From the NCBI RefSeq assembly GCF_006094695.1, contig NZ_CP035103.1, positions 3,882,652 to 3,946,651 on the forward strand: a stretch of 64,000 bases of DNA, given 5' to 3'. A program made the position numbers and the translations under genes. Under the pieces are notes generated by a model. It was not told the DNA's origin and made no database searches. It worked only from the letters and a program-made list of their open reading frames with translations. This stretch comes from Kocuria rosea. GTDB taxonomy: Bacteria; Actinomycetota; Actinomycetes; Actinomycetales; Micrococcaceae. Positions 1 through 64,000 of the stretch are shown here, one piece after another (position 1 is the first letter of the stretch; every line of letters starts with the position of its first letter).

Positions 1-2205
1 CAGGTAGCCGAGCCCCACGTCGAGCAGGGTGCGCAGGCTGCGCGCGGCGGCCGGGACGTCCGCGAGGAACTCCGCGGCGGTCTCCACGCGCATGCCCAGG
101 ACGTCGGCGATGCTCCGGCCCCGGTGGGTCACCTCCAGGGTCTCGGGGTTGTAGCGGGCGCCCTGGCAGTCGGGGCAGGGCCCGTAGGTGCCGGGCAGGA
201 ACAGCAGCTCGACGGCCAGGAAGCCCTCGCCCTGGCACGTCTCGCACCGGCCGCCGGTCACGTTGAAGGAGAACCGTCCGGCCCCGTAGCCGCGGGCCCG
301 CGCCTCGTCGGTGGCGGCGTAGAGCTTGCGGACCGCGTCGAACAGCCCCGTGTAGGTCGCCAGGTTGGAGCGCGGGGTGCGGCCGATGGGCCGCTGGTCC
401 ACCCGGATCAGCCGGTCCAGGTGCTCCAGGCCCTCGACGGCACCCACCCGTGCCCCGGCGGCGGGCGCGGCGTCGTCCTCGGCGTCGACGGGCGCCGCCC
501 CGCCGTGCACGTGCCGGCCGACCGTCTCGGCCAGGACCTGGCTGACCAGCGTGGACTTGCCCGAGCCGGAGACCCCGGTGACGGCGGTCAGCACGCCCAG
601 GGGGATTTCCGCGTCGAGGTCCACCAGGTTGTGGCGCGTGACGCCGCGCAGCCGCAGCCGCCGCTCGACCGGGCGCGGCGTGCGCTCCGCCGCCGTGCCG
701 CCCGGAGGATCGTCAGGCGAGCCGTCAGGGGAACCGTGCGGGGGGCCGTCCGGGAACAGGAAGGGGCGTGTGGCAGACTCCGCCACGTCGGCCAGGCCGG
801 GCACGGGGCCGCTGTACAGCACCGCGCCGCCGCGGTCCCCGGCCTGGGGCCCCACGTCCACGACCCAGTCGGAGCGCCGCACCACGGCCATGTCGTGCTC
901 CACCACGAACACCGAGTTCCCGGAGGCCTTCAGCTCCTCGAGCACGGCCAGCAGCGGCTCGGCGTCGGCCGGGTGCAGGCCCGCCGAGGGCTCGTCGAGC
1001 ACGTAGACCACACCGAAGAGCCCGGAGCGCAGCTGAGTGGCGATCCGCAGCCGCTGCATCTCCCCCGGGGAGAGCGTGGGCGTGGACCGGTCCAGGCTCA
1101 GGTAGCCCAGCCCCAGGTCCAGCAGCACCTGCAGCCGGGCGAGCAGGTCCTTGGCGATGGTCACCGCGGCCTCGCTGCGCTCCCCCGAGGACACCGCCCG
1201 GGAGGCGGTCCCGGCGTGCTCCAGGGCGGCGGTGGGCCGGACCACCTCGGCCAGCTCGCCGAGGGACGCCCCGTTGAGCTCGGCGATGCTCCGGCCCGCG
1301 AAGGTCACGGCGAGCGCCTCGGGACGCAGGCCGCTGCCGGCGCACGCGGGGCAGGGTCCCGTGACCACGTACTGCAGGACGCGCTCGCGCATCTGCTGGC
1401 TCGCGGAGTCCGCCAGGGTGTGCAGGACGTAGCTCTTCGCACTCCAGAATCGGCCCTTGTACGGCTTCGCCACCCGGTCCCGCTGCGGGGTGATCTCCAC
1501 GACCGGCTGCTCCTCGGTGAACAGGATCCAGTCGCGCTCCTCCCGCGGCAGCTCGCGCCAGGGGACGTCGACGTCGTGGCCCAGGTGGCTCAGGATGTCG
1601 CGCAGGTTCTTGCCCTGCCACGCGCCGGGCCACGCCGCGACGGCCCCGTCCCGGATGCTGAGCCCCGGGTCCGGGACCAGGGAGGGCTCGGTGACGTCGT
1701 GCACGGTGCCCAGGCCCGAGCACCGGGGGCACGCGCCGGCGGCGGTGTTGGGCGAGAAGGCGTCCGAGTCCAGGCTGCCCGCGGCGGAGTCCGGGTAGGT
1801 GCCCGCCCGGGAGAAGAGCATGCGCATCGAGTTGGACAGCGTGGTGAGGGTGCCCACGGTGGAGCGCGAGCTGGGCGCGCCGCGCCGCTGCTGCAGGGCG
1901 ACGGCGGGCGGCAGCCCGGTGATTCCCTCGACCGCGGGGTTGTGCCCCTGCTGGATCAGGCGCCGTGCGTAGGGGGCCACGGACTCGAGGTAGCGCCGCT
2001 GCGCCTCGGCGTAGATGGTGCCGAAGGCCAGGGAGGACTTCCCGGACCCTGAGACGCCGGTGAAGGCGACGATCGCGTCGCGGGGGACGTCCACGTCCAC
2101 GTGGCGCAGGTTGTTCTCGGAGGCTCCCCGGACCCGGACCATGCCGGTGCGGGTGGTGCCGGGGACGGTGTCGGGGGCCGGGTCGGTGTCGGGGTGGGTG
2201 CTCAC
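1..2205 (-). CDS. UvrA-like excinuclease ABC-type ATPase (3' end outside window)
   Basis: This is a UvrA-superfamily ATPase reading leftward off the window edge, so only about 735 N-terminal residues are visible. A GTG start (MSTHPDTDPAP) is followed by a first Walker A (GVSGSGKSS, about residue 50), Cys pairs of the UvrA zinc modules (CPRC, CPAC, CETC/CPDC), an ABC signature (LSPGEMQRLRIA), a Walker B region (VVYVLDEPSAGLHP) and a second Walker A (GVSGSGKST). The two halves sit close together and the sequence between them is short. That matches the compact UvrA2/drug-resistance-type paralogues better than the roughly 950-residue housekeeping UvrA. Family knowledge says such proteins bind DNA, sometimes with intercalating drugs. 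Which role applies here is not visible, and the C terminus is missing. Confidence 0.9.
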   Translation of the reverse strand, partial: MSTHPDTDPAPDTVPGTTRTGMVRVRGASENNLRHVDVDVPRDAIVAFTGVSGSGKSSLAFGTIYAEAQRRYLESVAPYARRLIQQGHNPAVEGITGLPPAVALQQRRGAPSSRSTVGTLTTLSNSMRMLFSRAGTYPDSAAGSLDSDAFSPNTAAGACPRCSGLGTVHDVTEPSLVPDPGLSIRDGAVAAWPGAWQGKNLRDILSHLGHDVDVPWRELPREERDWILFTEEQPVVEITPQRDRVAKPYKGRFWSAKSYVLHTLADSASQQMRERVLQYVVTGPCPACAGSGLRPEALAVTFAGRSIAELNGASLGELAEVVRPTAALEHAGTASRAVSSGERSEAAVTIAKDLLARLQVLLDLGLGYLSLDRSTPTLSPGEMQRLRIATQLRSGLFGVVYVLDEPSAGLHPADAEPLLAVLEELKASGNSVFVVEHDMAVVRRSDWVVDVGPQAGDRGGAVLYSGPVPGLADVAESATRPFLFPDGPPHGSPDGSPDDPPGGTAAERTPRPVERRLRLRGVTRHNLVDLDAEIPLGVLTAVTGVSGSGKSTLVSQVLAETVGRHVHGGAAPVDAEDDAAPAAGARVGAVEGLEHLDRLIRVDQRPIGRTPRSNLATYTGLFDAVRKLYAATDEARARGYGAGRFSFNVTGGRCETCQGEGFLAVELLFLPGTYGPCPDCQGARYNPETLEVTHRGRSIADVLGMRVETAAEFLADVPAAARSLRTLLDVGLGYL

Positions 2206-2243
2206 CGCCTCCACCCTAGCCACCGGCGGGGCCGTGGGCGGAC

Positions 2244-3074
2244 TCAGCGGGCCAGGTGGTGCTCCCGGCCGATCGACCAGGCCGTGTCCGCGGGGGCGGA
2301 GTCCACGCCCCAGGCGGACCACTCGTCCAGGCCGGCGAACCAGCGGGCCCCGTCCCGGCCGGCGACCACGAGGGCCGTGGCCAGCACTCCGGCGAGCCGT
2401 GCGTCCGGGCCGACGACCGTCGCGGACCGGGCGCCCGCCGCGGGCCGCCCCGTGCGCGGGTCGACGATGTGCGCCGGACGCTCGGCGGTGCTCGAGGTCG
2501 ACACCGCGCCGTTGCCGGGCAGCACGGTCCAGGTCACCGCGCCGGCGTCGTCGGGGTGGCGGATGCCCACGGTCCAGGGCCTCCCGGGTCCGGCGGACCC
2601 GCGGGTCACAACGTCCCCGCCGGCCTCCACGCAGACGTTCGCGCACCCGGCGCGGACGAGGTCGTCGGCGATCCGCTCCACGGCCCACGCCGTGACGTAG
2701 CCGGAGGGGTCGAAGCCGCCGCGCACGGCCCACGGATCGAAGCAGCCGTCGGTCAGCTCCCGGGCCTCCCGGCAACGCCGGAGCACGTCGAGGAGGGCGC
2801 CCTGGGCGGCGTCCCACCGGCTGAGCCGGCGCTCGTCGAGCAGGCCGGAGCGGAGCGCCGTCACGAGCGAGTCGGGTCGGTAGGTGGAGAAGACGGCGTC
2901 GACCCACCGCATGTTGGCCACGGCCGTGTCCAGGGCGTGCTGCACGGCGGGCTCGGGGGGCAGCCCCTCCTCGCCGGCGCGGACGTCGACGGTCACGGTG
3001 GTGCCCCAGACGGGCTCCCGGTGGCGGTGCCACCGGCCCTCGGGGCGACGCAGCTCGACGGCGGGGGCGCTCAC
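2244..3074 (-). CDS. apbE: FAD:protein FMN transferase (ApbE family)
   Basis: ApbE-family enzymes covalently attach FMN from FAD to a Thr or Ser of FMN-binding domains in extracytoplasmic redox proteins. Supporting motifs in the 276-residue product are VDAVFSTYRPDS near residue 60, GCFDPWAVRGGFDPSGYVTAWAVE in the middle (the family FDP.....DPSG.VKGWA block, with Thr-Ala for Lys-Gly), EAGGDV, and the C-terminal AHIVDPRTGRP. The start is GTG and overlaps the stop of the upstream FMN-binding gene by 4 bp, so the two are co-translated. No signal peptide or lipobox is apparent, so a cytoplasmic protein is predicted from this start. Confidence 0.92.
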   Translation of the reverse strand: MSAPAVELRRPEGRWHRHREPVWGTTVTVDVRAGEEGLPPEPAVQHALDTAVANMRWVDAVFSTYRPDSLVTALRSGLLDERRLSRWDAAQGALLDVLRRCREARELTDGCFDPWAVRGGFDPSGYVTAWAVERIADDLVRAGCANVCVEAGGDVVTRGSAGPGRPWTVGIRHPDDAGAVTWTVLPGNGAVSTSSTAERPAHIVDPRTGRPAAGARSATVVGPDARLAGVLATALVVAGRDGARWFAGLDEWSAWGVDSAPADTAWSIGREHHLAR

Positions 3075-3289
3075 AGCCCGGCCCGCTCGAGGAGCTCCCG
3101 GCAGACCGTGCGGTAGCCCTTCACGGCGGGGGCGGCGCCGCTCACGACGTCGACGCGCGCCGGCCGTCTCGTGAGGGCCTCCTCCTGGAGGACGGGGACG
3201 GCGGGGTCGTCGAGCCGCTGCGGGGGGCGTGGGGGGAGAGGTGTGCGGTCGATGACTTCGACTATAGGACCGGGGGTGGTGCCGGTCAC
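3071..3289 (-). CDS. Truncated FMN-binding domain protein with lost flavin acceptor
   Basis: This 72-residue ORF resembles the C-terminal two thirds of an FMN-binding domain: a GPIVEVIDRTPLPP strand, an AVPVLQEEAL helix, then ARVDVVSGAAP and KGYRTVCRELLERAGL. The normal partner motif is D..SGA[T/S], where the Thr or Ser carries FMN. Here the residue is Ala (GCC codon), so ApbE could not flavinylate it. The usual signal peptide, membrane anchor and first strands are missing. It overlaps apbE by 4 bp, so it is presumably the decayed cognate substrate of that enzyme, or a diverged protein with another role. A GTG start is assumed. Confidence 0.65.
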   Translation of the reverse strand: MTGTTPGPIVEVIDRTPLPPRPPQRLDDPAVPVLQEEALTRRPARVDVVSGAAPAVKGYRTVCRELLERAGL

Positions 3290-3325
3290 TGGACTTTCGG
3301 GCAGAGTTGCGCAGGCGGGGACGCG

Positions 3326-3367
3326 GGACGGGCCCGTTCCTACGCCGGCGCAGGAACGGGCCCGTCC
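3326..3367. terminator. Perfect 16-bp inverted repeat, likely terminator
   Basis: Arms 3326-3341 and 3352-3367 are perfectly complementary (GGACGGGCCCGTTCCT) around a 10-nt loop. It lies just downstream of the leftward secreted-protein gene ending at 3378 and upstream of the FMN-binding ORF. No T-run follows, as is common in GC-rich actinobacteria. Confidence 0.75.
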
Positions 3368-3377
3368 GCGGGTCCCG

Positions 3378-3791
3378 CTAGTCGGCGATCTGGATGACCT
3401 GCAGCGGCAGGTTCGTGCCGGTCCCGCAGAACTCCGCCTGGCACTCCTGGATGAACCCGGAGAGCACGGCCGGTCCCTCGTCGAAGGCCATGTTGAAGGC
3501 CACGGCCTGGTAGTCCAGCTCGACCTCGCCGCCCTCGCAGACCCACTGCTGGAAGTAGCTGCCGTTGGCGATCCGCCCCTCGGAGACCCGCTGGGTCACG
3601 CTGAGGGAGACGAAGATGTTGCTCCCCGCCGTGCACGAGACCTTGTAGGTGCCCTCGACGGCCGCCCCCTCGGCGATCCGCGTGGCGTCGCTGATCTCGT
3701 AGATCTCCATCGCCTGCGCCGGTGCGGCGGCGACGAGACCGATTCCTGCCGCGAAGGCGGCGGCCGTGACTGCCCTGGTGGTTCTTCTCAT
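3378..3791 (-). CDS. Small secreted protein of unknown function
   Basis: The 137-residue product starts with a typical Sec signal peptide: MRRTTRAV, a hydrophobic Ala/Gly core and an AQA-ME cleavage site near residue 27. The mature part is about 110 residues with four cysteines (C53, C85, C117, C122) that could form two disulfides. It is otherwise polar, acidic and probably beta-rich. No family is recognised. It stands alone, followed by a strong hairpin terminator, so it is probably a monocistronic exported protein. Confidence 0.8.
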   Translation of the reverse strand: MRRTTRAVTAAAFAAGIGLVAAAPAQAMEIYEISDATRIAEGAAVEGTYKVSCTAGSNIFVSLSVTQRVSEGRIANGSYFQQWVCEGGEVELDYQAVAFNMAFDEGPAVLSGFIQECQAEFCGTGTNLPLQVIQIAD

Positions 3792-4028
3792 GGTTCTGTC
3801 CCATCCGGTGGAGAAGCGAGAAGCGCTTCGCGACTGGTGCCGGCCCGCGGCGCATTCCCCCGAACGCCCCCGGGCCCCGTGTCTGGTGCGACGTCACCAA
3901 CGTAGGCGCAGGTCAGGGTGCATCGGCCACCGTGCGTGAAGATGACGGACACGATTCGGACACGGTGCCGGTGCCACTGCGGCCGCCGGGCACCGGCCCG
4001 GACCGGGAGGCGCCGGACGGGGCGCCGC

Positions 4029-4391
4029 TCAGAACGCGTCGTCGATGGCCACCGGCCGGCCGTGCCGGTCGTAGTAGTAGACCCCCTGCGTCTCCGGTGT
4101 CCCGTCGGCGGGGTCCTCCGGCGGCTCCGCCGGGAGGTCGCCGCCGCCCCGGGCGCCGAGCGCGAGCGCACCGACGGACACGAGCAGCAGGAGCACCACC
4201 GTGAGCAGCGGCCCCAGGGGCACGGCGCGGACGAGGACGGCCAGGACCACGGTCAGCGCGAGGAGCAGGAGCAGGGCGCCCGTGGCCGCGGGCTCGAACG
4301 CGCGACCGGGGCGGTCGGCCCCCGGCTCGGTCGAGGACCGGCCGGAGAAGTCCGGCAGCTGGGGCAGCTCGGGAACGAGCGGAGTGGTCAC
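4029..4391 (-). CDS. Small membrane protein with two transmembrane helices
   Basis: The preferred GTG start (MTTPLVPELPQLPDF) has AAAGG about 7 bases upstream and gives 120 residues. A longer frame to 4535 lacks a good ribosome site. A Pro-rich N terminus precedes two adjacent hydrophobic helices (ATGALLLLLALTVVLAVLVR and LLTVVLLLLVSVGALALG). A short acidic tail ends in GVYYYDRHGRPVAIDDAF. No family is recognised. It is probably an integral membrane protein with both termini on one side. Confidence 0.6.
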   Translation of the reverse strand: MTTPLVPELPQLPDFSGRSSTEPGADRPGRAFEPAATGALLLLLALTVVLAVLVRAVPLGPLLTVVLLLLVSVGALALGARGGGDLPAEPPEDPADGTPETQGVYYYDRHGRPVAIDDAF

Positions 4392-4647
4392 GGCGGGCCT
4401 TTCGCGTGCGGCTCCCCCGGTGGAACGGTCCCGGCGCTGAGCGGCTCCGGGAGCGACCTCGACCGGAGTCCCCCCGGTCGCTCCTGCGGGAGTTGGTTCC
4501 ATCCTGGACCTCCCGCGCGCTCCGGGCCTGCCCACTCTTGTGGGGCTGTCGGGCGCCGGGCGGCACGATCCGGGGGACGGAGGGCCCGGACGGCCGCGGA
4601 CGGTGCGCGGGCAGGCGCGGTCCGGCGGACGGGGCCGGGCCGGCGGA

Positions 4648-5400
4648 TCAGGGGCCGTGCATCGTCCGGGGCCGCCCGATCCGGGTCCGGACGCCCGGTG
4701 AGAACAGCACGGACTCGGGCGGGCCGTCGACGTCGAGGCCGGCCGCGGCCAGCAGGCCGTCCTCGAGGTGCGCGACCGCCGCGGGGTGCAGCGGCCACGG
4801 CTCGTGCGAGACAGGGACGTGCACCGTGCGGCCGGCGAACCGGCTGTGCAGACCGAACCGCGCGGTGAGCTCCAGCGACAGTTCGTCGTCGGCGCGGGCA
4901 GCGCGGTCCGGGTGCACGGCGAAGGAGGACGTCGTCCGTCCGCGGCGCCGGACGACGTCGTACCCGTAAGAGGGATCCGCCCCGTCGGGGGCGGCGGCCC
5001 GGCACTGCGACCACACGTAGGGCAGGCCGGCGGCGCGGGCGCCGAGGACGACCGCGAGCCGTGGCGCGTCGAGGGACAGGAACACCACGGCGCGCGTGCC
5101 GTCCGGCTCGCGGGAGTAGAGGCGCACGTTGATCTCGGGGAAGCTTCCCCACCACGGCAGGGGCACCGCGGCGCCGAGCCGGATCCGCTCCATCCGGAAG
5201 CCGACGAGGCCCGCCCAGGCGGAGCCGTCGACCACGTCCGCCCGGACGCCCGGCGGCATCCGTGCCGCCGCGGCGGGCACCGGGATCCGCCAGTGCAGGA
5301 AGACGGCGTCCTCCCAGCGCTGGTCCATCAGGTGGGGGCGCGGCAACCCCGGCGCCGCGGGCCAGGGAGCCGCCGGATCAGCCGTCGTCCTGCTCGTCAT
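4648..5400 (-). CDS. YqjF/DUF2071 family protein
   Basis: The 250-residue protein matches the DUF2071 (B. subtilis YqjF-like) pattern: an MDQRWEDAVFLHWRIPVP opening, PPGVRADVVDGSAWAGLVGFRMERIR, FPEINVRLYSREPDGTRAVVFLSLDA, and a SYGYDVVRRRG strand region. The fold is thought to resemble acetoacetate decarboxylase, but the biochemical function of the family is unknown. Its ATG lies inside the 3' end of the lipoprotein gene upstream (23-bp overlap), so the two are translationally coupled. No signal or membrane segment is visible. Confidence 0.85.
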   Translation of the reverse strand: MTSRTTADPAAPWPAAPGLPRPHLMDQRWEDAVFLHWRIPVPAAAARMPPGVRADVVDGSAWAGLVGFRMERIRLGAAVPLPWWGSFPEINVRLYSREPDGTRAVVFLSLDAPRLAVVLGARAAGLPYVWSQCRAAAPDGADPSYGYDVVRRRGRTTSSFAVHPDRAARADDELSLELTARFGLHSRFAGRTVHVPVSHEPWPLHPAAVAHLEDGLLAAAGLDVDGPPESVLFSPGVRTRIGRPRTMHGP

Positions 5401-5641
5401 CCTGTTCCATGGGCCCCTCGCCCTCCGTGGGGCTGATGGGCCCGGTCGTGTTCTCCTCCTCGGTGGCGTCCGTGGCCTCGTCCTCGGCGGTCTCCTCGCC
5501 TCCGGCGGGGGCCTCCTGCTCCGTGCCCTCCTCGCCGCCGGACCCGGGGTCGTCGCACCCCGCGAGTCCCAGGGCGGCGACGGACAGGAACCCGATCGCC
5601 AGCGTCCTGCGCCACCAGCTCTCGCCCGCAGCTGCTGTCAT
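5378..5641 (-). CDS. Small acidic lipoprotein
   Basis: From the ATG at 5641, preceded by a strong GGAGGAGGGG ribosome site, the 87-residue product has a signal peptide ending in the lipobox LAGC-DD. The mature chain is extremely acidic and low-complexity (GGEEGTEQEAPAGGEETAEDEATD and similar). It is therefore predicted to be a membrane-tethered disordered polypeptide outside the cytoplasm. It overlaps and probably co-expresses with the DUF2071 gene. No enzyme domain is present and the function is unknown. Confidence 0.75.
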   Translation of the reverse strand: MTAAAGESWWRRTLAIGFLSVAALGLAGCDDPGSGGEEGTEQEAPAGGEETAEDEATDATEEENTTGPISPTEGEGPMEQDDEQDDG

Positions 5642-5673
5642 GACCCCTCCTCCGTGGTTCTGCATGAGCATCA

Positions 5674-5703
5674 AAGGTAAGCACGCTTTCCAAACCGGTG
5701 CAA
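5674..5703 (-). promoter_or_regulatory. Predicted promoter of the lipoprotein-DUF2071 operon
   Basis: On the minus strand a -35-like TTGCAC (5698-5703) and a -10-like TACCTT (5674-5679) are separated by 18 bp, about 32 bases upstream of the lipoprotein ATG. Assigned by pattern only. Confidence 0.45.
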
Positions 5704-5837
5704 CAGAGGGGACAGGATTGACGGAAGATGCTCAGCGGAAATCCAGGACGGCGCCGGTACGGTCGGGAACGGGACCGGCGCCTGCCGCCGGGGCGAACCG
5801 CCCGCGTCCCCGTCCGTCCGGGAACGAAAGGCGCACC

Positions 5838-6722
5838 GTGCGCACGAGCTGTCGAGGGGCCCGATCCGGCCGCGCCGCGGCGCTGGGCCTCGCCCTCGCC
5901 CTCCTCCTCGGCGCCTGCGGCGGGGACGGGGACGGGGCCGTACCGGTCGCCGCCCCGACGGCCGAGGCCGCCGCCGCGGGCCTGGCGGCGGACCTGGAGG
6001 AGCTCGCCGCCGAGGTGCCCGGTGAACTCGGGGTCGTGCTCCTCGACCCCGAGGGCGGGGAGGTCGTGGCCCGCAACGCGGACCGCCCGTTCACGAGCGC
6101 GAGCCTCTACAAGCTCTTCCTGGCCCATGCGGTCCTCGACCGGGCCGACCGGGGCGCCCTCGCCCTCTCGGACGTCGTGCCGGGACTGGGCCTCACGGTC
6201 GAGCAGGCCCTCGACGTGATGATCAGCTGGTCGGACAACGCCTCCGGTGCGGCACTGGGCCAGTGGCTCGGGTGGGAGCAGGTCGAGACCTTCGCGCACG
6301 GGCAGGGCTTCACGGCCACGACCTTCGACCCCGACACCGGCTCGCAGGACGTCGTCGCGATGACCACCACTCCCGCGGACGTCGCCGCCCTCCTGGAGCG
6401 GCTGCGCCGCGGTGAGCTGCTCTCCGGCCCCTCCGCCGCCCTGCTCCTCGGGTTCCTCGAGGAGCAGCACCTCGACTACGCCCTCTCCTCGGGCTTCTCC
6501 CCGGACGTCGGCTTCGCGCACAAGACCGGCCTGCTGGTGGACGTCTCGCACGACGCCGGGATCGTCGAGCTCGGCGGGCACGACTACGTCGTCGCCGTCC
6601 TGACCGACGGGTGGTCCGACTACGAGGAGTCGGCGCCCTGGTTCGGGGACGCCGGGCCGGAGATCGAGGCGTACGTGCGGGAGGACACCGGCACCTCCCC
6701 CCGCCCGGCCGCGGCACCGTAG
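5838..6722 (+). CDS. Serine hydrolase lipoprotein, class A beta-lactamase fold
   Basis: The GTG start at 5838 has AAAGG 6 bases upstream and gives 294 residues. The N terminus is a lipoprotein signal (LALALLLGAC-GGD). The catalytic domain has all three penicillin-recognising motifs: SxxK in TSASLYKLF, SDN in SWSDNASG and KTG in AHKTGLLVDVSHD. The omega-loop ExxxN glutamate of true class A beta-lactamases is not seen: the stretch reads DPDTGSQDVVAMTTTPADVAALL. A deacylation-competent beta-lactamase is therefore unlikely, and a peptidoglycan or other serine hydrolase anchored outside the membrane is more plausible. It is transcribed toward the ABC-F gene. Confidence 0.85.
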   Translation: MRTSCRGARSGRAAALGLALALLLGACGGDGDGAVPVAAPTAEAAAAGLAADLEELAAEVPGELGVVLLDPEGGEVVARNADRPFTSASLYKLFLAHAVLDRADRGALALSDVVPGLGLTVEQALDVMISWSDNASGAALGQWLGWEQVETFAHGQGFTATTFDPDTGSQDVVAMTTTPADVAALLERLRRGELLSGPSAALLLGFLEEQHLDYALSSGFSPDVGFAHKTGLLVDVSHDAGIVELGGHDYVVAVLTDGWSDYEESAPWFGDAGPEIEAYVREDTGTSPRPAAAP

Positions 6723-6739
6723 GCGGGGGGTTCGGGCGG

Positions 6740-8428
6740 TCAGTCCGTCCCGGAGCGCACCCGGAGCACCCGGCCCCGCCAGCGCCGCCGGACCCACCGG
6801 TCGTGCGTGGCCAGCACCACCGTGCCCGGGAAGTCCTCCAGGGCCCGCTCGAGCTCCTCGGCCAGGGCCAGCGACAGGTGGTTGGTGGGCTCGTCCAGGA
6901 GCAGCAGCGGGGCCGGCTCCGCGACCAGGACCGCGAGCGCCACCCTCCGGCGCTGCCCGGGGGAGAGCTCCCCGAGGGGGCGGCAGGCGTCGCCGGCGCG
7001 CAGGAGGCCGAGCTCCTCCAGCGTCGGGGCGCCGCTGCCGTCCCGCAGCCGGGAGCGGAAGGCCGCCTCGGCCGGGCACGCCAGGTCCGGCCAGGAGTCG
7101 TCCTGGGCCAGGCGGCCGACGACGACGGGGCCCTGCCGCTCCACGGTCCCGCCGTCGGCGCGCAGCTCCCCCGCCAGCACGGCGAGCAGCGTCGACTTCC
7201 CGGTGCCGTTCGGGCCCTCGACCAGCAGCCGGTCCCCGGCGCGCAGCTCGAGGTCGGTGGGCGCCAGTCGTCCGTCCACATGTGCCCCGGTGAGCCGGAC
7301 CAGCGGGACGTCGGCGTCGGCCCCGGTGTCCGCGCCCCGGCGGAAGCCCGCGAAGCGCAGGGGTGCCGGCGGGGCGCCGACCGCGGTGCGCTCGAGCTCG
7401 GCCAGCCGGTGGCGGGCCGAGCGCACCCGGCCGCCGATGGTCTTGGCGGCGCGGTCGCTGTAGAACTTCCGGGTGATCCGGCCCTCGGACTTCGGGGCCG
7501 TGGTGTGGAAGATCTCCCGGCCGGAGACCTCGGCGATCTCCCGCAGCCGCTCCCGCTCCTGCCCCTGGGCGGCGAAGCGCTCGGCCCAGCGGCGGCGGGC
7601 GAGCTCCCGCTGCCGGAGGTAGGAGCTGTAGCCGCCCGTGGACGCCGTGCCCTGCCGGGGCGGGCCGCCGGCGGACTCGTCGGGGCCCAGGGCGGGGTCG
7701 AGGTCGACCACCCCGGTGGCCACCTCGTCCAGGAACCACCGGTCGTGGCTGGCCAGGAGCACCGGGCCACGCCAGCCGGCCAGCTCGGCCGCGAGGAAGT
7801 CGACGGCGTCGTCGTCGAGGTGGTTCGTCGGCTCGTCGAGCAGCAGCGCCGTGGGCCGGGCGAGCAGCAGCGCCGCGAGCGCGAGGCGGCGCCGCTGCCC
7901 GCCGGACAGCTCCCCGACCGCCCGGCTCCTCGGCAGCCGGGCCAGTCCGAGTCCACTCAGGACCGTCTCGATGCGGGCGTCGAGGGCCCACAGCCCGTGG
8001 CGCTCGGCGTCCCGGAGCACGGTGTCGTAGGCGTCCGCCGTCGCGGGGTCGTCGGGCGCCGCGGCGATGCCGACGGCGAGCGCTGCCAGCCGGTGCTCCA
8101 GGGCGCGGACCTCTCGGACGGCTCGCTCGACGACCTGCTCCAGGGTGGTGGCGGCGGGGAGGTCGAGCTCCTGGTGCAGCAGTCCGGTGCGCTCCGGCCG
8201 GTGCACGGTGCCCGTGCCCGGCACCAGGAGCCCGGCCGCCACGTGCAGCAGGGTGGTCTTGCCGGCGCCGTTCTCCCCGATCAGGCCGGTGCGCTCACCG
8301 GCGGCGACGGTCAGGGACACGTCGGTGAGGACCCGGCGGCCGGGGTGGCTGACACCGATGCCGTCCAGGCGCAGGTGGGCGGGGCGGTGCGGGGCGGCGG
8401 TCGCCGCCGAGGGGGCGGTGGTGGTCAC
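6740..8428 (-). CDS. ABC-F family ATPase, possible ribosome-protection factor
   Basis: The 562-residue protein has two ABC modules in one chain and no membrane helices, the ABC-F architecture. Module 1 has GENGAGKTT, signature LSGGQRRR and LLLDEPTNHLDDD. A charged linker includes RRRWAERFAAQGQERERLREIAEVSGREIF. Module 2 has GPNGTGKST, signature LSPGQRRR and LLLDEPTNHLS. Family members act on the ribosomal E site, and several protect against lincosamides, pleuromutilins, macrolides or phenicols. The GTG at 8428 (MTTTAPSAA) is chosen because homology starts just after it; the open frame runs to 9586 only as an antisense artefact. A possible leader peptide upstream favours a drug-inducible resistance role (inference). 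Confidence 0.85.
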   Translation of the reverse strand: MTTTAPSAATAAPHRPAHLRLDGIGVSHPGRRVLTDVSLTVAAGERTGLIGENGAGKTTLLHVAAGLLVPGTGTVHRPERTGLLHQELDLPAATTLEQVVERAVREVRALEHRLAALAVGIAAAPDDPATADAYDTVLRDAERHGLWALDARIETVLSGLGLARLPRSRAVGELSGGQRRRLALAALLLARPTALLLDEPTNHLDDDAVDFLAAELAGWRGPVLLASHDRWFLDEVATGVVDLDPALGPDESAGGPPRQGTASTGGYSSYLRQRELARRRWAERFAAQGQERERLREIAEVSGREIFHTTAPKSEGRITRKFYSDRAAKTIGGRVRSARHRLAELERTAVGAPPAPLRFAGFRRGADTGADADVPLVRLTGAHVDGRLAPTDLELRAGDRLLVEGPNGTGKSTLLAVLAGELRADGGTVERQGPVVVGRLAQDDSWPDLACPAEAAFRSRLRDGSGAPTLEELGLLRAGDACRPLGELSPGQRRRVALAVLVAEPAPLLLLDEPTNHLSLALAEELERALEDFPGTVVLATHDRWVRRRWRGRVLRVRSGTD

Positions 8429-8541
8429 GGTGCGGTCCTGTCGATGCTGGGGGTCGGGCCCGCCGGGCGAGTGCGGCACCGGATGCGCGGAGCCCTCTGG
8501 GCTCGGATCGACGGTGCCGGCCGCGGACGCGGGCCGGGGCA

Positions 8542-8556
8542 TCAGGACAGGAACAT
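8542..8556 (-). promoter_or_regulatory. Possible 4-codon leader peptide (MFLS) of the ABC-F gene
   Basis: ATG TTC CTG TCC TGA lies about 114 bases upstream of the ABC-F start. It begins 7 bases after a good -10 hexamer, so the transcript could be leaderless with translation starting at its first base. Short upstream ORFs controlling attenuation are known for several ABC-F and erm resistance genes. The assignment here is inference. Confidence 0.4.
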
Positions 8557-8563
8557 GCCCACC

Positions 8564-8593
8564 AAGGTACGCCCGGGCGGGCGCCGCGGGCAA
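8564..8593 (-). promoter_or_regulatory. Predicted promoter of the ABC-F gene
   Basis: Minus-strand TTGCCC (8588-8593) and TACCTT (8564-8569) are spaced 18 bp. The predicted start point is at the ATG of the 4-codon leader ORF, giving an untranslated region of about 125 bases before the ABC-F gene. Confidence 0.5.
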
Positions 8594-8659
8594 GGGTCCC
8601 GGCGGACCGCCGGCGGTCCGCGGTCGACTCCCTCGGCGGTCGGGCGTAGCCTGCGGACC

Positions 8660-9619
8660 ATGGACTCCCAGGTGCAGCGGGCCGTGTTCAGCACCCGCGA
8701 CCCGGCCGAGGGCATCGCGGTGCTCGACGAGGTCTTCGCCATCCGGGGCGTGCGCCGCTCCCCGGACGGCAGTTTCGACATGACCCTGGCCTCGACCGGG
8801 ATCGACTTTGTCGCCTACGAGCGCGTCCGGCTGAAGGGCTCCTCGTGCACCGGCCGCACGGACGGCGCCGGCGTGCTGCGGGTGTGCCACGTGACGGCGG
8901 GCGTGCTGAGCGCCACCAGCGCCGGCGACCGCTTCCCCCGCACCGGGCCCTTCCTGTTCCCGCAGCGCACCTTCACCAGCTGGTGGGACGACCTCGAGGC
9001 GACCACCGTGTCCCTGGACCCTGCCGCAGTGGAGGACCACGCCCGGCGGCTGCTGGGGAACGAGGGCTTCCGGCTGGAGTTCACGGGGACCCGCCCGGTG
9101 TCGCCGGCCATGACCCAGTACTGGCGCGGGACGGTCTCCCACTTCGCCCGCGACCTCCTGCCCGACTCCCGGGCGATGAGCAGCCCCCTGATCCGCTCCG
9201 AGGCCGCCCGCTCCCTCGCCACCGTCCTGCTGCACACCTTTCCCGGGAGCTTCCTGGACCGCAGCGGGACGGCCACCGGGCAGACCCGCCCGGCTCCGGC
9301 CGGAGTGCGGCGGGCGGTGGCCTTCATCGAGGAGCACGTGGCCGCGGACGTCGGACCGGCCGACATCGCCGCCGCCGCCCGGATGAGCGTGCGCGGTCTC
9401 CAGGCGGCCTTCCGCCGGGAGCTGGACACCACCCCGATGGCCTACCTGCGCGACGCCCGGCTCGACGCCGTCCACCGGGAGCTGCTCGCCGCCGACCCCA
9501 CGACCGGCTCGACCGTGGAGGCGGTGGCCGCGCGCTGGGGCTTCGGCCACCGCGGCCGCTTCGCCGCCGCCTACCGGGACCGGCACGGCCAGGCCCCCGC
9601 CACCACCCTGCGGAGCTGA
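8660..9619 (+). CDS. AraC family transcriptional regulator
   Basis: This 319-residue protein has an N-terminal AraC-binding-like half and a C-terminal double helix-turn-helix (VAADVGPADIAAAARMSVRGLQAAFRRELDTTPMAYLRD... and VEAVAARWGFGHRGRFAAAYRDRHGQAP). It starts with ATG near the divergent ABC-F promoter and is followed 5 bases downstream by a second AraC gene, so the two form an operon. Divergence from the ABC-F gene makes it a candidate regulator of that gene. The ligand is unknown. Confidence 0.9.
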   Translation: MDSQVQRAVFSTRDPAEGIAVLDEVFAIRGVRRSPDGSFDMTLASTGIDFVAYERVRLKGSSCTGRTDGAGVLRVCHVTAGVLSATSAGDRFPRTGPFLFPQRTFTSWWDDLEATTVSLDPAAVEDHARRLLGNEGFRLEFTGTRPVSPAMTQYWRGTVSHFARDLLPDSRAMSSPLIRSEAARSLATVLLHTFPGSFLDRSGTATGQTRPAPAGVRRAVAFIEEHVAADVGPADIAAAARMSVRGLQAAFRRELDTTPMAYLRDARLDAVHRELLAADPTTGSTVEAVAARWGFGHRGRFAAAYRDRHGQAPATTLRS

Positions 9620-9624
9620 CCGGG

Positions 9625-10599
9625 ATGCCCCAGGAGACGGAGCGGGCGCCGGGGACGCCGATCCGCCTGCACATGGCGACCACCGACCCGGAGGTGGCGA
9701 ACGAGGCGCTGCAGCAGATCTACACCAGTGCGCGCATGGGCACGATCACCGACGAGTCGTCCTTCCTGTACCGCCAGGACGTGCTGGGCGACGCCGACCT
9801 CCAACTGGGCCGGCTCACCTTCCGCGGCAGCATCGCCGGCCGGATGGTGCTCGACGACATGTTCTCGGTCGTCGTGCCCCGCGCCGGGGGCGTCGACTGG
9901 AGCATCGACGGCCGGAGGGGCAGCGGGCTCGGGGTGTTCCTGCTGCAGCCGGGCCAGGAGTACTGCGGCGAGGTGGACCAGCTGCTGGTCGACTCGGTCA
10001 CCATCGACCGGTCCACGCTGCGGGAGACCGCCCGGACGGTCCACGGGGACGAGACCCTCGAGGTCGCCTTCCACGGACCGCGCCCGCACTCCCCCGCCCG
10101 GGAGAGGCACTGGAGGAGCACCTTCGCGTTCGCGCAGCAGGTCCTGGCCGACCCCGAGGTCGCCTCCCTCCCCCTGCTGCGCGCGGATCTGCGGCGGCGG
10201 ATGTCGGTGGCGACCCTGGAGGCGTTCGCCTTCGCCGGGGAGCCCGTGGCCCGGCGCGCGTCGGCCGCCGGGCAGCAGGCGGCCTACCGGGACGCGGTCG
10301 AGTTCCTGCACGCCGCCGCGTCCTCGCCGATCACGGTCGAGGACGTCGCCCGCCACGCGGGGGTGAGCACCGTGGAGCTCGTCCGGGCCTTCCGCTCCCA
10401 CGCCGGGACCACGCCGGGGGCCTATCTGCGCGAGCTGCGGCTGGTGGCCGCCCACGACGACCTGGTGCAGGGCGACCCGGCCCGGGGTGACACCGTGCGC
10501 GGCATCGCCCGGCGCTGGGGCATGAACCACCCCGGCGACTTCGCGCGCCGCCACCGGCAGGCCTACGGCGAGAACCCGGCCGCCACCCTGCGCCGTTAG
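9625..10599 (+). CDS. AraC family transcriptional regulator (tandem paralogue)
   Basis: The 324-residue protein has the same architecture as its upstream neighbour: an N-terminal sensor-like domain with LTFRGSIAGRMVLDDMFSVVV, then a C-terminal HTH pair (ITVEDVARHAGVSTVELVRAFRSHAGTTPGAYLREL and GDTVRGIARRWGMNHPGDFARRHRQAYG). The 5-base gap implies co-transcription and a local duplication. The ATG follows only a weak ribosome site, consistent with translational coupling. Its stop overlaps the convergent gene by 4 bp. Confidence 0.88.
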   Translation: MPQETERAPGTPIRLHMATTDPEVANEALQQIYTSARMGTITDESSFLYRQDVLGDADLQLGRLTFRGSIAGRMVLDDMFSVVVPRAGGVDWSIDGRRGSGLGVFLLQPGQEYCGEVDQLLVDSVTIDRSTLRETARTVHGDETLEVAFHGPRPHSPARERHWRSTFAFAQQVLADPEVASLPLLRADLRRRMSVATLEAFAFAGEPVARRASAAGQQAAYRDAVEFLHAAASSPITVEDVARHAGVSTVELVRAFRSHAGTTPGAYLRELRLVAAHDDLVQGDPARGDTVRGIARRWGMNHPGDFARRHRQAYGENPAATLRR

Positions 10600-11291
10600 A
10601 GCAGCGGCCAGGGGATCCGGCGGCCGGTGACGTCGACCGGCAGGACCGCCTCGTCGAGGAGCCGGCGCACCCGCCGCCGCAGCGCGGCCACCTCCTCGGC
10701 GTCGAGGAGCTCGGCGAGCTCGGCGGGGACGTCGTCGGCCAGCGGGGCGATGTCCCGCAGCAGGTCCTCGGGCACGGGCTCGCCGGAGAAGTCCCAGACG
10801 ACCGTCCGCAGCTTGAACGCCGCCGCGAAGCACAGACCGTGGTCGATCCCCCAGATCCGGCCGTCGGCGCCCCGCAGCACGTGGCCGCCCTTGCGGTCGG
10901 CGTTGTTGGCCACGAGGTCGAACAGCGCGATCCGGCGCAGGGCGTCGTGGGTGTCGGGGGCGGTGTCGTAGAGGGTGAAGTAGTGCTGCCGCGGGTCGTG
11001 CTCCACGAACCGCTGCAGGGACCCCGAGCCGAACGGGCCGTCCTGGCGCAGGACGGTGGGCGGGACGATGCCCCAGCCGAGGAACTCGCTCAGCACGTAC
11101 GCGGCGCGCTCCCGCCGGTGCAGGCCGGGGCGGAAGTCGAGCAGCGGCCGCTCGCCCTCGAGCGGCTTGTAGATCCCCCAGGCCGTCTCCTCCTCGAGCG
11201 TGACCTCGACGAGCAGCGCCGAGTTGCTGCTCTCCCGGATCAGTCCGAGGAGCTCCAACCGGCCCTCCGTCAGGAGCACGAGCTCGCCCAT
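10596..11291 (-). CDS. SCO1664-family PI3/4-kinase-like fold protein
   Basis: The 231-residue protein matches the actinobacterial SCO1664 family by recollection of its pattern: LVEVTLEEETAWGIYKPLEGERPLLDF, HRRERAAYVLSEFLGWGIVPPTVLR, IALFDLVANNADRKGGHVLRGADGRIWGIDHGLCF. The N.DRK..H and GIDHG motifs resemble the catalytic and metal-binding loops of phosphatidylinositol-kinase-like folds. The substrate is unknown. It lies 10 bases downstream of a histidine phosphatase gene, a pairing often seen in actinobacteria, suggesting opposing phosphotransfer roles (inference). Confidence 0.8.
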   Translation of the reverse strand: MGELVLLTEGRLELLGLIRESSNSALLVEVTLEEETAWGIYKPLEGERPLLDFRPGLHRRERAAYVLSEFLGWGIVPPTVLRQDGPFGSGSLQRFVEHDPRQHYFTLYDTAPDTHDALRRIALFDLVANNADRKGGHVLRGADGRIWGIDHGLCFAAAFKLRTVVWDFSGEPVPEDLLRDIAPLADDVPAELAELLDAEEVAALRRRVRRLLDEAVLPVDVTGRRIPWPLL

Positions 11292-11301
11292 CAGCGTCCG
11301 C

Positions 11302-11946
11302 TCACGACACCCTCAGGCCGGCCAGCGGCTGGTCCGTGGAGTTCACGGTGAGCACGGCCGGCGCCTGCCCCGGCGCGTACGAGATCGCCGAGACGGAGCA
11401 CGGGCTGACCACGATCCGCTGGAACAGGTCCAGGTGCGTGCCCAGGGCGTGGGCGAGGGCCGCCTTGATGGGGTCGGCGTGCGAGAAGCAGACCACCACC
11501 CCGCCCTCGTGGGCGGCGCGCACCCGGTCCACGGCGCCCACGGTGCGCGCCTGCATCTCCGGGAAGCTCTCGCCGCCGGGGAAGCGGAAGGTCGAGGGCG
11601 CCCGCTGGACGGTCGACCACGCCTTGAGCCGGGAGAGGCGGGAGAGCTCCTCGCCCGTCCACTCCCCGAAGTCGCACTCGAGCAGTCCCGGCTCCACGAC
11701 GGCCTCCCGGCCGGTCCGGGCCGCGGTCGGCGCCGCGGTCTCGCGCGTGCGCTCGAGCGGTGAGGTGTACACGGCGTCGACGCGCACGCCCGCGAGCCGC
11801 TCCGCCACCCGGTCCGCCTGGGCCCGGCCGCGCTCGGAGAGGTGCAGGCCGGGGGCCCGCCCCGGCAGGACCTTGCCCGTGGTGGGGGTCTCCCCGTGCC
11901 GCACGAGCAGGACGAGGGTGCTCCGTGGTGCCTTGCGAGTGACCAT
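11302..11946 (-). CDS. Histidine phosphatase family protein (putative phosphomutase)
   Basis: From the ATG at 11946 the product is 214 residues, the usual length for this superfamily. The catalytic RHG motif is in LVLLVRHGETPTTGK, the second Arg/Glu region in YTSPLERTRETA and LLECDFGEWTGEEL, and the second catalytic His in VVVCFSHADPIKAALAHALG. It resembles the actinobacterial MSMEG_4193-type phosphomutases. It heads a two-gene operon with the SCO1664-family gene. No export signal is present. Confidence 0.88.
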   Translation of the reverse strand: MVTRKAPRSTLVLLVRHGETPTTGKVLPGRAPGLHLSERGRAQADRVAERLAGVRVDAVYTSPLERTRETAAPTAARTGREAVVEPGLLECDFGEWTGEELSRLSRLKAWSTVQRAPSTFRFPGGESFPEMQARTVGAVDRVRAAHEGGVVVCFSHADPIKAALAHALGTHLDLFQRIVVSPCSVSAISYAPGQAPAVLTVNSTDQPLAGLRVS

Positions 11947-12076
11947 GATGCACCAGCGTACTGGCGGGGGCCCCGGGGCCACAGGGGCCCCGCGCCCGTC
12001 GTCGTCGGGCGCCGCCTGCGACGACGCCGGCCCCGGCCCGGGGGCGCCCTCTTGACGCCGGGGTTAGGTTGGCGCT

Positions 12077-13492
12077 GTGACTGATCGCACCGATCACCCT
12101 GACATTCGCACGCTCGGCGAGCTCCGCGCCGCCGGCGTGACCCACCGGACGCTGCGCGAGGAGATCCGCGAGAACCTCCTGCGCACGCTGGCCGAGGGCG
12201 GTGACCCCTGGCCGGGCCTGCACGGGCTCGGGCGCACGGTCCTGCCGCAGCTCGAGCGGGCCCTGCTCGCCGGCCACGACGTGGTGCTGCTGGGCGAGCG
12301 CGGCCAGGGCAAGACCCGCCTGCTGCGCACCCTCGCCGGCCTGCTCGACGAGTGGTCCCCCGCCATCGAGGGGTCGGAGCTCAACGAGCACCCCCTGGAG
12401 CCGCTGACCGAGGCGTCGCGGCGCCGGATCCTGCTCGAGGGCGACGAGCTGCCCGTGGTCTGGCGGCACCGGTCGGAGCGCTACGTCGAGAAGCTCGCCA
12501 CCCCGGACACGTCCGTGGCGGACCTCATCGGGGACGTGGACCCGATGCGCGTGGCCGAGGGCCGGCGGCTCGGGGACCCGGAGACCATCCACTACGGGCT
12601 CGTGCCCCGCTCGCACCGCGGGATCGTGGCGATCAACGAGCTGCCCGACCTCGCCGAGCGCATCCAGGTGGCCATGCTCAACGTGATGGAGGAGCGGGAC
12701 ATCCAGATCCGCGGCTACGTCCTGCGGCTGCCGCTGGACGTCCTCGTGGTGGCCACGGCCAACCCCGAGGACTACACGAACCGAGGCCGGATCATCACGC
12801 CGCTCAAGGACCGGTTCGGCGCCGAGATCCGCACCCACTACCCGCTCGAGCTGGAGGACGAGATCGCCGTGATCCGCCAGGAGGCCGAGCTGATCGCCGA
12901 GGTCCCGGACACGATCCTGGAGACCCTGGCCCGGTTCACCCGCCTCCTGCGGGAGTCCTCCGCGGTGGACCAGCGCTCGGGGGTGTCGGCGCGCTTCGCC
13001 ATCGCCGGCGCGGAGACGGTCGCGGCCGCGGCGCTGCGCCGCGCCACGATCCGCGGCGAGGCGGAGGCGGTCGCGCGGATGGTGGACATGGAGACGGCCA
13101 CCGACGTCCTGGCCGGCAAGATCGAGTTCGAGTCCGGCGAGGAGGGCCGCGAGCGCGCGATCCTCGACCACCTGCTCCGCCGGGCCACCGCCGAGACCGT
13201 CCGCGGCCGCTTCCGCGGTCTCGACCTCGGCCCGGTCGTGGAGGCCTTCGACGGCCGCACGACCGTGTCCACCGGCGACGACGTCTCCGCCCAGGACTTC
13301 CTCGCCGGGCTGCCCGAGCTGACGGCCTCCGACGACGACGGGGCCGCGACCGCCTACGACGAGATCGCCGCGCGGCTCGGCGCGAGCACGCCGGGCCAGC
13401 GCGCCAGCGCGATCGAGCTGGCGCTGGAGGGGCTCTACCTCGCCCAGAAGATCTCCAAGGACGCCGACGAGGCCGGCACCGTCTACGGCTGA
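12077..13492 (+). CDS. MoxR/magnesium-chelatase-like AAA+ ATPase
   Basis: The 471-residue AAA+ protein has Walker A GERGQGKT (about residue 73), a Walker B-like HRGIVAINELPDL, a sensor-1 region VVATANPEDYTNRGRIITPLKDRFG, and a helical lid with RSGVSARFAIAGAE. Such ATPases work as chaperone-like partners of VWA proteins, and the next gene encodes one. The GTG start lies 7 bases after a TAGGTT hexamer, consistent with a leaderless mRNA. The specific target complex is unknown. Confidence 0.88.
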   Translation: MTDRTDHPDIRTLGELRAAGVTHRTLREEIRENLLRTLAEGGDPWPGLHGLGRTVLPQLERALLAGHDVVLLGERGQGKTRLLRTLAGLLDEWSPAIEGSELNEHPLEPLTEASRRRILLEGDELPVVWRHRSERYVEKLATPDTSVADLIGDVDPMRVAEGRRLGDPETIHYGLVPRSHRGIVAINELPDLAERIQVAMLNVMEERDIQIRGYVLRLPLDVLVVATANPEDYTNRGRIITPLKDRFGAEIRTHYPLELEDEIAVIRQEAELIAEVPDTILETLARFTRLLRESSAVDQRSGVSARFAIAGAETVAAAALRRATIRGEAEAVARMVDMETATDVLAGKIEFESGEEGRERAILDHLLRRATAETVRGRFRGLDLGPVVEAFDGRTTVSTGDDVSAQDFLAGLPELTASDDDGAATAYDEIAARLGASTPGQRASAIELALEGLYLAQKISKDADEAGTVYG

Positions 13493-13562
13493 CCGCACGG
13501 CCGGCACCAGGACCCGCACCGGGTTCCGCACCGGGACACAGAGAAGACACAGAGGGGGCGTC

Positions 13563-15551
13563 ATGCCCGCACACCACCGGTCCTCGAGGTACGGCCGGTA
13601 CACCGGAGGACCCGATCCGCTGGCCCCGCCGGTGGACCTTTCCGAGGCGCTCGAGGCCGTCTCCGAGGACGTCATGGCCGGGTACTCGCCGGAGCACGCG
13701 CTGCGCGAGTTCCTCCGGCGGGGCGGCCGCGGCCGCGACGGCCTGGACGACCTGTCCCGGCGCCTGCAGCAGCGCCGGCGCGAGCTGCTGAAGCGCCACG
13801 GCCTGGGCGGCACGCTCGAGGAGGCGAAGAAGCTGCTGGACAAGGCGCTGCGTCTGGAGCGCGAGCAGTTCCTGCGGGACGCCCGGATGGACCCGATGGA
13901 CCGCTCCTTCCGGGAGATGCAGCTCGACGGCCTGCCGAGCTCCACGGCCGCCGCCGTCAGCGAGCTCGCGTCCTACGACTGGCAGTCCGAGTCCGCCCGG
14001 GAGGCCTACGAGCAGATCAAGGACCTCCTCGGCCGCGAGCTGCTGGACCAGCGCTTCGCCGGGATGAAGCAGGCCCTGGAGAACGCCACGGACGCCGACC
14101 GGGAGGCCGTGGCCGAGATGCTCCGGGACCTCAACGAGCTGCTCGAGAAGCACGGGCGGGGCGAGGACACCGAGGAGGACTTCCAGGACTTCATGGCGAA
14201 GCACGGGGAGCACTTCCCCGAGAACCCGCAGTCGGTCGACGAGCTGATCGACGCCCTGGCCCAGCGCGCGGCGGCGGCCCAGCGGATGCTCAACTCCATG
14301 TCCCCCGAGCAGCGCCAGGAGCTGATGCAGCTCTCCGCCCAGGCGTTCGGCTCCCCCGAGCTGATGGACCAGCTCGGCCGGCTCGACGCCAACCTGCAGG
14401 GACTGCGCCCCGGCGAGGACTGGGGCGGGTCGGAGGGCTTCGAGGGCCAGGACGGCCTGGGCCTCGGCGACGGGACGGGCGTGCTCCAGGACATCGCCGA
14501 GCTCGACTCCCTCGCCGAGCAGCTGGCGCAGCACCACCGGGGCGCCAACCTGGACGACATGGACCTCGACGCGCTCGCACGGCAGCTGGGCGAGGACGCC
14601 GCGGTCTCGGCCCGGACCCTCGCCGAGCTGGAGCGGGCGATGCGGGACAGCGGCTACCTGCAGCGCGGCGCCGACGGGGACCTGCGGCTCTCGCCCCGCG
14701 CCGTGCGCCGGATCGGGAAGGCGCTGATGCGGGACGCCGCGCAGAACCTGTCCTCCCGGACCGGTCAGCGCGACACCCGCCTCGCCGGTGCGGCCGGCGA
14801 GCCCTCCGGCGCCACCCGGGAGTGGCAGTTCGGGGACGCCGAGCCGTGGGACACCACCCGCACCATCACCAACGCGATCCGGCGCACCGCCGCCGAGGGC
14901 GGCGACGTCCGGCGCGGGCTGCGCCTCGACGTCCGCGACATCGAGGTCGCCGAGACCGAGGCGCGCACGCAGGCCGCCGTCGTCCTCCTCGTGGACACCT
15001 CGTTCTCCATGGCCGCCGAGGGGCGCTGGGTGCCCATGAAGCGCACGGCGCTCGCGCTCCACCACCTCGTCTCCACCCGGTTCCGGGGGGACCAGCTGCA
15101 GATCGTCGCGTTCGGCCGCTACGCCCGCGCCCTGCCGGTCGACGAGCTCACGGGGCTGCCGCCGGTGCGGGAGCAGGGCACCAACCTGCACCACGCCCTG
15201 CTGCTCGCCACGCGGTTCTTCCGCAAGCACCCCTCGATGCAGCCCGTCCTGCTCGTGGTCACCGACGGGGAGCCCACGGCGCACCTGCTGCCCGACGGCG
15301 AGAGCTGGTTCTCCTGGCCCACGGAGCCGGAGACCCTGCGCGCCACGGTCGAGGAGCTCGACCGGCTGGGACGCATGGGGGCCCAGGCGACGTTCTTCCG
15401 GCTCGGCGACGACCCGGGGCTGGAGCGGTTCCTGCGGCGGATGGCCGAGCGGATCGACGGGCGCGTGGTGGCGCCGGACCCGGGGGATCTGGGCTCCGCC
15501 GTCCTGGACGAGTACCTCAACGCCCGCGCCGGGGACCCCGACGATCTCTGA
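13563..15551 (+). CDS. VWA domain protein, partner of the MoxR-type ATPase
   Basis: The 662-residue protein has a long charged, helical N-terminal part (for example EEAKKLLDKALRLEREQFLRDARMDPMDRSFREMQLDGLP) and a C-terminal von Willebrand A domain. Its MIDAS motif DTSFSMAAEG lies near residue 478 and is followed by QIVAFGRYAR and VVTDGEPTAHLL. MoxR-VWA pairs assemble metal- or cofactor-dependent complexes or take part in envelope stress. It lies 70 bases after the ATPase gene on the same strand, so co-transcription is likely. It has no signal peptide or membrane span. Confidence 0.88.
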   Translation: MPAHHRSSRYGRYTGGPDPLAPPVDLSEALEAVSEDVMAGYSPEHALREFLRRGGRGRDGLDDLSRRLQQRRRELLKRHGLGGTLEEAKKLLDKALRLEREQFLRDARMDPMDRSFREMQLDGLPSSTAAAVSELASYDWQSESAREAYEQIKDLLGRELLDQRFAGMKQALENATDADREAVAEMLRDLNELLEKHGRGEDTEEDFQDFMAKHGEHFPENPQSVDELIDALAQRAAAAQRMLNSMSPEQRQELMQLSAQAFGSPELMDQLGRLDANLQGLRPGEDWGGSEGFEGQDGLGLGDGTGVLQDIAELDSLAEQLAQHHRGANLDDMDLDALARQLGEDAAVSARTLAELERAMRDSGYLQRGADGDLRLSPRAVRRIGKALMRDAAQNLSSRTGQRDTRLAGAAGEPSGATREWQFGDAEPWDTTRTITNAIRRTAAEGGDVRRGLRLDVRDIEVAETEARTQAAVVLLVDTSFSMAAEGRWVPMKRTALALHHLVSTRFRGDQLQIVAFGRYARALPVDELTGLPPVREQGTNLHHALLLATRFFRKHPSMQPVLLVVTDGEPTAHLLPDGESWFSWPTEPETLRATVEELDRLGRMGAQATFFRLGDDPGLERFLRRMAERIDGRVVAPDPGDLGSAVLDEYLNARAGDPDDL

Positions 15552-15572
15552 GCGGACTCCCGGCGAGCCCGG

Positions 15573-16667
15573 TCAGCGGGCCGCGGTGGAGCCCCCGTCG
15601 GCCGGCGGGGTGGGGTCGGACGGGCCGGACGGTCCCGCGCCCTCCTCCCCCGAGGACGCCGCCGAGGAGTGCTTCCCGTGGTGCTCGTCCTGCGCCTCGT
15701 GGGCGCCGTGGGCGGCGTGCTCGGCCTCGTGCTCGCCCTTGCCGAAGGGCAGCAGCTCCCAGACCAGCACCAGGACGGCGCCCCAGGCCAGGCCCAGGAC
15801 GGCGGAGAAGAAGGTGTTCGTGAGCCAGGCGAGCGCCGCGCCGAGACCGCCGGGGACGGCGTCGTGCACGAGCACCTCCACGTGGTGGACGGCCTCGTAC
15901 GGGGCGTGCCAGCCCAGGTCGTCGAGGCCGACGAGGACGATGTGCCCGCCCACCCAGATCATGGCGGCGGTGCCCACGACCGAGATGACCGTGAGCAGCC
16001 CGGGCATGCCCTTCACCAGGCCGTGGCCGATCTTCTGCGTGGTCGGGGAGGACCGTCCGGCCAGGTGCAGGCCGAAGTCGTCCATCCGGATGATCAGCGC
16101 CACCACCCCGTAGACCAGGACGGTGATGCCGATGGCCACGACCACCAGGATGGCCGCCCGCGAGAGCAGCGGCTCGCCGGCCACCTCGTTGAGGGAGATG
16201 ACCATGATCTCGGCCGAGAGGATCAGGTCGGTGCGCACCGCGCCCCCGACCATCGTGTCCTCCGCGTCCTTGCCCTTCTCGACCACGGGGGTCTTGGTCT
16301 TGGCCCCGTGGCCCGAGATCTTCGACCAGATCTTCTCGGCCCCCTCGAAGCACAGGTAGCTGCCGCCGAGCATGAGGATCGGGGTGAGCAGCCACGGCGC
16401 GAACTGGCTCAGCAGCAGGATGACCGGGAGGATGAAGATGAGCTTGTTGCGCAGCGAGCCCTTGGTGATGCGCCAGATGATGGGCAGCTCGCGGGCCGGG
16501 GAGACGTCCTGGACGTACTGCGGGGTCACGGCGGTGTCGTCGACGACGACGCCGGCGGCCTTCATGCTCGCCCGGCCCGCCGCCGCGCCGATGTCGTCCA
16601 CGGAGGCGGCGGTGACGCGGGCCAGGGCGGCGACGTCGTCCAGCAGGGCCATCAGACCGCCGCTCAT
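15573..16667 (-). CDS. DUF808 (YedI-type) integral membrane protein
   Basis: The 364-residue protein opens with SGGLMALLDDVAALARVTAASVDDIGAAAGRASMKAAGVVVDD, the hallmark N terminus of DUF808/YedI proteins. It then has hydrophobic segments (LIFILPVILLLSQFAPWLLTPILML, AAILVVVAIGITVLVYGVVALII, and two near the C terminus). The C-terminal tail is His/Glu-rich (GEHEAEHAAHGAHEAQDEHHGKH) and could bind metal, but that is only a compositional hint. Function is unknown in the family. Convergent with the VWA gene. Confidence 0.85.
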   Translation of the reverse strand: MSGGLMALLDDVAALARVTAASVDDIGAAAGRASMKAAGVVVDDTAVTPQYVQDVSPARELPIIWRITKGSLRNKLIFILPVILLLSQFAPWLLTPILMLGGSYLCFEGAEKIWSKISGHGAKTKTPVVEKGKDAEDTMVGGAVRTDLILSAEIMVISLNEVAGEPLLSRAAILVVVAIGITVLVYGVVALIIRMDDFGLHLAGRSSPTTQKIGHGLVKGMPGLLTVISVVGTAAMIWVGGHIVLVGLDDLGWHAPYEAVHHVEVLVHDAVPGGLGAALAWLTNTFFSAVLGLAWGAVLVLVWELLPFGKGEHEAEHAAHGAHEAQDEHHGKHSSAASSGEEGAGPSGPSDPTPPADGGSTAAR

Positions 16668-16874
16668 CGGAGGGCCTCCGGCGCGGTCTCAACAGGGGCG
16701 GGCGGAGCCGCGGTGGTGATCAGCATGATGACAGAGTAGGGCCTCGGACGCCCGGATGCTCCCGCGCGGGACGAACGGGCACCGATGTCCTGCCGTTCCG
16801 CGGAGCCGGTGCCGTGCGCCCGGCGCCGGACCGTCCACCCCCGACCAGGTAGCACCGACCAGGAGGCACCCCGC

Positions 16875-17594
16875 ATGGACCCCGTTCACCCTGCCGCCGG
16901 ACCGGCGGGGGCGCGACCGCCCGCGCCGTCGCCCGCTCCGCACGTCGTCGTCCTCCCCGGCGGCGGGTACGCCCGGCACGCGGACCACGAGGGCGAACCC
17001 GTGGCCGAGTGGCTCCGCGGCCTCGGCCTCTCCGCCGGCGTCCTCCGCTATCCCGTGCACGCCAGGCACCCCGCCCCCGTGGACGCGGTGCGCGCCGAGG
17101 TGCGCCGGGTCAGGGCGGCCGGGGCCGGGCGGGTCGTCCTGCTGGGGTTCTCCGCCGGCGGGCACCTGGCCGGGCACGCCGCGCTCACCGCACCGGCCTC
17201 GGGGCCCGAGCGGGTCGACGCCGTGGTCCTGGGCTACCCGGTGGTGTCCATGCAGCTCGACACGCACCGGGGGTCGCAGGAGGAGCTCCTGGGCCCGGGG
17301 CCCGCCGCCGAGGTGCGGGCGGCCACGTCCCTCGACCGGCTGGTGACCCGGGCCGCGCCGCCCTTCTTCGTGTGGCACACCGCCGACGACGCGTCCGTGC
17401 CCGTGCAGCACTCCTACCTGCTGGCCCAGGCGCTGGCGCGCCGGGGCGTGCCCCACGCCCTCCACGTCTTTCCCCGCGGACCGCACGGTCTCGGACTGGC
17501 CGGCGGCACCGGTGAGCCCGCGGCCTGGCCGGCGCTGTGCGCCGCGTGGCTGGCCGGCCTGGCGGAGGACGTCACGCCGCCCGCCGCCCGGTGA
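16875..17594 (+). CDS. Alpha/beta hydrolase (BD-FAE-like esterase)
   Basis: The ATG at 16875 has AGGAGG 8 bases upstream and gives 239 residues. The fold is shown by HVVVLPGGGYARHADHEGE (HGGG-like oxyanion strand, here PGGGY), the nucleophile elbow GFSAGG, the acid loop HTADDASVPVQHS and the catalytic His in FPRGPHGLGL. This pattern is typical of small cytoplasmic acetyl-xylan-esterase-like or carbohydrate-ester hydrolases. The true substrate is unknown. Confidence 0.85.
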   Translation: MDPVHPAAGPAGARPPAPSPAPHVVVLPGGGYARHADHEGEPVAEWLRGLGLSAGVLRYPVHARHPAPVDAVRAEVRRVRAAGAGRVVLLGFSAGGHLAGHAALTAPASGPERVDAVVLGYPVVSMQLDTHRGSQEELLGPGPAAEVRAATSLDRLVTRAAPPFFVWHTADDASVPVQHSYLLAQALARRGVPHALHVFPRGPHGLGLAGGTGEPAAWPALCAAWLAGLAEDVTPPAAR

Positions 17595-17658
17595 GGCCTG
17601 TCGGCCGCCGACGCACCCTCGAGCAGGCCCACCCGCCCGGGGTCCGGCCGCCGCCCCT

Positions 17659-17699
17659 CCGGTCCGCGCCGCGGCGTGGCGCTCCTCGGCGCGGACCGG
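17659..17699. terminator. Hairpin between convergent genes
   Basis: A 13-bp perfect stem (17659-17671 with 17687-17699) lies in the gap between the rightward hydrolase and the leftward amidotransferase-like gene. It could serve both directions. Confidence 0.7.
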
Positions 17700-17712
17700 A
17701 AGACGGACCGGC

Positions 17713-18540
17713 TCACGCGGCCAGCACGCGCGACCTGGGGACGCGGCGCCGCCCGGACCCGGCCTGCTCCACGAACGCGGAGAACAGCCGCCCCCGGTCC
17801 GCGGCCGAGCCGTGGGAGTCCTCCGGGTGCCACTGCACCCCGACGGCCCAGGTGCGGTCCAGGTGCTCCGTCGCCTCGACCACGCCGTCCTCGGCCACGG
17901 CGGTGACGCGCAGCTCGGGGGCCACGACCCCTATGGCCTGGTGGTGGCCCGACCGGACGGTGAGCCGCCGGCCGCCGAAGACGGCGGCCAGCCTGCTCCC
18001 GGGCTCCAGGGCGACCTCCTCCTCGGGGCACACCGGGTCCCCCGGCGCACCGCGGTGTCCGTGGCCGGTGCCGGGATCAGGGACGAGAGTTCCCCCGCAG
18101 GCCAGGTTGAGCAACTGGGCCCCCCGTCCGATCGCCAGCAGCGGGGCGTCGCGGTCGAGGCTCTGCTCGAGGAGGTCCACGGTGTAGAGATCGGCGCGCC
18201 GGTCGACCCCGTACCCGTTGGGCACGGGCCCGCCCGCCCCGTAGAGGGCAGGGTCGACGTCCCCTCCTCCGAGCACCAGCACCGCGTCCGCGGAGGCGGT
18301 GACGGCGGGGTCCGGCAGCTCCCGGGCACTGGAGTCGACCAGGATCGGCCGGGCCCCGGTGTTGACCAGGCACTGCAGCGCGGTGCGGGTGCGGCGGCGC
18401 ATCAGGTCCCGGGTCTGCGGGGTGAGGCCCGGGAAGTTCAGCGACACCACGGTCGCCACGGTGGGCGCACTGGCACGGAGGCTCCACAGTCCTACGGGAG
18501 TCACCTCGTGCGCATTCAGATGAACGGCCTGTCGGTTCAT
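17713..18540 (-). CDS. Class I glutamine amidotransferase-like protein lacking catalytic Cys
   Basis: The 275-residue product resembles gamma-glutamyl-GABA hydrolase/PuuD-type peptidase C26 enzymes: VLVLGGGDVDPALYG, DLYTVDLLEQSLDRDAPLLAIGRGAQLLNLACGGTL, VRSGHHQAIG, WAVGVQWHPEDSHG. In active members the nucleophile elbow is G-I/V-C-R-G. Here it is AIGRGAQ, with a GGA codon in place of Cys, while the His-Glu pair (WHPE) is kept. It is therefore predicted to be catalytically dead, perhaps a binding or regulatory protein. The ATG at 18540 has AGGAG 8 bases upstream. The remaining gene is intact, so it is not an obvious pseudogene. Confidence 0.8.
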   Translation of the reverse strand: MNRQAVHLNAHEVTPVGLWSLRASAPTVATVVSLNFPGLTPQTRDLMRRRTRTALQCLVNTGARPILVDSSARELPDPAVTASADAVLVLGGGDVDPALYGAGGPVPNGYGVDRRADLYTVDLLEQSLDRDAPLLAIGRGAQLLNLACGGTLVPDPGTGHGHRGAPGDPVCPEEEVALEPGSRLAAVFGGRRLTVRSGHHQAIGVVAPELRVTAVAEDGVVEATEHLDRTWAVGVQWHPEDSHGSAADRGRLFSAFVEQAGSGRRRVPRSRVLAA

Positions 18541-19017
18541 GCTGTCATCTCCTGTTCGATCATGAGGTCCTCGCTCCGTGCCGGGTGGCGGGCGCACGCG
18601 GCGCCGCCGGGGCGGTCGGAGGGAGGAGGAGTTCAGGCCCGAAGCGTTTTCGGGGGCACCTGGTGAGTTGTTGCGGAGCTGAACGGTGGCGGTGGAGCCG
18701 ACCGGGATGGGAGCGGCGGACACCGGGGTGAACGGCGGTCGCCCTTCACGCGATGCACCGGGGAAGTTCGCGTCCCCCGAGTGGTGCAGATCACTCTGCC
18801 CGAGGCGGAAGGGGGTGCGCCCCTCTTTTCCGGAAGAACATTGCCGATTCTTCACGATCCACGAAAATCGGCTGTCGGAATGCGGGGACGGGGCCCGGGC
18901 AGCGGCGGGCGGTCCCCGGCGCCGGGGTCGGTCCGCTCGCGCCCGTGCGCCCCGGGATCCGCGCCGGGGCGTTCCCTCGGGCCGGGCGGGACGCCCGCAC
19001 GCCGCCTCCGAGCGGGT
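18541..19017. other. Intergenic region, no gene seen
   Basis: These 477 bases lie upstream of the amidotransferase-like gene and downstream of the alcohol dehydrogenase gene. A relatively AT-rich patch at about 18835-18885 contains a weak 7-bp inverted repeat (GCCGATT/AATCGGC). Short frames here lack a plausible start and composition. No convincing gene was found. Confidence 0.5.
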
Positions 19018-20055
19018 CTACAGCGCGGGATCGATCATCGTCATGCCGGCGACCGTCGCGGTGTCGAACACCGGCAGCAGCGCCGCCGCCTCGTCGAGCC
19101 CGATGGTGCGCTCGATGAGCTTCTGGGGATGCAGTGCGCCCTGCTCGATGAGCGCCATCATGGCCGGATAGTCGGCCGCGGCCATGCCGTGGCTGCCGAG
19201 CAGGTCCAGCTCCCAGCCGATGACCCGCGCCATCGGCACGCGCGGATGGCCCTCGACCGGCGGCAGCAGGCCGATCTGGACGTGCCGGCCCCGCCGGCGC
19301 AGGCTGAGGACCGCGTCGGCGCAGGTCTGCTCGCTGCCCACGGCGTCGACGGCGACGTGGCCGCCCCCGCCGGTGAGGGCGGCGACCGCCGCGGGGACGT
19401 CGCGCCCGTCCGCGCGCAGCGTGTGCTCCGCGCCGAGCTCGCGGGCGAGGGCGAGCGCCTCCGGGTTGCGGTCGACCGCGATCACGCGTCCGCCCAGTGC
19501 CCGGGCGATCATCACCACGCTGAGCCCCACCCCGCCGGCTCCGAGCACGGTGACCCACTCCCCCTCGGCGAGGCGCGCCCGGTCGGCCAGGGCCCGGTAC
19601 GCCGTGGCGAACCGGCACCCCAGCGCGGCCGCGGTGGCGAGGTCGACGTGCTCGGGGACGGCCACGAGGTTCGTGTCGGCCCCGTGCAGGGCGACGTACT
19701 CGGCGAAGGACCCCCAGTGGGTGAACCCCGGCTGCTGCTGATCGGGGCAGACCTGCGCGTTGCCGGAACGGCACCACTCGCACCGGCCGCAGCCGCAGAC
19801 GAAGGGGACGGTCACCCGGTCCCCGGTGCTCCACCGGCGCACGCCCGCCCCCACCGCGACGACCACCCCGGCCAGCTCGTGCCCGGGGACGTGGGGCAGC
19901 GCGATCTCGTCGTGCCCAGCCCAGGCGTGCCAGTCGCTGCGGCACAGGCCCGTGGCCTCCACCCGGACGACCACCCCGTCGGGCGGTGCCGTGGGCTCGG
20001 CGACGTCACGGACCTCCGGCCGGCCCCGGACAGCATCGATCACCACTGCGCGCAT
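19018..20055 (-). CDS. Zinc-dependent alcohol dehydrogenase family protein (MDR superfamily)
   Basis: The 345-residue medium-chain dehydrogenase has the catalytic-zinc ligands in GLCRSDWHAWAGH (Cys, then the downstream GHELAG His/Glu), the structural-zinc lobe in CGCGRCEWCRSGNAQVC, and a Rossmann nucleotide site GAGGVGLSVVMIARALGG. The residue after the fingerprint, VIAVDRN, has Asp at the strand-2 end, favouring NAD over NADP (family rule). It oxidises an alcohol or reduces an aldehyde; the substrate is not predictable. It is alone on its strand between non-coding gaps. Confidence 0.92.
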   Translation of the reverse strand: MRAVVIDAVRGRPEVRDVAEPTAPPDGVVVRVEATGLCRSDWHAWAGHDEIALPHVPGHELAGVVVAVGAGVRRWSTGDRVTVPFVCGCGRCEWCRSGNAQVCPDQQQPGFTHWGSFAEYVALHGADTNLVAVPEHVDLATAAALGCRFATAYRALADRARLAEGEWVTVLGAGGVGLSVVMIARALGGRVIAVDRNPEALALARELGAEHTLRADGRDVPAAVAALTGGGGHVAVDAVGSEQTCADAVLSLRRRGRHVQIGLLPPVEGHPRVPMARVIGWELDLLGSHGMAAADYPAMMALIEQGALHPQKLIERTIGLDEAAALLPVFDTATVAGMTMIDPAL

Positions 20056-20308
20056 GCCCCCACTCTCCCACGCCCGTGCGGCACCGGCAGGGGTGTGAGC
20101 AAGGAGACAGCGCTCGTCGATGCGTCACTCGGCGCCGTGGTGGTAGACCGGTCGTTGGAGACACCGTGTGCTGACCGTGCGGCGCGACCTGCTGGGGCAT
20201 TCTGCCCCCGTCGGGCCCGTGACAGCGATCCCGGCTCCGCCCGGGGAGCGCGCCGCCGCTCTCCTCGCTGTTCGCCTTCCCCATCAGCCCGTGCCCGGAG
20301 GAGCCCCG

Positions 20309-20767
20309 TTGAGTGTGAAGCAGTTCTTGGACGCCTACGGCCGGAGCCGGACCGCCTCCCCCTCGGTACGGGTCTTCGCCGGCGTGGCGGACACCCCGCG
20401 CACCCCGGCCCCGACGTGGTGGAACCACCCGGTGACGATCATGTTCGTCGCGGTGATCGGCGCGGCCCTCTCCTTCACCACCCCCGCCCTGCCGGCGCTG
20501 TCGGGACTCCTGGTCGCGATCTCCGGCGTGGCCCTGGCGTCCCTGGCCGAGATCGACCGTGGACGGTGGTCGGCCAGTCGCGCGCGCGCCGTCGAGGAGT
20601 CGGTGTGGATCGCCGATCAGTGCGGGTACCGCGTGGACACCGCCGGTGGAGCCCTGCGGTGGAGGAACGACGACCGGAGCATGGTCGCCCGGCTCGGTCA
20701 CCGCGGTGGCGGGTGGGACCTGCTCCTGCTCGACATCGAAGCCCCGGCTCTCGGGAGCGACCGCTGA
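20309..20767 (+). CDS. Hypothetical membrane-associated protein
   Basis: A TTG start at 20309 preceded by GGAGGAG at 20297-20303 gives 152 residues; the longer frame from 20168 lacks a good site. After a polar N terminus (SVKQFLDAYGRSR) come two adjacent hydrophobic segments (VTIMFVAVIGAALSFTTPALPALSGLLVAISGVALASLAEI). A soluble C-terminal part follows (CGYRVDTAGGALRWRNDDRSMVARLGHRGGGWDLLLLDIEAP). No family is recognised. The codon pattern and ribosome site support a real gene. Confidence 0.55.
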   Translation: MSVKQFLDAYGRSRTASPSVRVFAGVADTPRTPAPTWWNHPVTIMFVAVIGAALSFTTPALPALSGLLVAISGVALASLAEIDRGRWSASRARAVEESVWIADQCGYRVDTAGGALRWRNDDRSMVARLGHRGGGWDLLLLDIEAPALGSDR

Positions 20768-20916
20768 CGAAGGCCTTCTCCCGCCCCGTCCTCTGATCGT
20801 CACCTCGCGCCGGGCGGCATTGGCGCCCGTCCGCGGCCCGGCGGCCCGTTGCGCGCAGCACGGGCACGATGTCGGTCACCGAGGTCCCCGGGGCGGAGCA
20901 GTGGGCGTTCCAGGCG

Positions 20917-21630
20917 CTACAGGGAGTTCCACAGCACGAGAGCCGCGCCCAGCGTGGAGACCGACAGCGCCACGCGGCGCACTCGTTGCCGGTCCAGGCG
21001 CTTGTTGACCAGCCCTGACAGGGCGAACCCCAGCATCATCGCCGGGGTGAGGATCGCGGCGAACTGCAGGATGTGCTGATCCAGGGCTCCGACCGCGGCG
21101 AGGCCGACCAGGGACATGAGGGCTCCCACGAGGAAGAAGGCGCTCATGGTGCCGCGCAGCTGTGCGGTGGAGGAGCCCTGCCACACCAGGGCCATGGGCG
21201 GGCCCCCGATGGCCGTGGCGGTCCCGAGCACCCCGGAGGCCGCCCCGGCGACGGCGACGGTGACGGGACGGGGCGCGGGGCGCCAACCCCAGATGCTCAG
21301 CAGGACACCCAGCAGCACCGTGCCGGCCAGCGTCAACGCCAGCCCGCGGGCGGGCAGGAAGGCCACCAGGGCAGCACCGATCACCGTGCCGGGGACACGT
21401 CCGAGCAGGGCCCACCCGGTCCCGGACAGGTCGATGGCCGTGCGGTCCCGGAGCACCCCGAGCACGGTGACGCCGGCTGCGAGCAGCACGATGGACCCCG
21501 GCAGCAGCGAGGGATCGACCAGAGCGATCGCCGGGGCCGCCAGCATCCCCAGTCCGAATCCGATCGCCCCCTGCAGGCAGGCCGCCAGGACGATCACCAC
21601 GCCGATGATGACGAGCTCCACACCACTCAT
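20917..21630 (-). CDS. TauE/SafE-type sulfite or organic anion exporter family permease
   Basis: The ATG at 21630 has AAGGTG 6 bases upstream and gives 237 residues, normal for this family. The sequence is a run of hydrophobic helices with the typical opening VVIVLAACLQGAIGFGLGMLAAPAIALVDP and the internal repeat GAASGVLGTATAIGGPPMALVWQ. Family members are proposed anion exporters or importers (sulfite, sulfoacetate, carboxylates). It is downstream of the NRAMP-like operon on the same strand but separated by a strong terminator, so it has its own promoter. Confidence 0.88.
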   Translation of the reverse strand: MSGVELVIIGVVIVLAACLQGAIGFGLGMLAAPAIALVDPSLLPGSIVLLAAGVTVLGVLRDRTAIDLSGTGWALLGRVPGTVIGAALVAFLPARGLALTLAGTVLLGVLLSIWGWRPAPRPVTVAVAGAASGVLGTATAIGGPPMALVWQGSSTAQLRGTMSAFFLVGALMSLVGLAAVGALDQHILQFAAILTPAMMLGFALSGLVNKRLDRQRVRRVALSVSTLGAALVLWNSL

Positions 21631-21758
21631 GTCTGCACCTTCATACGGTTCGGGGCTGGTCGGTCGGATTTTCCCGGGTGGAACGAGGCCATCACGGCCA
21701 ACCGTGCATCCACCGGGGCCTTGCACGGCGATCATCCCCCGCTGGGTAGGGCCGATGG

Positions 21759-21796
21759 CAGAGGGCGGGAACCACTGGTGTGGTTCCCGCCCTCTG
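21759..21796. terminator. Strong 17-bp hairpin after the NRAMP-like gene
   Basis: Arms 21759-21775 and 21780-21796 are perfectly complementary around a 4-nt loop. It sits 27 bases beyond the stop of the leftward NRAMP-like gene and closes the lyase-transporter operon. Confidence 0.85.
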
Positions 21797-21822
21797 CGTT
21801 CCGTGTGGGCTGGAGGTGCAGG

Positions 21823-23136
21823 TCAGCCGATCAGCGTGGTGAGGAGCCGGTAGCAGGTGGCCAGGATCGCGGCCAGGCCGAGCAGGCCCAGGGCGGTCTG
21901 CCACCAGCGGTTGGCGTAGCGGCCCATCACGTCGCGGCGGGTGGCCATGATCAGCAGCAGGACGCCCAGCAGCGGGGCGACGATCACGGTCAGCGCCTGG
22001 GCGGTGATGATCAGCTGGATCGGGGAGCCCTGGGCGAGCAGGGTCACGGCCAGGCCGAAGGCCAGGACCACGCAGATCATGGCCTTCACCCGGTGGCGGT
22101 CCAGTTTGTTGCCCCAGCCCAGCGTGTCCGAGATGAGGGTGCCTCCGGCGGTGGCGTTGGCGATCATCGAGGAGAACGCCGCCCCCGTGAACCCGAGGCC
22201 GAAGACGGTCGTGCCGATCGGCCCGGCCAACGGCTCCAGGACCTTGGACAGGTCCCCCAGCGTGGCGGCGGTGCCGCCGGTGGCCTGCAGAGCGGTGGCC
22301 GCGACCACGATGACCAGGATGGTCATGATGCCCGGGGCGACGATGCCGGGGATGGTGTCGGCCAGGGTGGTGGCCTTGTACTGCTCGGGGCGCAGGCCCC
22401 GTTCCCTCGAGGCGTAGCCGGTGTAGAAGGCGGCGTTGATCGAGAAGTTGGTGCCGACCAGGGCCACCAGCAGCATCCCGGCTCCGGGGGGCAGGGACGG
22501 GATGAATCCGTCGGACACCTCGACCCAGTCGGGCTGGGTGAGCAGCGCCGAGGCGAGGAACCCGGCGGCCATCAGGGCGATGATCGCCAGCAGTCCCCGT
22601 TCGAAGAGCTTGTAGTAGTTCGGTGCCCAGGCCACCACGCCCACGAGCACGGTGCAGGCCAGGGTCCACAGGGTCGGGGAGCCGCCGAAGACCATGGACA
22701 TCCCCAGCCCGGAGCCCACCGCGTTGCCCACGGAGAACATCAGGGTGATCAGGAAGACCCCGATGCCGGCGGCCACCCCGGTGATCTTGCCGAGGTGCAT
22801 CTTGATCATCTGGATCAGGGAGCGGTCGGAGGCCAGGGCGATCCGCACGCTCATGTCGGTGAAGCCGAGCATCAGGAGGGTGGAGACGGCGATGACCCAG
22901 ATCAGGTCGTAGCCGTGGAGGCTGCCGGCCTGGACTGCCGAGGTCAGGTTGCCCGGGCCGAACTGCCAGGCCCCGACGATGAACCCCGGGCCCATGAGGG
23001 CCAGCGCGCCCAGCAGCCGGGATCGGCGGTTGGGTCGGGCGGGGGGTTCAGTGCCGAGTGCGGGGGTCTCGGAGTCGGTCACCTCGTGAGTGACCGAGTG
23101 CGCGGACTTCTTGGATCGAGCAGTCATGCTGGTCAT
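21823..23136 (-). CDS. NRAMP-fold transporter lacking canonical metal ligands
   Basis: The 437-residue protein has about 11 hydrophobic segments and aligns with the NRAMP pattern MGPGFIVG...PGN...AGS..GYDLIWV. The TM1 metal-binding motif DPGN is GPGN here (WQFGPGNLTS). The TM6 motif MPHN..LHS is replaced by VGTNFSINAAFYTG, so the Asp and Met ligands of Mn/Fe transporters are missing. The start at 23136 (ribosome site GGTGGAG, 7-base spacing) is preferred over 23169. It lies 29 bases downstream of a DHDPS-family lyase gene under a LacI operator. Pairing with a carbon-acid enzyme suggests import of an organic substrate rather than a metal (inference). Confidence 0.82.
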   Translation of the reverse strand: MTSMTARSKKSAHSVTHEVTDSETPALGTEPPARPNRRSRLLGALALMGPGFIVGAWQFGPGNLTSAVQAGSLHGYDLIWVIAVSTLLMLGFTDMSVRIALASDRSLIQMIKMHLGKITGVAAGIGVFLITLMFSVGNAVGSGLGMSMVFGGSPTLWTLACTVLVGVVAWAPNYYKLFERGLLAIIALMAAGFLASALLTQPDWVEVSDGFIPSLPPGAGMLLVALVGTNFSINAAFYTGYASRERGLRPEQYKATTLADTIPGIVAPGIMTILVIVVAATALQATGGTAATLGDLSKVLEPLAGPIGTTVFGLGFTGAAFSSMIANATAGGTLISDTLGWGNKLDRHRVKAMICVVLAFGLAVTLLAQGSPIQLIITAQALTVIVAPLLGVLLLIMATRRDVMGRYANRWWQTALGLLGLAAILATCYRLLTTLIG

Positions 23137-23165
23137 CGTCGTTCTCCACCGTCCTGGTTGGGAAA

Positions 23166-24134
23166 TCACACCACGCTGGTGGCCTGGAAGCCGCGGGTCG
23201 TCGTGTAGTGGGCGTTGTCACCGATGAGCCCGGCGGAGGTCAGGGCGGCGGAGATCTCCTCGCGCGCCCCCTCGGCCAGGGGCAGCAGCGGCGGACGGAC
23301 CACGGCGTTGGGCAGCACCCCGCGCTCGACCAGGCCCATCTTCAGCGCCACGGTGCCCTCCATGTGGGAGCCGCGGTGGTAGACGGCCTTGGTGACCGGC
23401 AGCAGCTTGTCGTGCAGCGCCCGGGCGGCGGCGTAGTCCTTGGCCTTGCCCGCGGCGATCAGCTCGATCAGCGGCTCGGGGGCGAGTCCGCCGTAGCCGA
23501 CCAGGGCGCCGTCGACGTCGAACATGGTGTGCAGCAGGTACTCGTCGTGGCAGGTGAGGATCTGCAGCTCCGGGTTCTCCTTGCGCAGCACGGGGATCTC
23601 GGTGTCCCAGCGGCGCATGTTGCGCACCCCGTTCTTGGTGGCGAAGACCCCGGGCTGGGCGGCGATCTCGAGCTGGGTCCTGAGGTTGTAGGTGGCCTTG
23701 GTGGCGTCGGGGTACTGGAAGAGGATCAGCGGCAGGTCGGACTCCTCGTGGATGATCCGGTAGCGCTGCTGCGGGGCGCCGTCCTGGTAGCCGAAGCGCA
23801 GCCAGCCGTGGGAGGGGTAGACCAGTCCGGCCTTGGCCCCGGCCTCGGCGGCCCGGGCGGCCTCGAGGCCGGCGACCTTGTCACCCTCGCCGGTGATGCC
23901 GGCGATGATCGGCACCTCGCCGGCGGCGTCGACCATGGTGCGGATGACGTCGACCTGCTCCTCGGCGGTGAGGTAGGTGCCCTCCCCGGCGTGGCCGAGG
24001 CAGACCAGGCCCTTCACGCCCGGCACGGAGGCGAGCCAGCGGGTCAGGTTCGCCACGGCGTCGTGGTCGACCTCCATGTCGGCGGTGAACGGGGTGACGG
24101 GGGCGGGAACGAGACCGCGGAGATCGAGAGACAT
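23166..24134 (-). CDS. Dihydrodipicolinate synthase/N-acetylneuraminate lyase family protein
   Basis: The 322-residue class I aldolase-type TIM barrel starts LRGLVPAPVTPFTADMEVDHDAVANLTRWL. The Schiff-base Lys is in FATKNGVRN and the catalytic Tyr in LILFQYPDATKA. The G.TGE substrate-carboxylate loop is changed to CLGHAGEGTY. Such enzymes cleave or condense 2-oxo acids (sugar acids, aromatic side-chain pyruvates, lysine pathway). Control by a LacI repressor and linkage to a transporter argue for a catabolic lyase or dehydratase, not lysine DapA. The ATG at 24134 has AAGGA 8 bases upstream. Confidence 0.9.
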   Translation of the reverse strand: MSLDLRGLVPAPVTPFTADMEVDHDAVANLTRWLASVPGVKGLVCLGHAGEGTYLTAEEQVDVIRTMVDAAGEVPIIAGITGEGDKVAGLEAARAAEAGAKAGLVYPSHGWLRFGYQDGAPQQRYRIIHEESDLPLILFQYPDATKATYNLRTQLEIAAQPGVFATKNGVRNMRRWDTEIPVLRKENPELQILTCHDEYLLHTMFDVDGALVGYGGLAPEPLIELIAAGKAKDYAAARALHDKLLPVTKAVYHRGSHMEGTVALKMGLVERGVLPNAVVRPPLLPLAEGAREEISAALTSAGLIGDNAHYTTTRGFQATSVV

Positions 24135-24151
24135 TTGAGGTTCCTTCTGGG

Positions 24152-24179
24152 TTGAGAACGTTTGCGGGAACGTTTTCAA
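24152..24179. promoter_or_regulatory. LacI-family operator
   Basis: Inverted half-sites TTGAGAACGTT (24152-24162) and AACGTTTTCAA (24169-24179) flank a 6-bp centre, with one mismatch. It directly abuts the predicted -10 of the lyase operon and lies in the divergent region with the lacI-type gene, so that repressor most likely binds here. Confidence 0.8.
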
Positions 24180-24207
24180 CTATGATGTGACTCATGACAC
24201 CTGTCAA
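24179..24207 (-). promoter_or_regulatory. Promoter of the lyase-transporter operon
   Basis: Minus-strand TTGACA (24202-24207) and CATAGT (24179-24184) are spaced exactly 17 bp, ending at the operator. Repressor binding would block RNA polymerase. Confidence 0.7.
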
Positions 24208-24322
24208 CACCTCCGCCGAAACTTTCTGTGACTCAGCTCATGGGACCCCACCGCTCGGGCCCGCCTCAGGGCCTGTCCTGCCAAGGGCTTTGGTATCGTC
24301 CGAGCCATGGACCAGGACGGGC

Positions 24323-25357
24323 ATGACTGAGCAGGCGGGCTCACGCACCGTGACGATCCGTGACGTCGCCCGGGTCGCCGGGGTGAGCATCTCCACGGTC
24401 TCGAGGGTGCTCGACGACCGCCACCCGCCCTCGAAGTCCCCCTCGGCCGAACGCGTCCGGGCTGCCGCGGCCGAGCTGGGCTACCGCCCCGATGCCTACG
24501 CCTCCGGGTTGCGCCGCCAGCACACCGGCACCGTCGGGGTCCTGGTCCCGCGGCTGTCGGACACGGTGATGGCGGTGTTCTTCGAGGAGGTCGCCCGGGC
24601 GTGTGCGCGCCAGGCCGGTTTCGCCATGGTGGCCACCACCGAGGACCGGCCCGAGGCCGAGAGGGCCACCGTGGAGACCCTGCTGCGCCAGCGCGTGGAC
24701 GGGCTGATCCTGACCACCGCCCGCCTGGAGGACCCCGTCGCCGCCCAGCTGCGGGCGCAGGGGGTGCCGCACGTCCTGGCGCTGCGCACCGATCACATCA
24801 GTCCCTCGGCCACCGGCGACGACGAGCTCGGCGGGTATCTGGCCACCCGCCATCTGCTGGATCTGGGCCACCGGGACATCGCCCTGGTCGCCGGGCCCTC
24901 CTACGCCTCCACCGCCGTGGCCCGGCAGGCCGGCTACCGCCGCGCCATGTCCGAGGCCGGCCTGACCGAGGTCGATTACCTCGTCCACGAGTCGACCTTC
25001 GGCATGGACTCCGGGGAGACCGTCGCCCGGGCCGTCCTGGCCGGCGCGCACCGGCCCACCGCGATCTTCGCCGTCAACGACAACACCGCCATCGGCGTGC
25101 TGGCCGCCGCCCAGGCCGCCGGGCTGTCCGTGCCCGGCGATCTGTCGGTGGTCGGCTACAACGACATCCCCGTCTCGGCCCGCCTGCCCGTGGCCCTGAC
25201 CACCGTGCGGGTGCCCTTCGACCAGATCGCCGCCAACGCCGTGGAGCTGCTCACCCAGCAGCGCACCGGCGCCCTCGGCGAACCGCGCCGAGTGGTCACC
25301 CCCACTCTCATTCCGCGCCAGTCCACCGCCCGGCCCCCTGCCGCACGCACTGCCTGA
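24323..25357 (+). CDS. LacI family transcriptional regulator
   Basis: The 344-residue protein has the N-terminal LacI helix-turn-helix (VTIRDVARVAGVSISTVSRVLDDRHPPS). A periplasmic-binding-like effector domain follows (TVGVLVPRLSDTVMAVFFEEVARA, GVPHVLALRTDH, DLSVVGYNDIPVSARLPVALTTVRVP). The ATG at 24323 begins just before the HTH; an upstream in-frame start at 24194 would overlap the promoter region. It is divergent from the lyase-transporter operon, whose promoter carries a LacI operator, so it probably responds to a substrate or intermediate of that pathway. Confidence 0.93.
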   Translation: MTEQAGSRTVTIRDVARVAGVSISTVSRVLDDRHPPSKSPSAERVRAAAAELGYRPDAYASGLRRQHTGTVGVLVPRLSDTVMAVFFEEVARACARQAGFAMVATTEDRPEAERATVETLLRQRVDGLILTTARLEDPVAAQLRAQGVPHVLALRTDHISPSATGDDELGGYLATRHLLDLGHRDIALVAGPSYASTAVARQAGYRRAMSEAGLTEVDYLVHESTFGMDSGETVARAVLAGAHRPTAIFAVNDNTAIGVLAAAQAAGLSVPGDLSVVGYNDIPVSARLPVALTTVRVPFDQIAANAVELLTQQRTGALGEPRRVVTPTLIPRQSTARPPAARTA

Positions 25358-25423
25358 GGCCGCACCGGCCGGCAGCACAACCCACCACCGCCGGCTCTCG
25401 GGAGCCTGCAGAACGGAGACAGC

Positions 25424-25630
25424 ATGCCCATCGTCACCATCAACATGGTTGCGGGTCGAGACCGCGCCGTGGTCCAGGACTGCCTGCGCGAGGTCGCCAG
25501 GACGGTCTCGCGCACCCTCGACGCCCCGCTGTCCTCCGTCCGGGTGCTGGTCAACGAGGTCGACCCGGAGCTGTGGACGGTCGGGACCACCCTCAAGAGC
25601 GACGAGCGCCCCTCCGCCCCTGCGTCCTGA
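25424..25630 (+). CDS. 4-oxalocrotonate tautomerase family protein
   Basis: The 68-residue product starts MPIVTINMVAGRD, so after Met removal the N-terminal Pro is the catalytic base of this family. The central SSVRVLVNEVDPELWTVGT matches the conserved strand with the Arg-x-x-Val and Trp positions. It catalyses keto-enol tautomerisation of 2-hydroxymuconate-like compounds in aromatic meta-cleavage, or dehalogenation of related substrates. It lies 66 bases after lacI on the same strand with a GGAG ribosome site, tying it to the lyase-transporter cluster. Confidence 0.88.
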   Translation: MPIVTINMVAGRDRAVVQDCLREVARTVSRTLDAPLSSVRVLVNEVDPELWTVGTTLKSDERPSAPAS

Positions 25631-25808
25631 GCAGCCCATGAGGTCGTTCGGCGTGGTCGGCTCCCGCCAGGCCGAGGTGCTCCACGAGTGCCCCGGCGGC
25701 CGCTGAGGGCGATAGAGCCGCAGCCGCCGTCCCTCGTGCAGTGCTCGCACTGGCGAATCACCTCGCCAATAGTGGCCGGGCGCGGGCCCACCGTTCCGAC
25801 GGCGGCCC

Positions 25809-26756
25809 TCAGCGGTCCAGGGTGCGGCTCGGTGTCGTCCCGTAGAGCTGCCGGTAGTACTGCGCGAAGCGTCCCGCATGGGTGAAGCCCCATCGGGCCG
25901 CAATCCCCTTCACGGTGTCCCCGCGAGCCGGGTCGCCGTCCTGCAGGTCCCGGTGGGCGGCGTCCATCCGCGTCCGGCGCAGATACTGGGCCGGGGTCAG
26001 TCCCAGGGGATGGTTGGCCCGGAACGCCCGCACCAGGACCTTCGTGGTCGTCCGGGCGGCGCGGGCGGCATCCTCCACGGTGATGGGGTCCGAGGCGTGG
26101 TCGTCGAAGAACTGCGCCGCGATCCGGTAGCGGCGGGACTGGGCCTCCATGGACAGGTACCGCGCCTCCCGGTCCCCGAGCAGCGGGAAGCACTCCAGCA
26201 GACCCACGGCCAGGTGGCGGGTCAGGTCGGCGCGCACCATGGGCTCCTCGAAGACCGTCGACCCCAGCATGTCGGCACCACGGCGCACCAGGCCCGCCCA
26301 GTACTCGCCGAGCCGGGCGCTGACCGGGGCGGACGAGCTGAAGTCCACCGGGGTCTCGTGGCCGTAGACGGTGTCGGCCGTGGCCTGCACCAGGTCCACC
26401 GGCAGGTGCGCCATGGTCACGTCGACGTCCTGCGCCACCACCAGGGACGGGTGCTCGGGGCGGAACAGCACCGATGAGCCCGCAGCCGCGGCGCCGATCT
26501 CCGCACGGATCTGCCAGTCGTACCGGACCCCTCGCACGTGGGCCACCGTGAAGACCTCGGTGTCCCCCCACAGGGACATCGTTCCGCCCACGTGCACCGT
26601 CGACAGGGCGACCTGGCCGTCCCCGGCCCTCGACAACCGGTAGGAGAACCCCGGATCGGTGGAGCTGTAGCCGAAGCGCATGCCGGTCCGCTCGCCGAGC
26701 GCGGGCAGCACCTCGGGATCCAGGATCGTGAGCTCGTGGCGGAACATCTCACCCAT
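25809..26756 (-). CDS. AraC family transcriptional regulator
   Basis: The 315-residue protein has an N-terminal AraC-binding-like domain (YRLSRAGDGQVALSTVHVGGTMSLWGDTEVFTVAHV...PEHPSLVVAQDVDVTMAHLPVDLV). A C-terminal HTH pair follows (ITVEDAARAARTTTKVLVRAFRANHPLGLTPAQYLRRTRM and GDTVKGIAARWGFTHAGRFAQYYRQLYG). It resembles the two AraC paralogues near 9 kb, especially the GDTV.GIA.RWG.. segment. It is alone on its strand next to the possible catabolic cluster and convergent with the tautomerase gene. Confidence 0.9.
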   Translation of the reverse strand: MGEMFRHELTILDPEVLPALGERTGMRFGYSSTDPGFSYRLSRAGDGQVALSTVHVGGTMSLWGDTEVFTVAHVRGVRYDWQIRAEIGAAAAGSSVLFRPEHPSLVVAQDVDVTMAHLPVDLVQATADTVYGHETPVDFSSSAPVSARLGEYWAGLVRRGADMLGSTVFEEPMVRADLTRHLAVGLLECFPLLGDREARYLSMEAQSRRYRIAAQFFDDHASDPITVEDAARAARTTTKVLVRAFRANHPLGLTPAQYLRRTRMDAAHRDLQDGDPARGDTVKGIAARWGFTHAGRFAQYYRQLYGTTPSRTLDR

Positions 26757-26941
26757 GAGTCAGCACCGCCTCCCGCCCAGGGCCCACCCCACGGGGGCTC
26801 TGCTCCGAAGGACCATTCTCCAGATCTGCCGGAGGGCCCGCACCATTGTGACCCGACACTTCGACGACCCGCTCGCCCATGCCGCCCAGTTCGCCCCGGA
26901 CGGCGACGAGGAGCCGGCCTCCGGGATGCCTGCTTCTCGCG

Positions 26942-27682
26942 TCAGCGCGCTGCGGCCAGGAAGCGGTGGAGCACCTCGTTGTAGGGCGCCCCGGTGCGCT
27001 GAACGCTGTGGCCGGCACCGGGCACAACGGCCCGCTGGGCCTCGAGCTCGCACTCGAGGACGTCGCAGACGGCGTCGAAGACCGGGCTGTGACCGCCGGA
27101 GACGACCAGCTTCGGAAAGGGCGCCTCCCGCAGGGCGCCCAGCGGGATCCGGGCCTCGTCGGTGAGGCGTTCGTGCCGGAGGATCTGCGCGTTTTGCAGC
27201 AGCGCGGGCGGCAGCGGGTTCGGCGGGGTGACGGCGCTGCCGACGTAGCCGATGAACGCGTGCAGGAACGCGGTGGGGTCGGCCGGGCCCTGGTCCCACA
27301 GCTCCCGCAGCCCCCGGGCGTAGTCGCGCACGATCGGGTCGTCGGGCAGCAGGCCAAAGGCCGGCGGTTCGTTGACGGTCAGGGACCGGACCATCCCGGG
27401 GCGCTGAGCCGCCGCCAGCAGGGCCACGACGCCGCCGTAGGAGTGCCCGACCAGGTGCATGGGCTCGGTGAGCAGCTCGGCGACGTCCCCGGCGTCGACC
27501 TCGAAGTCCTCGACCTCGGCCGGCGGGTTGGGGAAGTAGCCGCGCCGGTCCACCACGATCAGATGCCAGTGCTGGGCCAGGGGGCGCTGGGCGTCCCAGG
27601 TCATCGCCCCGCCGGTGACACTGCCGTGGACCAGCAGCACGGGCGGACCGGCGCCCCAGTGCTCGACGTGGATGCTCGGCAT
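26942..27682 (-). CDS. Alpha/beta fold hydrolase
   Basis: From the ATG at 27682 (GAGGAG ribosome site, 7-base spacing) the product is 246 residues. Key elements are the oxyanion HG in PVLLVHGSVTGGAMTWD, the nucleophile elbow VGHSYGGVVALLAA, VVSGGHSPVFDAV around the acid position, and the catalytic His in VPGAGHSVQRTGAPYNEVLHRFL. The pattern fits general esterases, haloperoxidase-like hydrolases and C-C bond hydrolases. Closeness to a tautomerase and a pyruvate-type lyase raises a meta-cleavage hydrolase role, but that is only contextual. Confidence 0.85.
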   Translation of the reverse strand: MPSIHVEHWGAGPPVLLVHGSVTGGAMTWDAQRPLAQHWHLIVVDRRGYFPNPPAEVEDFEVDAGDVAELLTEPMHLVGHSYGGVVALLAAAQRPGMVRSLTVNEPPAFGLLPDDPIVRDYARGLRELWDQGPADPTAFLHAFIGYVGSAVTPPNPLPPALLQNAQILRHERLTDEARIPLGALREAPFPKLVVSGGHSPVFDAVCDVLECELEAQRAVVPGAGHSVQRTGAPYNEVLHRFLAAAR

Positions 27683-27854
27683 GGCAGGCTCCTCGTCTCC
27701 GAGATCCGACACCACTATGGTCCCCCCGGCCGGCAGCCCCGACAACGTCCGTTGGGCGATCGTTGGGGACCGATCCCGCGGAGCAGCACGGCCGCGCCGC
27801 TCCGCGGGCACCCCGAGGCGAGCAGCCGGAAGCACTCCTCGGCCTGTGTGCGGG

Positions 27855-30455
27855 TCAGAGCCCCTCGTGCGCCATGTTCGCGAACCGGGAGTAGTGGCCC
27901 TGGAACGCCACCACGATCGTCTTGGTGGGACCGTTGCGGTGCTTGGCCACGATCACGTCGGCCTCACCGGCACGCGGCGACTCCTTGTCGTAGACGTCGT
28001 CGCGGTGCAGCAGGATCACCATGTCCGCGTCCTGCTCGATGGATCCACTTTCACGAAGATCGGACACCATCGGCTTCTTGTCCTGGCGCTGCTCGGAGCC
28101 ACGGTTCAGCTGCGACAGCGCGATGACCGGGACCTCGAGCTCCTTGGCCAGCAGCTTCAGGGCACGGGAGAACTCCGAGACCTCCTGCTGGCGGGACTCG
28201 ACCTTCTTGCCGGAGCTCATGAGCTGGAGGTAGTCGAGCACCACGAGCTTGAGATCGTGCTTCTGCTTGAGCCGGCGGCACTTCGCCCGGATCTCCATGA
28301 GGGACATGTTCGGGGAGTCGTCGATGAACAGCGGAGCGGAGTCCATCTTGCCCATCGTGGTGGCGATCTTGGCCCACTGCTCGTCCTGCAGCCGGCCCTT
28401 GCGCAGGTCCTGCATGTTCAGCGTGGCCTCGGCGGAGAGCAGGCGCATGGCGATCTCGTTGCGGCTCATCTCGAGGGAGAAGATCACCGTGGTCTGGTTG
28501 TGCTTGATCGCCGCGGACCGCGCGACGTCGAGGGCCAGCGTCGAGTTGTGCGTGGGGATGAACGTCCGGCCGGCCAGATACAGGTGCGAGGGATGGTCGA
28601 TCTCGATGCACCGCACCGGCACGGAGTCGATCGGCTCGACCGAGGTGATGAAGCGCTGAGAGCGTTTCGGCGTAGCCCGCGCGTCTCGCTCCTTGTGCAT
28701 GATTTGTTTACGACTCAGGCCGAACACCTGATCGGACGTCGAGAACGTCAGAAGATAGGCGGTGGATGAGGCCTCGCTTCGCCCATTGACTCTCTTCTCG
28801 GCCCAACCTGATCGGTACCCCAGTGAATGGACCAGTTCACGCACGTCCTGTGCCAGCCGTCGGTTTGTCACCGCGAACTGTACGCATCCTGCATTGGTCA
28901 CGGTCCCGTCGGTGTCCAACAATCCAGCAAGCAGTTCTCGGCGCTGAGTTTCACTGGCTCGCAGGTACGACATGGGGATGTGCTTGTCGCCGAGCACGCC
29001 CAGAGCACGCAGGCGGCCTTGGAAAGATGCCTTTTCCTGGTGACAGACCATGCACCGCAGACCTCCGGTACAGGTACCACCGCAGTCAATGCACGTGGCT
29101 CGCACCTTGGTCGCCAGCTCGCCCTTGAGCTTGCCGCCGCAAGTCTTGGAGCACGTTCGGACGTTCCTGTCCGTGTGAGTGAAGGGCTGATCGCAGATTT
29201 CGCACCGACCATGCAGAACCCGCTCTTCCGGAGGAAGGCCGATGGCATGAGTTATCCCTGCAACAGGATGAAGCTCGTACCCCTCCGCAGAGACACGCAT
29301 GAGGATCTCCTCATCGGCGCTGGTGATACGTGCCGCCCTCGAGTGACCGTCACCGAGCCACGCGCCGAGCGTGTACGGCCCAACAGCCAACTCCTGTGGA
29401 GCCAACTGCAATGCCGTGACGTTCCTTACGCTGTGGTTGAGCCTGGCTTCCTTGGTGGTGCATCGCAATGTCGAACGAATGTCAGCCGTCGTCCGGATCG
29501 CGGCAAAGGTCTGCTGGTTCTTCGCCCGGCCGTAATTGGCGATTGCGGCCTGGGCCGATCTCCGGGACGAGCGTGTATCGGTCAGCCACTGGTGCTGCTC
29601 GTCGGCGACGATCTCGGAGCCGTCGTCGAAGCTCACGCGGTAGCAGGGACGTTCGGTCATGACCTCGGTGGCCGCGACCACACGGGACGGCGTGCCGTCG
29701 GCGGCGATGACTTCGTCCCCCACCTGGACCTCGCCCATGGTGGTCCACCCCGTGGGTGTGGGGATCGCGGTGTCCAGGGCGAGCGCCTTGCCCATGGCCG
29801 GCCTGGCCGCGATGACGATCATCTGACCGCCCTGGAATCCCTGGGTCAGCTCGTCGAGCTCGATGAAGCCGGTGGGCACGCCGCGCATGCCCTCGCCGCG
29901 GGAGCCGGCGGCCTCGATCTCGTCGACCGTGGACTCGATGACCTCCTTGAGCACCGTGTAGTCCTCGGAGGAGCGGCGCTCGGCCACCTGGTAGATCTCG
30001 GCCTGGGCGGCGTTGACGATGTCGTCGACCTCGCCGTCGGAGCTGTAGCCGAGCTGCACGATCTTGGTGCCGGCCTCCACGAGCCGGCGCAGCACGCCGC
30101 GCTCGCGCACGATCTCGGCGTAGAAGCCCGCGTTGGCCGCGGTGGGCACGGAGGAGATGAGGGTGTGCAGGTACGCGGGACCGCCGACGCGCTCGATCTC
30201 GCCGCGCTTGGTCAGCTCGTCCGCCACGGTGATGGCGTCCGCGGGCTCGCCGCGCCCGTACAGGGAGATCACGGCCTCGTAGATGGACTCGTGGGCGGGC
30301 TTGTAGAAGTCGACGCCGCGCAGGACCTCCACCACGTCCGCGATCGCGTCCTTGGACAGCATCATCCCGCCGAGCACGGACTGCTCCGCGACGTTGTCCT
30401 GCGGCGGGGTCCGGCCGTACTCCCGGTCGCTCCCGGACGAGCGCTCCGACACCAT
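27855..30455 (-). CDS. dnaB: Replicative DNA helicase DnaB, interrupted by an intein
   Basis: The 866-residue precursor contains a 452-residue DnaB split by a 414-residue intein. The N-extein (223 residues) has TPPQDNVAEQSVLGGMML, VGGPAYLHTLISSVPTAANAGFYAEIV and the RecA-core start VPTGFIELDELTQGFQGGQMIVIAARPAMGK. The C-extein resumes STLALDVARSAAIKHNQTTVIFSLEMSR, with LVVLDYLQLMSS (Walker B) and AKHRNGPT near the end. The intein therefore splits Walker A between Lys and Ser, and splicing is required for an active helicase. ATG 30455 is used; an in-frame GTG at 30461 sits at better distance from AGAGGTGG. DnaB is essential, so the intein must splice. Confidence 0.96.
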   Translation of the reverse strand: MVSERSSGSDREYGRTPPQDNVAEQSVLGGMMLSKDAIADVVEVLRGVDFYKPAHESIYEAVISLYGRGEPADAITVADELTKRGEIERVGGPAYLHTLISSVPTAANAGFYAEIVRERGVLRRLVEAGTKIVQLGYSSDGEVDDIVNAAQAEIYQVAERRSSEDYTVLKEVIESTVDEIEAAGSRGEGMRGVPTGFIELDELTQGFQGGQMIVIAARPAMGKALALDTAIPTPTGWTTMGEVQVGDEVIAADGTPSRVVAATEVMTERPCYRVSFDDGSEIVADEQHQWLTDTRSSRRSAQAAIANYGRAKNQQTFAAIRTTADIRSTLRCTTKEARLNHSVRNVTALQLAPQELAVGPYTLGAWLGDGHSRAARITSADEEILMRVSAEGYELHPVAGITHAIGLPPEERVLHGRCEICDQPFTHTDRNVRTCSKTCGGKLKGELATKVRATCIDCGGTCTGGLRCMVCHQEKASFQGRLRALGVLGDKHIPMSYLRASETQRRELLAGLLDTDGTVTNAGCVQFAVTNRRLAQDVRELVHSLGYRSGWAEKRVNGRSEASSTAYLLTFSTSDQVFGLSRKQIMHKERDARATPKRSQRFITSVEPIDSVPVRCIEIDHPSHLYLAGRTFIPTHNSTLALDVARSAAIKHNQTTVIFSLEMSRNEIAMRLLSAEATLNMQDLRKGRLQDEQWAKIATTMGKMDSAPLFIDDSPNMSLMEIRAKCRRLKQKHDLKLVVLDYLQLMSSGKKVESRQQEVSEFSRALKLLAKELEVPVIALSQLNRGSEQRQDKKPMVSDLRESGSIEQDADMVILLHRDDVYDKESPRAGEADVIVAKHRNGPTKTIVVAFQGHYSRFANMAHEGL
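28545..29786 (-). mobile_element. DnaB intein with LAGLIDADG homing endonuclease (class 3)
   Basis: The intein is 414 residues, starting ALALDTAIPTPTGW and ending FIPTHN before extein Ser. Residue 1 is Ala, not Cys or Ser. Block B has W67 (ADEQHQW), block F has C393 (VRCIEIDHPSHLYLAG) and block G has T412 (PTHN): the W-C-T set that defines class 3 inteins, which use the block F Cys as first nucleophile. LAGLIDADG-type motifs are LGAWLGDGH (140-148) and LLAGLLDTDGT (285-295). Between them is a Cys-rich insert with C195/C198/C212/C216 and C232/C235/C239/C245/C248. Base composition is visibly less GC-rich than the exteins, consistent with horizontal spread. Confidence 0.93.
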
Positions 30456-30819
30456 CGACACCTGGTCCACCTCTCCCCGCGCACCCGCGGACAGCGGAGC
30501 GCGCACACGACGACGCCGCCCCGATCTTCCGGGCAGCCCCTCCATTCTCGCACCGACCGCGGACACCGCTTGCCGCCCGGGCCCGTCCGTGGACACCATG
30601 GATCATGACGCTCACCACAGACCTCAGCGGCCCCTGTTCGTGGGACATCAGGACCACCCGGGCGGAGCTGGCCGCGGGCCGGATCAGCCACGTGGAGCAC
30701 CTCGACGCCCTGCTGGAGCGCCTGCCCACGGCGCAGCGGCTGGGCGCGGTGATCAGCGCGGACCCGGAGCTGGCCCGGGCCTTCGCCCACGCGCTGGACC
30801 GCCGGGAGACGCGGGGCCC

Positions 30820-30825
30820 GCTAGC
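30820..30825. repeat. Target-site duplication, left copy
   Basis: GCTAGC directly flanks the left end of the IS and is repeated at 31932-31937. The palindromic NCTAGN form matches the known preference of IS481. Confidence 0.9.
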
Positions 30826-31931
30826 TGTGATGTCCAGGGAGGTTGTCCCGCCGCAAGGCGGTGAGTCGGGCTGACACGGGAAGGCCTCCGGTAGTGAAGT
30901 GGAGCTGTCTAGTTCACCGCTTCACCCACCGGAGGCCTTCATGTCCCACGTTAACGCCGTCCTGACCCCTCGTACACGCCTACGCCTGGCCCGGCTGATC
31001 GTCGAGGATCAGTGGACCTACGCCGCGGCGGCCAAGATGTTCATGGTCTCTGCCCGCACGGCCAAGAAATGGGCCGACCGCTACCGGGCCGAAGGCCAAG
31101 CCGGGATGGCTGATCGCAGCTCTCGCCCGCGCACCAGCCCGACCAAGACCGCCCCCGGGGTGGTCCGGAGGATCGTGGCCCTGCGGTGGCGACACCGGCT
31201 GGGCCCAGTGCAGATCGCCGGCCGACTCGGAATGCCGGCCTCGACCGTGCATGCGGTGCTGGTGCGCTGCCGGATCAACCGGCTCTCCCGCATCGACCGG
31301 GTCACCGGCGAACCCCTGCGCCGCTACGAACACGACCATCCCGGATCACTGATCCACGTCGACGTCACCAAGTTCGGCAACATCCCCGACGGAGGTGGCT
31401 GGCGCTACCTCGGTAAGCAGCAAGGCGACCGCAACCGCGCCACCACCGATACTCAACGCCGCAAAGGCCCAGTACGTGGCCCCCTGATCGGGACCGCCTT
31501 CGTGCATACCGTGATCGATGACCACTCCCGGATGGCGTACGCGGAGATCTGCACCGATGAGAAGGCTGCCACCGCGATCGGGGTGCTGCGCCGAGCCAGG
31601 GCGTGGTTCGCCGACCAGGGCGTCACCGTGGAGCGGGTGCTCTCGGACAACGGATCCTGCTACCGCTCCCATGCCTGGGCCCAGGCCTGCGCCGAGCTGA
31701 GCATCAAGACCAAACGCACCCGCCCCTACCGGCCCCAGACCAACGGCAAGATCGAACGCTTCCACCGCACCCTGGCCGATGGCTGGGCCTACGCCCGGTT
31801 CTACCCCTCCACGGCAGAGCGCGACGATGCCCTACCGGGCTGGCTGCACTTCTACAATCATCATCGAGCCCACTCCGCACTTGGAGGCCAGCCACCGGTC
31901 ACCCGCCTGACCAACCTCCCTGGACGTCACA
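30826..31931 (+). mobile_element. IS481-family insertion sequence (1106 bp)
   Basis: Terminal inverted repeats are 20 bp with one mismatch: TGTGATGTCCAGGGAGGTTG at 30826-30845 and the complement of TGTGACGTCCAGGGAGGTTG at 31912-31931. The element carries one transposase gene filling almost its whole length and is bounded by 6-bp GCTAGC direct repeats. It sits inside an amidase gene. Intact ends, an intact transposase and an exact duplication indicate a young, probably active copy. Confidence 0.95.
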
Positions 31932-31936
31932 GCTAG
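30941..31936 (+). CDS. IS481 family transposase
   Basis: The ATG at 30941 has GGAGG 5 bases upstream and gives 331 residues. N-terminal helix-turn-helix motifs are in LARLIVEDQWTYAAAAKMFMVSARTAKKWADRYR and LGPVQIAGRLGMPASTVHAVL. The DDE catalytic core shows D in SLIHVDVTKFG, the second D in VERVLSDNGSCYRSH and E in PYRPQTNGKIERFHRTL. The frame crosses the right inverted repeat and its TAG stop lies in the target duplication (31934-31936), so the element itself supplies no stop codon. Confidence 0.95.
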   Translation: MSHVNAVLTPRTRLRLARLIVEDQWTYAAAAKMFMVSARTAKKWADRYRAEGQAGMADRSSRPRTSPTKTAPGVVRRIVALRWRHRLGPVQIAGRLGMPASTVHAVLVRCRINRLSRIDRVTGEPLRRYEHDHPGSLIHVDVTKFGNIPDGGGWRYLGKQQGDRNRATTDTQRRKGPVRGPLIGTAFVHTVIDDHSRMAYAEICTDEKAATAIGVLRRARAWFADQGVTVERVLSDNGSCYRSHAWAQACAELSIKTKRTRPYRPQTNGKIERFHRTLADGWAYARFYPSTAERDDALPGWLHFYNHHRAHSALGGQPPVTRLTNLPGRHS

Positions 31937-31937
31937 C
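31932..31937. repeat. Target-site duplication, right copy
   Basis: Second GCTAGC copy flanking the IS. It also supplies the TAG stop codon of the transposase. Confidence 0.9.
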
Positions 31938-33194
31938 GGGGATCCCGCTGGCGGTCAAGGACATCGTGGACGTCGCGGGATTCCCCACCACCGGCGGGAC
32001 CCGGTCGCTGGAGCACGACGTGGTGGCGCGGGACGCCCCCGCGGTGGCCCGCCTGCGCGAGGCCGGGGCCCTGTTCGCCCTCAAGACCAACCTGCACGAG
32101 CTGTCCTTCGGCATCACCTCCAACAACGGCGCGTACGGGCCGGTGCGCCACCCCGCCGACCCGGCGCTGAGCCCCGGCGGCAGCAGCGGGGGCTCGGCGG
32201 TGGCCGTGGCGGTGGGCCTGGTCCCGGCCGCGGTCGCCGCGGACACCGGGGGCTCGGCCCGCATCCCCGCCGCCCTGTGCGGGATCGTGGGCTTCCGGCC
32301 CACGCTGGGCCGCTACCCGTCGTCGGGCGTCCTCCCGATCGCCCACTCGCGGGACACGATCGGCCCCATGGCCCGGACCGTGGACGACATCGTGCTGCTG
32401 GACGCCCTGCTCGCGGGCGAGCACCCGCTGGGCGCGCCCGGCGCGCGGCACCTGGAGTTCGACGACGAGGGCCCCGGCCCGCTCCACGGCGTCCGGCTCG
32501 GCGTGCCCGAGCTGTTCCTCGAGGACCTGGAGCCGGGCGTGGACACGGTCTTCGGCGCGGGCCTGCGAGCGCTGGAGGCGGCCGGCACGGAGCTCGTGCC
32601 GGTCGACGTCCGCCCCGCCCGCGAGCTGGCCGCCGCGGCCGGCATGACGATCGCCCTCCACGAGTTCCTGCCCGACCTCCAGTCCTATCTGGAGGCGCGC
32701 GGCACGGGACGCTCCCTCGACGAGGTGCGGGACGGGATCGGCAGCCCGGACGTGCGGCGGATCTGGGAGCTGGCGCAGGTGTTCCGCGCCGCCGACGACG
32801 ACTACCGCGCGGCCCAGGAGGAGCGCCGGCTCGCCCTGCGGCTGTACACCGGGGCGATGCAGGCTCAGGGGGTGACGGCCCTGGTGCAGCCGACGTGCCC
32901 GCTGACGGCCCGGCCGATCGGCGACGACGAGACCGTGGAGCTCAACGGCCGGCGCGTGCCCACCTTCGACACCTTCACCCGCCACTCCGACCTCGCCGGC
33001 ATCATCGGCACCCCCGGGATCAGCCTCCCCGCCGGGCGCACCGCGGAGGGCCTGCCGGTGGGCCTGGAGCTCGCGGCGGGGCCGGGGGCGGACGCCGTGC
33101 TGCTGGACCTCGCCCGCACCGTGGAGGCGCTGCTGCGCGACCAGTGAGCCGCCGAGGTGCTTTTCGGGGGACACCGCAACAATTCAGAGCTACA

Positions 33195-33228
33195 ACCGTT
33201 GACGAGTCCAACGGTCGCCCTCTACGGT
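33195..33228 (+). promoter_or_regulatory. Promoter and operator-like repeat of the binding-protein gene
   Basis: TTGACG (33199-33204) and TACGGT (33223-33228) are spaced 18 bp. An inverted repeat ACCGTTG/CAACGGT (33195-33201 and 33209-33215, 7-bp spacer) overlaps the -35, which suggests repression by an unknown regulator. Confidence 0.55.
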
Positions 33229-33313
33229 GAGGTCACCGATGTGCGTGATGCATCTCACAGCGGATTCGCCGGTGCCGGGCGCCGGCAGGACCGACCCGAG
33301 GAAGAGGACCCCC

Positions 33314-34288
33314 ATGAAGCACCCGTTCGCCAGAGCAGCCGCCGTCGGAACCGTCCTGACGTTCGCCCTGACCGCCTGCGGCGGCGGGGGGACCACCGGC
33401 GGCGGCGGGGGCGGCGAGGAGCTGCAGCCGCTCACCATCGGCGTCATCCCCATCGCACCCTCCGCGCCCGTGCAGCTCGCCCTCGACGAGGGCATCTTCG
33501 AGAAGCACGGCCTGGACGTCACGATCGAGACCGCCCAGGGCGGCGCCGCCATGCTCCCGGCAGTCTCGGGCGGCTCCATGGACATCGGCGTGGGCAACCC
33601 GCTCTCGGTCATCCTCGCCAAGGACCAGGGCCTCGACATGAAGATCCTCAGCGGCTACAGCAGCTCCATGGCCGAGGGCGAGGACATCACCGGCGTGGCC
33701 GCCAACCAGGACGCCGGCATCGCGTCCTGGGCCGACCTGGCCGGCAAGCGGGTCGCGGTGAACACGATCAACGGCCAGGGGGACCTCACCATCAAGGAGG
33801 CCGTGAGCAAGGCCGGCGGCGATCCCGACGCCGTGAACTTCGTGGAGATGCCCTTCCAGGACATGCCGGCTCAGCTGGAGCGCGGGGAGATCGACGCCGC
33901 CTGGGTCCCGGAGCCGTTCCTGACCCAGCTGATCAACGGCGAGCAGACCGCCCTGGTCGGCTACAACTACCAGGACACCGTCCCGGGCCTGGACACCATG
34001 GTCACCTTCAGCAGCACGGCGTTCACCGAGGAGAACCCGGAGGTCCTCGAGGACTACAACGCCGCGATCGACGAGGCGCTCCAGTTCGCCCAGGAGAACC
34101 CCGACCGGGTGCGCGAGACCATCGTGAGCTTCCTCAACATGCCGGAGGAGGTCGCCACCGACCTGCGGCTGGAGGAGTTCGACGCGGAGGTGGACCGCGA
34201 CGAGCTCGAGACGCTCGCCGAGCTGATGCTCAAGTACGACGTGATCGAGACCGAGGCGAACCTGGACGAGATCGTCCAGGCCGACTAG
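33314..34288 (+). CDS. ABC transporter substrate-binding lipoprotein (NMT1/SsuA-like)
   Basis: The 324-residue product has a lipoprotein signal (VGTVLTFALTAC-GGGG) and a Gly-rich linker. A periplasmic-binding domain of the nitrate/sulfonate/thiamine-precursor type follows: LTIGVIPIAPSAPVQLALDEGIFEKHGLDVTIET, QGGAAMLPAVSGGSMDIGVGNPLSVILAKDQGL, ERGEIDAAWVPEPFLTQL. No permease or ATPase gene is adjacent: the next gene is a convergent patatin and the previous one is the disrupted amidase. It is therefore an orphan that must use components elsewhere. The ligand class (sulfonate, nitrile- or pyrimidine-like) is uncertain. Confidence 0.88.
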   Translation: MKHPFARAAAVGTVLTFALTACGGGGTTGGGGGGEELQPLTIGVIPIAPSAPVQLALDEGIFEKHGLDVTIETAQGGAAMLPAVSGGSMDIGVGNPLSVILAKDQGLDMKILSGYSSSMAEGEDITGVAANQDAGIASWADLAGKRVAVNTINGQGDLTIKEAVSKAGGDPDAVNFVEMPFQDMPAQLERGEIDAAWVPEPFLTQLINGEQTALVGYNYQDTVPGLDTMVTFSSTAFTEENPEVLEDYNAAIDEALQFAQENPDRVRETIVSFLNMPEEVATDLRLEEFDAEVDRDELETLAELMLKYDVIETEANLDEIVQAD

Positions 34289-35400
34289 GACCGCGGCCGC
34301 GCCGGCGGGAACTCGTCGGCGCGGTCGATGGCCTCCTCGGTCATCCGCCGGCCGAGCTCGATGAGCTCCCCGGCGCGGTGGAAGTCCAGCAGCCGCCCGG
34401 CGCTCTTCGGCACGGTGATGAGCAGGTCGGGCGGGTAGCCGGCCAGCCGGTAGCGCAGCACCATGGACTGCAGCACCTCGAGGGAGAGCTGCATGACGTC
34501 GAGCGTGCGCAGCCCCGCCGGCAGGGCGCCGAAGCCGTCCTGGGCGAGCTCCTCCGCGGTCTCCTCGGCGGCGTCCACGAGCGCGTCCTGGCCGACGTCC
34601 TGGACGGCGTCCCGGACGGCGTCCTGGACGAGGGCCTCGGCGGCGTCCACCGGGGCCGACCCGGCGGGGCGCAGGAACCGGGACGGGGTGCTGCGGCCGC
34701 GCGTCTCCGCGAAGCGCTCCAGGACGCTGCGCGTCAGCTCGCGGTCCAGGACGTGGGAGGCGCTGCGCCGGAACCGCTCCGCCCACTCCTCGGACGGCCG
34801 CACGGCGGACGTCTCGTGGGCCGGGACCCTGCCCTCCCCGGACTGCTGCCCCCCGGACAGGGAGACCGCCACCGTCACGTCCGCGCGGGTGGCGACGGTC
34901 GCGGCGATGGGCACGGGGTTCATGATCCCCCCGTCGGCGAGCAGCCGGCCGTTGAGCATGACGGGGGTGATGATGCTCGGCAGAGCGATCGACGCGCGGA
35001 CGGCCACGTCCACCGGGCCCTCCTGGAACCAGACCTCCTTGCGGGCGAGCAGGTCCGTGGCCACCGCCGTGAAGGGGATGGGCAGGTCCTCGATGAGCCG
35101 GCCGGCGAGCAGCTCGCGCACCTTCGCCATGATCTTCTCCGCGCGGATCACCCCGGGCGCCGAGGGGGACGGGTCCAGCAGCCGCAGCACGTCCCGCTGG
35201 CTCAGACCCAGCACCCACTGCGCGTACGCCTCCAGCTGCCCGGCGGCGTGGAGGCCGCCCACGAGCGCCCCCATCGAGCTCCCTGCCACGGTCACGATGT
35301 CGTAGCCGCGCTCCTCGAGCACCTCGATCACGCCGATGTGGGCGTAGCCGCGGGCACCGCCGCTGCCCAGCGCCAGGGCCACGCGCGTGCGTGGGGACAT
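34285..35400 (-). CDS. Patatin-like phospholipase family protein
   Basis: The 371-residue protein has the patatin Ser-Asp dyad: an anion hole GSGGARGYAHIGV at residues 12-24, nucleophile GSSMG in VAGSSMGALVGGLHAAG, and the Asp in LLADGGIMNPVPI. The C-terminal part is long and includes a repetitive segment (VQDAVRDAVQDVGQDALVDAAEETAEE) likely forming an amphipathic helix or coiled coil. Such enzymes are lipid acyl hydrolases of the RssA type. No signal peptide is seen. It overlaps the convergent binding-protein gene by 4 bp. Confidence 0.9.
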   Translation of the reverse strand: MSPRTRVALALGSGGARGYAHIGVIEVLEERGYDIVTVAGSSMGALVGGLHAAGQLEAYAQWVLGLSQRDVLRLLDPSPSAPGVIRAEKIMAKVRELLAGRLIEDLPIPFTAVATDLLARKEVWFQEGPVDVAVRASIALPSIITPVMLNGRLLADGGIMNPVPIAATVATRADVTVAVSLSGGQQSGEGRVPAHETSAVRPSEEWAERFRRSASHVLDRELTRSVLERFAETRGRSTPSRFLRPAGSAPVDAAEALVQDAVRDAVQDVGQDALVDAAEETAEELAQDGFGALPAGLRTLDVMQLSLEVLQSMVLRYRLAGYPPDLLITVPKSAGRLLDFHRAGELIELGRRMTEEAIDRADEFPPARPRS

Positions 35401-35875
35401 CCGCCGCTCCTCTCCCGCCGGGGACCGGCCACTGCACTGGACCGGCCGGGTGCCCCGAGCCTAGCCCGCCGGCCGCGGAGGGCGACTCCCCGACCGGGTG
35501 CCGGACCCGTGGCCGGACCAGCTCGGGAAGGATGGAAGACCCTATCAGCCGACGGGGTTTTCCACCCTGTGGACAACCGGTGGAAAACGCCGTGGACGGC
35601 TGTGCACAGGTTGGGGAGAACCCTGTGGAAAGTTATGCACAGGGTTCCACAAATCCCGCTCTGACCAGGAGCGACGGTGATGCACACCCTGTGCAGGGCG
35701 GACCCGGACAGCACCGGTGCCGTCCACAGCACCGTGTTCTCCGACTCGTGTTCCGGCCCACGTCGGAGGCCGGTCCGTCACGAGCACCGCGCACCCCGGA
35801 CCGCCCCGAGCACCACGTGGGCGCAACGGCCCGGCACGCCCTGTTCCTGGAGCCGGAGAAGGCCTCCGCCCGCCC
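35401..35875. other. Non-coding region with a DnaA-box-like cluster
   Basis: No gene is seen in these 475 bases. Within about 96 bp (35558-35653) are TTTTCCACC (35558-35566), TGTGGACAA (35568-35576, complement of TTGTCCACA), GGTGGAAAA (35579-35587), TGTGCACAG (35601-35609), TGTGGAAAG (35624-35632), TTATGCACA (35633-35641) and TTCCACAAA (35645-35653). These match or nearly match actinobacterial and general DnaA boxes in both orientations. The patch is less GC-rich than its surroundings. It may be a DnaA-titrating site or a secondary origin-like element (inference). Confidence 0.6.
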
Positions 35876-36184
35876 TCAGGACACCGAGGCGAGCAGCGCC
35901 AGCCACAGCAGCGGGTGGCAGAGCACCGACAGCCCCAGCAGCACCAGGAACCGGACCCGGTCGGACGCGAACCCGATGGCCCCCGCGAGAGCCACCACCG
36001 CCGTCACAGTGGCCCCCACCGCCGCCGCGACGAAGCCGATCACGAAGAACGCCATGGAGGTCTCGGGCCCTGCGGAGTTCCCGCCCAGGAACGCCACGAC
36101 AAAAGCCAGTACGGTGAAGAGCAGGCATCCCACGCCGAACCAGTACAGGGCGGACGGCGAGACACGGGAGATCAGGGACGGCAT
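35876..36184 (-). CDS. Small integral membrane protein
   Basis: From the ATG at 36184 the product is 102 residues with three clear hydrophobic helices: YWFGVGCLLFTVLAFVVAFLG, MAFFVIGFVAAAVGATVTAVVALAGAIGF and VRFLVLLGLSVLCHPLLWLALLASV. No family is recognised. The hydrophobic pattern continues to the stop, which supports a real gene. It is divergent from the methyltransferase gene. Confidence 0.65.
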   Translation of the reverse strand: MPSLISRVSPSALYWFGVGCLLFTVLAFVVAFLGGNSAGPETSMAFFVIGFVAAAVGATVTAVVALAGAIGFASDRVRFLVLLGLSVLCHPLLWLALLASVS

Positions 36185-36282
36185 GCACCCATTGTCTCCC
36201 GGGGAACCCGACGGCACCGCCGCACCGGCCCGCGGGTGCCCGAACGCCCGACCGACGCACCCGACCCCTCCAGGAGATCCCC

Positions 36283-36900
36283 GTGGACGACAACCAGCGC
36301 ATGTGGGAGGACCGGTACGCCTCCGGGGGGTCCTCCCCCGACGGCGCCCAGCCGCACCCCGAGGTGGCCGCCCTCCTGGACCGGCCGGCCCGGGAGCGCA
36401 CGGGCGGCCCGCCGACCGCCCTCGACCTGGGCGCGGGCACCGGCCGCCACACCCTGGCCCTGGCCGCGGCCGGCTACGACCCCACCGCCGTGGACTTCTC
36501 CCCCAGTGCCGTGCGGACGATCACCGGGGCGCTGGCGGAGCGCGGCCTGCCGGGCCGCGCCCTGGTCGCCGACCTGCGGACCTGGACGCCCGAGCAGGAG
36601 CAGCGCTCCGGGCCCGACGCCGTGCCCCCGCAGTTCGATCTGATCGTCGCCGCGTACTTCCAGCACGACCTGGCGCTGCTGCGCCGCGCCGCCGAGTGGC
36701 TCGTCCCCGGCGGCCGGCTGCTGTGGATCACCCACGCCCCCGGCAGCGTCGAGGGCCCGCCCCCGACCGTGCCCCGGCCGACCCTCCAGGAGACCGTCGC
36801 CGTGCTCGAGGGCAAGGGACTGGACCTGCTGCGCGCCGAGCAGGTGCGCACCACCGACACCGCGCTCGACGTCGTCGTCGAGGCCCTCCGGCCCCGCTGA
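36283..36900 (+). CDS. Class I SAM-dependent methyltransferase
   Basis: The 205-residue protein has the SAM-binding motif I ALDLGAGTGRHTLALAAAGYD (residues 46-66), an acidic strand-2 end in AVDFSPSAV, motif II around PQFDLIVAAYFQ, and motif III LLRRAAEWLVPGGRLLWIT. It resembles TehB/UbiE-like small-molecule methyltransferases. Substrate unknown. The GTG start follows AGGAGATCCCC. It ends before a strong hairpin shared with the convergent ribosomal operon. Confidence 0.88.
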   Translation: MDDNQRMWEDRYASGGSSPDGAQPHPEVAALLDRPARERTGGPPTALDLGAGTGRHTLALAAAGYDPTAVDFSPSAVRTITGALAERGLPGRALVADLRTWTPEQEQRSGPDAVPPQFDLIVAAYFQHDLALLRRAAEWLVPGGRLLWITHAPGSVEGPPPTVPRPTLQETVAVLEGKGLDLLRAEQVRTTDTALDVVVEALRPR

Positions 36901-36941
36901 GCGATCCCGCCGGCCGATTCCGCTGGAGACGCCGGACATGC

Positions 36942-36979
36942 GGAAAGGGCCCCTGCGGCGCACCGCGGGGGCCCTTTCC
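36942..36979. terminator. Bidirectional terminator
   Basis: A 12-bp perfect stem (GGAAAGGGCCCC at 36942-36953 with its complement at 36968-36979), extended internally by 4 more pairs, lies between the methyltransferase gene and the convergent rplI. Confidence 0.88.
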
Positions 36980-37005
36980 GTGCTTGCACGGACCGGAGGA
37001 ACCGA

Positions 37006-37455
37006 TCAGGCGGGGACGACCTCGAACTCGACGTTCGCGTTGACGTCCTCGTGCAGACGCACGGAGGCCTGGTACACACCGGTGGTCTTGATGTGCTGGT
37101 TGAGCTCGACCTTGCGCTTGTCCACGGAGCCGAGGCCGGCGGCCTCGACGGCCTTGGCCACGTCCTCGGCCTTGACGGTGCCGAAGAGGCGACCCTCGGA
37201 GCCGGCCTTGACCGGGATGGTCACGGTGGCCGAGGTCAGCTTCTGCGCCAGGACCTGGGCGTCCTCGAGCGAGGCGACCTCGCGCGCGGCGCGGGCGGCC
37301 TTGATGCTCTCGATCTGCTTCTCGCCGCCGCGCGACCACGGGGTCGCGAAGCCGCGCGGGAAGAGGTAGTTGCGGGCGTACCCGTTCTTGACCTCGACCA
37401 CGTCACCGGCAGCGCCGAGACCCGTGACCTCGGTCGTCAGGATGATCTTTGCCAT
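37006..37455 (-). CDS. rplI: 50S ribosomal protein L9
   Basis: The 149-residue product has the N-terminal L9 domain ([36 protein letters not shown]), the long central helix and a C-terminal domain with [14 protein letters not shown]. It is the last gene of the rpsF-ssb-rpsR-rplI operon, 19 bases after rpsR, and is followed by a strong terminator. Confidence 0.98.
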
Positions 37456-37474
37456 GAGTGTCTGTCCTCTCTGA

Positions 37475-37711
37475 TCAGCGGCCGGCGCCGGAGTAGGGCA
37501 GCAGCGCGACCTCGCGGGCGTTCTTGATCGCCAGGGCGATCTTGCGCTGCTCCTGCACGGTCACACCGGTGACGCGGCGGGCGCGGATCTTGCCGCGATC
37601 GGAGATGAACTTGCGCAGCAGCGCAACGTCCTTGTAGTCGATCTCAGTGACTTTGGCAGCCTTGAGCGGGTTCTGCTTTGGTTTGGGCTTACGGAGTTCA
37701 GCCTTGGCCAT
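37475..37711 (-). CDS. rpsR: 30S ribosomal protein S18
   Basis: The 78-residue protein has the S18 core [51 protein letters not shown]. The N terminus ([20 protein letters not shown]) has no CxxC pair, so this is a zinc-independent type. Third gene of the operon. Confidence 0.98.
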
Positions 37712-37789
37712 CGTGGTGCTCCTTGTTCTTCGAGTGGAGCCCGCGGCTTGTCACCGCGGGATGGGGTGGATGGGAAAAGTGCGGAAGGT

Positions 37790-38440
37790 CTAGAACGGCG
37801 GTTCGTCGTCCTGGCCGCTGCCCCAGTCGTAGTTCCCGCCGGAGGACTGGCTCCAGGGGTCGCTCTGGGGTGCGGCCTGCGGAGCGGGCTGGCGTCCGCC
37901 GCCGGAGCGGCCGCCCTGGCCGAAGCCGGAGCCGCCGCCCTGCTGGCCGCCGCCACCGCCGCCGAACCCGGAGTCGCCCCCGAATCCGCCGCCGGCCGGG
38001 GCGCCGGCGCCGAAGCCGCCGCCCTGCTGACCGCCGCCCTGCTGGCCGCCGAAGCCGCCGCCCTGCCCGCCGGAGCGGGCGTTGCGGTTGACCTTCGCGG
38101 AGGCGTAGCGCAGGGAAGGACCGACCTCGTCGACGTCGAGCTCGGTGACGGTGCGCCGCTCGCCTTCCTTGGTGTCGTAGGACCGCGACTTGAGCCGACC
38201 CTGGACGATGACGCGCATGCCCTTCTGCAGCGACTCCGCCACGTTCTCGGCCGCCTCGCGCCACACGGAGCAGCGGAGGAACAGGGTCTCCCCGTCCTTC
38301 CACTCGTTGGACTGGCGGTCGAAGGTGCGGGGCGTGGACGCAACGGTGAAGTTGGCCACCGCCGCACCCGACGGGGTGAAGCGCAGCTCGGGGTCAGCGG
38401 TCAGGTTGCCGATTACGGTGATGACGGTGTCACCAGCCAT
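37790..38440 (-). CDS. ssb: Single-stranded DNA-binding protein
   Basis: The 216-residue protein has an N-terminal OB fold ([65 protein letters not shown]). A long Gly/Gln-rich disordered linker (about residues 120-200) ends in the acidic partner-binding tip DDEPPF. It is second in the operon, between rpsF and rpsR. The linker is low-complexity repeat DNA (GGCGG-type codons), a possible site of slippage. Confidence 0.98.
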
Positions 38441-38551
38441 GTGGACCTCCCGGGTCGAGGATGTTCGCGGTCGTGCGGGACGTGCTGGGATCTCTCAAGC
38501 ATCTCACCGGGGGCCCGGTCGGGGCGCCCTCGGTGATCAGTTGTGAAGTCC

Positions 38552-38857
38552 TTACTCGGCGGAGATCTTCTGCTCTTCCGGGCGGATGATCTTGGTGCGC
38601 ATGATGGCCTCGTTGAGGTTCAGGACGCGGTCGAGCTCCTGGGTGGTCTGCGGGGTCGCGGTAAACCGGACGACCGCGTAGATGCCCTCGGTCTTCTTCT
38701 GGATCTCGTAGGCGAGGCGACGACGGCCCCAGATGTCGACGTTGTCGACGGTCCCGTTGTCCTTGGTGACGACCTCGAGGAACTTCTTGAGAGTCGGCTC
38801 CACGGCACGATCCTCGACCTCGGGGTTGATGATCACCATCAGTTCGTACTCACGCAT
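38552..38857 (-). CDS. rpsF: 30S ribosomal protein S6
   Basis: The 101-residue protein [30 protein letters not shown]...[25 protein letters not shown] is a standard S6. ATG 38857 is preceded by AGGAGGTGGG. It is the first gene of the operon. In several bacteria S6/S18 autoregulate this mRNA through its leader; no such structure was verified here. Confidence 0.97.
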
Positions 38858-38985
38858 GTTCGAACCCACCTCCTTCGGGCTGAGCGGCTGCGGTCCTTCC
38901 GCAGCAGGAGGTTCTGTAGCGTCGTCCGCGCGCCGGCACCGCACGTCGGGCGGCGGGCACACAGACCTCACAACACTACTACACC

Positions 38986-39025
38986 CGCGGCCCCGCGCCC
39001 AACGGGGCGGGCGCGGGGCCGCGGT
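38986..39025. terminator. Terminator of the TM2-protein gene
   Basis: A 16-bp perfect stem (38986-39001 with 39010-39025) lies 18 bases past the stop of the leftward TM2 gene and upstream of rpsF, insulating the ribosomal operon. Confidence 0.8.
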
Positions 39026-39042
39026 GGTCAGGGAACGGGGGC

Positions 39043-39465
39043 TCAGTACCGGTAGGCGCTGCGGGCGATCGAGGCGTTCACGAGGGCCGTGCGGAACGGC
39101 ATGGTGAAGACGTCCACGAACATCAGCAGCATCCACGGGATCAGGAACAGGATCCCGACGCCGACCCCCGCGAGGGTCCAGCCCAGGCCCCCGAGGAACA
39201 GGTAGATCAGGCCCCAGATCGGCTGGCGCAGGTAGAACTTGTGGATGCCCAGCCAGCCCAGGAAGAGCCACAGGACGTAGGCGAGGACCACGGACTTCCC
39301 GCCCACCACGTTGACCACGGGCGGCCCGGGGTACGGGGCGCCGCGCCCGCCCCCGCCGAAGGGCTGCCCGCCGAACGGCTGCCCGTGGGGCGCCCGGGAG
39401 TACCCGGCGCGGCCGGGGTCGTCGTTCAGCGGGACGGGGCGGTAGTACTCGGGCTCGGGAGCCAC
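39043..39465 (-). CDS. TM2 domain-containing protein
   Basis: The GTG start at 39465 has AAAGGA 6 bases upstream and gives 140 residues. A Pro/Gly-rich N terminus ([23 protein letters not shown]) precedes a TM2 domain: [40 protein letters not shown] and a third hydrophobic stretch [26 protein letters not shown]. The GIHKFYL motif is diagnostic. The role of TM2 proteins in bacteria is unclear. The frame to 39867 lacks a good start. Confidence 0.85.
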
Positions 39466-39647
39466 GCGGATCCTTTCGGGGCGCCCGGGATCGGGCTGCG
39501 GGAAGGGCGGACAGGAACTGCTGCGGAGCGTCCTCGGCGGACGTCCTGACCCGTTCAACCGTTCGCCGGCGGCCGGTATTCCGGAGCTGTGACCCGATAA
39601 ATCATACTTCTGTGCCCGAATTGCACCCAGGGGCGCATCCGTGCTGG

Positions 39648-39665
39648 ACTGAGGATGTCCTAAGT
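39648..39665. promoter_or_regulatory. Inverted repeat upstream of the iron-transporter operon
   Basis: ACTGAGGA and TCCTAAGT form an 8-bp inverted repeat with one mismatch and a 2-bp spacer, 50 bases before the TTG start. It has limited likeness to DtxR/IdeR boxes (TTAGG...CCT) and is a candidate iron-responsive operator. Confidence 0.35.
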
Positions 39666-39715
39666 CACAGGGACCACCGGGACCCACGACTTCCGCGCCA
39701 CTCCAGGAGCCGACC

Positions 39716-40789
39716 TTGCGCACTGCCCGACCCCTCGCCCGCACCGCGGGCCTGCTGACCACTTCTGCCCTGGCGCTCGGACTCGCCGCGTGCGGCTCCG
39801 GGGAGACCGGCGGCACCACCGGCGCCGAGGAGACCGCGGGCACCGGCGGCGGCGACAACAGCCTCACGGTCTACAGCGGGCGCGACGAGGCGCTCGTGCA
39901 GCCGCTGATCGACCGGTTCAGCGAGGAGACGGGCATCGAGGTGGAGGTCCGCTACGGCGGCACGGCCGAGATGGCGGCGCAGCTGCTCGAGGAGGGCGAG
40001 AACTCCCCGGCGGACGTGTTCCTCGCCCAGGACGCCGGCGCCCTGGCCGCCGTCTCCGGGGAGGGTCTGCTCACGGAGCTGCCCGCGGAGACCACGGAGC
40101 AGGTCCCCGAGACCTACCGCGCGGAGGACGGCACCTGGGTGGGCGTCACCGGTCGCTCCCGCGTGCTCGTCTACAACGAGGAGGCGGTCCCCGAGGCGGA
40201 GCTGCCCGCCTCCGTCTTCGACCTCACGGAGCCCGAGTGGGAGGGCCGTGTGGGCATCGCCCCGACCAACGCGTCCTTCCAGGCGTTCGTCACGGCCATG
40301 CGCGTGGAGCACGGTGACGAGCGGACCCGCCAGTGGCTCGACGACCTCGCCGCGAACGACCCGCAGATCCGCGAGAAGAACGGGATGATCGTCTCCGACG
40401 TCAACGAGGGCGTCATCGACACCGGTCTCGTCAACCACTACTACCTCTACGAGCTGGCCCAGGAGGAGGGCACGCCCGCCGAGGACCTCGCCGCCTCCCT
40501 GCACTTCTTCCCCGACGGCGACACCGGCGCGCTGGTCAACGTCTCCGGCGTGGGCCTCGTCAACGAGCAGGAGGACGCTGACGGCCAGGCCTTCGTCGAC
40601 CACCTGCTGAGCCAGCAGGGCCAGGAGTACTTCCGGGACGAGACCCACGAGTACCCGATGGTCGAGTCGGTCGACCCGCCCGAGGGCCTGCCGGCCCTCG
40701 ACACCCTCGAGGTGCCCGAGGTCGACCTCAACGATCTCGAGGACCTGCAGACCACCGTGACGATGATCTCGGAGGCTGGTCTCAGCTGA
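39716..40789 (+). CDS. Iron(III) ABC transporter substrate-binding lipoprotein (FbpA-like)
   Basis: The TTG start at 39716 has AGGAG 7 bases upstream and gives 357 residues. A lipobox (LALGLAAC-GSG) and Ser/Gly/Thr-rich linker precede an FbpA-type domain: NSLTVYSGRDEALVQPLIDRFSEETGIEVEVRYGGTAEMAAQLLEEG, SPADVFLAQDAGALAAV and the ferric-binding tyrosine pair in TGLVNHYYLYELA. It binds ferric ion outside the membrane and hands it to the permease encoded next. The operon is binding protein-permease-ATPase with overlapping or abutting genes. Confidence 0.93.
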   Translation: MRTARPLARTAGLLTTSALALGLAACGSGETGGTTGAEETAGTGGGDNSLTVYSGRDEALVQPLIDRFSEETGIEVEVRYGGTAEMAAQLLEEGENSPADVFLAQDAGALAAVSGEGLLTELPAETTEQVPETYRAEDGTWVGVTGRSRVLVYNEEAVPEAELPASVFDLTEPEWEGRVGIAPTNASFQAFVTAMRVEHGDERTRQWLDDLAANDPQIREKNGMIVSDVNEGVIDTGLVNHYYLYELAQEEGTPAEDLAASLHFFPDGDTGALVNVSGVGLVNEQEDADGQAFVDHLLSQQGQEYFRDETHEYPMVESVDPPEGLPALDTLEVPEVDLNDLEDLQTTVTMISEAGLS

Positions 40790-40839
40790 GCGCACGGCGC
40801 CCCCGTTCCGTCCTGACCACCGCGGCCGTCCTGGCCGCG

Positions 40840-42378
40840 GTGGTCGCGCTCGTGCCCCTGTTCTACATCCTGGTGCGGACCGGGCAGGGCGGCGTGGGCG
40901 CCTGGTGGGAGCTGGTCACCACGGAGCGCACGGCCCGGCTGGCGGCGACGAGCCTGGCCCTGGCCCTCGTCGTCACGGCGGGCTCCCTCGTGCTGGGGGT
41001 GGGCAGCGCCTACCTGGTGACCCGGACGAACGTGCCGTTCCGCCGTGGCTTCGCGGTGCTGGCCGCCCTGCCCCTGGCCGTGCCCAGCTACGTCGCCGCC
41101 TACACCTGGGTGTCGGTCGCGGACCTGTGGTCCTCCGCGGCCCGCTTCGAGGGCTTCGGCGCGGCGGTGGTGGTGCTGACGCTCTACACCTACCCGTACG
41201 TCTACCTGCCCGTGGCCGCCGCGTTCGCGGGCGCGGACGTGGCCCAGGAGGAGGTGGCCCGCTCCCTGGGCCGGGGGCCGTGGCGCACGCTCACCACCGT
41301 GACCCTCCCCCAGGTCCGCCCGGCCATCGCCGGCGGCGGGCTGCTGGCGATCCTCTACATCCTCTCGGACTTCGGCGCCGTCTCGATCCTGCGCGTGGAC
41401 ACCTTCACCCGGGCCATCTTCACGGCCTTCAGCGCCGGCTTCGACCGGGCCACCGCCCTGAGCCTGTCCACGATCCTCGTCCTGCTGACGGTGCTCGTGC
41501 TGACCCTCGAGGGCCGCACCCGGCGGCGGGACGCCCGCTACGAGTCCGCCGGCGCGGGCCGGGCCACGAGCACCCTGGACCTGGGCCGCAGCCGGTGGGC
41601 GGCCGCGGCGGTGCTGACCGCCACGGCCCTGCTGGCGCTGGGGGTGCCCGCCGTCTCGATGCTGCGGTGGATGACCGCGGGCACGTCCCGCGCCGACTCC
41701 TGGGGGCAGGTCCTCACGGCCGCGGCGGGCTCCCTCACGGTGTCCCTGGCCGGCGCCCTGCTGACCATGGTCCTGGCCCTGCCCATCGGCATCCTCGCCG
41801 CCCGGCACCCCGGCCGGCTCAGCGCCCTGACCGAACGGGCCGCCTACCTCGCGCACAGCCTCCCCGGGGTGGTGGTGGGACTGTCCCTGGTCTTCCTCGG
41901 CGTGACCGTCCTGATGCCGCTCTACCAGACCACGTGGCTGCTGGCGTTCGCCTACGCCACCCTGTTCCTGCCGCTGGGCGTGGCGGCGGTGACCGGCGCC
42001 GCGGCGCAGGCACCGCCGGCGCTCGAGGAGGTGGGCACGTCGCTGGGCCGCTCCCCCGCCCAGGTCTTCCGCTCGGTGACCCTGCCGCTGACCCTGCCCG
42101 GCATCGGCGCCGGCGCGGCCCTGGTGTTCCTCACCTGCATGAAGGAGCTGCCCGCCACGCTCATGCTGCGGCCCACGGGGCTGGACACGCTGGCCACCGA
42201 GCTGTGGCAGGCCACCAGCTACCAGCGCTACGCCGAGGCCGCCCCCTATGCCTTCCTCCTGGTGCTGCTCGCGACGATCCCCACGTGGGCCCTCGTCCGC
42301 CGCAGCGGCGTGGTCACGACCACCCGGACCCGGACACCGGCCCGCATCCTGGACGAGGAGCTGATCATCCATGACTGA
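40840..42378 (+). CDS. Iron(III) ABC transporter permease (FbpB-like)
   Basis: The listed GTG gives 512 residues with about 12 membrane helices and two permease cytoplasmic loops of the EEVARSLGRGPWRTLTTVTLPQVRPA type (second copy EEVGTSLGRSPAQVFRSVTLPLTLPG). The start falls inside the first helix. The frame is open back to a CTG at 40786 with GGAGG 10 bases upstream, overlapping the binding-protein stop. That would restore the positively charged N terminus (SARRPRSVLTTAAVLAAVV) and may be the real start. The stop overlaps the ATPase gene by 8 bp. Confidence 0.9.
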   Translation: MVALVPLFYILVRTGQGGVGAWWELVTTERTARLAATSLALALVVTAGSLVLGVGSAYLVTRTNVPFRRGFAVLAALPLAVPSYVAAYTWVSVADLWSSAARFEGFGAAVVVLTLYTYPYVYLPVAAAFAGADVAQEEVARSLGRGPWRTLTTVTLPQVRPAIAGGGLLAILYILSDFGAVSILRVDTFTRAIFTAFSAGFDRATALSLSTILVLLTVLVLTLEGRTRRRDARYESAGAGRATSTLDLGRSRWAAAAVLTATALLALGVPAVSMLRWMTAGTSRADSWGQVLTAAAGSLTVSLAGALLTMVLALPIGILAARHPGRLSALTERAAYLAHSLPGVVVGLSLVFLGVTVLMPLYQTTWLLAFAYATLFLPLGVAAVTGAAAQAPPALEEVGTSLGRSPAQVFRSVTLPLTLPGIGAGAALVFLTCMKELPATLMLRPTGLDTLATELWQATSYQRYAEAAPYAFLLVLLATIPTWALVRRSGVVTTTRTRTPARILDEELIIHD

Positions 42379-43432
42379 CGTCGCGATCAACCGGGTCGGG
42401 AAGTCCTTCGGCCCCGTCCGGGCGCTGCAGGGCGTGGACCTGAGCATGCGCTCGGGCGAGTTCGTGGCCGTGCTGGGCCCCTCGGGCTGCGGCAAGACCA
42501 CGCTGTTGCGCTGCGTGGCGGGCTTCGAGCAGATCGACGAGGGGCGGATCGCGCTGGGCGGCCGCCTCGTGGCGCTGCCGGGCGTCCACGTGCCCCCGCA
42601 CCGGCGGCACGTCGCGGTGGTCCCGCAGGAGGGGGCGCTGTTCCCGCACCTGGACGTGGCCGGCAACGTGGCCTACGGGCTGCGCCGCGGCCGCAAGGAC
42701 CGGGCCGCCCGGGTGGAGCAGTGCCTCCAGCTGGTGGGCCTCGGCGGGTACGGTGCCCGGATGCCCCACGAGCTCTCGGGCGGACAGCGCCAGCGCGTGG
42801 CCGTGGCTCGGGCGCTGGCCCCTCGGCCGCCCCTCGTGCTGCTCGACGAGCCCTTCAGCGCCCTCGACGCCTCCCTGCGCTCGGAGCTGCGCCGGGACGT
42901 CCGCCGGGCGCTGCGGGAGGACGGCGCCACGGCGATCCTCGTGACCCACGACCAGGGGGAGGCCCTGTCCATGGCGGACCGGGTGGCCGTGATGAACGGC
43001 GGCCGGATCCGCCAGGTCGGCACCCCGGCGGAGATCTACCGGCAGCCGGCGGACGCGTGGGTGGCGGGCTTCGTGGGCGAGGCCGTCCTCGTCCCGCTGG
43101 ACGGCGCCACGGCCGGCACCCGGCGCGACTCCCCCCTCGGGCCGCTGGTCCTGCGCCAGGACGACCGCCCCTGGACCGGGCCGATGGCCGCGGTGGTCCG
43201 GCCCGAGCAGGTGCTCCTGGCGCACAAGCGGACCCCGCAGGCCGGGCGCGGCGAGCCGGCCGTGGTGACCCGCGTGGACTACCACGGCCACGACACGCTC
43301 GTGGCCTTCCGGCTCTCGGACGGGACCGAGGCCATGTCCCGGATGGTCGACGGCCCGCTCGTGGACTACCGTCCCGGTGACCGGGTGTTCGCCCTGGTCG
43401 ACGGCGAGGTCACGGCCGTCCCGGCGAGCTGA
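42371..43432 (+). CDS. Iron(III) ABC transporter ATP-binding protein (FbpC-like)
   Basis: The 353-residue ATPase has Walker A GPSGCGKTT (about residue 37), signature LSGGQRQRVAVARAL, Walker B LVLLDEPFSALDASLR and switch His in ILVTHDQGEA. The C-terminal domain is of the TOBE type (VVRPEQVLLAHKRTPQAGRGEPAVVTRVDYHGHDTLVAF). It powers ferric import by the two preceding gene products. ATG overlaps the permease gene by 8 bp. Confidence 0.94.
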   Translation: MTDVAINRVGKSFGPVRALQGVDLSMRSGEFVAVLGPSGCGKTTLLRCVAGFEQIDEGRIALGGRLVALPGVHVPPHRRHVAVVPQEGALFPHLDVAGNVAYGLRRGRKDRAARVEQCLQLVGLGGYGARMPHELSGGQRQRVAVARALAPRPPLVLLDEPFSALDASLRSELRRDVRRALREDGATAILVTHDQGEALSMADRVAVMNGGRIRQVGTPAEIYRQPADAWVAGFVGEAVLVPLDGATAGTRRDSPLGPLVLRQDDRPWTGPMAAVVRPEQVLLAHKRTPQAGRGEPAVVTRVDYHGHDTLVAFRLSDGTEAMSRMVDGPLVDYRPGDRVFALVDGEVTAVPAS

Positions 43433-43537
43433 GCCGGTCCCCCGGACGCAGACGCTCAGAGACGCCGGGACACCCCCGAGGGGCAGTACCCCGGGGCGCC
43501 GAGCCGCCAGGGCCACCACAGCCACGGGAGCACCGGT

Positions 43538-44659
43538 CTAGTCCAGGCCCACCTCGATGTCGGCGCTCTGGCCCGTGGAGCGCACGGCGGCGCGGACCGG
43601 GAACTCGATCCGCTCCGTGACGGTCTCCCCGTCCTCCTCGTAGCTCAGCCGCGCCTCCGCGGGCCGGTGCGCGTCCGCCGTCCAGCGCAGCGGGTCCGCC
43701 GGGTCCGGGACCAGGACCAGGGCGGGCCGGGAGACCAGCCGCCACCGGACGCCGGTGATCTCCGGGTCCGGCGCCCCGGTCGCCGCCGCGGACGGCTCGA
43801 GCGGCTCCTGCGGGGCCGCCCAGCGCCGGGACGAGGGGCAGTCCTCGGGGGACAGCTCGTCCGAGGCGGTGCAGCTCTCCAGCCACTCCTCGATCCGGTC
43901 GTCGACCTCCTGCCACATCCTCGGGGAGGGCTCGATCCGCAGCGCCACCGAGGCCGGTGCCGGATCCCGGAACGCCACGGTGTGCGGCTCCAGGGGCGGG
44001 TCCGCCGTGTAGTAGGAGTTCCCGGGCAGCCCGATCGCGTAGTTCCCGGGCAGGGCCTCGAAGCGCCAGGTGCCGCCGGGGCCCTCGGGGTCGGGCACCC
44101 GGTCGTCCGGGTCCGGGCGGACGGTCTCCCCGTTGACGGAGAGCTCGTCGAGGGGGGCGGGCAGGTGGATCGAGAAGGGGGCCGCGTCCGGGGAGTCGAG
44201 CTGCCACTGGTCGTTGAAGGGACCGCTGCGCCGCACCTGGTGCACCCCGTAGACGTGGACCTCCTCCCGGTCCCGGGCGCCGTCGGGTCCGTCCCACCAC
44301 ACGCGCGCCCGGATCTCGGCGCGGCTCCCGCGGCGGTCCACGCCCAGGATCTCGTAGCCGCCGATCCGCCCCGCGGCGTTGCGGTACACGCGGTTCGAGA
44401 AGATGTTCAGGGTGGGGTCCGCCACGACGGCCTCGGTGCGGGACAGCAGCTGCCGCGAGCGCCCGTTCTCGAGCCCGCCGAGCCACGTGGCCACCGGGTC
44501 CTGCGGCTCCCGGTCCACGAAGACCCAGTTGACCACGGAGCTGAACACGGTCACGAGGACCACCACGACCGTCAGCCAGTGCAGCAGGGTCCGCCGCAGG
44601 CCCCGGGCGTCGACCGCGGAGAGGGCCTCGCCGGCCTCCCGCTCCCGTGACACCGACAC
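43538..44659 (-). CDS. Membrane-anchored protein of unknown function
   Basis: The GTG at 44659 has GGGAG 5 bases upstream and gives 373 residues. One N-terminal membrane helix (LLHWLTVVVVLVTVFSSVVNWVFV) is followed by a roughly 320-residue soluble domain. That domain has acidic, Pro-rich, beta-type sequence, GNYAIGLPGNSYYTADPPLEPHTVAFRD, a Cys pair (ESCTASDELSPEDCPS) and a beta-sandwich-like C terminus. Topology suggests a type II protein with an extracellular domain. No family is recognised. Confidence 0.75.
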   Translation of the reverse strand: MSVSREREAGEALSAVDARGLRRTLLHWLTVVVVLVTVFSSVVNWVFVDREPQDPVATWLGGLENGRSRQLLSRTEAVVADPTLNIFSNRVYRNAAGRIGGYEILGVDRRGSRAEIRARVWWDGPDGARDREEVHVYGVHQVRRSGPFNDQWQLDSPDAAPFSIHLPAPLDELSVNGETVRPDPDDRVPDPEGPGGTWRFEALPGNYAIGLPGNSYYTADPPLEPHTVAFRDPAPASVALRIEPSPRMWQEVDDRIEEWLESCTASDELSPEDCPSSRRWAAPQEPLEPSAAATGAPDPEITGVRWRLVSRPALVLVPDPADPLRWTADAHRPAEARLSYEEDGETVTERIEFPVRAAVRSTGQSADIEVGLD

Positions 44660-44774
44660 CGCAGCTCCCGTTCCCCAGGGGTCCGTCCGGCACTCGGCCC
44701 GGACGGTGCGGGCCGCGTCCCGGCCCACCAGCTCACATCGTAGGGCCGGCGTCGCCGCCGGGACGGAAGAACCG

Positions 44775-45791
44775 CTAGAGCGCGCGCCTCCGGGTGGCCA
44801 GGATCCCGGCCGCGACGAGCACCAGGCCCCAGGCGCCGTAGACGAGGCCGGACTCCACGTGGGTGAGCACCGGGTCGGCGGACTGGTACATCGTGGTCAG
44901 CTGGGTGCCGGCCGCCCCCGGGGAGTACGGCTTGACGTCCTCGAGCCACTCGAAGGACAGCGCGAACAGCACGATCTCCAGGACCATCACCAGCACCACG
45001 AGCACCACGATCCCCCACGTCGTGGACTTCAGCAGGGCCCCGAGCCCGAAGCCCAGCCACGCGGTGACCATGTAGAAGACGCCCACCGCCAGGACGTTGA
45101 GCAAGACGGGCTCCTGCCACACGTCGTAGCCGAGGTCCCCGCCCGCCAGGACCGGCTGGACGACGAGGTGGCACAGGAGCCCGCTGAGCACCCCGAAGAG
45201 GAACGCGACCACGGAGAGCACCACGGTCTTGGCGAGCATCACCGGGGTGCGCCGCGGCACCGCCGTCATGGTGGTGCGGATGGCGCCGGTGGCGTACTCG
45301 GAGCCGATGAACAGCACGGCCAGCGCTCCCAGGAGCAGCATGACGAGCTGCAGGCCGCTGTTGGCGCTGGTCATGGCCAGGTACTCGCTGAAGCCCATCC
45401 CGTCCGGCAGGGCAATGTCGGACTGCGCGGCGATCTGCTGGTCCGACTCGGCGGCGAACGTGTCCTGCTGCTGCTGGACCTCCTCCTCGGTGAGCCCGAG
45501 CTCCTCCGGGGACCGTCCGTCCAGCGACTCGTCGACCTGCTCCTGCGCGGCCTGCTCGTTGAAGCTCTGCAGCGACGTGGTGCTCCAGGCGCCCAGCGCT
45601 GCGAAGCCGAGGGAGAGGAGCAGGGCGACGCCGAGCAGGATCCAGTGCGAGCGCAGGGAGCGGAACTTGATCCACTCGGAGTGCAGGACCCGGCCGAAGC
45701 CCAGCCGCACCCGGGACGCGGGGTCGGACGGCCCGGTGCGCTCCGGGGTACCGGTCTGCGGGTGGGGGGCGGTCGAGGTGCTGGTGCTCAT
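44775..45791 (-). CDS. ABC-2 type exporter permease
   Basis: The 338-residue protein has a cytoplasmic N terminus with LGFGRVLHSEWIKFRSLRSHWILLGVALLLSLGF. An extracellular loop of about 100 acidic/Gln-rich residues (ESLDGRSPEELGLTEEEVQQQQDTFAAESDQQIAAQ) follows, then five further helices (for example LQLVMLLLGALAVLFIGSEYATGAIRTTMTAVPRR). The SEWIKFRS and EYATGAIRTT motifs are typical of ABC-2 permeases of the bacitracin/lantibiotic-exporter kind. Its ATG overlaps the ATPase stop by 4 bp. Confidence 0.9.
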   Translation of the reverse strand: MSTSTSTAPHPQTGTPERTGPSDPASRVRLGFGRVLHSEWIKFRSLRSHWILLGVALLLSLGFAALGAWSTTSLQSFNEQAAQEQVDESLDGRSPEELGLTEEEVQQQQDTFAAESDQQIAAQSDIALPDGMGFSEYLAMTSANSGLQLVMLLLGALAVLFIGSEYATGAIRTTMTAVPRRTPVMLAKTVVLSVVAFLFGVLSGLLCHLVVQPVLAGGDLGYDVWQEPVLLNVLAVGVFYMVTAWLGFGLGALLKSTTWGIVVLVVLVMVLEIVLFALSFEWLEDVKPYSPGAAGTQLTTMYQSADPVLTHVESGLVYGAWGLVLVAAGILATRRRAL

Positions 45792-46753
45792 GCTCGGTCT
45801 CCGGTTCGTGCGTCGGCGCCCGCCCAGGGCGCCGGGTCGGTCGGTGCGGGAGCGCCGCCGGAGCGGTACTCGACCTCGTTCTGGGTCATGGCCATGTACA
45901 CGTCCTCGAGGGTCTCCGTGAGGGGGGTGAGCTCGTGGACCAGCACCCCGTGGGAGAGGGCGGCCTCGGCGATGCGCCGCGGCTCCGGCCCCGTGACCAG
46001 GAGTCCGTCGTCGTCGAACTCCGTGATGCCGGCGTCCGTGCCCTGCAGGGCGCGGCGCATCGCCTCCCGGTCGGTGGCGCGCAGCCGGGTGCGCGTGCGG
46101 CCCCCGGCGAGGATCTGCTGGATCGGCGCGTCCGCGAGGATCCGGCCCCGGCCGATCACCACGAGGTGGTCGGCGGTCTGCGCCATCTCGGACATGAGGT
46201 GGGAGGACAGGAAGACCGTGCGGCCCTCCGAGGCGAGGAACTTGGCGAGGTGGCGCACCCACACCACGCCCTCGGGGTCCAGTCCGTTGACGGGCTCGTC
46301 GAGGATCACGGTGTGCGGGTCGCCGATCAGCGCCGCGGCGATCCCGAGGCGCTGGCCCATGCCGAGGGAGAAGCCTCCCACCCGCTTGTCGGCCGCGGCC
46401 CCGAGCCCGGTGAGGTCCACGACCTCCTGGACGCGGGACTTCGCGATGCCGTGGGTCGCGGCGAGCGCCGAGAGGTGCGCGCGCGCGGTGCGCCGGGGGT
46501 GGACCGCCTTCGCGTCCAGCAGCACCCCGACCTCCGCGAGCGGCGCCCGGTGCTGGGCGTACGGCCTGCCGTTGACGCGGGTGTGGCCCCGGGTCGCGGA
46601 CTCCAGCCCGACGACGAGGCGCATCGTGGTCGACTTGCCGGCCCCGTTGGGCCCCAGGAACCCGGTCACCTTGCCGGGGCGGACGGTGAAGCTGACGTCG
46701 TCCACCGCCGTCTTGCCGCCGTAGGTCTTCGTCAGGTTCTCGATCTCGATCAC
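45788..46753 (-). CDS. ABC transporter ATP-binding protein (BcrA-like)
   Basis: The 321-residue ATPase has Walker A FLGPNGAGKSTTMRLVVGLE, signature FSLGMGQRLGIAAALIG, Walker B VILDEPVNGLDPEG and switch His in VFLSSHLMSEMAQTADHLVVIGRGRI. The C-terminal extension (ALSHGVLVHELTPLTETLEDVYMAMTQ) is typical of drug- or bacteriocin-exporter ATPases. The GTG start at 46753 fits homology. It forms an operon with the overlapping permease gene. Confidence 0.92.
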   Translation of the reverse strand: MIEIENLTKTYGGKTAVDDVSFTVRPGKVTGFLGPNGAGKSTTMRLVVGLESATRGHTRVNGRPYAQHRAPLAEVGVLLDAKAVHPRRTARAHLSALAATHGIAKSRVQEVVDLTGLGAAADKRVGGFSLGMGQRLGIAAALIGDPHTVILDEPVNGLDPEGVVWVRHLAKFLASEGRTVFLSSHLMSEMAQTADHLVVIGRGRILADAPIQQILAGGRTRTRLRATDREAMRRALQGTDAGITEFDDDGLLVTGPEPRRIAEAALSHGVLVHELTPLTETLEDVYMAMTQNEVEYRSGGAPAPTDPAPWAGADARTGDRA

Positions 46754-46893
46754 CGGCGCTCCTCCCGAGCACTCGTCTGTTCTTCTCCGCCACCAACCTA
46801 CGGGAGAGCCGGCACGGGACGGCACCGCCGTCAGGATGAACCCGTGCGGGCGTGGCGGCCGCCGGTCTCCCCCTCCCGGCGGAGCCGGGACGC

Positions 46894-48129
46894 TCAACCG
46901 GCCTCGGAGAGCCCGATCCGCCGCGCCTGACCGCCCCGCAGGACGTCGACCGCGACCGCGACCACCAGGAGGACGAGGAGCAGCACGCGCACTGCCGCGA
47001 GCAGGTCCTGCGCGTCCCAGCCGATCAGACCGAGCCCGGGCAGCACCGGCCAGGTCGGCTCGGGCAGGACCAGGGTGGTCCACCACAGGACCTCGACGAG
47101 CTGCCAGGCGGCGAACTCGAGCCAGTTGCGCCGGCTGAGCACCACGAGGGGCGCCAGCCAGAGCACGTGGACGAGGGAGTAGGCGGGGCCGGAGAGCACG
47201 AGCACGGCCAGCAGGAGGAACGCGATCTGGACGACGCTGGGCTCCTGCCGGGTGAGCAGGGTCAGCACGAGCACCGCCACGAGACCCAGCACGAGGGCCA
47301 GGAGCACCCACTGCCCCGCCCCCGCCGGGTCCGGGGCCGCACCCGTGCGCGCCTGCTCCACCCGGGCCCAGACGCCCCAGGAGGAGGAGCTCTCCACGGG
47401 CCCGTCCCAGGGCAGGCGGAGCTGCCGGACCCACCGGTCCGGGGCGGAGAGCAGGAACGGCCCGTTGACCAGCGCCCAGGTGAGCAGCGTCCCGGCCAGT
47501 ACCACCGCGAAGTCCCGGAACTGCCGGTACCGCACGGCCAGGAGCAGCACGGCCAGGAGGACCACCAGGGGGAACAGCGCCACGGACGCCGCGAGACCCA
47601 GCAGGATCCCCGCCGGCACGGGGCTTCCCCGGACGTGGAAGAGCAGCGCCAGCATCATCAGCAGCACGGCCCACAGGTCCCACGTGCCGAAGCCCACCAG
47701 GACCGCCACCGGTGCGAGCGCCAGCACGAACGCGTCCGCGCCGCGCCTGCCGGAGAGCGCGGAGACCGCGGCCACCGTGCCGATCCACACCAGGGCCAGC
47801 AGCAGCACGGAGAGGTCGGCGAACACGCCCCGGTCCACGTCCGTCCCGAACAGCGCGGAGAGGCGGGCCGCGAACCAGCCGACCACCGTGGTGATCATCC
47901 CGACCAGGGCGGGCTGGTCCCCCGCGGGCCCGCCCGTGAAGAACCCGCCCGCCCCGGACGCCTCGCCGGGCGCGATCTCGGTGGCGCACAGCGCGGGCAG
48001 GCTCTCCGCGGCGCCCCAGCCGGGCACCCGGCAGGGCAGCCGCAGCAGCCAGGCCGTCATGACCGCGTAGAGGCTCAGGCCGACGAGCAGCGCCCGGTGG
48101 CCGCCCCGGGACCCGCCCAGGGGGCTCAC
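46894..48129 (-). CDS. Polytopic membrane protein, possible GT-C glycosyltransferase
   Basis: The 411-residue protein has about 10-11 hydrophobic segments and few charged loops. An extracellular loop follows the first helix (CRVPGWGAAESLPALCATEIAPGEASGAGGFFTGGPAGDQPALVGMITTVV), and WVRQLRLPWDGPVESSSSWGVWARVEQ lies between later helices. The organisation resembles polyprenol-phosphate-dependent GT87/DUF2029-type mannosyltransferases, but no catalytic motif is certain. It lies between the ABC exporter and cca genes on the same strand. Confidence 0.6.
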   Translation of the reverse strand: MSPLGGSRGGHRALLVGLSLYAVMTAWLLRLPCRVPGWGAAESLPALCATEIAPGEASGAGGFFTGGPAGDQPALVGMITTVVGWFAARLSALFGTDVDRGVFADLSVLLLALVWIGTVAAVSALSGRRGADAFVLALAPVAVLVGFGTWDLWAVLLMMLALLFHVRGSPVPAGILLGLAASVALFPLVVLLAVLLLAVRYRQFRDFAVVLAGTLLTWALVNGPFLLSAPDRWVRQLRLPWDGPVESSSSWGVWARVEQARTGAAPDPAGAGQWVLLALVLGLVAVLVLTLLTRQEPSVVQIAFLLLAVLVLSGPAYSLVHVLWLAPLVVLSRRNWLEFAAWQLVEVLWWTTLVLPEPTWPVLPGLGLIGWDAQDLLAAVRVLLLVLLVVAVAVDVLRGGQARRIGLSEAG

Positions 48130-48274
48130 GGCCCCTCCCGCCGTCCGCGCAGCACGCCCGCCCCGATCCCGGCCCGAAGGACCGCGGTGAGGTCGGAAGA
48201 TATGCCTTCACCGATATATGCACTCCGGGGGCAACAGAGGGCGTTCCCGGCGGCGCCGGCGCCGGACCGGGGGC

Positions 48275-49687
48275 TCACAGGGTGTCCGCGGCCCAGGCCC
48301 GCAGCCGCCGCTCGGCCTCCTCCGGCCCCAGCTCCCCCTCGTCCAGGCGCAGGTCCAGCAGGAACTTGTAGGCCCGGCCCACCGCCGGCCCCGGCGGGAT
48401 GCCGAGCACCGCCATGATCCGCTCGCCGTCCAGCTCCGGCCGCACGGCGTCGAGCTCCTCGCGCGCGGAGAGCTCCTCGATCCGCGCCTCGAGGTCGTCG
48501 TAGGCGGCGGCGAGCCGTGCCACCTTCCGCCGGTTCCGGGAGGTCACGTCCGCCCGCGTGAGCCGGTGCAGCCGCTCCAGGCACTCCCCGGCGTCCCGGA
48601 CGTAGCGGCGCACGGCGGAGTCGGTCCACTCGGCGTCCCCGTAGCCGTAGAAGCGCATGTGCAGCTCGACCAGCCGGCCCACCGTCCTGATCGTGTCGTT
48701 GTCGAAGCGCAGGGCCCGCATCCGCTTGGCCGTGAGCTTCGCGCCCACCACCTCGTGGTGGCGGAAGCTCACGGCACCGGACTCCTCGAAGCGCCGGGTC
48801 GCGGGCTTGCCGACGTCGTGCATGAGCGCGGCGAAGCGCAGCGCGAAGTCGGGCCCGGGCACGGGGCCGTCCGGACCGGACTCCAGGGCCGCGGCCTGCT
48901 CCATGACGGTCAGGGAGTGCTGGTAGACGTCCTTGTGCCGGTGGTGCTCGTCCGTCTCGAGCTGGAGCGCGGGCACCTCGGGCAGCACGACCTCGGCGAG
49001 CCCCGTGCTCACCAGGAGGTCGATGCCGCGGCGGGGCCGGCGCCCGCAGACCAGCTTGACGAGCTCCTCGCGCACGCGCTCGGCCGAGACGATCGCGATG
49101 CGCTCCGCCATGCCGGTCATGGCCGCGCGCACCTCGGGCGCCACCTCGACGTCGAGCTGGGACGCGAAGCGGGCGGCGCGCATCATGCGCAGGGGATCGT
49201 CCGAGAAGGAGTCCTCCGGGGCGCCCGGGGTGCGCAGCGCCCGGGCGTGCAGGTCCTTGATCCCGCCGTGCGGGTCCACGAGCTCCAGGCCGGGCAGCCG
49301 CAGCGCCATGGCGTTGATGGTGAAGTCGCGGCGGAACAGGTCGTCCTCGAGGGAGTCGCCGAAGGCCACCTGCGGCTTGCGGGAGTCCGCGTCGTAGGCC
49401 TCGGCCCGGTAGGTGGTCACCTCCAGCTGGACGTCGCCGCGGCGCATCCCGATGGTCCCGAAGGCGCGGCCGATCTCCCACACCGCGTCCGCCCACCCCG
49501 TGACCACGGCGAGCGTCTCCTCGGGAGTCGCGTCGGTGGTGAAGTCCAGGTCCAGGGAGGGCCGGCCGAGGAAGAGGTCCCGCACGGGCCCGCCCACGAG
49601 GGAGAGCTCGTGGCCGGCGGCGGAGAACCGCCGCCCCAGGTCGAGGGCGGCGGGGTGGATCGCGTGGGCGTCGGGGAGCTGCGTCAT
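48275..49687 (-). CDS. cca: CCA tRNA nucleotidyltransferase
   Basis: The 470-residue enzyme has the polymerase-beta-type head GHELSLVGGPVRDLFLGRPSLDLDFTTDA with the DxD pair, the RNA-binding block LEDDLFRRDFTINAMALRLPG and DPLRMMRAARFASQL. A C-terminal HD domain (VYQHSLTVMEQAAAL, FAALMHDVGKP) follows. It adds or repairs the 3' CCA of tRNAs. The ATG at 49687 is used; an in-frame ATG at 49699 is possible. It is divergent from the Nudix gene, the order seen in mycobacterial pcnA-mutT4-mviN loci. Confidence 0.93.
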   Translation of the reverse strand: MTQLPDAHAIHPAALDLGRRFSAAGHELSLVGGPVRDLFLGRPSLDLDFTTDATPEETLAVVTGWADAVWEIGRAFGTIGMRRGDVQLEVTTYRAEAYDADSRKPQVAFGDSLEDDLFRRDFTINAMALRLPGLELVDPHGGIKDLHARALRTPGAPEDSFSDDPLRMMRAARFASQLDVEVAPEVRAAMTGMAERIAIVSAERVREELVKLVCGRRPRRGIDLLVSTGLAEVVLPEVPALQLETDEHHRHKDVYQHSLTVMEQAAALESGPDGPVPGPDFALRFAALMHDVGKPATRRFEESGAVSFRHHEVVGAKLTAKRMRALRFDNDTIRTVGRLVELHMRFYGYGDAEWTDSAVRRYVRDAGECLERLHRLTRADVTSRNRRKVARLAAAYDDLEARIEELSAREELDAVRPELDGERIMAVLGIPPGPAVGRAYKFLLDLRLDEGELGPEEAERRLRAWAADTL

Positions 49688-49811
49688 GGTGCCGCCCATT
49701 GTTCCAGACCCCGGGGCGCGGACCCGGCCGCCGCGGCCCCGCCGGAACCGACCGCCGGAGCCCCTCCCCCGCTCCGGCGGGAGCCCGGGCGATTGTGGCA
49801 AGGTAGGAGAC

Positions 49812-50312
49812 ATGGCTTTCCCCGTACCCAGCGCACCGAAGAAGCGGCCGACCGCGCCGGCCGCTGCGCTGCCCACGGTCGAGGAAGTCTCCGCCGGCGG
49901 GATCGTCGTCGACCTCGGCGCGCCCTCCCACCCGGTGGCCATCATCGCCCGGATCAACCGCGGCGGGCGCCTCGAGTGGTGCCTGCCCAAGGGCCACCCC
50001 GAGGGCGAGGAGTCCAACGAGGAAGCCGCGATCCGCGAGATCGAGGAGGAGACCGGCATCGCCGGTGAGGTGCTGAGCCCGCTGGGCAGCATCGACTACT
50101 GGTTCACGGTCTCCGGGCACCGCGTGCACAAGACGGTGCACCACTTCCTGCTGCGCGCCACGGGCGGTCACCTCACCACGGACAACGACCCCGACCACGA
50201 GGCCGTGGACGTCGCCTGGGTGAACATCGACGACCTCGGCCGGAAGCTGTCCTTCCCCAACGAACGGCGCATCGCCGACATCGCCCGTGAATACATCATC
50301 CACCAGCTCTGA
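49812..50312 (+). CDS. Nudix hydrolase
   Basis: The 166-residue protein has a complete Nudix box (G.....E.......REIEEETGI) within the segment starting KGHPEGEESNEEAA at about residue 57, and a core EEVSAGGIVVDLG. Nudix enzymes hydrolyse nucleoside diphosphate derivatives. In actinobacteria the orthologue beside murJ (MutT4) is such a phosphohydrolase with unclear in vivo substrate. The next gene, murJ, starts 26 bp before this stop, so translation is coupled. Confidence 0.93.
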   Translation: MAFPVPSAPKKRPTAPAAALPTVEEVSAGGIVVDLGAPSHPVAIIARINRGGRLEWCLPKGHPEGEESNEEAAIREIEEETGIAGEVLSPLGSIDYWFTVSGHRVHKTVHHFLLRATGGHLTTDNDPDHEAVDVAWVNIDDLGRKLSFPNERRIADIAREYIIHQL

Positions 50313-52017
50313 GACCGCGGAGCCCTCCGGGCCGGCCGGGAAGGGCACCCCGGCGGCCCCGGCCCGCCGCTCGGGCGCGGCCTCCAGCGCCATCATGGCC
50401 TCGGGCACGCTCGTCTCCCGCGCGCTGGGGTTCGTCAAGACGGTCCTCATCACGGTGGCGATCGGCTCCATCACGACCGTCTCCGACGTCTTCGAGCTCG
50501 CGAACACGCTGCCGAACCTGATCTACGTCCTCGTGGCGGGCGGCATCTTCAACGCCGTCCTGGTGCCGCAGATCATCAAGGCCTCCAGGACCGCGGACGA
50601 CGGCGGGGCCGACTACATCGCCCGCCTGCTCACCCTCGCCGTGCTCGCCCTGCTGGGGGTGACGGCGGTCGTGGTGCTGCTGGCGGGACCCATCATCCGG
50701 ACCATGGGCACCGACTGGACCGAGGAGCAGCTCTCGCTCGGGCTGACGTTCGCGCTGTTCACGTTCCCGCAGATCTTCTTCTACGGCCTCTACACCGTGG
50801 TGGGGCAGGTCCTGAACGCCCGCGGCGCCTTCGGCTGGTACATGTGGGCGCCGGTGGTCAACAACGTGGTGGCCATCGCCGCGCTGCTCGTGTTCGTCCA
50901 GCAGTTCGGAGCGTACGCCGAGACGGTGCACACCCTCGAGAACTGGTCCCCGGCCAAGACCTTCTGGCTGGCGGCCATGGCCACGGTGGGCGTCGCGGCC
51001 CAGGCCCTCGTGCTGTTCTGGCCGCTGCGCCGGCTCGGGCTGGGGCTGCGCCCGAAGTTCGGCTGGCGCGGCATCGGCCTCTCCACCGCGGCGCGGCTCG
51101 CGGGCTGGACCCTCGCCACCGGGGTCCTCGCCAACCTGGCGTTCCTGACCCTGACCAAGGTCGCGGCGATCCCCACCGGCTACCGCCCGGAGTACCTCGC
51201 GATGGACCCGCCGCAGCAGATCGCGGGCGTGGCGGCCCTCAACCAGGCCTCGATGCTGTACTCCCTCCCGCACGGGGTGATCGGGCTGTCCATCGCCACG
51301 GTGCTGTTCAACCGGATGGCCGCCGCCTCGACGGACGGGGACCGGGCCGGGATGGTCGCGTCCCTGTCCTCGAGCCTGCGCATCACCGGGGTGGCGACGG
51401 TCTTCGCCACCGTCGCCCTGGTGGTCTTCGCCGGCCCCCTCGGCATGCTCTTCAGCGGCGGCGTCCCCTCCGCGGGGGCCGTGGTCGGCCAGGTGATCAC
51501 GGTGATCGCGATCGGCGCGCCCTTCATGTCGGTGTCCTTCATGCTCGGCCGGGCGTTCTACGCGCAGGAGGACGCCCGCACCCCGTTCCTCGTGCAGGTC
51601 GGCGTCGCCCTCTTCACCGTGGTCTCGGCGCTGCTGATCTGGTCGTTCGTCCCGCCGGACCTCATCGTCTTCGCGGTCGCCGCGTGCTACGCGGCCCAGA
51701 ACGTCCTGAGCGCGCTGATCTACCACGTGGTCCTGGTCCGCCGGATCGGGGACTACGACGTGGCCCGGATCGTGGACTCCCACGCCCGGATCCTCGTGGC
51801 GTCCCTGCTCGCCGGCGCGGTGGGCGCCGTGGCCCTGTTCCTGCTCGGCGGATACGACCCCGCCGGCTTCCCCTGGACCAACCAGCTGACGGCGATCGCG
51901 ACCGTCGCCGCGGGCGGGACCGTCATGGGGATCGCCTACCTGGGCGCCCTCAAGCTCTGCCGCGTCCGGGAGCTCGACAGCCTCGTGCGCCCGCTCCTCG
52001 CGCGCCTCGGCCGCTGA
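50287..52017 (+). CDS. murJ: Lipid II flippase MurJ
   Basis: The 576-residue protein has a disordered N-terminal stretch of about 33 residues and then about 14 membrane helices of the MOP-fold MurJ family: MASGTLVSRALGFVKTVLI, LANTLPNLIYVLVAGGIFNAVLVPQI, LPHGVIGLSIATVLFNRMAAAS, FMLGRAFYAQEDARTPFLVQ. It flips undecaprenyl-linked peptidoglycan precursor to the outside. Mycobacterial MviN carries a cytoplasmic pseudokinase fused to the C terminus; here the chain ends after the membrane domain and a related separate gene follows. Confidence 0.94.
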   Translation: MNTSSTSSETAEPSGPAGKGTPAAPARRSGAASSAIMASGTLVSRALGFVKTVLITVAIGSITTVSDVFELANTLPNLIYVLVAGGIFNAVLVPQIIKASRTADDGGADYIARLLTLAVLALLGVTAVVVLLAGPIIRTMGTDWTEEQLSLGLTFALFTFPQIFFYGLYTVVGQVLNARGAFGWYMWAPVVNNVVAIAALLVFVQQFGAYAETVHTLENWSPAKTFWLAAMATVGVAAQALVLFWPLRRLGLGLRPKFGWRGIGLSTAARLAGWTLATGVLANLAFLTLTKVAAIPTGYRPEYLAMDPPQQIAGVAALNQASMLYSLPHGVIGLSIATVLFNRMAAASTDGDRAGMVASLSSSLRITGVATVFATVALVVFAGPLGMLFSGGVPSAGAVVGQVITVIAIGAPFMSVSFMLGRAFYAQEDARTPFLVQVGVALFTVVSALLIWSFVPPDLIVFAVAACYAAQNVLSALIYHVVLVRRIGDYDVARIVDSHARILVASLLAGAVGAVALFLLGGYDPAGFPWTNQLTAIATVAAGGTVMGIAYLGALKLCRVRELDSLVRPLLARLGR

Positions 52018-52070
52018 CCGCCCCGACCGCCCCGACCGGGCGGACCGGGCGGACCGGGCGGACCGACCGG
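52016..52070. repeat. Short GC-rich tandem repeat after murJ
   Basis: Tandem copies of a 9-bp unit (CGGACCGGG and variants, about three to four) preceded by two copies of a CCCCGACCG-type unit lie in the non-coding gap after the murJ stop. It might fold as part of a terminator, or be a slippage-prone spacer. Confidence 0.6.
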
Positions 52071-52250
52071 GCGCCCGGAGCGAGCGCCCGGACCGGCCGT
52101 GTGACGAGGCTCTCGGCCGCGGGAGGCCGGGACCGGTAAAGTGCTGAGTGGTCGGTGACGTGGGTCAGGAACACCCCTTCTGCCCCGCCGGCCACCCCCG
52201 CCCGCGAATTCCGGCCCCCGCCGCGGATTCCCGACCCCCAGGGAGCCAAC

Positions 52251-53693
52251 GTGCCCGCACCGATGAAGCTCGGTTCCGTCCTCGGCGGCCGCTACAAGGT
52301 CGTCACCGACGTGCTGGCCACCGCCGAGGGCGACCGCGTGCTCGAGGGACAGGACCAGATCCTCGGCCGCCGCGTGTCGATCCTGCTGCCCGCGGAGCGG
52401 CACACGTCCCTGCTCGTGGAGAACGCCCGCTCCATGGCCAACGGCAGCATCGGCGCCCCCTTCCAGATCCTGGACCTGGGCCAGGCGGAGGCGCACACCT
52501 ACCTCGTGACCTCGCACACCCCGGCCGCGGACATGCTGGACTCCCTGCTCGTGGAGCCGGACGACGTCGAGGACGAGTCCCTCAGCGACGACATCTTCGG
52601 CGCCCCGCGCGGCAGCGGCCCCGGGTCCTACGTGTACGACGAGCCGGACCCCACCAGCCCGACCCCCGTGGTCGCGACCGAGGCCTCCGACGACCTCGGC
52701 GGCGCGGCCCCCCAGCCCAAGGTCACCCGGTGGCGGGACGACGACTCGTACGACGACGCCGCGCCCGCCCCCTCGGTGCGCACCCGTCTCGGCCGGCCGG
52801 TGCGGGTCAGCGCCACCTCGACCCGCTCGACCCTCTTCGACCGCGCGGCGGCGAGCGGCACGGCGGCCTCGGCCGTCCGCACGGCCGGGACGGACATCGA
52901 CCCGGGCTACGACGGCGACAACCGCTACGACAGCTACGACGACTACGACGACGGGCACCCGGACACGCCCCACGGGCCGGAGGAGGCGGCCGCGGCCGCG
53001 CCGCCGCGCCGGGAGGCGACCGCGGACCGGCCGCAGAAGGGCGGCCGGGGCCTGCTGCTGCTCCTGCTCCTGCTCCTGGCCCTGCTGATCGGTGCCGTGG
53101 TGTTCAGCTTCGACCGGCTGGGCGGACTCTTCGCCGGCTCGGACAGCCCTGAGCCCGCCGTGAGCGCGCCGGCCGAGGAGCAGGCCGGGGCGGAGCAGGT
53201 GCAGCCCAGCCCCGAGCCGGAGGCCCCGGCCGCCGAGCCGGAGCCCCGCGCCGTCACCCGGGTGGTGCCGACCGACCCGGGCTTCATGGCCGACCAGGAC
53301 GCGCAGCTGGGCCAGATCGTCGACGGCAACCCGTCCACCTACTGGATCAGCTACGGGTTCTCCGACCCGAACTTCGGCACCCGGACGCCGAGCGTCGGCC
53401 TCGCCGTGCAGCTCGAGGAGCCCGCGCCCGTGGAGACGCTCAGGCTCAGCCAGTCGGCCGGCTCAGGCGGGATGTTCGACGTGTACGTCAACGACACCCC
53501 GAGCCTGGACGGCGCCGACCAGGTGGCCTCCGGCTCCTTCACGGGCCCGGAGATCACGGTTCCGCTCGCCGCGGCCGCCCAGGACGAGGACCAGCAGTAC
53601 GTGATCGTGAACTGGACGCAGCTGCCGCAGCTGACGAACCCCATCGCCGGGTTCAACCACGGCCTGCGGATCGGCGAGATCCAGCTCGACTGA
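52251..53693 (+). CDS. MurJ-partner membrane protein: kinase-like N terminus, TM, discoidin-like domain
   Basis: The GTG at 52251 has GGAG 6 bases upstream and gives 480 residues. The N terminus [43 protein letters not shown] resembles a Ser/Thr-kinase N-lobe (Gly-rich G.VLGGRYKV) without any visible HRD or DFG motif. A disordered acidic stretch ([13 protein letters not shown]) follows, then a membrane helix ([19 protein letters not shown]). The extracellular domain is discoidin-like: [23 protein letters not shown]...[16 protein letters not shown]. Together with murJ this equals a split version of mycobacterial MviN (pseudokinase plus extracellular domain). It probably regulates MurJ. Confidence 0.75.
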
Positions 53694-53709
53694 GGGCCCC
53701 GCTCCCCCC

Positions 53710-53735
53710 GCCGGACCCGCCGGGGCGGGTCCGGC
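53710..53735. terminator. Hairpin terminator after the MurJ-partner gene
   Basis: An 11-bp perfect stem (GCCGGACCCGC at 53710-53720 with 53725-53735) and a 4-nt loop lie 17 bases after the stop codon. Confidence 0.7.
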
Positions 53736-53826
53736 ACCGGAATATCCGCCGCGCGCGCCCCGTTGTGCCAGTGGTCCCTGCGGTCGGCGTGCCCGGCCGC
53801 TCCCTGTACGGAAGGTCTGCAGAACA

Positions 53827-54858
53827 GTGAGCCCCGACTTCGGTCCCGTGATCAACGCCCTCAACCTCGTCCCCTCGACCGGCGAGCCGAAGGCCGGCGC
53901 GGACGACGAGACCGTCCACGAGGTGATCATCGTGGGATCCGGCCCCGCCGGGTACACCGCGGCCGTCTACGCGGCGCGCGCCAACCTCCACCCCATCGTC
54001 TTCGCCGGGTCCGTGACCGCGGGCGGTGAGCTGATGAACACGACCGAGGTGGAGAACTACCCCGGGTTCATCGACGGGATCCAGGGCCCGGAGCTGATGT
54101 CCAACATGCAGCAGCAGGCGGAGCGCTTCGGCGCCGACATCCGCTACGAGGACGTCGTCGCCCTCGAGCTCGAGGGCGAGGTGAAGACCGTGACCCTCGA
54201 GGACGGCTCCGTGCACCGCGCCCACGCCGTGATCCTCGCGACCGGCTCCGCGTACCGGGAGCTCGGCCTGCCGGACGAGAAGCGGCTCTCCGGCCACGGG
54301 GTGAGCTGGTGCGCCACCTGCGACGGCTTCTTCTTCAAGGAGCAGCACATCGCGGTGGTGGGCGGCGGCGACTCCGCCCTCGAGGAGGCCACGTTCCTCT
54401 CCCGCTTCGCCTCCAAGGTCACGATCATCCACCGGCGGGACAGCTTCCGCGCCTCCGAGATCATGCAGCAGCGCGCCTTCGACGACCCCAAGATCGAGGT
54501 CCTGTGGAACGCCGAGGTCGTGGGCATCAACGGCGAGGACAAGGTCCGCTCCGTCACCGTCCGTGACACGGAGTCCCACCAGACCTCGGAGCTGCCCGTG
54601 ACGGGGCTGTTCGTCGCCATCGGCTCCGATCCCCGCACCGCCCTGGTCAAGGACCAGCTCGAGCTCACCGTGGACGGCACCATCGCCGTGGACGGCCGCA
54701 GCTCCACCACGAGCCTCGCCGGGGTCTTCGCGGCGGGCGACGTCGTGGACGCCACCTACCGCCAGGCCATCACGGCGGCGGGCTCCGGATGCGTCGCCGC
54801 CGTCGACACCGAGCACTACCTCGCCGCCCTGCACGACCGCTCGGTCCTGCACAGCTGA
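53827..54858 (+). CDS. trxB: Thioredoxin-disulfide reductase
   Basis: The 343-residue flavoprotein has an FAD motif [20 protein letters not shown] (from about residue 33), the redox-active CATC in [12 protein letters not shown], an NADPH motif [19 protein letters not shown] and the C-terminal FAD site [24 protein letters not shown] roughly 30-residue N-terminal extension precedes the fold. It reduces thioredoxin using NADPH. trxA follows after a hairpin. Confidence 0.97.
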
Positions 54859-54864
54859 GCCGTC

Positions 54865-54895
54865 CCGGTCCGGGCGCCGCCGGCGCCCGGACCGG
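54865..54895. terminator. Hairpin between trxB and trxA
   Basis: A 14-bp perfect stem (54865-54878 with 54882-54895) with a 3-nt apical spacing lies just after trxB. It may end or attenuate transcription before trxA. Confidence 0.75.
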
Positions 54896-54993
54896 CATGG
54901 GCCATAATCGAACCAGATCCGCCTTCCGCACCACGTCACCCAGAGCGGTCCGGGCACGCCGACCGCGCGCCCGGCACCCGGACAAGGAGAAAC

Positions 54994-55329
54994 ATGAGCG
55001 CCGCCAAGAACGTCACCGACGCCGACTTCCGCACCGAGGTCCTCGAATCGGACAAGCCCGTCATCGTGGACTTCTGGGCCGAGTGGTGCGGCCCCTGCCG
55101 CATGGTCGGCCCGGTCCTCGACGCGATCGCCGCCGAGCACGCCGACGCCGTCGAGGTCGTGAAGCTGAACGTGGACGAGAACCCCGCCGTGGCGTCCCAG
55201 TACGGCATCACGTCCATCCCGGCCATCTACCTCTTCTCCGGCGGCGAGGTGGTCAAGAAGGCCATCGGCGCGAAGCCGAAGAGCGCCCTCGAGAAGGAGT
55301 TCGCAGACTACCTCGTCCCCGGGAACTGA
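54994..55329 (+). CDS. trxA: Thioredoxin
   Basis: The 111-residue protein has the active site WAEWCGPCRMVGPVLDAIA and the cis-Pro loop ITSIPAIYLFSGGEVVKKAIGAKPK. It is the general cytoplasmic disulfide reductant, recycled by the adjacent TrxB. An AAGGAGAAAC ribosome site precedes the ATG. Confidence 0.97.
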   Translation: MSAAKNVTDADFRTEVLESDKPVIVDFWAEWCGPCRMVGPVLDAIAAEHADAVEVVKLNVDENPAVASQYGITSIPAIYLFSGGEVVKKAIGAKPKSALEKEFADYLVPGN

Positions 55330-55357
55330 GCGGACCCCCGACATCCGCGACACCCTG

Positions 55358-55399
55358 GGCTCGTCCGCCCCTCCCCCGCCGGGGAGGGGCGGACGAGCC
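55358..55399. terminator. Strong hairpin terminator after trxA
   Basis: A 19-bp perfect stem (55358-55376 with 55381-55399) and a 4-nt loop lie 28 bases after the trxA stop. Confidence 0.9.
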
Positions 55400-55443
55400 G
55401 CTGTCCTGGCACCACGCCGACCCCTCCGACCCGTGGGACACCC

Positions 55444-56652
55444 GTGAACAACGACGACACCGAACCGATGCTGCGCCGGACCATGACGAGCCGGCGGGTG
55501 GTCAGCCTGCGGGAGCGGCTGCTCCGGGCCGGCGTCACCGTGGCTTACCTCGCCCCGCAGGACGTCAACAACCCCTCCTACTTCGACGACCACGTCGACG
55601 CCGCCGTGCGCGCCTTCCAGCAGGAGCGCGGGCTCATCGTGGACGGCCTGGTGGGCCCGGAGACGGACCGGTGCCTCAACGAGGCGCAGTACGCCCTCGG
55701 TGACCGCCCGCTCTACGCCGACGACGGCCATCCGCTCCGGGGCGACGACGTCAGCATGCTGCAGCACAACCTCTCGCGGTTGGGTTTCTACTACGGACAC
55801 TTGAACGGGGTGTTCGGCAGCAGCACGCACCACGCGGTCATGGAGCTCCAGCAGAGTCTGGGTCTCGGGGCCACCGGAGTGGTGGACCGCGAGACCATCG
55901 CCGCGCTCGCCCGGATCAACAAGAACATCACGTCCTCCAAGGCCTTCTCGCTGCGCGAGTACCACCGCCTGGAACGGGCCACCTCGGCCCTGCGCGGCCG
56001 CTCCGTGGTGCTGGTCCCGTCCGGGGCAGCGGGTCAGCAGCCGCCGGCCTCGGCGGCGCCGGACTTCCGCGACCGCGCCGACGAGGTGACCCGGGACGTC
56101 GCCGTCCGCGCCTCCGAGCTGCTGCACGAGATCGGCGCCGACCCCTCGGTGGTCTCGCCCGGGCGGAAGCTCCACGACCGCCGCGGCGTGCCCGTGCGGA
56201 CCGCAGACTCCACCCGGGAGGCCGTCGCCGGGAGCCGGACGGACTCCGTGGTGGTCACCCTGCACTGCGACTGGAACGCCTCCCCCGCCGCCGGCGGTGT
56301 CGCCTCCTACTACTGGGGCGAGCAGGACCGCTCCGAGATCTACTCCCCCATCGGCGAACGGGCCGCGGTGCTCGTGCTCAAGGAGATGGTCGCCCGGACC
56401 GGGGCGCTCGACCTCGGCACCCACGCCCGGCAGTGGGACCTGTTGCGCTCCCAGGACGCGCCGACCATCTGGCTCGACCTCGGCTACCTGTCCAGCCCTG
56501 CCGACCGGGCCGCCCTCGCCGATCCCGAGCACCGGAACCACCTGGCCGAGGCCGTCGTCTTCGGTCTGCAGCGCATGTTCCTGCTCGCGGAGGACGACGT
56601 GCCCACGGGCACCATGAGCGTCGACGACGTTGCCAAGTACAACGGACGCTGA
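55444..56652 (+). CDS. CwlM-like protein: peptidoglycan-binding and degenerate amidase_3 domains
   Basis: The 402-residue protein has no signal peptide. Two peptidoglycan-binding-like repeats (VDAAVRAFQQERGLIVDGLVGPETDRCL and VSMLQHNLSRLGFYYGHLNGVFGSSTHHAVMELQQSLGL) precede an N-acetylmuramoyl-L-alanine amidase_3-like domain. The first zinc-ligand motif, normally DPGHGG, reads LVPSGAAGQQ, so the metal site is broken, although SVVVTLHCDWNASPAAGGVASYYW keeps the second His. The position between trxA and parB matches mycobacterial CwlM, a cytoplasmic non-enzymatic activator of MurA controlled by PknB. That role is inferred here. Confidence 0.82.
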   Translation: MNNDDTEPMLRRTMTSRRVVSLRERLLRAGVTVAYLAPQDVNNPSYFDDHVDAAVRAFQQERGLIVDGLVGPETDRCLNEAQYALGDRPLYADDGHPLRGDDVSMLQHNLSRLGFYYGHLNGVFGSSTHHAVMELQQSLGLGATGVVDRETIAALARINKNITSSKAFSLREYHRLERATSALRGRSVVLVPSGAAGQQPPASAAPDFRDRADEVTRDVAVRASELLHEIGADPSVVSPGRKLHDRRGVPVRTADSTREAVAGSRTDSVVVTLHCDWNASPAAGGVASYYWGEQDRSEIYSPIGERAAVLVLKEMVARTGALDLGTHARQWDLLRSQDAPTIWLDLGYLSSPADRAALADPEHRNHLAEAVVFGLQRMFLLAEDDVPTGTMSVDDVAKYNGR

Positions 56653-56675
56653 ACCGCCCCGCCGGGCAGACCCGG

Positions 56676-56727
56676 CGCACGGAAGAGCCCCGGTGTTTCA
56701 CGTGAAACACCGGGGCTCTTCCGTGCG
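56676..56727. terminator. 52-bp perfect palindrome: bidirectional terminator containing parS
   Basis: Positions 56676-56701 are the exact reverse complement of 56702-56727, with no loop. It lies between the convergent cwlM-like and parB genes. The centre is a consensus parS site. As RNA it would form a very stable hairpin for both transcripts. Confidence 0.85.
56694..56709. promoter_or_regulatory. parS site (perfect consensus)
   Basis: TGTTTCACGTGAAACA matches the bacterial parS consensus at all 16 positions and would be bound by ParB to nucleate partition complexes near the origin. Confidence 0.95.
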
Positions 56728-56736
56728 TTCGGTGGT

Positions 56737-58458
56737 CTAGCTGCGGTCCATCCCGGGGTCCAGCACCTCGATGATGCGGTTCAGGTCCTCCACCGAGGCG
56801 AACTCGATGGTCATCTTGCCCTTGCGGGCGCCCAGGGCGATCCGCACGCTCGTGTCCAGGCGGTCGGAGAACGCCTCCGCGATGTAGTCGAGCCGCTCCT
56901 TGTTACGCCCGGCCGGGGCGGCCACCCGCTGCGGCTTGCGCTCCCCCGTCTCCGTCAGCTGCACGGCCTCCTCCGTGGCCCGGACCGAGAGCCCCTCCGC
57001 CACGATCCGCTGCGCGAGTCGTTCCATCTGAGCGGGGTCGGCCAGGGACAGCAGGGCGCGGGCGTGCCCCGAGGACAGCACGCCGGCGGCCACACGGCGC
57101 TGGACGAGCGGCGGCAGGCGGAGCAGACGGATCGTGTTGCTGATCTGGGGGCGGGATCGGCCGATGCGCCGGGACAGCTCCTCCTGCGTGGCGCCGAACT
57201 CCTCCAGCAGCTGCTGGTAGGCCGCGGCCTCCTCGAGCGGGTTCAGCTGGCTGCGGTGCAGGTTCTCGAGCAGGGCGTCCCGGAGCAGGTCGTCGTCCGC
57301 CGTCTCGCGGACGATCGCCGGGATGGTCGGCAGCCCGGCGCGCTGGGTGGCGCGCCACCTCCGCTCGCCCATGACCAGTTCGTACGACTGCTCCCCGTCC
57401 TCGCGGGTGGGTCGCACCACGATGGGCTGCAGCACACCGAGCTCGCCGATCGAGTACGCGAGCTCTGCGAGCTCCTCCTCGTCGAACACCTGACGGGGCT
57501 GCTTGCGGTTGGGGTGGATGGCCGCGACCGGGATCTCGGCGAACGTGGCGCCGGGCACCGCCGCCAGCTCCTCGACCGCCGCGTCCGTTTCACGTGAAAC
57601 ATCACCCGCGGACGTACCGGAAGCGGGACGGTCCGTCACGGCGGTCGCCTCGGTCGCCTCTCCTGCGCTGGAATCATCTGTCGCCTCCGGCGCATCGCCC
57701 GCGGCGGCGGGGCCGGCCGGGGAGACATCGAGTCGCTGCTGCTCCGGCTCCGCCGCGGTTCGGCTGCGCCCCCCGGACGGGGCCTCGACGTCCTCCTCGG
57801 ACGGGCGAGCCTCCTTCGGACGCGATGTTTCACGTGAAACGCCGGCCCGGTTCCCCGGACCGGGTTCCGTCGTCGTCGACGACGTCTCCCCGGAGTCAGC
57901 CGCCGGCGCGGCGTCAGGGGTACCGGCCGAAGGCAGGAAGAACATGTCGGAGGGCCGGCTGACAAGTGTGGTGTTGCGCAGGGCCTCGCCCATGTCCATC
58001 CGCGCTTTCATGGCCTTCTGCCGCGCCGCAGGGCTGACAGTCCTGCTCCGCCCCCCGGCAGCCGACCGCTTCGCCGGCTCGGCGGACCCGGGCTGCTCGG
58101 GGACGTCATCTGCGTCTGCGGTCCCGCCAGCGGGACGCGCGGCGGCCTTCGACGTGGTCCGGGTCCTGGTGGCTGGCTCTCCGCCGGCTGAGGGCCGCTG
58201 CGTCGAAGTACCAGTTGCTGCGTCCGGCTGGTCGATCGAATTCTCAGCACGTGCGGGTGCGGCTTCGGCGGACGTCGTTTCACGTGAAACATCCGTGCGG
58301 GCCGCGTCCTTCCGGGACGTGTCCTCCGCGCTCGTCGACGGCACCGGAGCCGGGCCGACGTCGGCGCCCTGTTCCTCCTTCACCGGGGCCTCGGCAGCGG
58401 GTGCACTCGGAATGAGCGCCCCCAGACCTCGGCCCAGTCCACGTCGTCGTTCGCTCAC
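56737..58458 (-). CDS. parB: Chromosome partitioning protein ParB with long disordered N terminus
   Basis: The 573-residue protein is much longer than typical ParB (about 300-380). The conserved opening ([17 protein letters not shown]) is followed by about 285 residues of Ala/Glu/Ser/Thr/Pro-rich disordered sequence. The core starts at about 306: [29 protein letters not shown], the CTP-binding GERRWRA (364-370), the HTH in [24 protein letters not shown], and a C-terminal dimerisation domain. ParB is a CTP-dependent DNA clamp loading at parS. Three parS sites lie inside its own disordered coding region and encode VSRET at residues 57-61, 207-211 and 287-291. GTG start with an AGAGGA site. Confidence 0.96.
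57586..57601. promoter_or_regulatory. parS site inside parB
   Basis: CGTTTCACGTGAAACA, 15 of 16 consensus positions, encoding ParB residues VSRET (287-291). Confidence 0.9.
57826..57841. promoter_or_regulatory. parS site inside parB
   Basis: TGTTTCACGTGAAACG, 15 of 16 consensus positions, encoding ParB residues VSRET (207-211). Confidence 0.9.
58276..58291. promoter_or_regulatory. parS site inside parB
   Basis: CGTTTCACGTGAAACA, 15 of 16 consensus positions, encoding ParB residues VSRET (57-61). Confidence 0.9.
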
Positions 58459-58521
58459 GATGTTCCTCTCCCTCGCCCGGCAATCCGGACAATTCTAGCC
58501 GAGCCACGCGTTCCGACGTGC

Positions 58522-58537
58522 CGTTTCACGTGGAACG
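58522..58537. promoter_or_regulatory. Degenerate parS-like site between parA and parB
   Basis: CGTTTCACGTGGAACG matches parS at 13 of 16 positions. It lies in the parA-parB gap just upstream of the parB start. Binding is uncertain. Confidence 0.5.
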
Positions 58538-58575
58538 GTGGGTCCCTTGCGCCCGGCGCGGGACGGGAACAGCAG

Positions 58576-58605
58576 GACGCCCGCCTCCAAGTGGAGACGG
58601 GCGTC
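58576..58605. terminator. Hairpin after parA
   Basis: GACGCCCG...CTCC pairs with GGAG...CGGGCGTC (58576-58588 with 58593-58605), one mismatch, 4-nt loop, 41 bases past the parA stop. It may limit read-through into parB. Confidence 0.6.
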
Positions 58606-58645
58606 GGGCGGGGGAGTGGCCGGGAAATGGCCCGGGGCCGCTCTG

Positions 58646-59680
58646 TCAGCGCTGGGCGCGCTGGGCGATCTCGGCCGCCGCCTCCAGGTAGGACAGCGCC
58701 CCCGTGGAACTGGGGTCGTAGCTGATGACGCTCTGCTGGTAGCTCGGCGCCTCCGAGATGCGCACCGAGCGGGGGATCATGGTCTCCAGGACCTCGGCGG
58801 GGAAGTGGTTGCGCACCTCTTCGGCCACCTGCGACGCGAGGTTGGTGCGACCGTCGTACATGGTGAGCAGGATCGTCGACACCGACAGCTCGGGGTTCAA
58901 GTGCTTCTGGATCATCTCGATGTTCTTGAGCAGCTGACTGAGCCCCTCGAGCGCGTAGTACTCGCACTGGATGGGGATCAGGACCTCGGTGGCCGCGACG
59001 AACGCGTTGAGGGTCAGCAGCCCGAGACTCGGCGGGCAGTCGATGAAGACGTAGTCGAGCCGCTCCAGACCGTCGGCCTCGCGCTGCTTCGCGTACGCCT
59101 CGAGCGCCCGGCGGAGCCGGTGCTCCCGCGCCACCATGGACACGAGCTCGATCTCCGCGCCGGCCAGATCGATGGTGGCCGGGACGACCCACAGGTTGTC
59201 CGCCTCGGCGGACGGCTTCACCGCGTCGGCGATGGGCATCTCGTCGATGAGCACGTCGTAGGTGCTGTCGACCTCCGAGTGGTGTTCCACGCCGAGGGCC
59301 GTCGACGCGTTGCCCTGGGGATCGTTGTCGATGACGAGGACGTTCTGCCCCTGTCGGGCGAGGGCCACCGCGATGTTCACCGACGTGCTCGTCTTGCCCA
59401 CGCCGCCCTTCTGGTTGCTGATCGTGAAGATCCGCGTTGCGGCGGGCTTCTCCAGCTGGACCTTCTTCAGCCTGGCGCGTCGCCTGGTCTCCTCCACGAG
59501 CTTCCTCCCCAGCGGCGTGTCCTCCGCCATCGTTGTGGTCATCTTGGGCAGCTGTCCGTCCGTTTCACGTGAAACACGAGTACCCCGATCAGGAACAACC
59601 TTGATCAATTGATCAAGCGGATCGGGGGGGAACTCGGCGTCGAAGCCTCGCGGACTTCCCGCGCCGTCGTCGATCGGCAT
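58646..59680 (-). CDS. parA: Chromosome partitioning ATPase ParA
   Basis: The 344-residue protein (ATG 59680) has a roughly 80-residue N-terminal extension, then the deviant Walker A ISNQKGGVGKTSTSVNIAVALA, Walker A' VIDNDPQGNAST and Walker B YVFIDCPPSLGLLTLNA. It forms ATP-dependent dimers on the nucleoid and moves ParB-parS complexes. A parS site is built into its 5' coding region as VSRET at residues 36-40. An alternative start further upstream (59818) is open but unsupported. Confidence 0.95.
   Translation of the reverse strand: MPIDDGAGSPRGFDAEFPPDPLDQLIKVVPDRGTRVSRETDGQLPKMTTTMAEDTPLGRKLVEETRRRARLKKVQLEKPAATRIFTISNQKGGVGKTSTSVNIAVALARQGQNVLVIDNDPQGNASTALGVEHHSEVDSTYDVLIDEMPIADAVKPSAEADNLWVVPATIDLAGAEIELVSMVAREHRLRRALEAYAKQREADGLERLDYVFIDCPPSLGLLTLNAFVAATEVLIPIQCEYYALEGLSQLLKNIEMIQKHLNPELSVSTILLTMYDGRTNLASQVAEEVRNHFPAEVLETMIPRSVRISEAPSYQQSVISYDPSSTGALSYLEAAAEIAQRAQR
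59562..59577. promoter_or_regulatory. parS site inside parA
   Basis: CGTTTCACGTGAAACA, 15 of 16 consensus positions, lying over the codons for VSRET (residues 36-40 of ParA). Confidence 0.9.
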
Positions 59681-59865
59681 CTGACTGCGCACCTTCCCGG
59701 TTCGTCTCGAACTCGTTCCGTCGGAGCACGCCTCCCGAGGGGGAGGGGTGCCTGGGACCGCGCCGCAGGTCAGGTCGCCGTCGACCCGTGGCCGAGCTCG
59801 GCGCACCGACCGTGGCACACTCCTCCCAGCCTACCGCCGACACCGCGCGGAGCAGGCGGCGGTGC

Positions 59866-60537
59866 TCAGAGCCGGACCCGCACCACCGTGGTGGGCTCCT
59901 CGAGCAGGTCAGCCCCGGCCGGGACGATCTCGGTGGACCGGGCGCCGAGCCGGTCCAGCTTCTTCTGCGCCTTGCGCACCTCGTCCGCCGCGGAACGGCC
60001 CTTGAGGGCGAGCAGCTCTCCGGTGCCGCGCAGCAGCGGCAGGGTGATGTCCACGAGGCCCACCAGGGCCGAGACCGCGCGGGCGGTGACCACGTCCACC
60101 TCTCCGACCTCGTCCCGGGCCTGCTCCGCCCGGGCCCGCAGCACACACACGTTCGTGAGCCCGAGGTCGGCCACGACCTCGTCCAGCCACTGCACGCGCC
60201 GCTCCAGCGGCTCGATGAGCGTGATCCGCAGGTCTGCCCGGGCCAGGGCGAGGCACAGCCCGGGCAGACCTGCGCCCGATCCGACGTCGGCCACGCGGGC
60301 GCCGGTCGCGATGAGCTCCTCGACCACGGCGCAGTTGAGCACGTGCCGGCTCCACAGCCGGGGCACCTCCCGCGGGCCGATGAGCCCCCGGACGATGCCG
60401 GACGACGCCAGGTGCGCCACGTAGCGCTCCGCCAGCGGCAGCCGCTCGCCGAACAGCCGCTCGGCGGCGCGCCGCTCCTGCTCGTCCGGGACCGGCGGGT
60501 CCTGCGGAGCGGGGGAGGGGCGCGGCTCCTCGGCCAT
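59866..60537 (-). CDS. rsmG: 16S rRNA (guanine527-N7)-methyltransferase RsmG
   Basis: The 223-residue protein has GPREVPRLWSRHVLNCAVVEELI, SAM motif I VADVGSGAGLPGLCLALARAD, LIEPLERRVQWLDEVV and VVTARAVSALVGLV, all RsmG hallmarks. It methylates G527 of 16S rRNA; loss gives low-level streptomycin resistance in other species. Its ATG overlaps the khpB stop by 1 base (TGATG), so the two are translationally coupled. Confidence 0.96.
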   Translation of the reverse strand: MAEEPRPSPAPQDPPVPDEQERRAAERLFGERLPLAERYVAHLASSGIVRGLIGPREVPRLWSRHVLNCAVVEELIATGARVADVGSGAGLPGLCLALARADLRITLIEPLERRVQWLDEVVADLGLTNVCVLRARAEQARDEVGEVDVVTARAVSALVGLVDITLPLLRGTGELLALKGRSAADEVRKAQKKLDRLGARSTEIVPAGADLLEEPTTVVRVRL

Positions 60538-61172
60538 CAGCCCTGCGGAACGGACACGACGATGTGCCGTGCCGCCCCTTCGCCCTCGGACTCGCTGACG
60601 AGACCCTGCTCGGCGACCACGTCGTGCACGATCTTGCGCTCGTAGGCGGACAGGGGGTCGAGGTGCACGCGCTCCCCGGTCTCCTGTGCCTCTCGCACGG
60701 CCGCCAGGGCCAGGTCCTGGAGCTGACCGGCCCGGCGGAGCCGGTAGCCGCCGATGTCGAGCACCAGGCGGGAGCGCCGGTCGGTGGCGGCCAGCACGGA
60801 GAGGCGCAGGAGCTCCTGGAGGGCCTCCAGGACCTCGCCGTCCTCGCCGACCAGCGCCGACAGGCCTTCGACGTCGTCCCCGTCGGCGACGACCGACAGG
60901 TAGGTGCGACCGTCGCGGACCTCGATGTCGATGTCGCCGTCGAGGTCCGCCGTGTCCAGCAGCTCCTCGAGGTAGTCGGCCGCGATCTCGCCCTCCTCCT
61001 CGAGCGGATCGACGGCGTCGGTCTCTGCGGCGGCGGTCTCCGCGGCCGGGGTCTTCGCGGCCGGAGTCTCCGCGGCGGGGGCTCCCGCCCCGGCGCCGCG
61101 GTCGGCGTCGGCGCGCGGCTCGGGGGGCTGCACGTCGTCGACGTCCTGGGTGGTCTGCCGGATGTCGGTCAT
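60537..61172 (-). CDS. khpB: RNA-binding protein KhpB/Jag (KH and R3H domains)
   Basis: The 211-residue protein has an Ala/Glu/Thr-rich disordered N terminus with an AAETPAAKTPAAET repeat (residues 30-52). A KH-type domain follows (DIDIEVRDGRTYLSVVADGDDVEGLSALVGEDGEVLEALQELL, with a GEDG loop), then a C-terminal R3H domain (LDPLSAYERKIVHDVVAEQ). The Jag_N domain of firmicutes is absent, as usual in actinobacteria. It sits between yidC and rsmG. KhpB-type proteins bind RNA and influence cell elongation and division. Confidence 0.92.
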   Translation of the reverse strand: MTDIRQTTQDVDDVQPPEPRADADRGAGAGAPAAETPAAKTPAAETAAAETDAVDPLEEEGEIAADYLEELLDTADLDGDIDIEVRDGRTYLSVVADGDDVEGLSALVGEDGEVLEALQELLRLSVLAATDRRSRLVLDIGGYRLRRAGQLQDLALAAVREAQETGERVHLDPLSAYERKIVHDVVAEQGLVSESEGEGAARHIVVSVPQG

Positions 61173-61257
61173 GTCGTCTCCTGGGGCCGTGGAAGCACGG
61201 GGCCGGGCGCGCCGGCCCCGTGCGGGGAGGGGGTCGAGCCGGGTCGGCCGGCCGCGG

Positions 61258-62244
61258 TCATCGCGCCTGTTTCCGCTTCGCCTGCTGCCTCTGGCGCTTC
61301 TTGCCGACCGGCTGCTGACGCTGCCCGGCGGCGGCGCGGGCACGCTGCTCCTCGATGTCGGCCTCGTGCTCCTCCACGGTCTTGCCGACCGGGGGGAGCC
61401 CCTTGGCGGCGCGGCGCTCGTTGAGCTCCTGCTCGGCCTGCGAGCCCGGGGTCGGGTTGTTGCGGATGACCCACCACTGCTGGCCCATGGACCAGACGTT
61501 GGAGACGGTCCAGTAGATGAGGACGCCGATGGGGAAGTTGATGCCGCCGATCGCGAAGACCAGGGGGAACAGGTACAGCATCATCTGCTGCTGGCGGTAC
61601 ATGGGGGAGGCCTTCGCGGCCTCGCTCATGTTCTTGGCCGTCAGCTGCTTCTGGGTGAAGAACTGCGAGGCGGACATCGCGACGATCATCACGATCGCCA
61701 GGAGGATCGTGGCCACGTGGTTGCCGTCGCCGGGGTTGAGCAGCGTGGAGAACAGCGGGGCGCCGAAGAACGTGGCCTCGTTGAAGGACTGCACGGTGGC
61801 CGCGTTCAGGACGTGCACGCCCTCGCCGGCGGCCGCGGACCCGGGCACGCCGTTGAGGACCTGGAACAGCCCGAAGAAGATGGGCATCTGCACCAGGATG
61901 GGCAGGCAGGCGGAGAACGGGTTGGAGCCGTGGCTCTTGTACAGCTCCATCTGCTCCTGGGCCATGGCCTGCCGGGACAGCTGGTCCTTCTTGCCCTTGT
62001 ACTTGGCCTGGAGCTTGGCCATCTCCGGCTGCAGCTCCTGCATGCCGCGCATGGACTTGATCTGCTTGAGGAACAGCGGGATGGTCAGCGTGCGCATGAC
62101 CAGGGTCAGGCCCACGATGCACAGCACCCAGGTGATGCCCGCGGCGGGGTCCATCCCGAGGGCCGTCAGCATCTCGTGGAACACCCACAGCACGGCGGAG
62201 ACGACCCACCTGAAGGGGAAGAGGATCATTTCGAACAGGTTCAT
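61258..62244 (-). CDS. yidC: Membrane protein insertase YidC
   Basis: The 328-residue protein has five or so membrane helices: MNLFEMILFPFRWVVSAVLWVFHEML at the N terminus, LCIVGLTLVMRTLTIPLFLKQI with the conserved groove Arg, LPILVQMPIFFGLFQVL and FPIGVLIYWTVSNVWSMGQQW. A strongly basic C-terminal tail (VGKKRQRQQAKRKQAR) suits ribosome contact. No lipobox is evident. It inserts and folds membrane proteins with or without SecYEG. yidD overlaps its 5' end by 4 bp. Confidence 0.96.
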   Translation of the reverse strand: MNLFEMILFPFRWVVSAVLWVFHEMLTALGMDPAAGITWVLCIVGLTLVMRTLTIPLFLKQIKSMRGMQELQPEMAKLQAKYKGKKDQLSRQAMAQEQMELYKSHGSNPFSACLPILVQMPIFFGLFQVLNGVPGSAAAGEGVHVLNAATVQSFNEATFFGAPLFSTLLNPGDGNHVATILLAIVMIVAMSASQFFTQKQLTAKNMSEAAKASPMYRQQQMMLYLFPLVFAIGGINFPIGVLIYWTVSNVWSMGQQWWVIRNNPTPGSQAEQELNERRAAKGLPPVGKTVEEHEADIEEQRARAAAGQRQQPVGKKRQRQQAKRKQAR

Positions 62245-62681
62245 GGGGAAGGCTCTCCTTGGGCCGCGGGACCGGTGGCCCCGGCGGGGTGGTGCTGGTG
62301 GCGCTCAGCAAGGGTGGGATGGTTCAGCAGGACGATCCGGGGAAGGGACGCGAAGTCGGGGAAGACCCGGCCCCCGTCCGGGACCCTGTCGATCCCACCC
62401 GCCGCCCAGGGGTGGCAGCGGAGGAGCCTGCGGACGCTGAGGCCCAGGCCGCGCACGGCGCCGTGCACCGTGACGGACTCGAGGGCGTAGGCCGAGCAGG
62501 AGGGGAAGTACCGGCAGACGTCCCCGTACAGGGGGGAGACGATGGTCCGGTAGAGCTTGAGACCCGCGATGAGTGCGTTCTGGGGCAGGAACCACAGGAC
62601 CTGCCACGCGGACGCCGGGCGGACGAACTCGTGGGGAGCCGCCGCGAGGAGGTCCTCGGGCGCGTGAGCGTGCTCGCTCAT
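62241..62681 (-). CDS. yidD: Membrane protein insertion efficiency factor YidD
   Basis: The 146-residue protein contains the YidD/DUF37 core LKLYRTIVSPLYGDVCRYFPSCSAYALESVTVHGAVRGLGLSVRRLLRCHPWAAGGIDRVP with its three conserved cysteines. N- and C-terminal extensions of about 30 and 40 residues are longer than in E. coli (85 residues). It helps YidC-dependent insertion. ATG overlaps the rnpA stop by 4 bp. Confidence 0.95.
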   Translation of the reverse strand: MSEHAHAPEDLLAAAPHEFVRPASAWQVLWFLPQNALIAGLKLYRTIVSPLYGDVCRYFPSCSAYALESVTVHGAVRGLGLSVRRLLRCHPWAAGGIDRVPDGGRVFPDFASLPRIVLLNHPTLAERHQHHPAGATGPAAQGEPSP

Positions 62682-63091
62682 GACTCCGGCTCCTCCCGTG
62701 CGGGTCGTCGGTCTGCTGCGGTGGTCGTCGTCCCGGCGGTCCCGGGAGCCCCGGCCCGCGCGGACGCCGTCCGCCACGCCTTCGCGTAGTCGGCGGCCAG
62801 CTCCGTCCAGTCCGCGCGGGAGGCGGGCGGCAGCGCGCGCACCACGACGTCGTAACCGTACGGGGCCTGCCTGACCGTGGTCTGGGCGAGCTCCCGGAGG
62901 CGTCGCTTCACCTTGTTGCGGCGCACGGCGTTGCCCACGGCCTTCGAGACGACGAAGCCGAACCGGGCCGGGTGCTCTTCGCCGGTGGGACGCACATAGA
63001 CGACGACGTTCCGGCGCCCGTTGCGGGCGCCGGAACGCGTGGTGGCCGAGAACTGGGCCGAGGTCCGGATCCGGTGCTGTTCAGGCAGCAC
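62678..63091 (-). CDS. rnpA: Ribonuclease P protein component
   Basis: The 137-residue basic protein has LPEQHRIRTSAQFSATTRSG at the N terminus, RFGFVVSKAVGNAVRRNKVKRRLRELAQ (the RNR motif) and VVVRALPPASRADWTELAADYAKAW. It assists the RNase P RNA in tRNA 5' maturation. It is the second gene after rpmH in the origin operon. Confidence 0.96.
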   Translation of the reverse strand: MLPEQHRIRTSAQFSATTRSGARNGRRNVVVYVRPTGEEHPARFGFVVSKAVGNAVRRNKVKRRLRELAQTTVRQAPYGYDVVVRALPPASRADWTELAADYAKAWRTASARAGAPGTAGTTTTAADRRPAREEPES

Positions 63092-63193
63092 GGTCCCGCT
63101 CCTGCACGGTCGGCGGCTCGGGCGGCTCCGGCACGACGACGAGCGCCCGTCGCGGGGCGGTCGTCGGAAGCGCCGGCGCCGACACGGACCGGC

Positions 63194-63331
63194 TCAGGCG
63201 GAGAGCTCGGTGCGGCCCTTGCTGCGGCGGGCGGCGAGGATGGCGCGGCCGGCGCGGGTGCGCATCCGGGCACGGAAGCCGTGCTTCTTGGCGCGACGGC
63301 GGTTATTCGGCTGAAAAGTCCGCTTGCTCAC
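63194..63331 (-). CDS. rpmH: 50S ribosomal protein L34
   Basis: A 45-residue ORF starting GTG encodes [44 protein letters not shown], the complete L34. It is the first gene of the leftward origin operon and its promoter lies about 150 bases upstream. Confidence 0.97.
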
Positions 63332-63478
63332 TGGTTACTCCAAAGGCGTCAGGGTGTGCGCCCGTCCTCGGGCTCACCGCACCGGGTTCGGCGCGGAGGA
63401 GAGGGACGGTCACAGCGGTGCTGGTGGATGCGTCCGAGCATGCGGATGGGCATGACAGTGGACACAAAAGACTACTTC

Positions 63479-63507
63479 ACCCTAGACAACGGGCAGGGGA
63501 CGGTCAA
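63479..63507 (-). promoter_or_regulatory. Predicted promoter of the rpmH-rnpA-yidD-yidC operon
   Basis: Minus-strand TTGACC (63502-63507) and TAGGGT (63479-63484) are spaced exactly 17 bp, about 148 bases before the rpmH start. The -10 matches the actinobacterial TANNNT pattern. Confidence 0.65.
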
Positions 63508-63943
63508 ATCAGCGACGGGTGGCCGAGGGCCCCGGTGCCGCCGGCGCAGGAGCGGGGCGGCCGGGGCGGAACCGGATCGAACGGTGGTCGAGTGCTGGAC
63601 CGGGCACCGGGAGACCCGGTGCCGCTGTGCAGTTCACATCCTACCCACAGCTGTGCACGGATCTTCATCACATCCTGTGGAAAACCTGCCCGGCCGGAGC
63701 CGCGGAACCACGCGGATCGGGGGTCGAACTACACGTCTGTAGTTCCCGGAGCCCCCGGAAAACGGCTATGAACACGTTCGGCGCATGTTCTAGGCTGGCA
63801 CTCGCGGCTGGCCCCCGACAGCTTTTCCACCGTTGTGAACAACGCTGTGGACAAGATCCCCGGCGAGGGGCCGGGACGACCCGTCCACCGCCTCGTCATC
63901 CCGACGACATCTCGATGACATCTCGACGACAGCAGGAGTACGC
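63508..63943. other. dnaA-rpmH intergenic region with DnaA-box-like sites
   Basis: These 436 bases hold no protein gene. DnaA-box-like sites include TGTGGAAAA (63676-63684), TTTTCCACC (63823-63831), TTGTGAACA (63833-63841) and the perfect TGTGGACAA (63846-63854). A TAGGCT hexamer at 63791-63796 may be the dnaA -10. The sites fit autoregulation of dnaA or the left flank of oriC. In this phylum the main box array usually lies between dnaA and dnaN, outside the window. Confidence 0.7.
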
Positions 63944-64000
63944 GTGAGCACGCAGGACAATCAGGCGCTCAGCGCGCAGTGGGCCGAATGCGTGCAGTAC
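63944..64000 (+). CDS. dnaA: Chromosomal replication initiator DnaA (5' end only)
   Basis: A GTG start with AGGAG 5 bases upstream opens a frame reading MSTQDNQALSAQWAECVQY up to the window edge. It fits the DnaA domain I start, and the position after divergent rpmH is diagnostic. Only 19 codons are visible. Confidence 0.9.
   Translation, partial: MSTQDNQALSAQWAECVQY

Follow-up and report, generated by a model that had tools for sequence, protein, structure and literature searches.

An NRAMP-family protein without metal ligands, encoded with a DHDPS-family lyase and a LacI-type regulator in Kocuria rosea, is a putative organic-acid importer

Introduction

Which solute is carried by an NRAMP-family protein that has lost the metal-binding residues of its relatives and is encoded next to a lyase gene? 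The question is raised by a locus in the window, which is the whole 64,000-nucleotide stretch of the Kocuria rosea genome that was analysed (NZ_CP035103.1, positions 3,882,652 to 3,946,651). The initial annotation of this DNA had suggested that the protein imports an organic acid or sugar acid for the lyase, and that substrates of this class would be new to the fold. Among the papers listed in a literature search we recognised none on NRAMP together with dihydrodipicolinate synthase and LacI, nor on a lacI-lyase-NRAMP module, and the word dihydrodipicolinate is absent from the accessible portion of a paper on an Acinetobacter gene cluster (PMC9162365). We propose, with a probability of about 0.8, that the NRAMP-like protein is the importer of the lyase's substrate, a putative organic acid, within a compact LacI-controlled uptake-and-breakdown module.

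Results

The unit comprises three genes and a candidate operator. The NRAMP-family (PF01566) gene, on the reverse strand at 21823..23136, runs from an ATG at 23136 to a stop at 21823 (with a GTG at 23169 as alternative start) and encodes a 437-residue proposed organic-acid importer, assigned to a GxxN/TxxS type by Pfam score, motifs and tree clade. Its ATG lies 29 bp from the coding sequence of a DHDPS/NAL-superfamily lyase or dehydratase (23166..24134, reverse strand), which retains the Schiff-base Lys. A LacI-family regulator (PF00356, 50.7 bits; PF13377, 135.6 bits) is encoded divergently at 24323..25357 on the forward strand, with a predicted start in a reading frame open from 24194. Between the two, at 24152..24179, lies a candidate composite LacI-type operator, the imperfect inverted repeat TTGAGAACGTTTGCGGGAACGTTTTCAA with two AACGTT cores 12 bp apart, which has a single match in the genome at up to three mismatches; the 12-mer GGGAACGTTCCC is published within the consensus of CebR2. 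The coordinates thus bear out the 29-bp spacing, the inverted-repeat operator and the divergent lacI that had been read from the letters. Only lacI and the lyase gene recur across NRAMP loci. Other genes of the window were considered as members and set aside because they show no wider recurrence beside the unit: TauE/SafE adjoins it in Kocuria loci only (L005 and L009), while alcohol dehydrogenase and AraC-type genes adjoin it in none of 23.

The NRAMP-like protein belongs to PF01566 (239 bits; cut-off, 29.8). It passes the NCBIfam model NF037982, "Nramp family divalent metal transporter" (93.5; cut-off, 50), a name that is an annotation and says nothing tested about function, and fails the MntH model NF001923 (126.2; cut-off, 430). 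The genome encodes a canonical MntH (DPGN/MPH) elsewhere (L001). When the two are aligned, GPGN in TM1 (AWQFGPGNL; 22948..22959, reverse strand) replaces the metal-binding DPGN, and TNFS in TM6 (VGTNFSINA; TNFS at 22441..22452 and VGTNFSIN at 22435-22458, reverse strand) replaces the metal-binding A/CxxM, opposite GATVMPHA of MntH. Both replacements, claimed in the initial annotation, hold against the genome's own MntH. The acidic residues of TM3 are gone too, ATDLAE of MntH aligning with MFSVGN (F[SA]VGN in the clade), a loss beyond those listed earlier. Compared with the MntH/SLC11 Mn(II)/Fe(II) importers, the clade thus shares the Pfam family, an expected LeuT-type fold, the TM1 Asn (30/32) and the TM10 Gln, but has replaced the TM1 Asp, the TM6 Met and His, and the TM3 acids, and is set in a lacI-lyase unit.

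These changes run through the whole clade. Among 32 aligned sequences, a count that leaves out L008, L009 and L024, the TM1 Asp position is Gly in every one (GxxN in 30, GxxA in two, DxxN in none), TM6 reads TNFS (TxxS) in every one, and MPH of MntH aligns with SIN, SVN or SLN, which lack the TM6b His that, with the TM3 acids, serves proton transfer in the SLC11/NRAMP metal transporters. GPGN and TNFS are likewise invariant in a separate alignment of 37 sequences (A1, whose residue numbers begin one residue past the ATG). Because it is constant across the clade alignments, the motif change is no chance event. In the NRAMP tree (65 of 95 sequences, after thinning of the clade and removal of fragments and near-copies), the clade has a support of 99 and lies apart from a group (support 97) into which every sampled type with an acidic TM1 residue falls.

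Several relatives help to place the clade. The NRMT Mg(II) transporters, of the same Pfam family, likewise begin the TM6 motif with Thr but keep the TM1 Asp, with DxxG-TxxA/T according to the accessible part of PMC8806188, where the NRAMP-like clade has GxxN-TxxS. PxpT-type proteins, a class that we defined by neighbour genes and not by a PxpT or YcsG reference sequence, form a distant, separately supported branch with TM1 GPGF, TM6 GGTVGGY and a 5-oxoprolinase partner, and linkage to 5-oxoprolinase is not recurrent at the loci of the clade. PxpT/YcsG (MntG) resembles our protein in being an NRAMP-family member of a catabolic operon with a ligand-sensing repressor. A 40% relative in genome G478 is encoded beside amidohydrolase and IclR-type genes, in a genome with no lyase gene. 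Beyond it, the nearest group (support 97) consists of haloarchaeal GPGS-type PF01566 proteins with TM6 TTFS. To our knowledge these have not been characterised; their genes adjoin catabolic ones (Gfo/Idh/MocA, heparinase-like, FAH-family), and the four regions inspected show no annotated DHDPS-family gene next to them.

Could the protein still import a divalent metal (Mn or Mg), either to sustain growth on the acid or to supply an enzyme? Databases annotate the clade proteins as divalent metal transporters, and both PF01566 and NF037982 score above cut-off. Moreover, catabolism-linked NRAMP genes have twice been read as encoding Mn importers, in the accessible portions of the reports on MumT (PMC5050338) and YcsG (PMC10448178). 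The TM1 Asp is also missing from the probable MumT and from the neighbour-defined PxpT/YcsG-type proteins. In Rhodococcus genome G411, the NRAMP-like protein is the sole PF01566 match. Against this, the residue that is Gly in 32/32 clade sequences is described in the accessible part of PMC8806188 as conserved in all SLC11 members and required for transport, and the TM6 Met and TM3 acids are lost as well. We consider metal import improbable.

The gene neighbourhoods point to the lyase instead. A survey of neighbourhoods for DHDPS linkage, proposed earlier as a check, found the lyase and NRAMP genes adjacent and co-directional in 20 of the 23 loci retrieved; the remaining three have a cut or shortened NRAMP gene. 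The same adjacency is seen in four of four further loci (L088-L091) and on a Neorhizobium plasmid. Linkage to metal regulators such as MntR/Fur, which the initial annotation had named as evidence against its reading, was not seen among the commonest neighbours: with 113 of 134 selected neighbours scanned, the 25 most frequent of 138 families include no metal-regulator family, another point against metal import.

In a phylum-wide sample of 396 genomes, where the best three to five candidates per genome among the matches listed were scored, the K. rosea genome was the sole match, which indicates rarity. Since this sample spoke to rarity only, co-occurrence was sampled in one family, that of genome G402. 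Out of 200 genomes, 11 have the NRAMP gene, 13 the lyase gene and nine both, always within 300 bp of each other (P = 3.2e-11; 6e-6 without six genomes known beforehand). G398 (K. dechangensis; L008 and L009) has NRAMP fragments at contig ends and G413 (L024) a shortened NRAMP gene; neither has a lyase match at E 1e-40. The lyase occurs in isolates from soil and the clinic and in plant-associated ones.

Regulation is conserved along with linkage. Of 23 loci, 20 encode a LacI orthologue (>50% identical) close to the NRAMP gene; lacI is not nearby in L013, and in L018 it is present in an orientation that is not divergent. One predicted LacI-type operator is common to NRAMP-type, MFS-type and rhizobial loci and missing from LysR-linked versions, in a scan that omits L005 (almost identical to the window), the region ahead of the L006 lyase, L008, L009, L013, L024, L045 and L088-L091. 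Where the NRAMP gene comes first, the operator precedes it (3/3).

The lyase also occurs with a different transporter. Four genomes of the G402 family, one lineage, have the lyase only; lacI, lyase and MFS genes occupy matching slots, the MFS gene (95-97% identical products) taking the NRAMP position. These MFS proteins share 61-71% identity with those whose genes follow the lyase gene in Azoarcus, Acinetobacter, Agrobacterium, Klebsiella, Rhizobium and Azospirillum, and by this comparison are orthologous to the MFS beside the lyase in Proteobacteria. Of 13 proteobacterial regions with a lyase match above 60% identity, 11 have an MFS gene as their next annotated gene; of the 54 plasmid records whose lyase shows 60-80% identity, 13 were opened. 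In Neorhizobium, lacI (76-79%) and lyase (87-91%) are rhizobial, yet the transporter is NRAMP. A Microvirga lyase orthologue has neither MFS nor NRAMP adjacent, and one in N. galegae no annotated transporter. On the lyase tree, the NRAMP/MFS partner label needs at least four changes (bootstrap range 4-4), which would be unexpected from a need for metal. With motif loss, this exchange demotes metal transport to a rival reading. Because the metal ligands are lost and NRAMP and MFS are repeatedly swapped beside the same enzyme gene, the solute is very probably an organic acid rather than a metal.

The MFS proteins bear on direction. Sequence does not reveal the direction of transport, and in 17 of 20 linked loci the lyase gene precedes the NRAMP gene, an order that would suit export of a lyase product or intermediate. 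Yet the best model for the slot MFS is an aromatic-acid/H+ symport family (4/4 scanned, each at 213-241 bits and thus short of the 418.55 cut-off), and a porin gene follows the MFS gene in five of 11 MFS-bearing proteobacterial regions, as in uptake systems, so we regard export as very unlikely. Joint import of metal and acid as a metal-carboxylate complex would square the NRAMP ancestry with the link to the lyase; the loss of the metal ligands and the swap with an ordinary MFS, which suggests a free anion, make it the least likely reading that we considered. Import of the lyase's substrate remains our preferred explanation.

As for the lyase, it matches PF00701 (108.9 bits; cut-off, 22.1) and shares with DapA, NanA, KdgD and other DHDPS-superfamily enzymes the Pfam family and the Schiff-base Lys (K167), which is invariant in 30 orthologues, as are 128 of 322 positions. 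It meets no curated NCBIfam cut-off, failing the models for DapA (TIGR00674; 108.6 versus 206.15), KdgD (52.6 versus 373.95), NanA (40.2 versus 382), HpaI-NOT-DapA (53.6 versus 396.7) and archaeal KDG aldolase (39.3 versus 390). Given the DapA score and the replacement of the DapA active-site residues Thr44, Thr45 and Tyr133 by His, Ala and Phe, we reject a DapA of lysine biosynthesis. PDB searches by sequence and profile returned DapA-type enzymes on top and pointed to no substrate, and we know of none for this lyase family. A 54% paralogue in Geodermatophilus has FAD_binding_2, MaoC, Iso_dh, SDR and Aldedh neighbours, and Microvirga, Klebsiella and Rahnella orthologues have neighbours including FAH-family and hydantoinase genes, which suggests carboxylic-acid catabolism without naming a compound. 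Schiff-base enzymes of the DHDPS fold are not known to need metal, a further point against metal import on the enzyme's behalf.

Discussion

We envisage the following mechanism. The NRAMP-fold protein would be a secondary importer, presumably ion-coupled, that gave up metal: in TM1, the Asp that holds the cation would have become Gly, making a G-P-G loop, and in TM6 the Met would have become Ser. In amino-acid transporters of the APC superfamily, carboxylates are bound by backbone-amide loops, and the G-P-G loop may act likewise. The imported acid, or a derivative, would free the operator of LacI, and the lyase, via its Schiff-base Lys, would split or dehydrate this acid; a mono- or dicarboxylate of the 2-oxo or 2-keto-3-deoxy type is probable. 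The products would feed straight into central metabolism, because the unit has no other conserved enzyme gene.

Linkage, the shared operator and at least four partner changes strongly support a functional tie to the lyase, which fits the original suggestion of organic-acid import for that enzyme. Its other half, that the fold would thereby gain a substrate class, is not supported in that form. Amino acids are among the substrates of the LeuT fold. In addition, an organic substrate, 5-oxoproline, has already been proposed for PxpT/YcsG from growth genetics (PMC13274462).

A wider generalisation is tentative, and we hold it at somewhat less than even odds. PF01566 branches without the TM1 Asp may generally be organic-anion importers whose GPG loop holds a carboxylate, divalent-metal transport being one specialised branch; the clade would then add another lineage of organic-acid importers to that of PxpT, with both the substrate and the DHDPS-family enzyme acting on it being new, and it may be necessary to revisit the Mn annotations of MumT and YcsG. 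The unit marks a DHDPS-family enzyme that is highly conserved among orthologues, and it bears on the dispute over YcsG, PxpT and MumT. Comparative evidence for an organic solute in the NRAMP family is seldom as direct as this repeated swap with an MFS while the enzyme stays the same, and the unit offers a small, testable system in which one fold would switch between cations and organic anions.

Locus organization and predicted operator

The initial annotation had described a DHDPS-family lyase gene 29 bp from an NRAMP-type gene, with a divergent lacI and a repeat in the promoter gap, and this layout was confirmed and its coordinates determined. In the window, which is the terminal 64 kb of a 3.95-Mb single-contig genome, the lyase gene (23166-24134, minus strand) is followed after 29 bp by the PF01566 (NRAMP-type) gene (minus strand, ATG at 23136, stop at 21823), whose product has its closest named match in an uncultured Kocuria (96%). 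The lacI-family gene (24323-25357, inferred start) is divergent from the lyase gene, and the 188-bp gap between them contains the repeat TTGAGAACGTTTGCGGGAACGTTTTCAA (24152-24179), which occurs once genome-wide when up to three mismatches are allowed. Elsewhere in the window, the ORF at 27855-30599 (minus strand) encodes a replicative-helicase-like protein of 914 aa, whose length and inserted stretch, in a translation read by eye, point to a candidate intein.

We scanned for GGGAACGTTCCC in the 188 bp preceding the lyase gene (or the NRAMP gene, where that comes first) in 39 regions. It is present exactly in 17 of 21 actinobacterial NRAMP-type regions, in all four MFS-type Pseudonocardiaceae regions and in six of eight proteobacterial LacI-linked regions (Klebsiella and Rahnella being the two without), and with two to three mismatches in the window, L019, L022 and L023. 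Within the 188 bp scanned, no exact match occurs in the five LysR-linked regions or the single Priestia region. Each exact match was equalled in 0/200 shuffles. The two-mismatch site of the window was equalled in 9/200, so the case for it rests on where it lies, on the second half-site and on the comparison. In all three loci where the NRAMP gene comes first, it has its own operator copy. CebR belongs to the LacI family. The palindrome is a predicted LacI-type operator, TGGGAACGTTCCCA being equal to the CebR2 consensus (PMC9953190).

The lyase and NRAMP-type genes are linked

A related-locus search with the NRAMP-type gene gave 23 loci, and the proposed linkage holds in 20 of them, where the lyase gene adjoins on the same strand (the NRAMP gene preceding it in L006, L007 and L026). 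Two of the others, L008 and L009, come from contig ends in Kocuria dechangensis that cut into the NRAMP gene, and a search of that genome at E 1e-40 gave no lyase. In L024 the NRAMP gene is shortened and lacI partial, and the lyase is absent. A lacI orthologue more than 50% identical lies close to the NRAMP gene in 20/23 loci, 19 times on the opposite strand and once (L018) on the same strand; none was found in L008, L009 and L013. All ORF clusters other than these three genes and a set of frames antisense to lacI are confined to three loci or fewer. Linkage to metal regulators had been named as evidence against organic-acid uptake. In 113 of 134 selected neighbouring ORFs, which gave 138 Pfam families, the Fur/MntR type is not among the 25 commonest, and an isolated gene of that type may occur.

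The pair is rare. Among 396 evenly drawn Actinomycetota genomes, NRAMP or lyase was found (E 1e-60) in the K. rosea genome only. A sample of 200 genomes from the Pseudonocardiaceae, the family of the L013-carrying Prauserella muralis, contains NRAMP in 11, lyase in 13 and both in nine, always side by side (one-sided Fisher P 3.2e-11, genomes treated as independent). Under the same treatment, P is 6e-6 after dropping six genomes already known from the locus search, and 5e-7 with the four lyase-only genomes counted once. The two NRAMP-only genomes carry a shortened gene (G413) and a 40% relative (G478). The P. muralis genome itself has ten PF01566 matches, seven above the cut-off.

An MFS transporter in place of the NRAMP-type protein beside the same lyase

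The lyase-only genomes (G440, G476, G555 and G571) form one lineage and show a divergent lacI, the lyase and, in the NRAMP slot, an MFS transporter (95-97% identical among them). This is 61-71% identical to the MFS encoded after the lyase on plasmids of Azoarcus, Acinetobacter, Agrobacterium, Klebsiella, Rhizobium and Azospirillum, and 45-46% identical to that of Cupriavidus, Burkholderia and Priestia. We examined 13 proteobacterial regions, from 54 records with a lyase match more than 60% identical, and MFS is the next annotated gene after the lyase in 11. The Microvirga region has a hydantoinase/FAH/TTT cluster instead, and the N. galegae region has no gene annotated at that position.

On a lyase tree of 41 rows (24 labelled NRAMP, 15 MFS; bootstrap and SH-aLRT), the label changes at least four times. 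Well-supported branches force this, and 200 bootstrap trees give the same figure over their 5-95% range. Replacement of the transporter or movement of lacI and lyase may account for the changes, and the partner is exchanged in either case. Neorhizobium petrolearium combines an NRAMP-type transporter with a lacI and a lyase of rhizobial kind (76-79% and 87-91% identical, respectively, to Rhizobium/Agrobacterium; identities to the Actinobacteria examined are 53-59% and 65-67%). Exchange with an MFS transporter is a stronger argument on substrate than the loss of the TM1 Asp.

Features of the lyase

The lyase reaches no curated NCBIfam cut-off. Actinobacterial and proteobacterial orthologues (30 sequences) share 128 invariant positions out of 322, including the Schiff-base K167 as well as His109, Arg113, Lys146, Arg171, His196, Asp197, Glu198 and His257. 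An alignment with DapA places His48, Ala49 and Phe139 opposite its Thr44, Thr45 and Tyr133; Ala49 is outside the 128 positions, yet invariant in a 24-sequence set. The invariant residues suggest a polar, charged substrate. The unit has no other conserved enzyme gene, so the lyase products would probably feed central metabolism directly. A 54% paralogue in Geodermatophilus (L092) is found with FAD_binding_2, MaoC, isocitrate/isopropylmalate-dehydrogenase-family, SDR and aldehyde dehydrogenase genes and with a LacI-like gene (31% to that of the window).

The NRAMP-type protein lacks the canonical metal ligands

Aligned with MntH of the same genome (L001; 351 bits, DPGN and MPH), the protein shows GPGN in TM1, TNFS in TM6 and FSVGN at the ATDLAE stretch of TM3. 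Of 32 clade members compared (the query, 20 from genome loci, the Neorhizobium protein and 10 of 120 listed database proteins), none has the TM1 Asp (GxxN in 30, GxxA in two, both Rhodococcus) and TM6 reads TNFS throughout, which bears out the loss of the Asp and Met ligands first noticed in the window. The NRMT paper terms the TM1 Asp universally conserved in SLC11 and assigns DxxN-A/CxxM to transition-metal, DxxN-AxxT to Al and DxxG-TxxA/T to Mg transporters (PMC8806188); the 32 sequences match none of the three.

In a tree of 65 PF01566 proteins (quick method, SH-aLRT support only, midpoint root, with program warnings on several long branches), the clade occupies a separate branch (99), next to the 40% relative in G478 (94) and then a haloarchaeal GPGS/TTFS group (97). 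The acidic-TM1 groups sampled cluster together (97), adjoined by a haloarchaeal GPGT group (95), and PxpT-type and other Asp-less proteins lie across the midpoint root from the clade. The PxpT-type label was given because L004 (also L040), at 3586001 in the K. rosea genome, adjoins a D-glutamate-cyclase gene, near CT_A_B and biotin-carboxylase genes. A published phylogeny likewise describes a Slc11 outgroup inside PF01566 without Mn and proton features (PMC9606685).

Among the haloarchaeal NRAMP relatives, the GPGS-type L047, L050, L051 and L052 adjoin Gfo/Idh/MocA genes and, variously, heparinase-like, FAH-family or amidohydrolase genes, and in L049 and L053, of the GPGT type, the gene adjoins or overlaps genes for hydantoinase/oxoprolinase A and B. 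The PxpT-type L004 matches 168 PLSDB plasmid records, always below 60% identity; Klebsiella accounts for 93.

Relation to known systems

C. glutamicum needs PxpT, which belongs to the NRAMP family and shares 50% identity with YcsG, to grow on 5-oxoproline; the authors of that study leave metal transport possible (PMC13274462). YcsG itself was described as importing Mn and given the new name MntG (PMC10448178). Mn import has also been reported for MumT of A. baumannii, whose operon includes urea carboxylase (PMC5050338). The sole over-threshold PF01566 protein of A. baumannii record NZ_CP064203.1 (L157), probably the published MumT, carries GPGF and GGTVGGY as PxpT-type proteins do. Its gene lies by LamB/YcsF (PxpA-type), D-glutamate-cyclase and LysR genes, and the "urea" mum operon thus resembles a 5-oxoproline operon. 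Since an Asp-less protein of this type is probably a reported Mn importer, Asp loss alone does not decide the substrate.

Together, these genomic comparisons favour import of an organic acid by the NRAMP-type protein as the best explanation, a proposal to which we assign a probability of roughly four in five. The idea of a new substrate class for the fold is not supported in that form, as an organic substrate, 5-oxoproline, had been proposed earlier for PxpT/YcsG of the NRAMP family. The clade adds to the NRAMP lineages associated with the use of organic substrates, and its enzyme partner is new.
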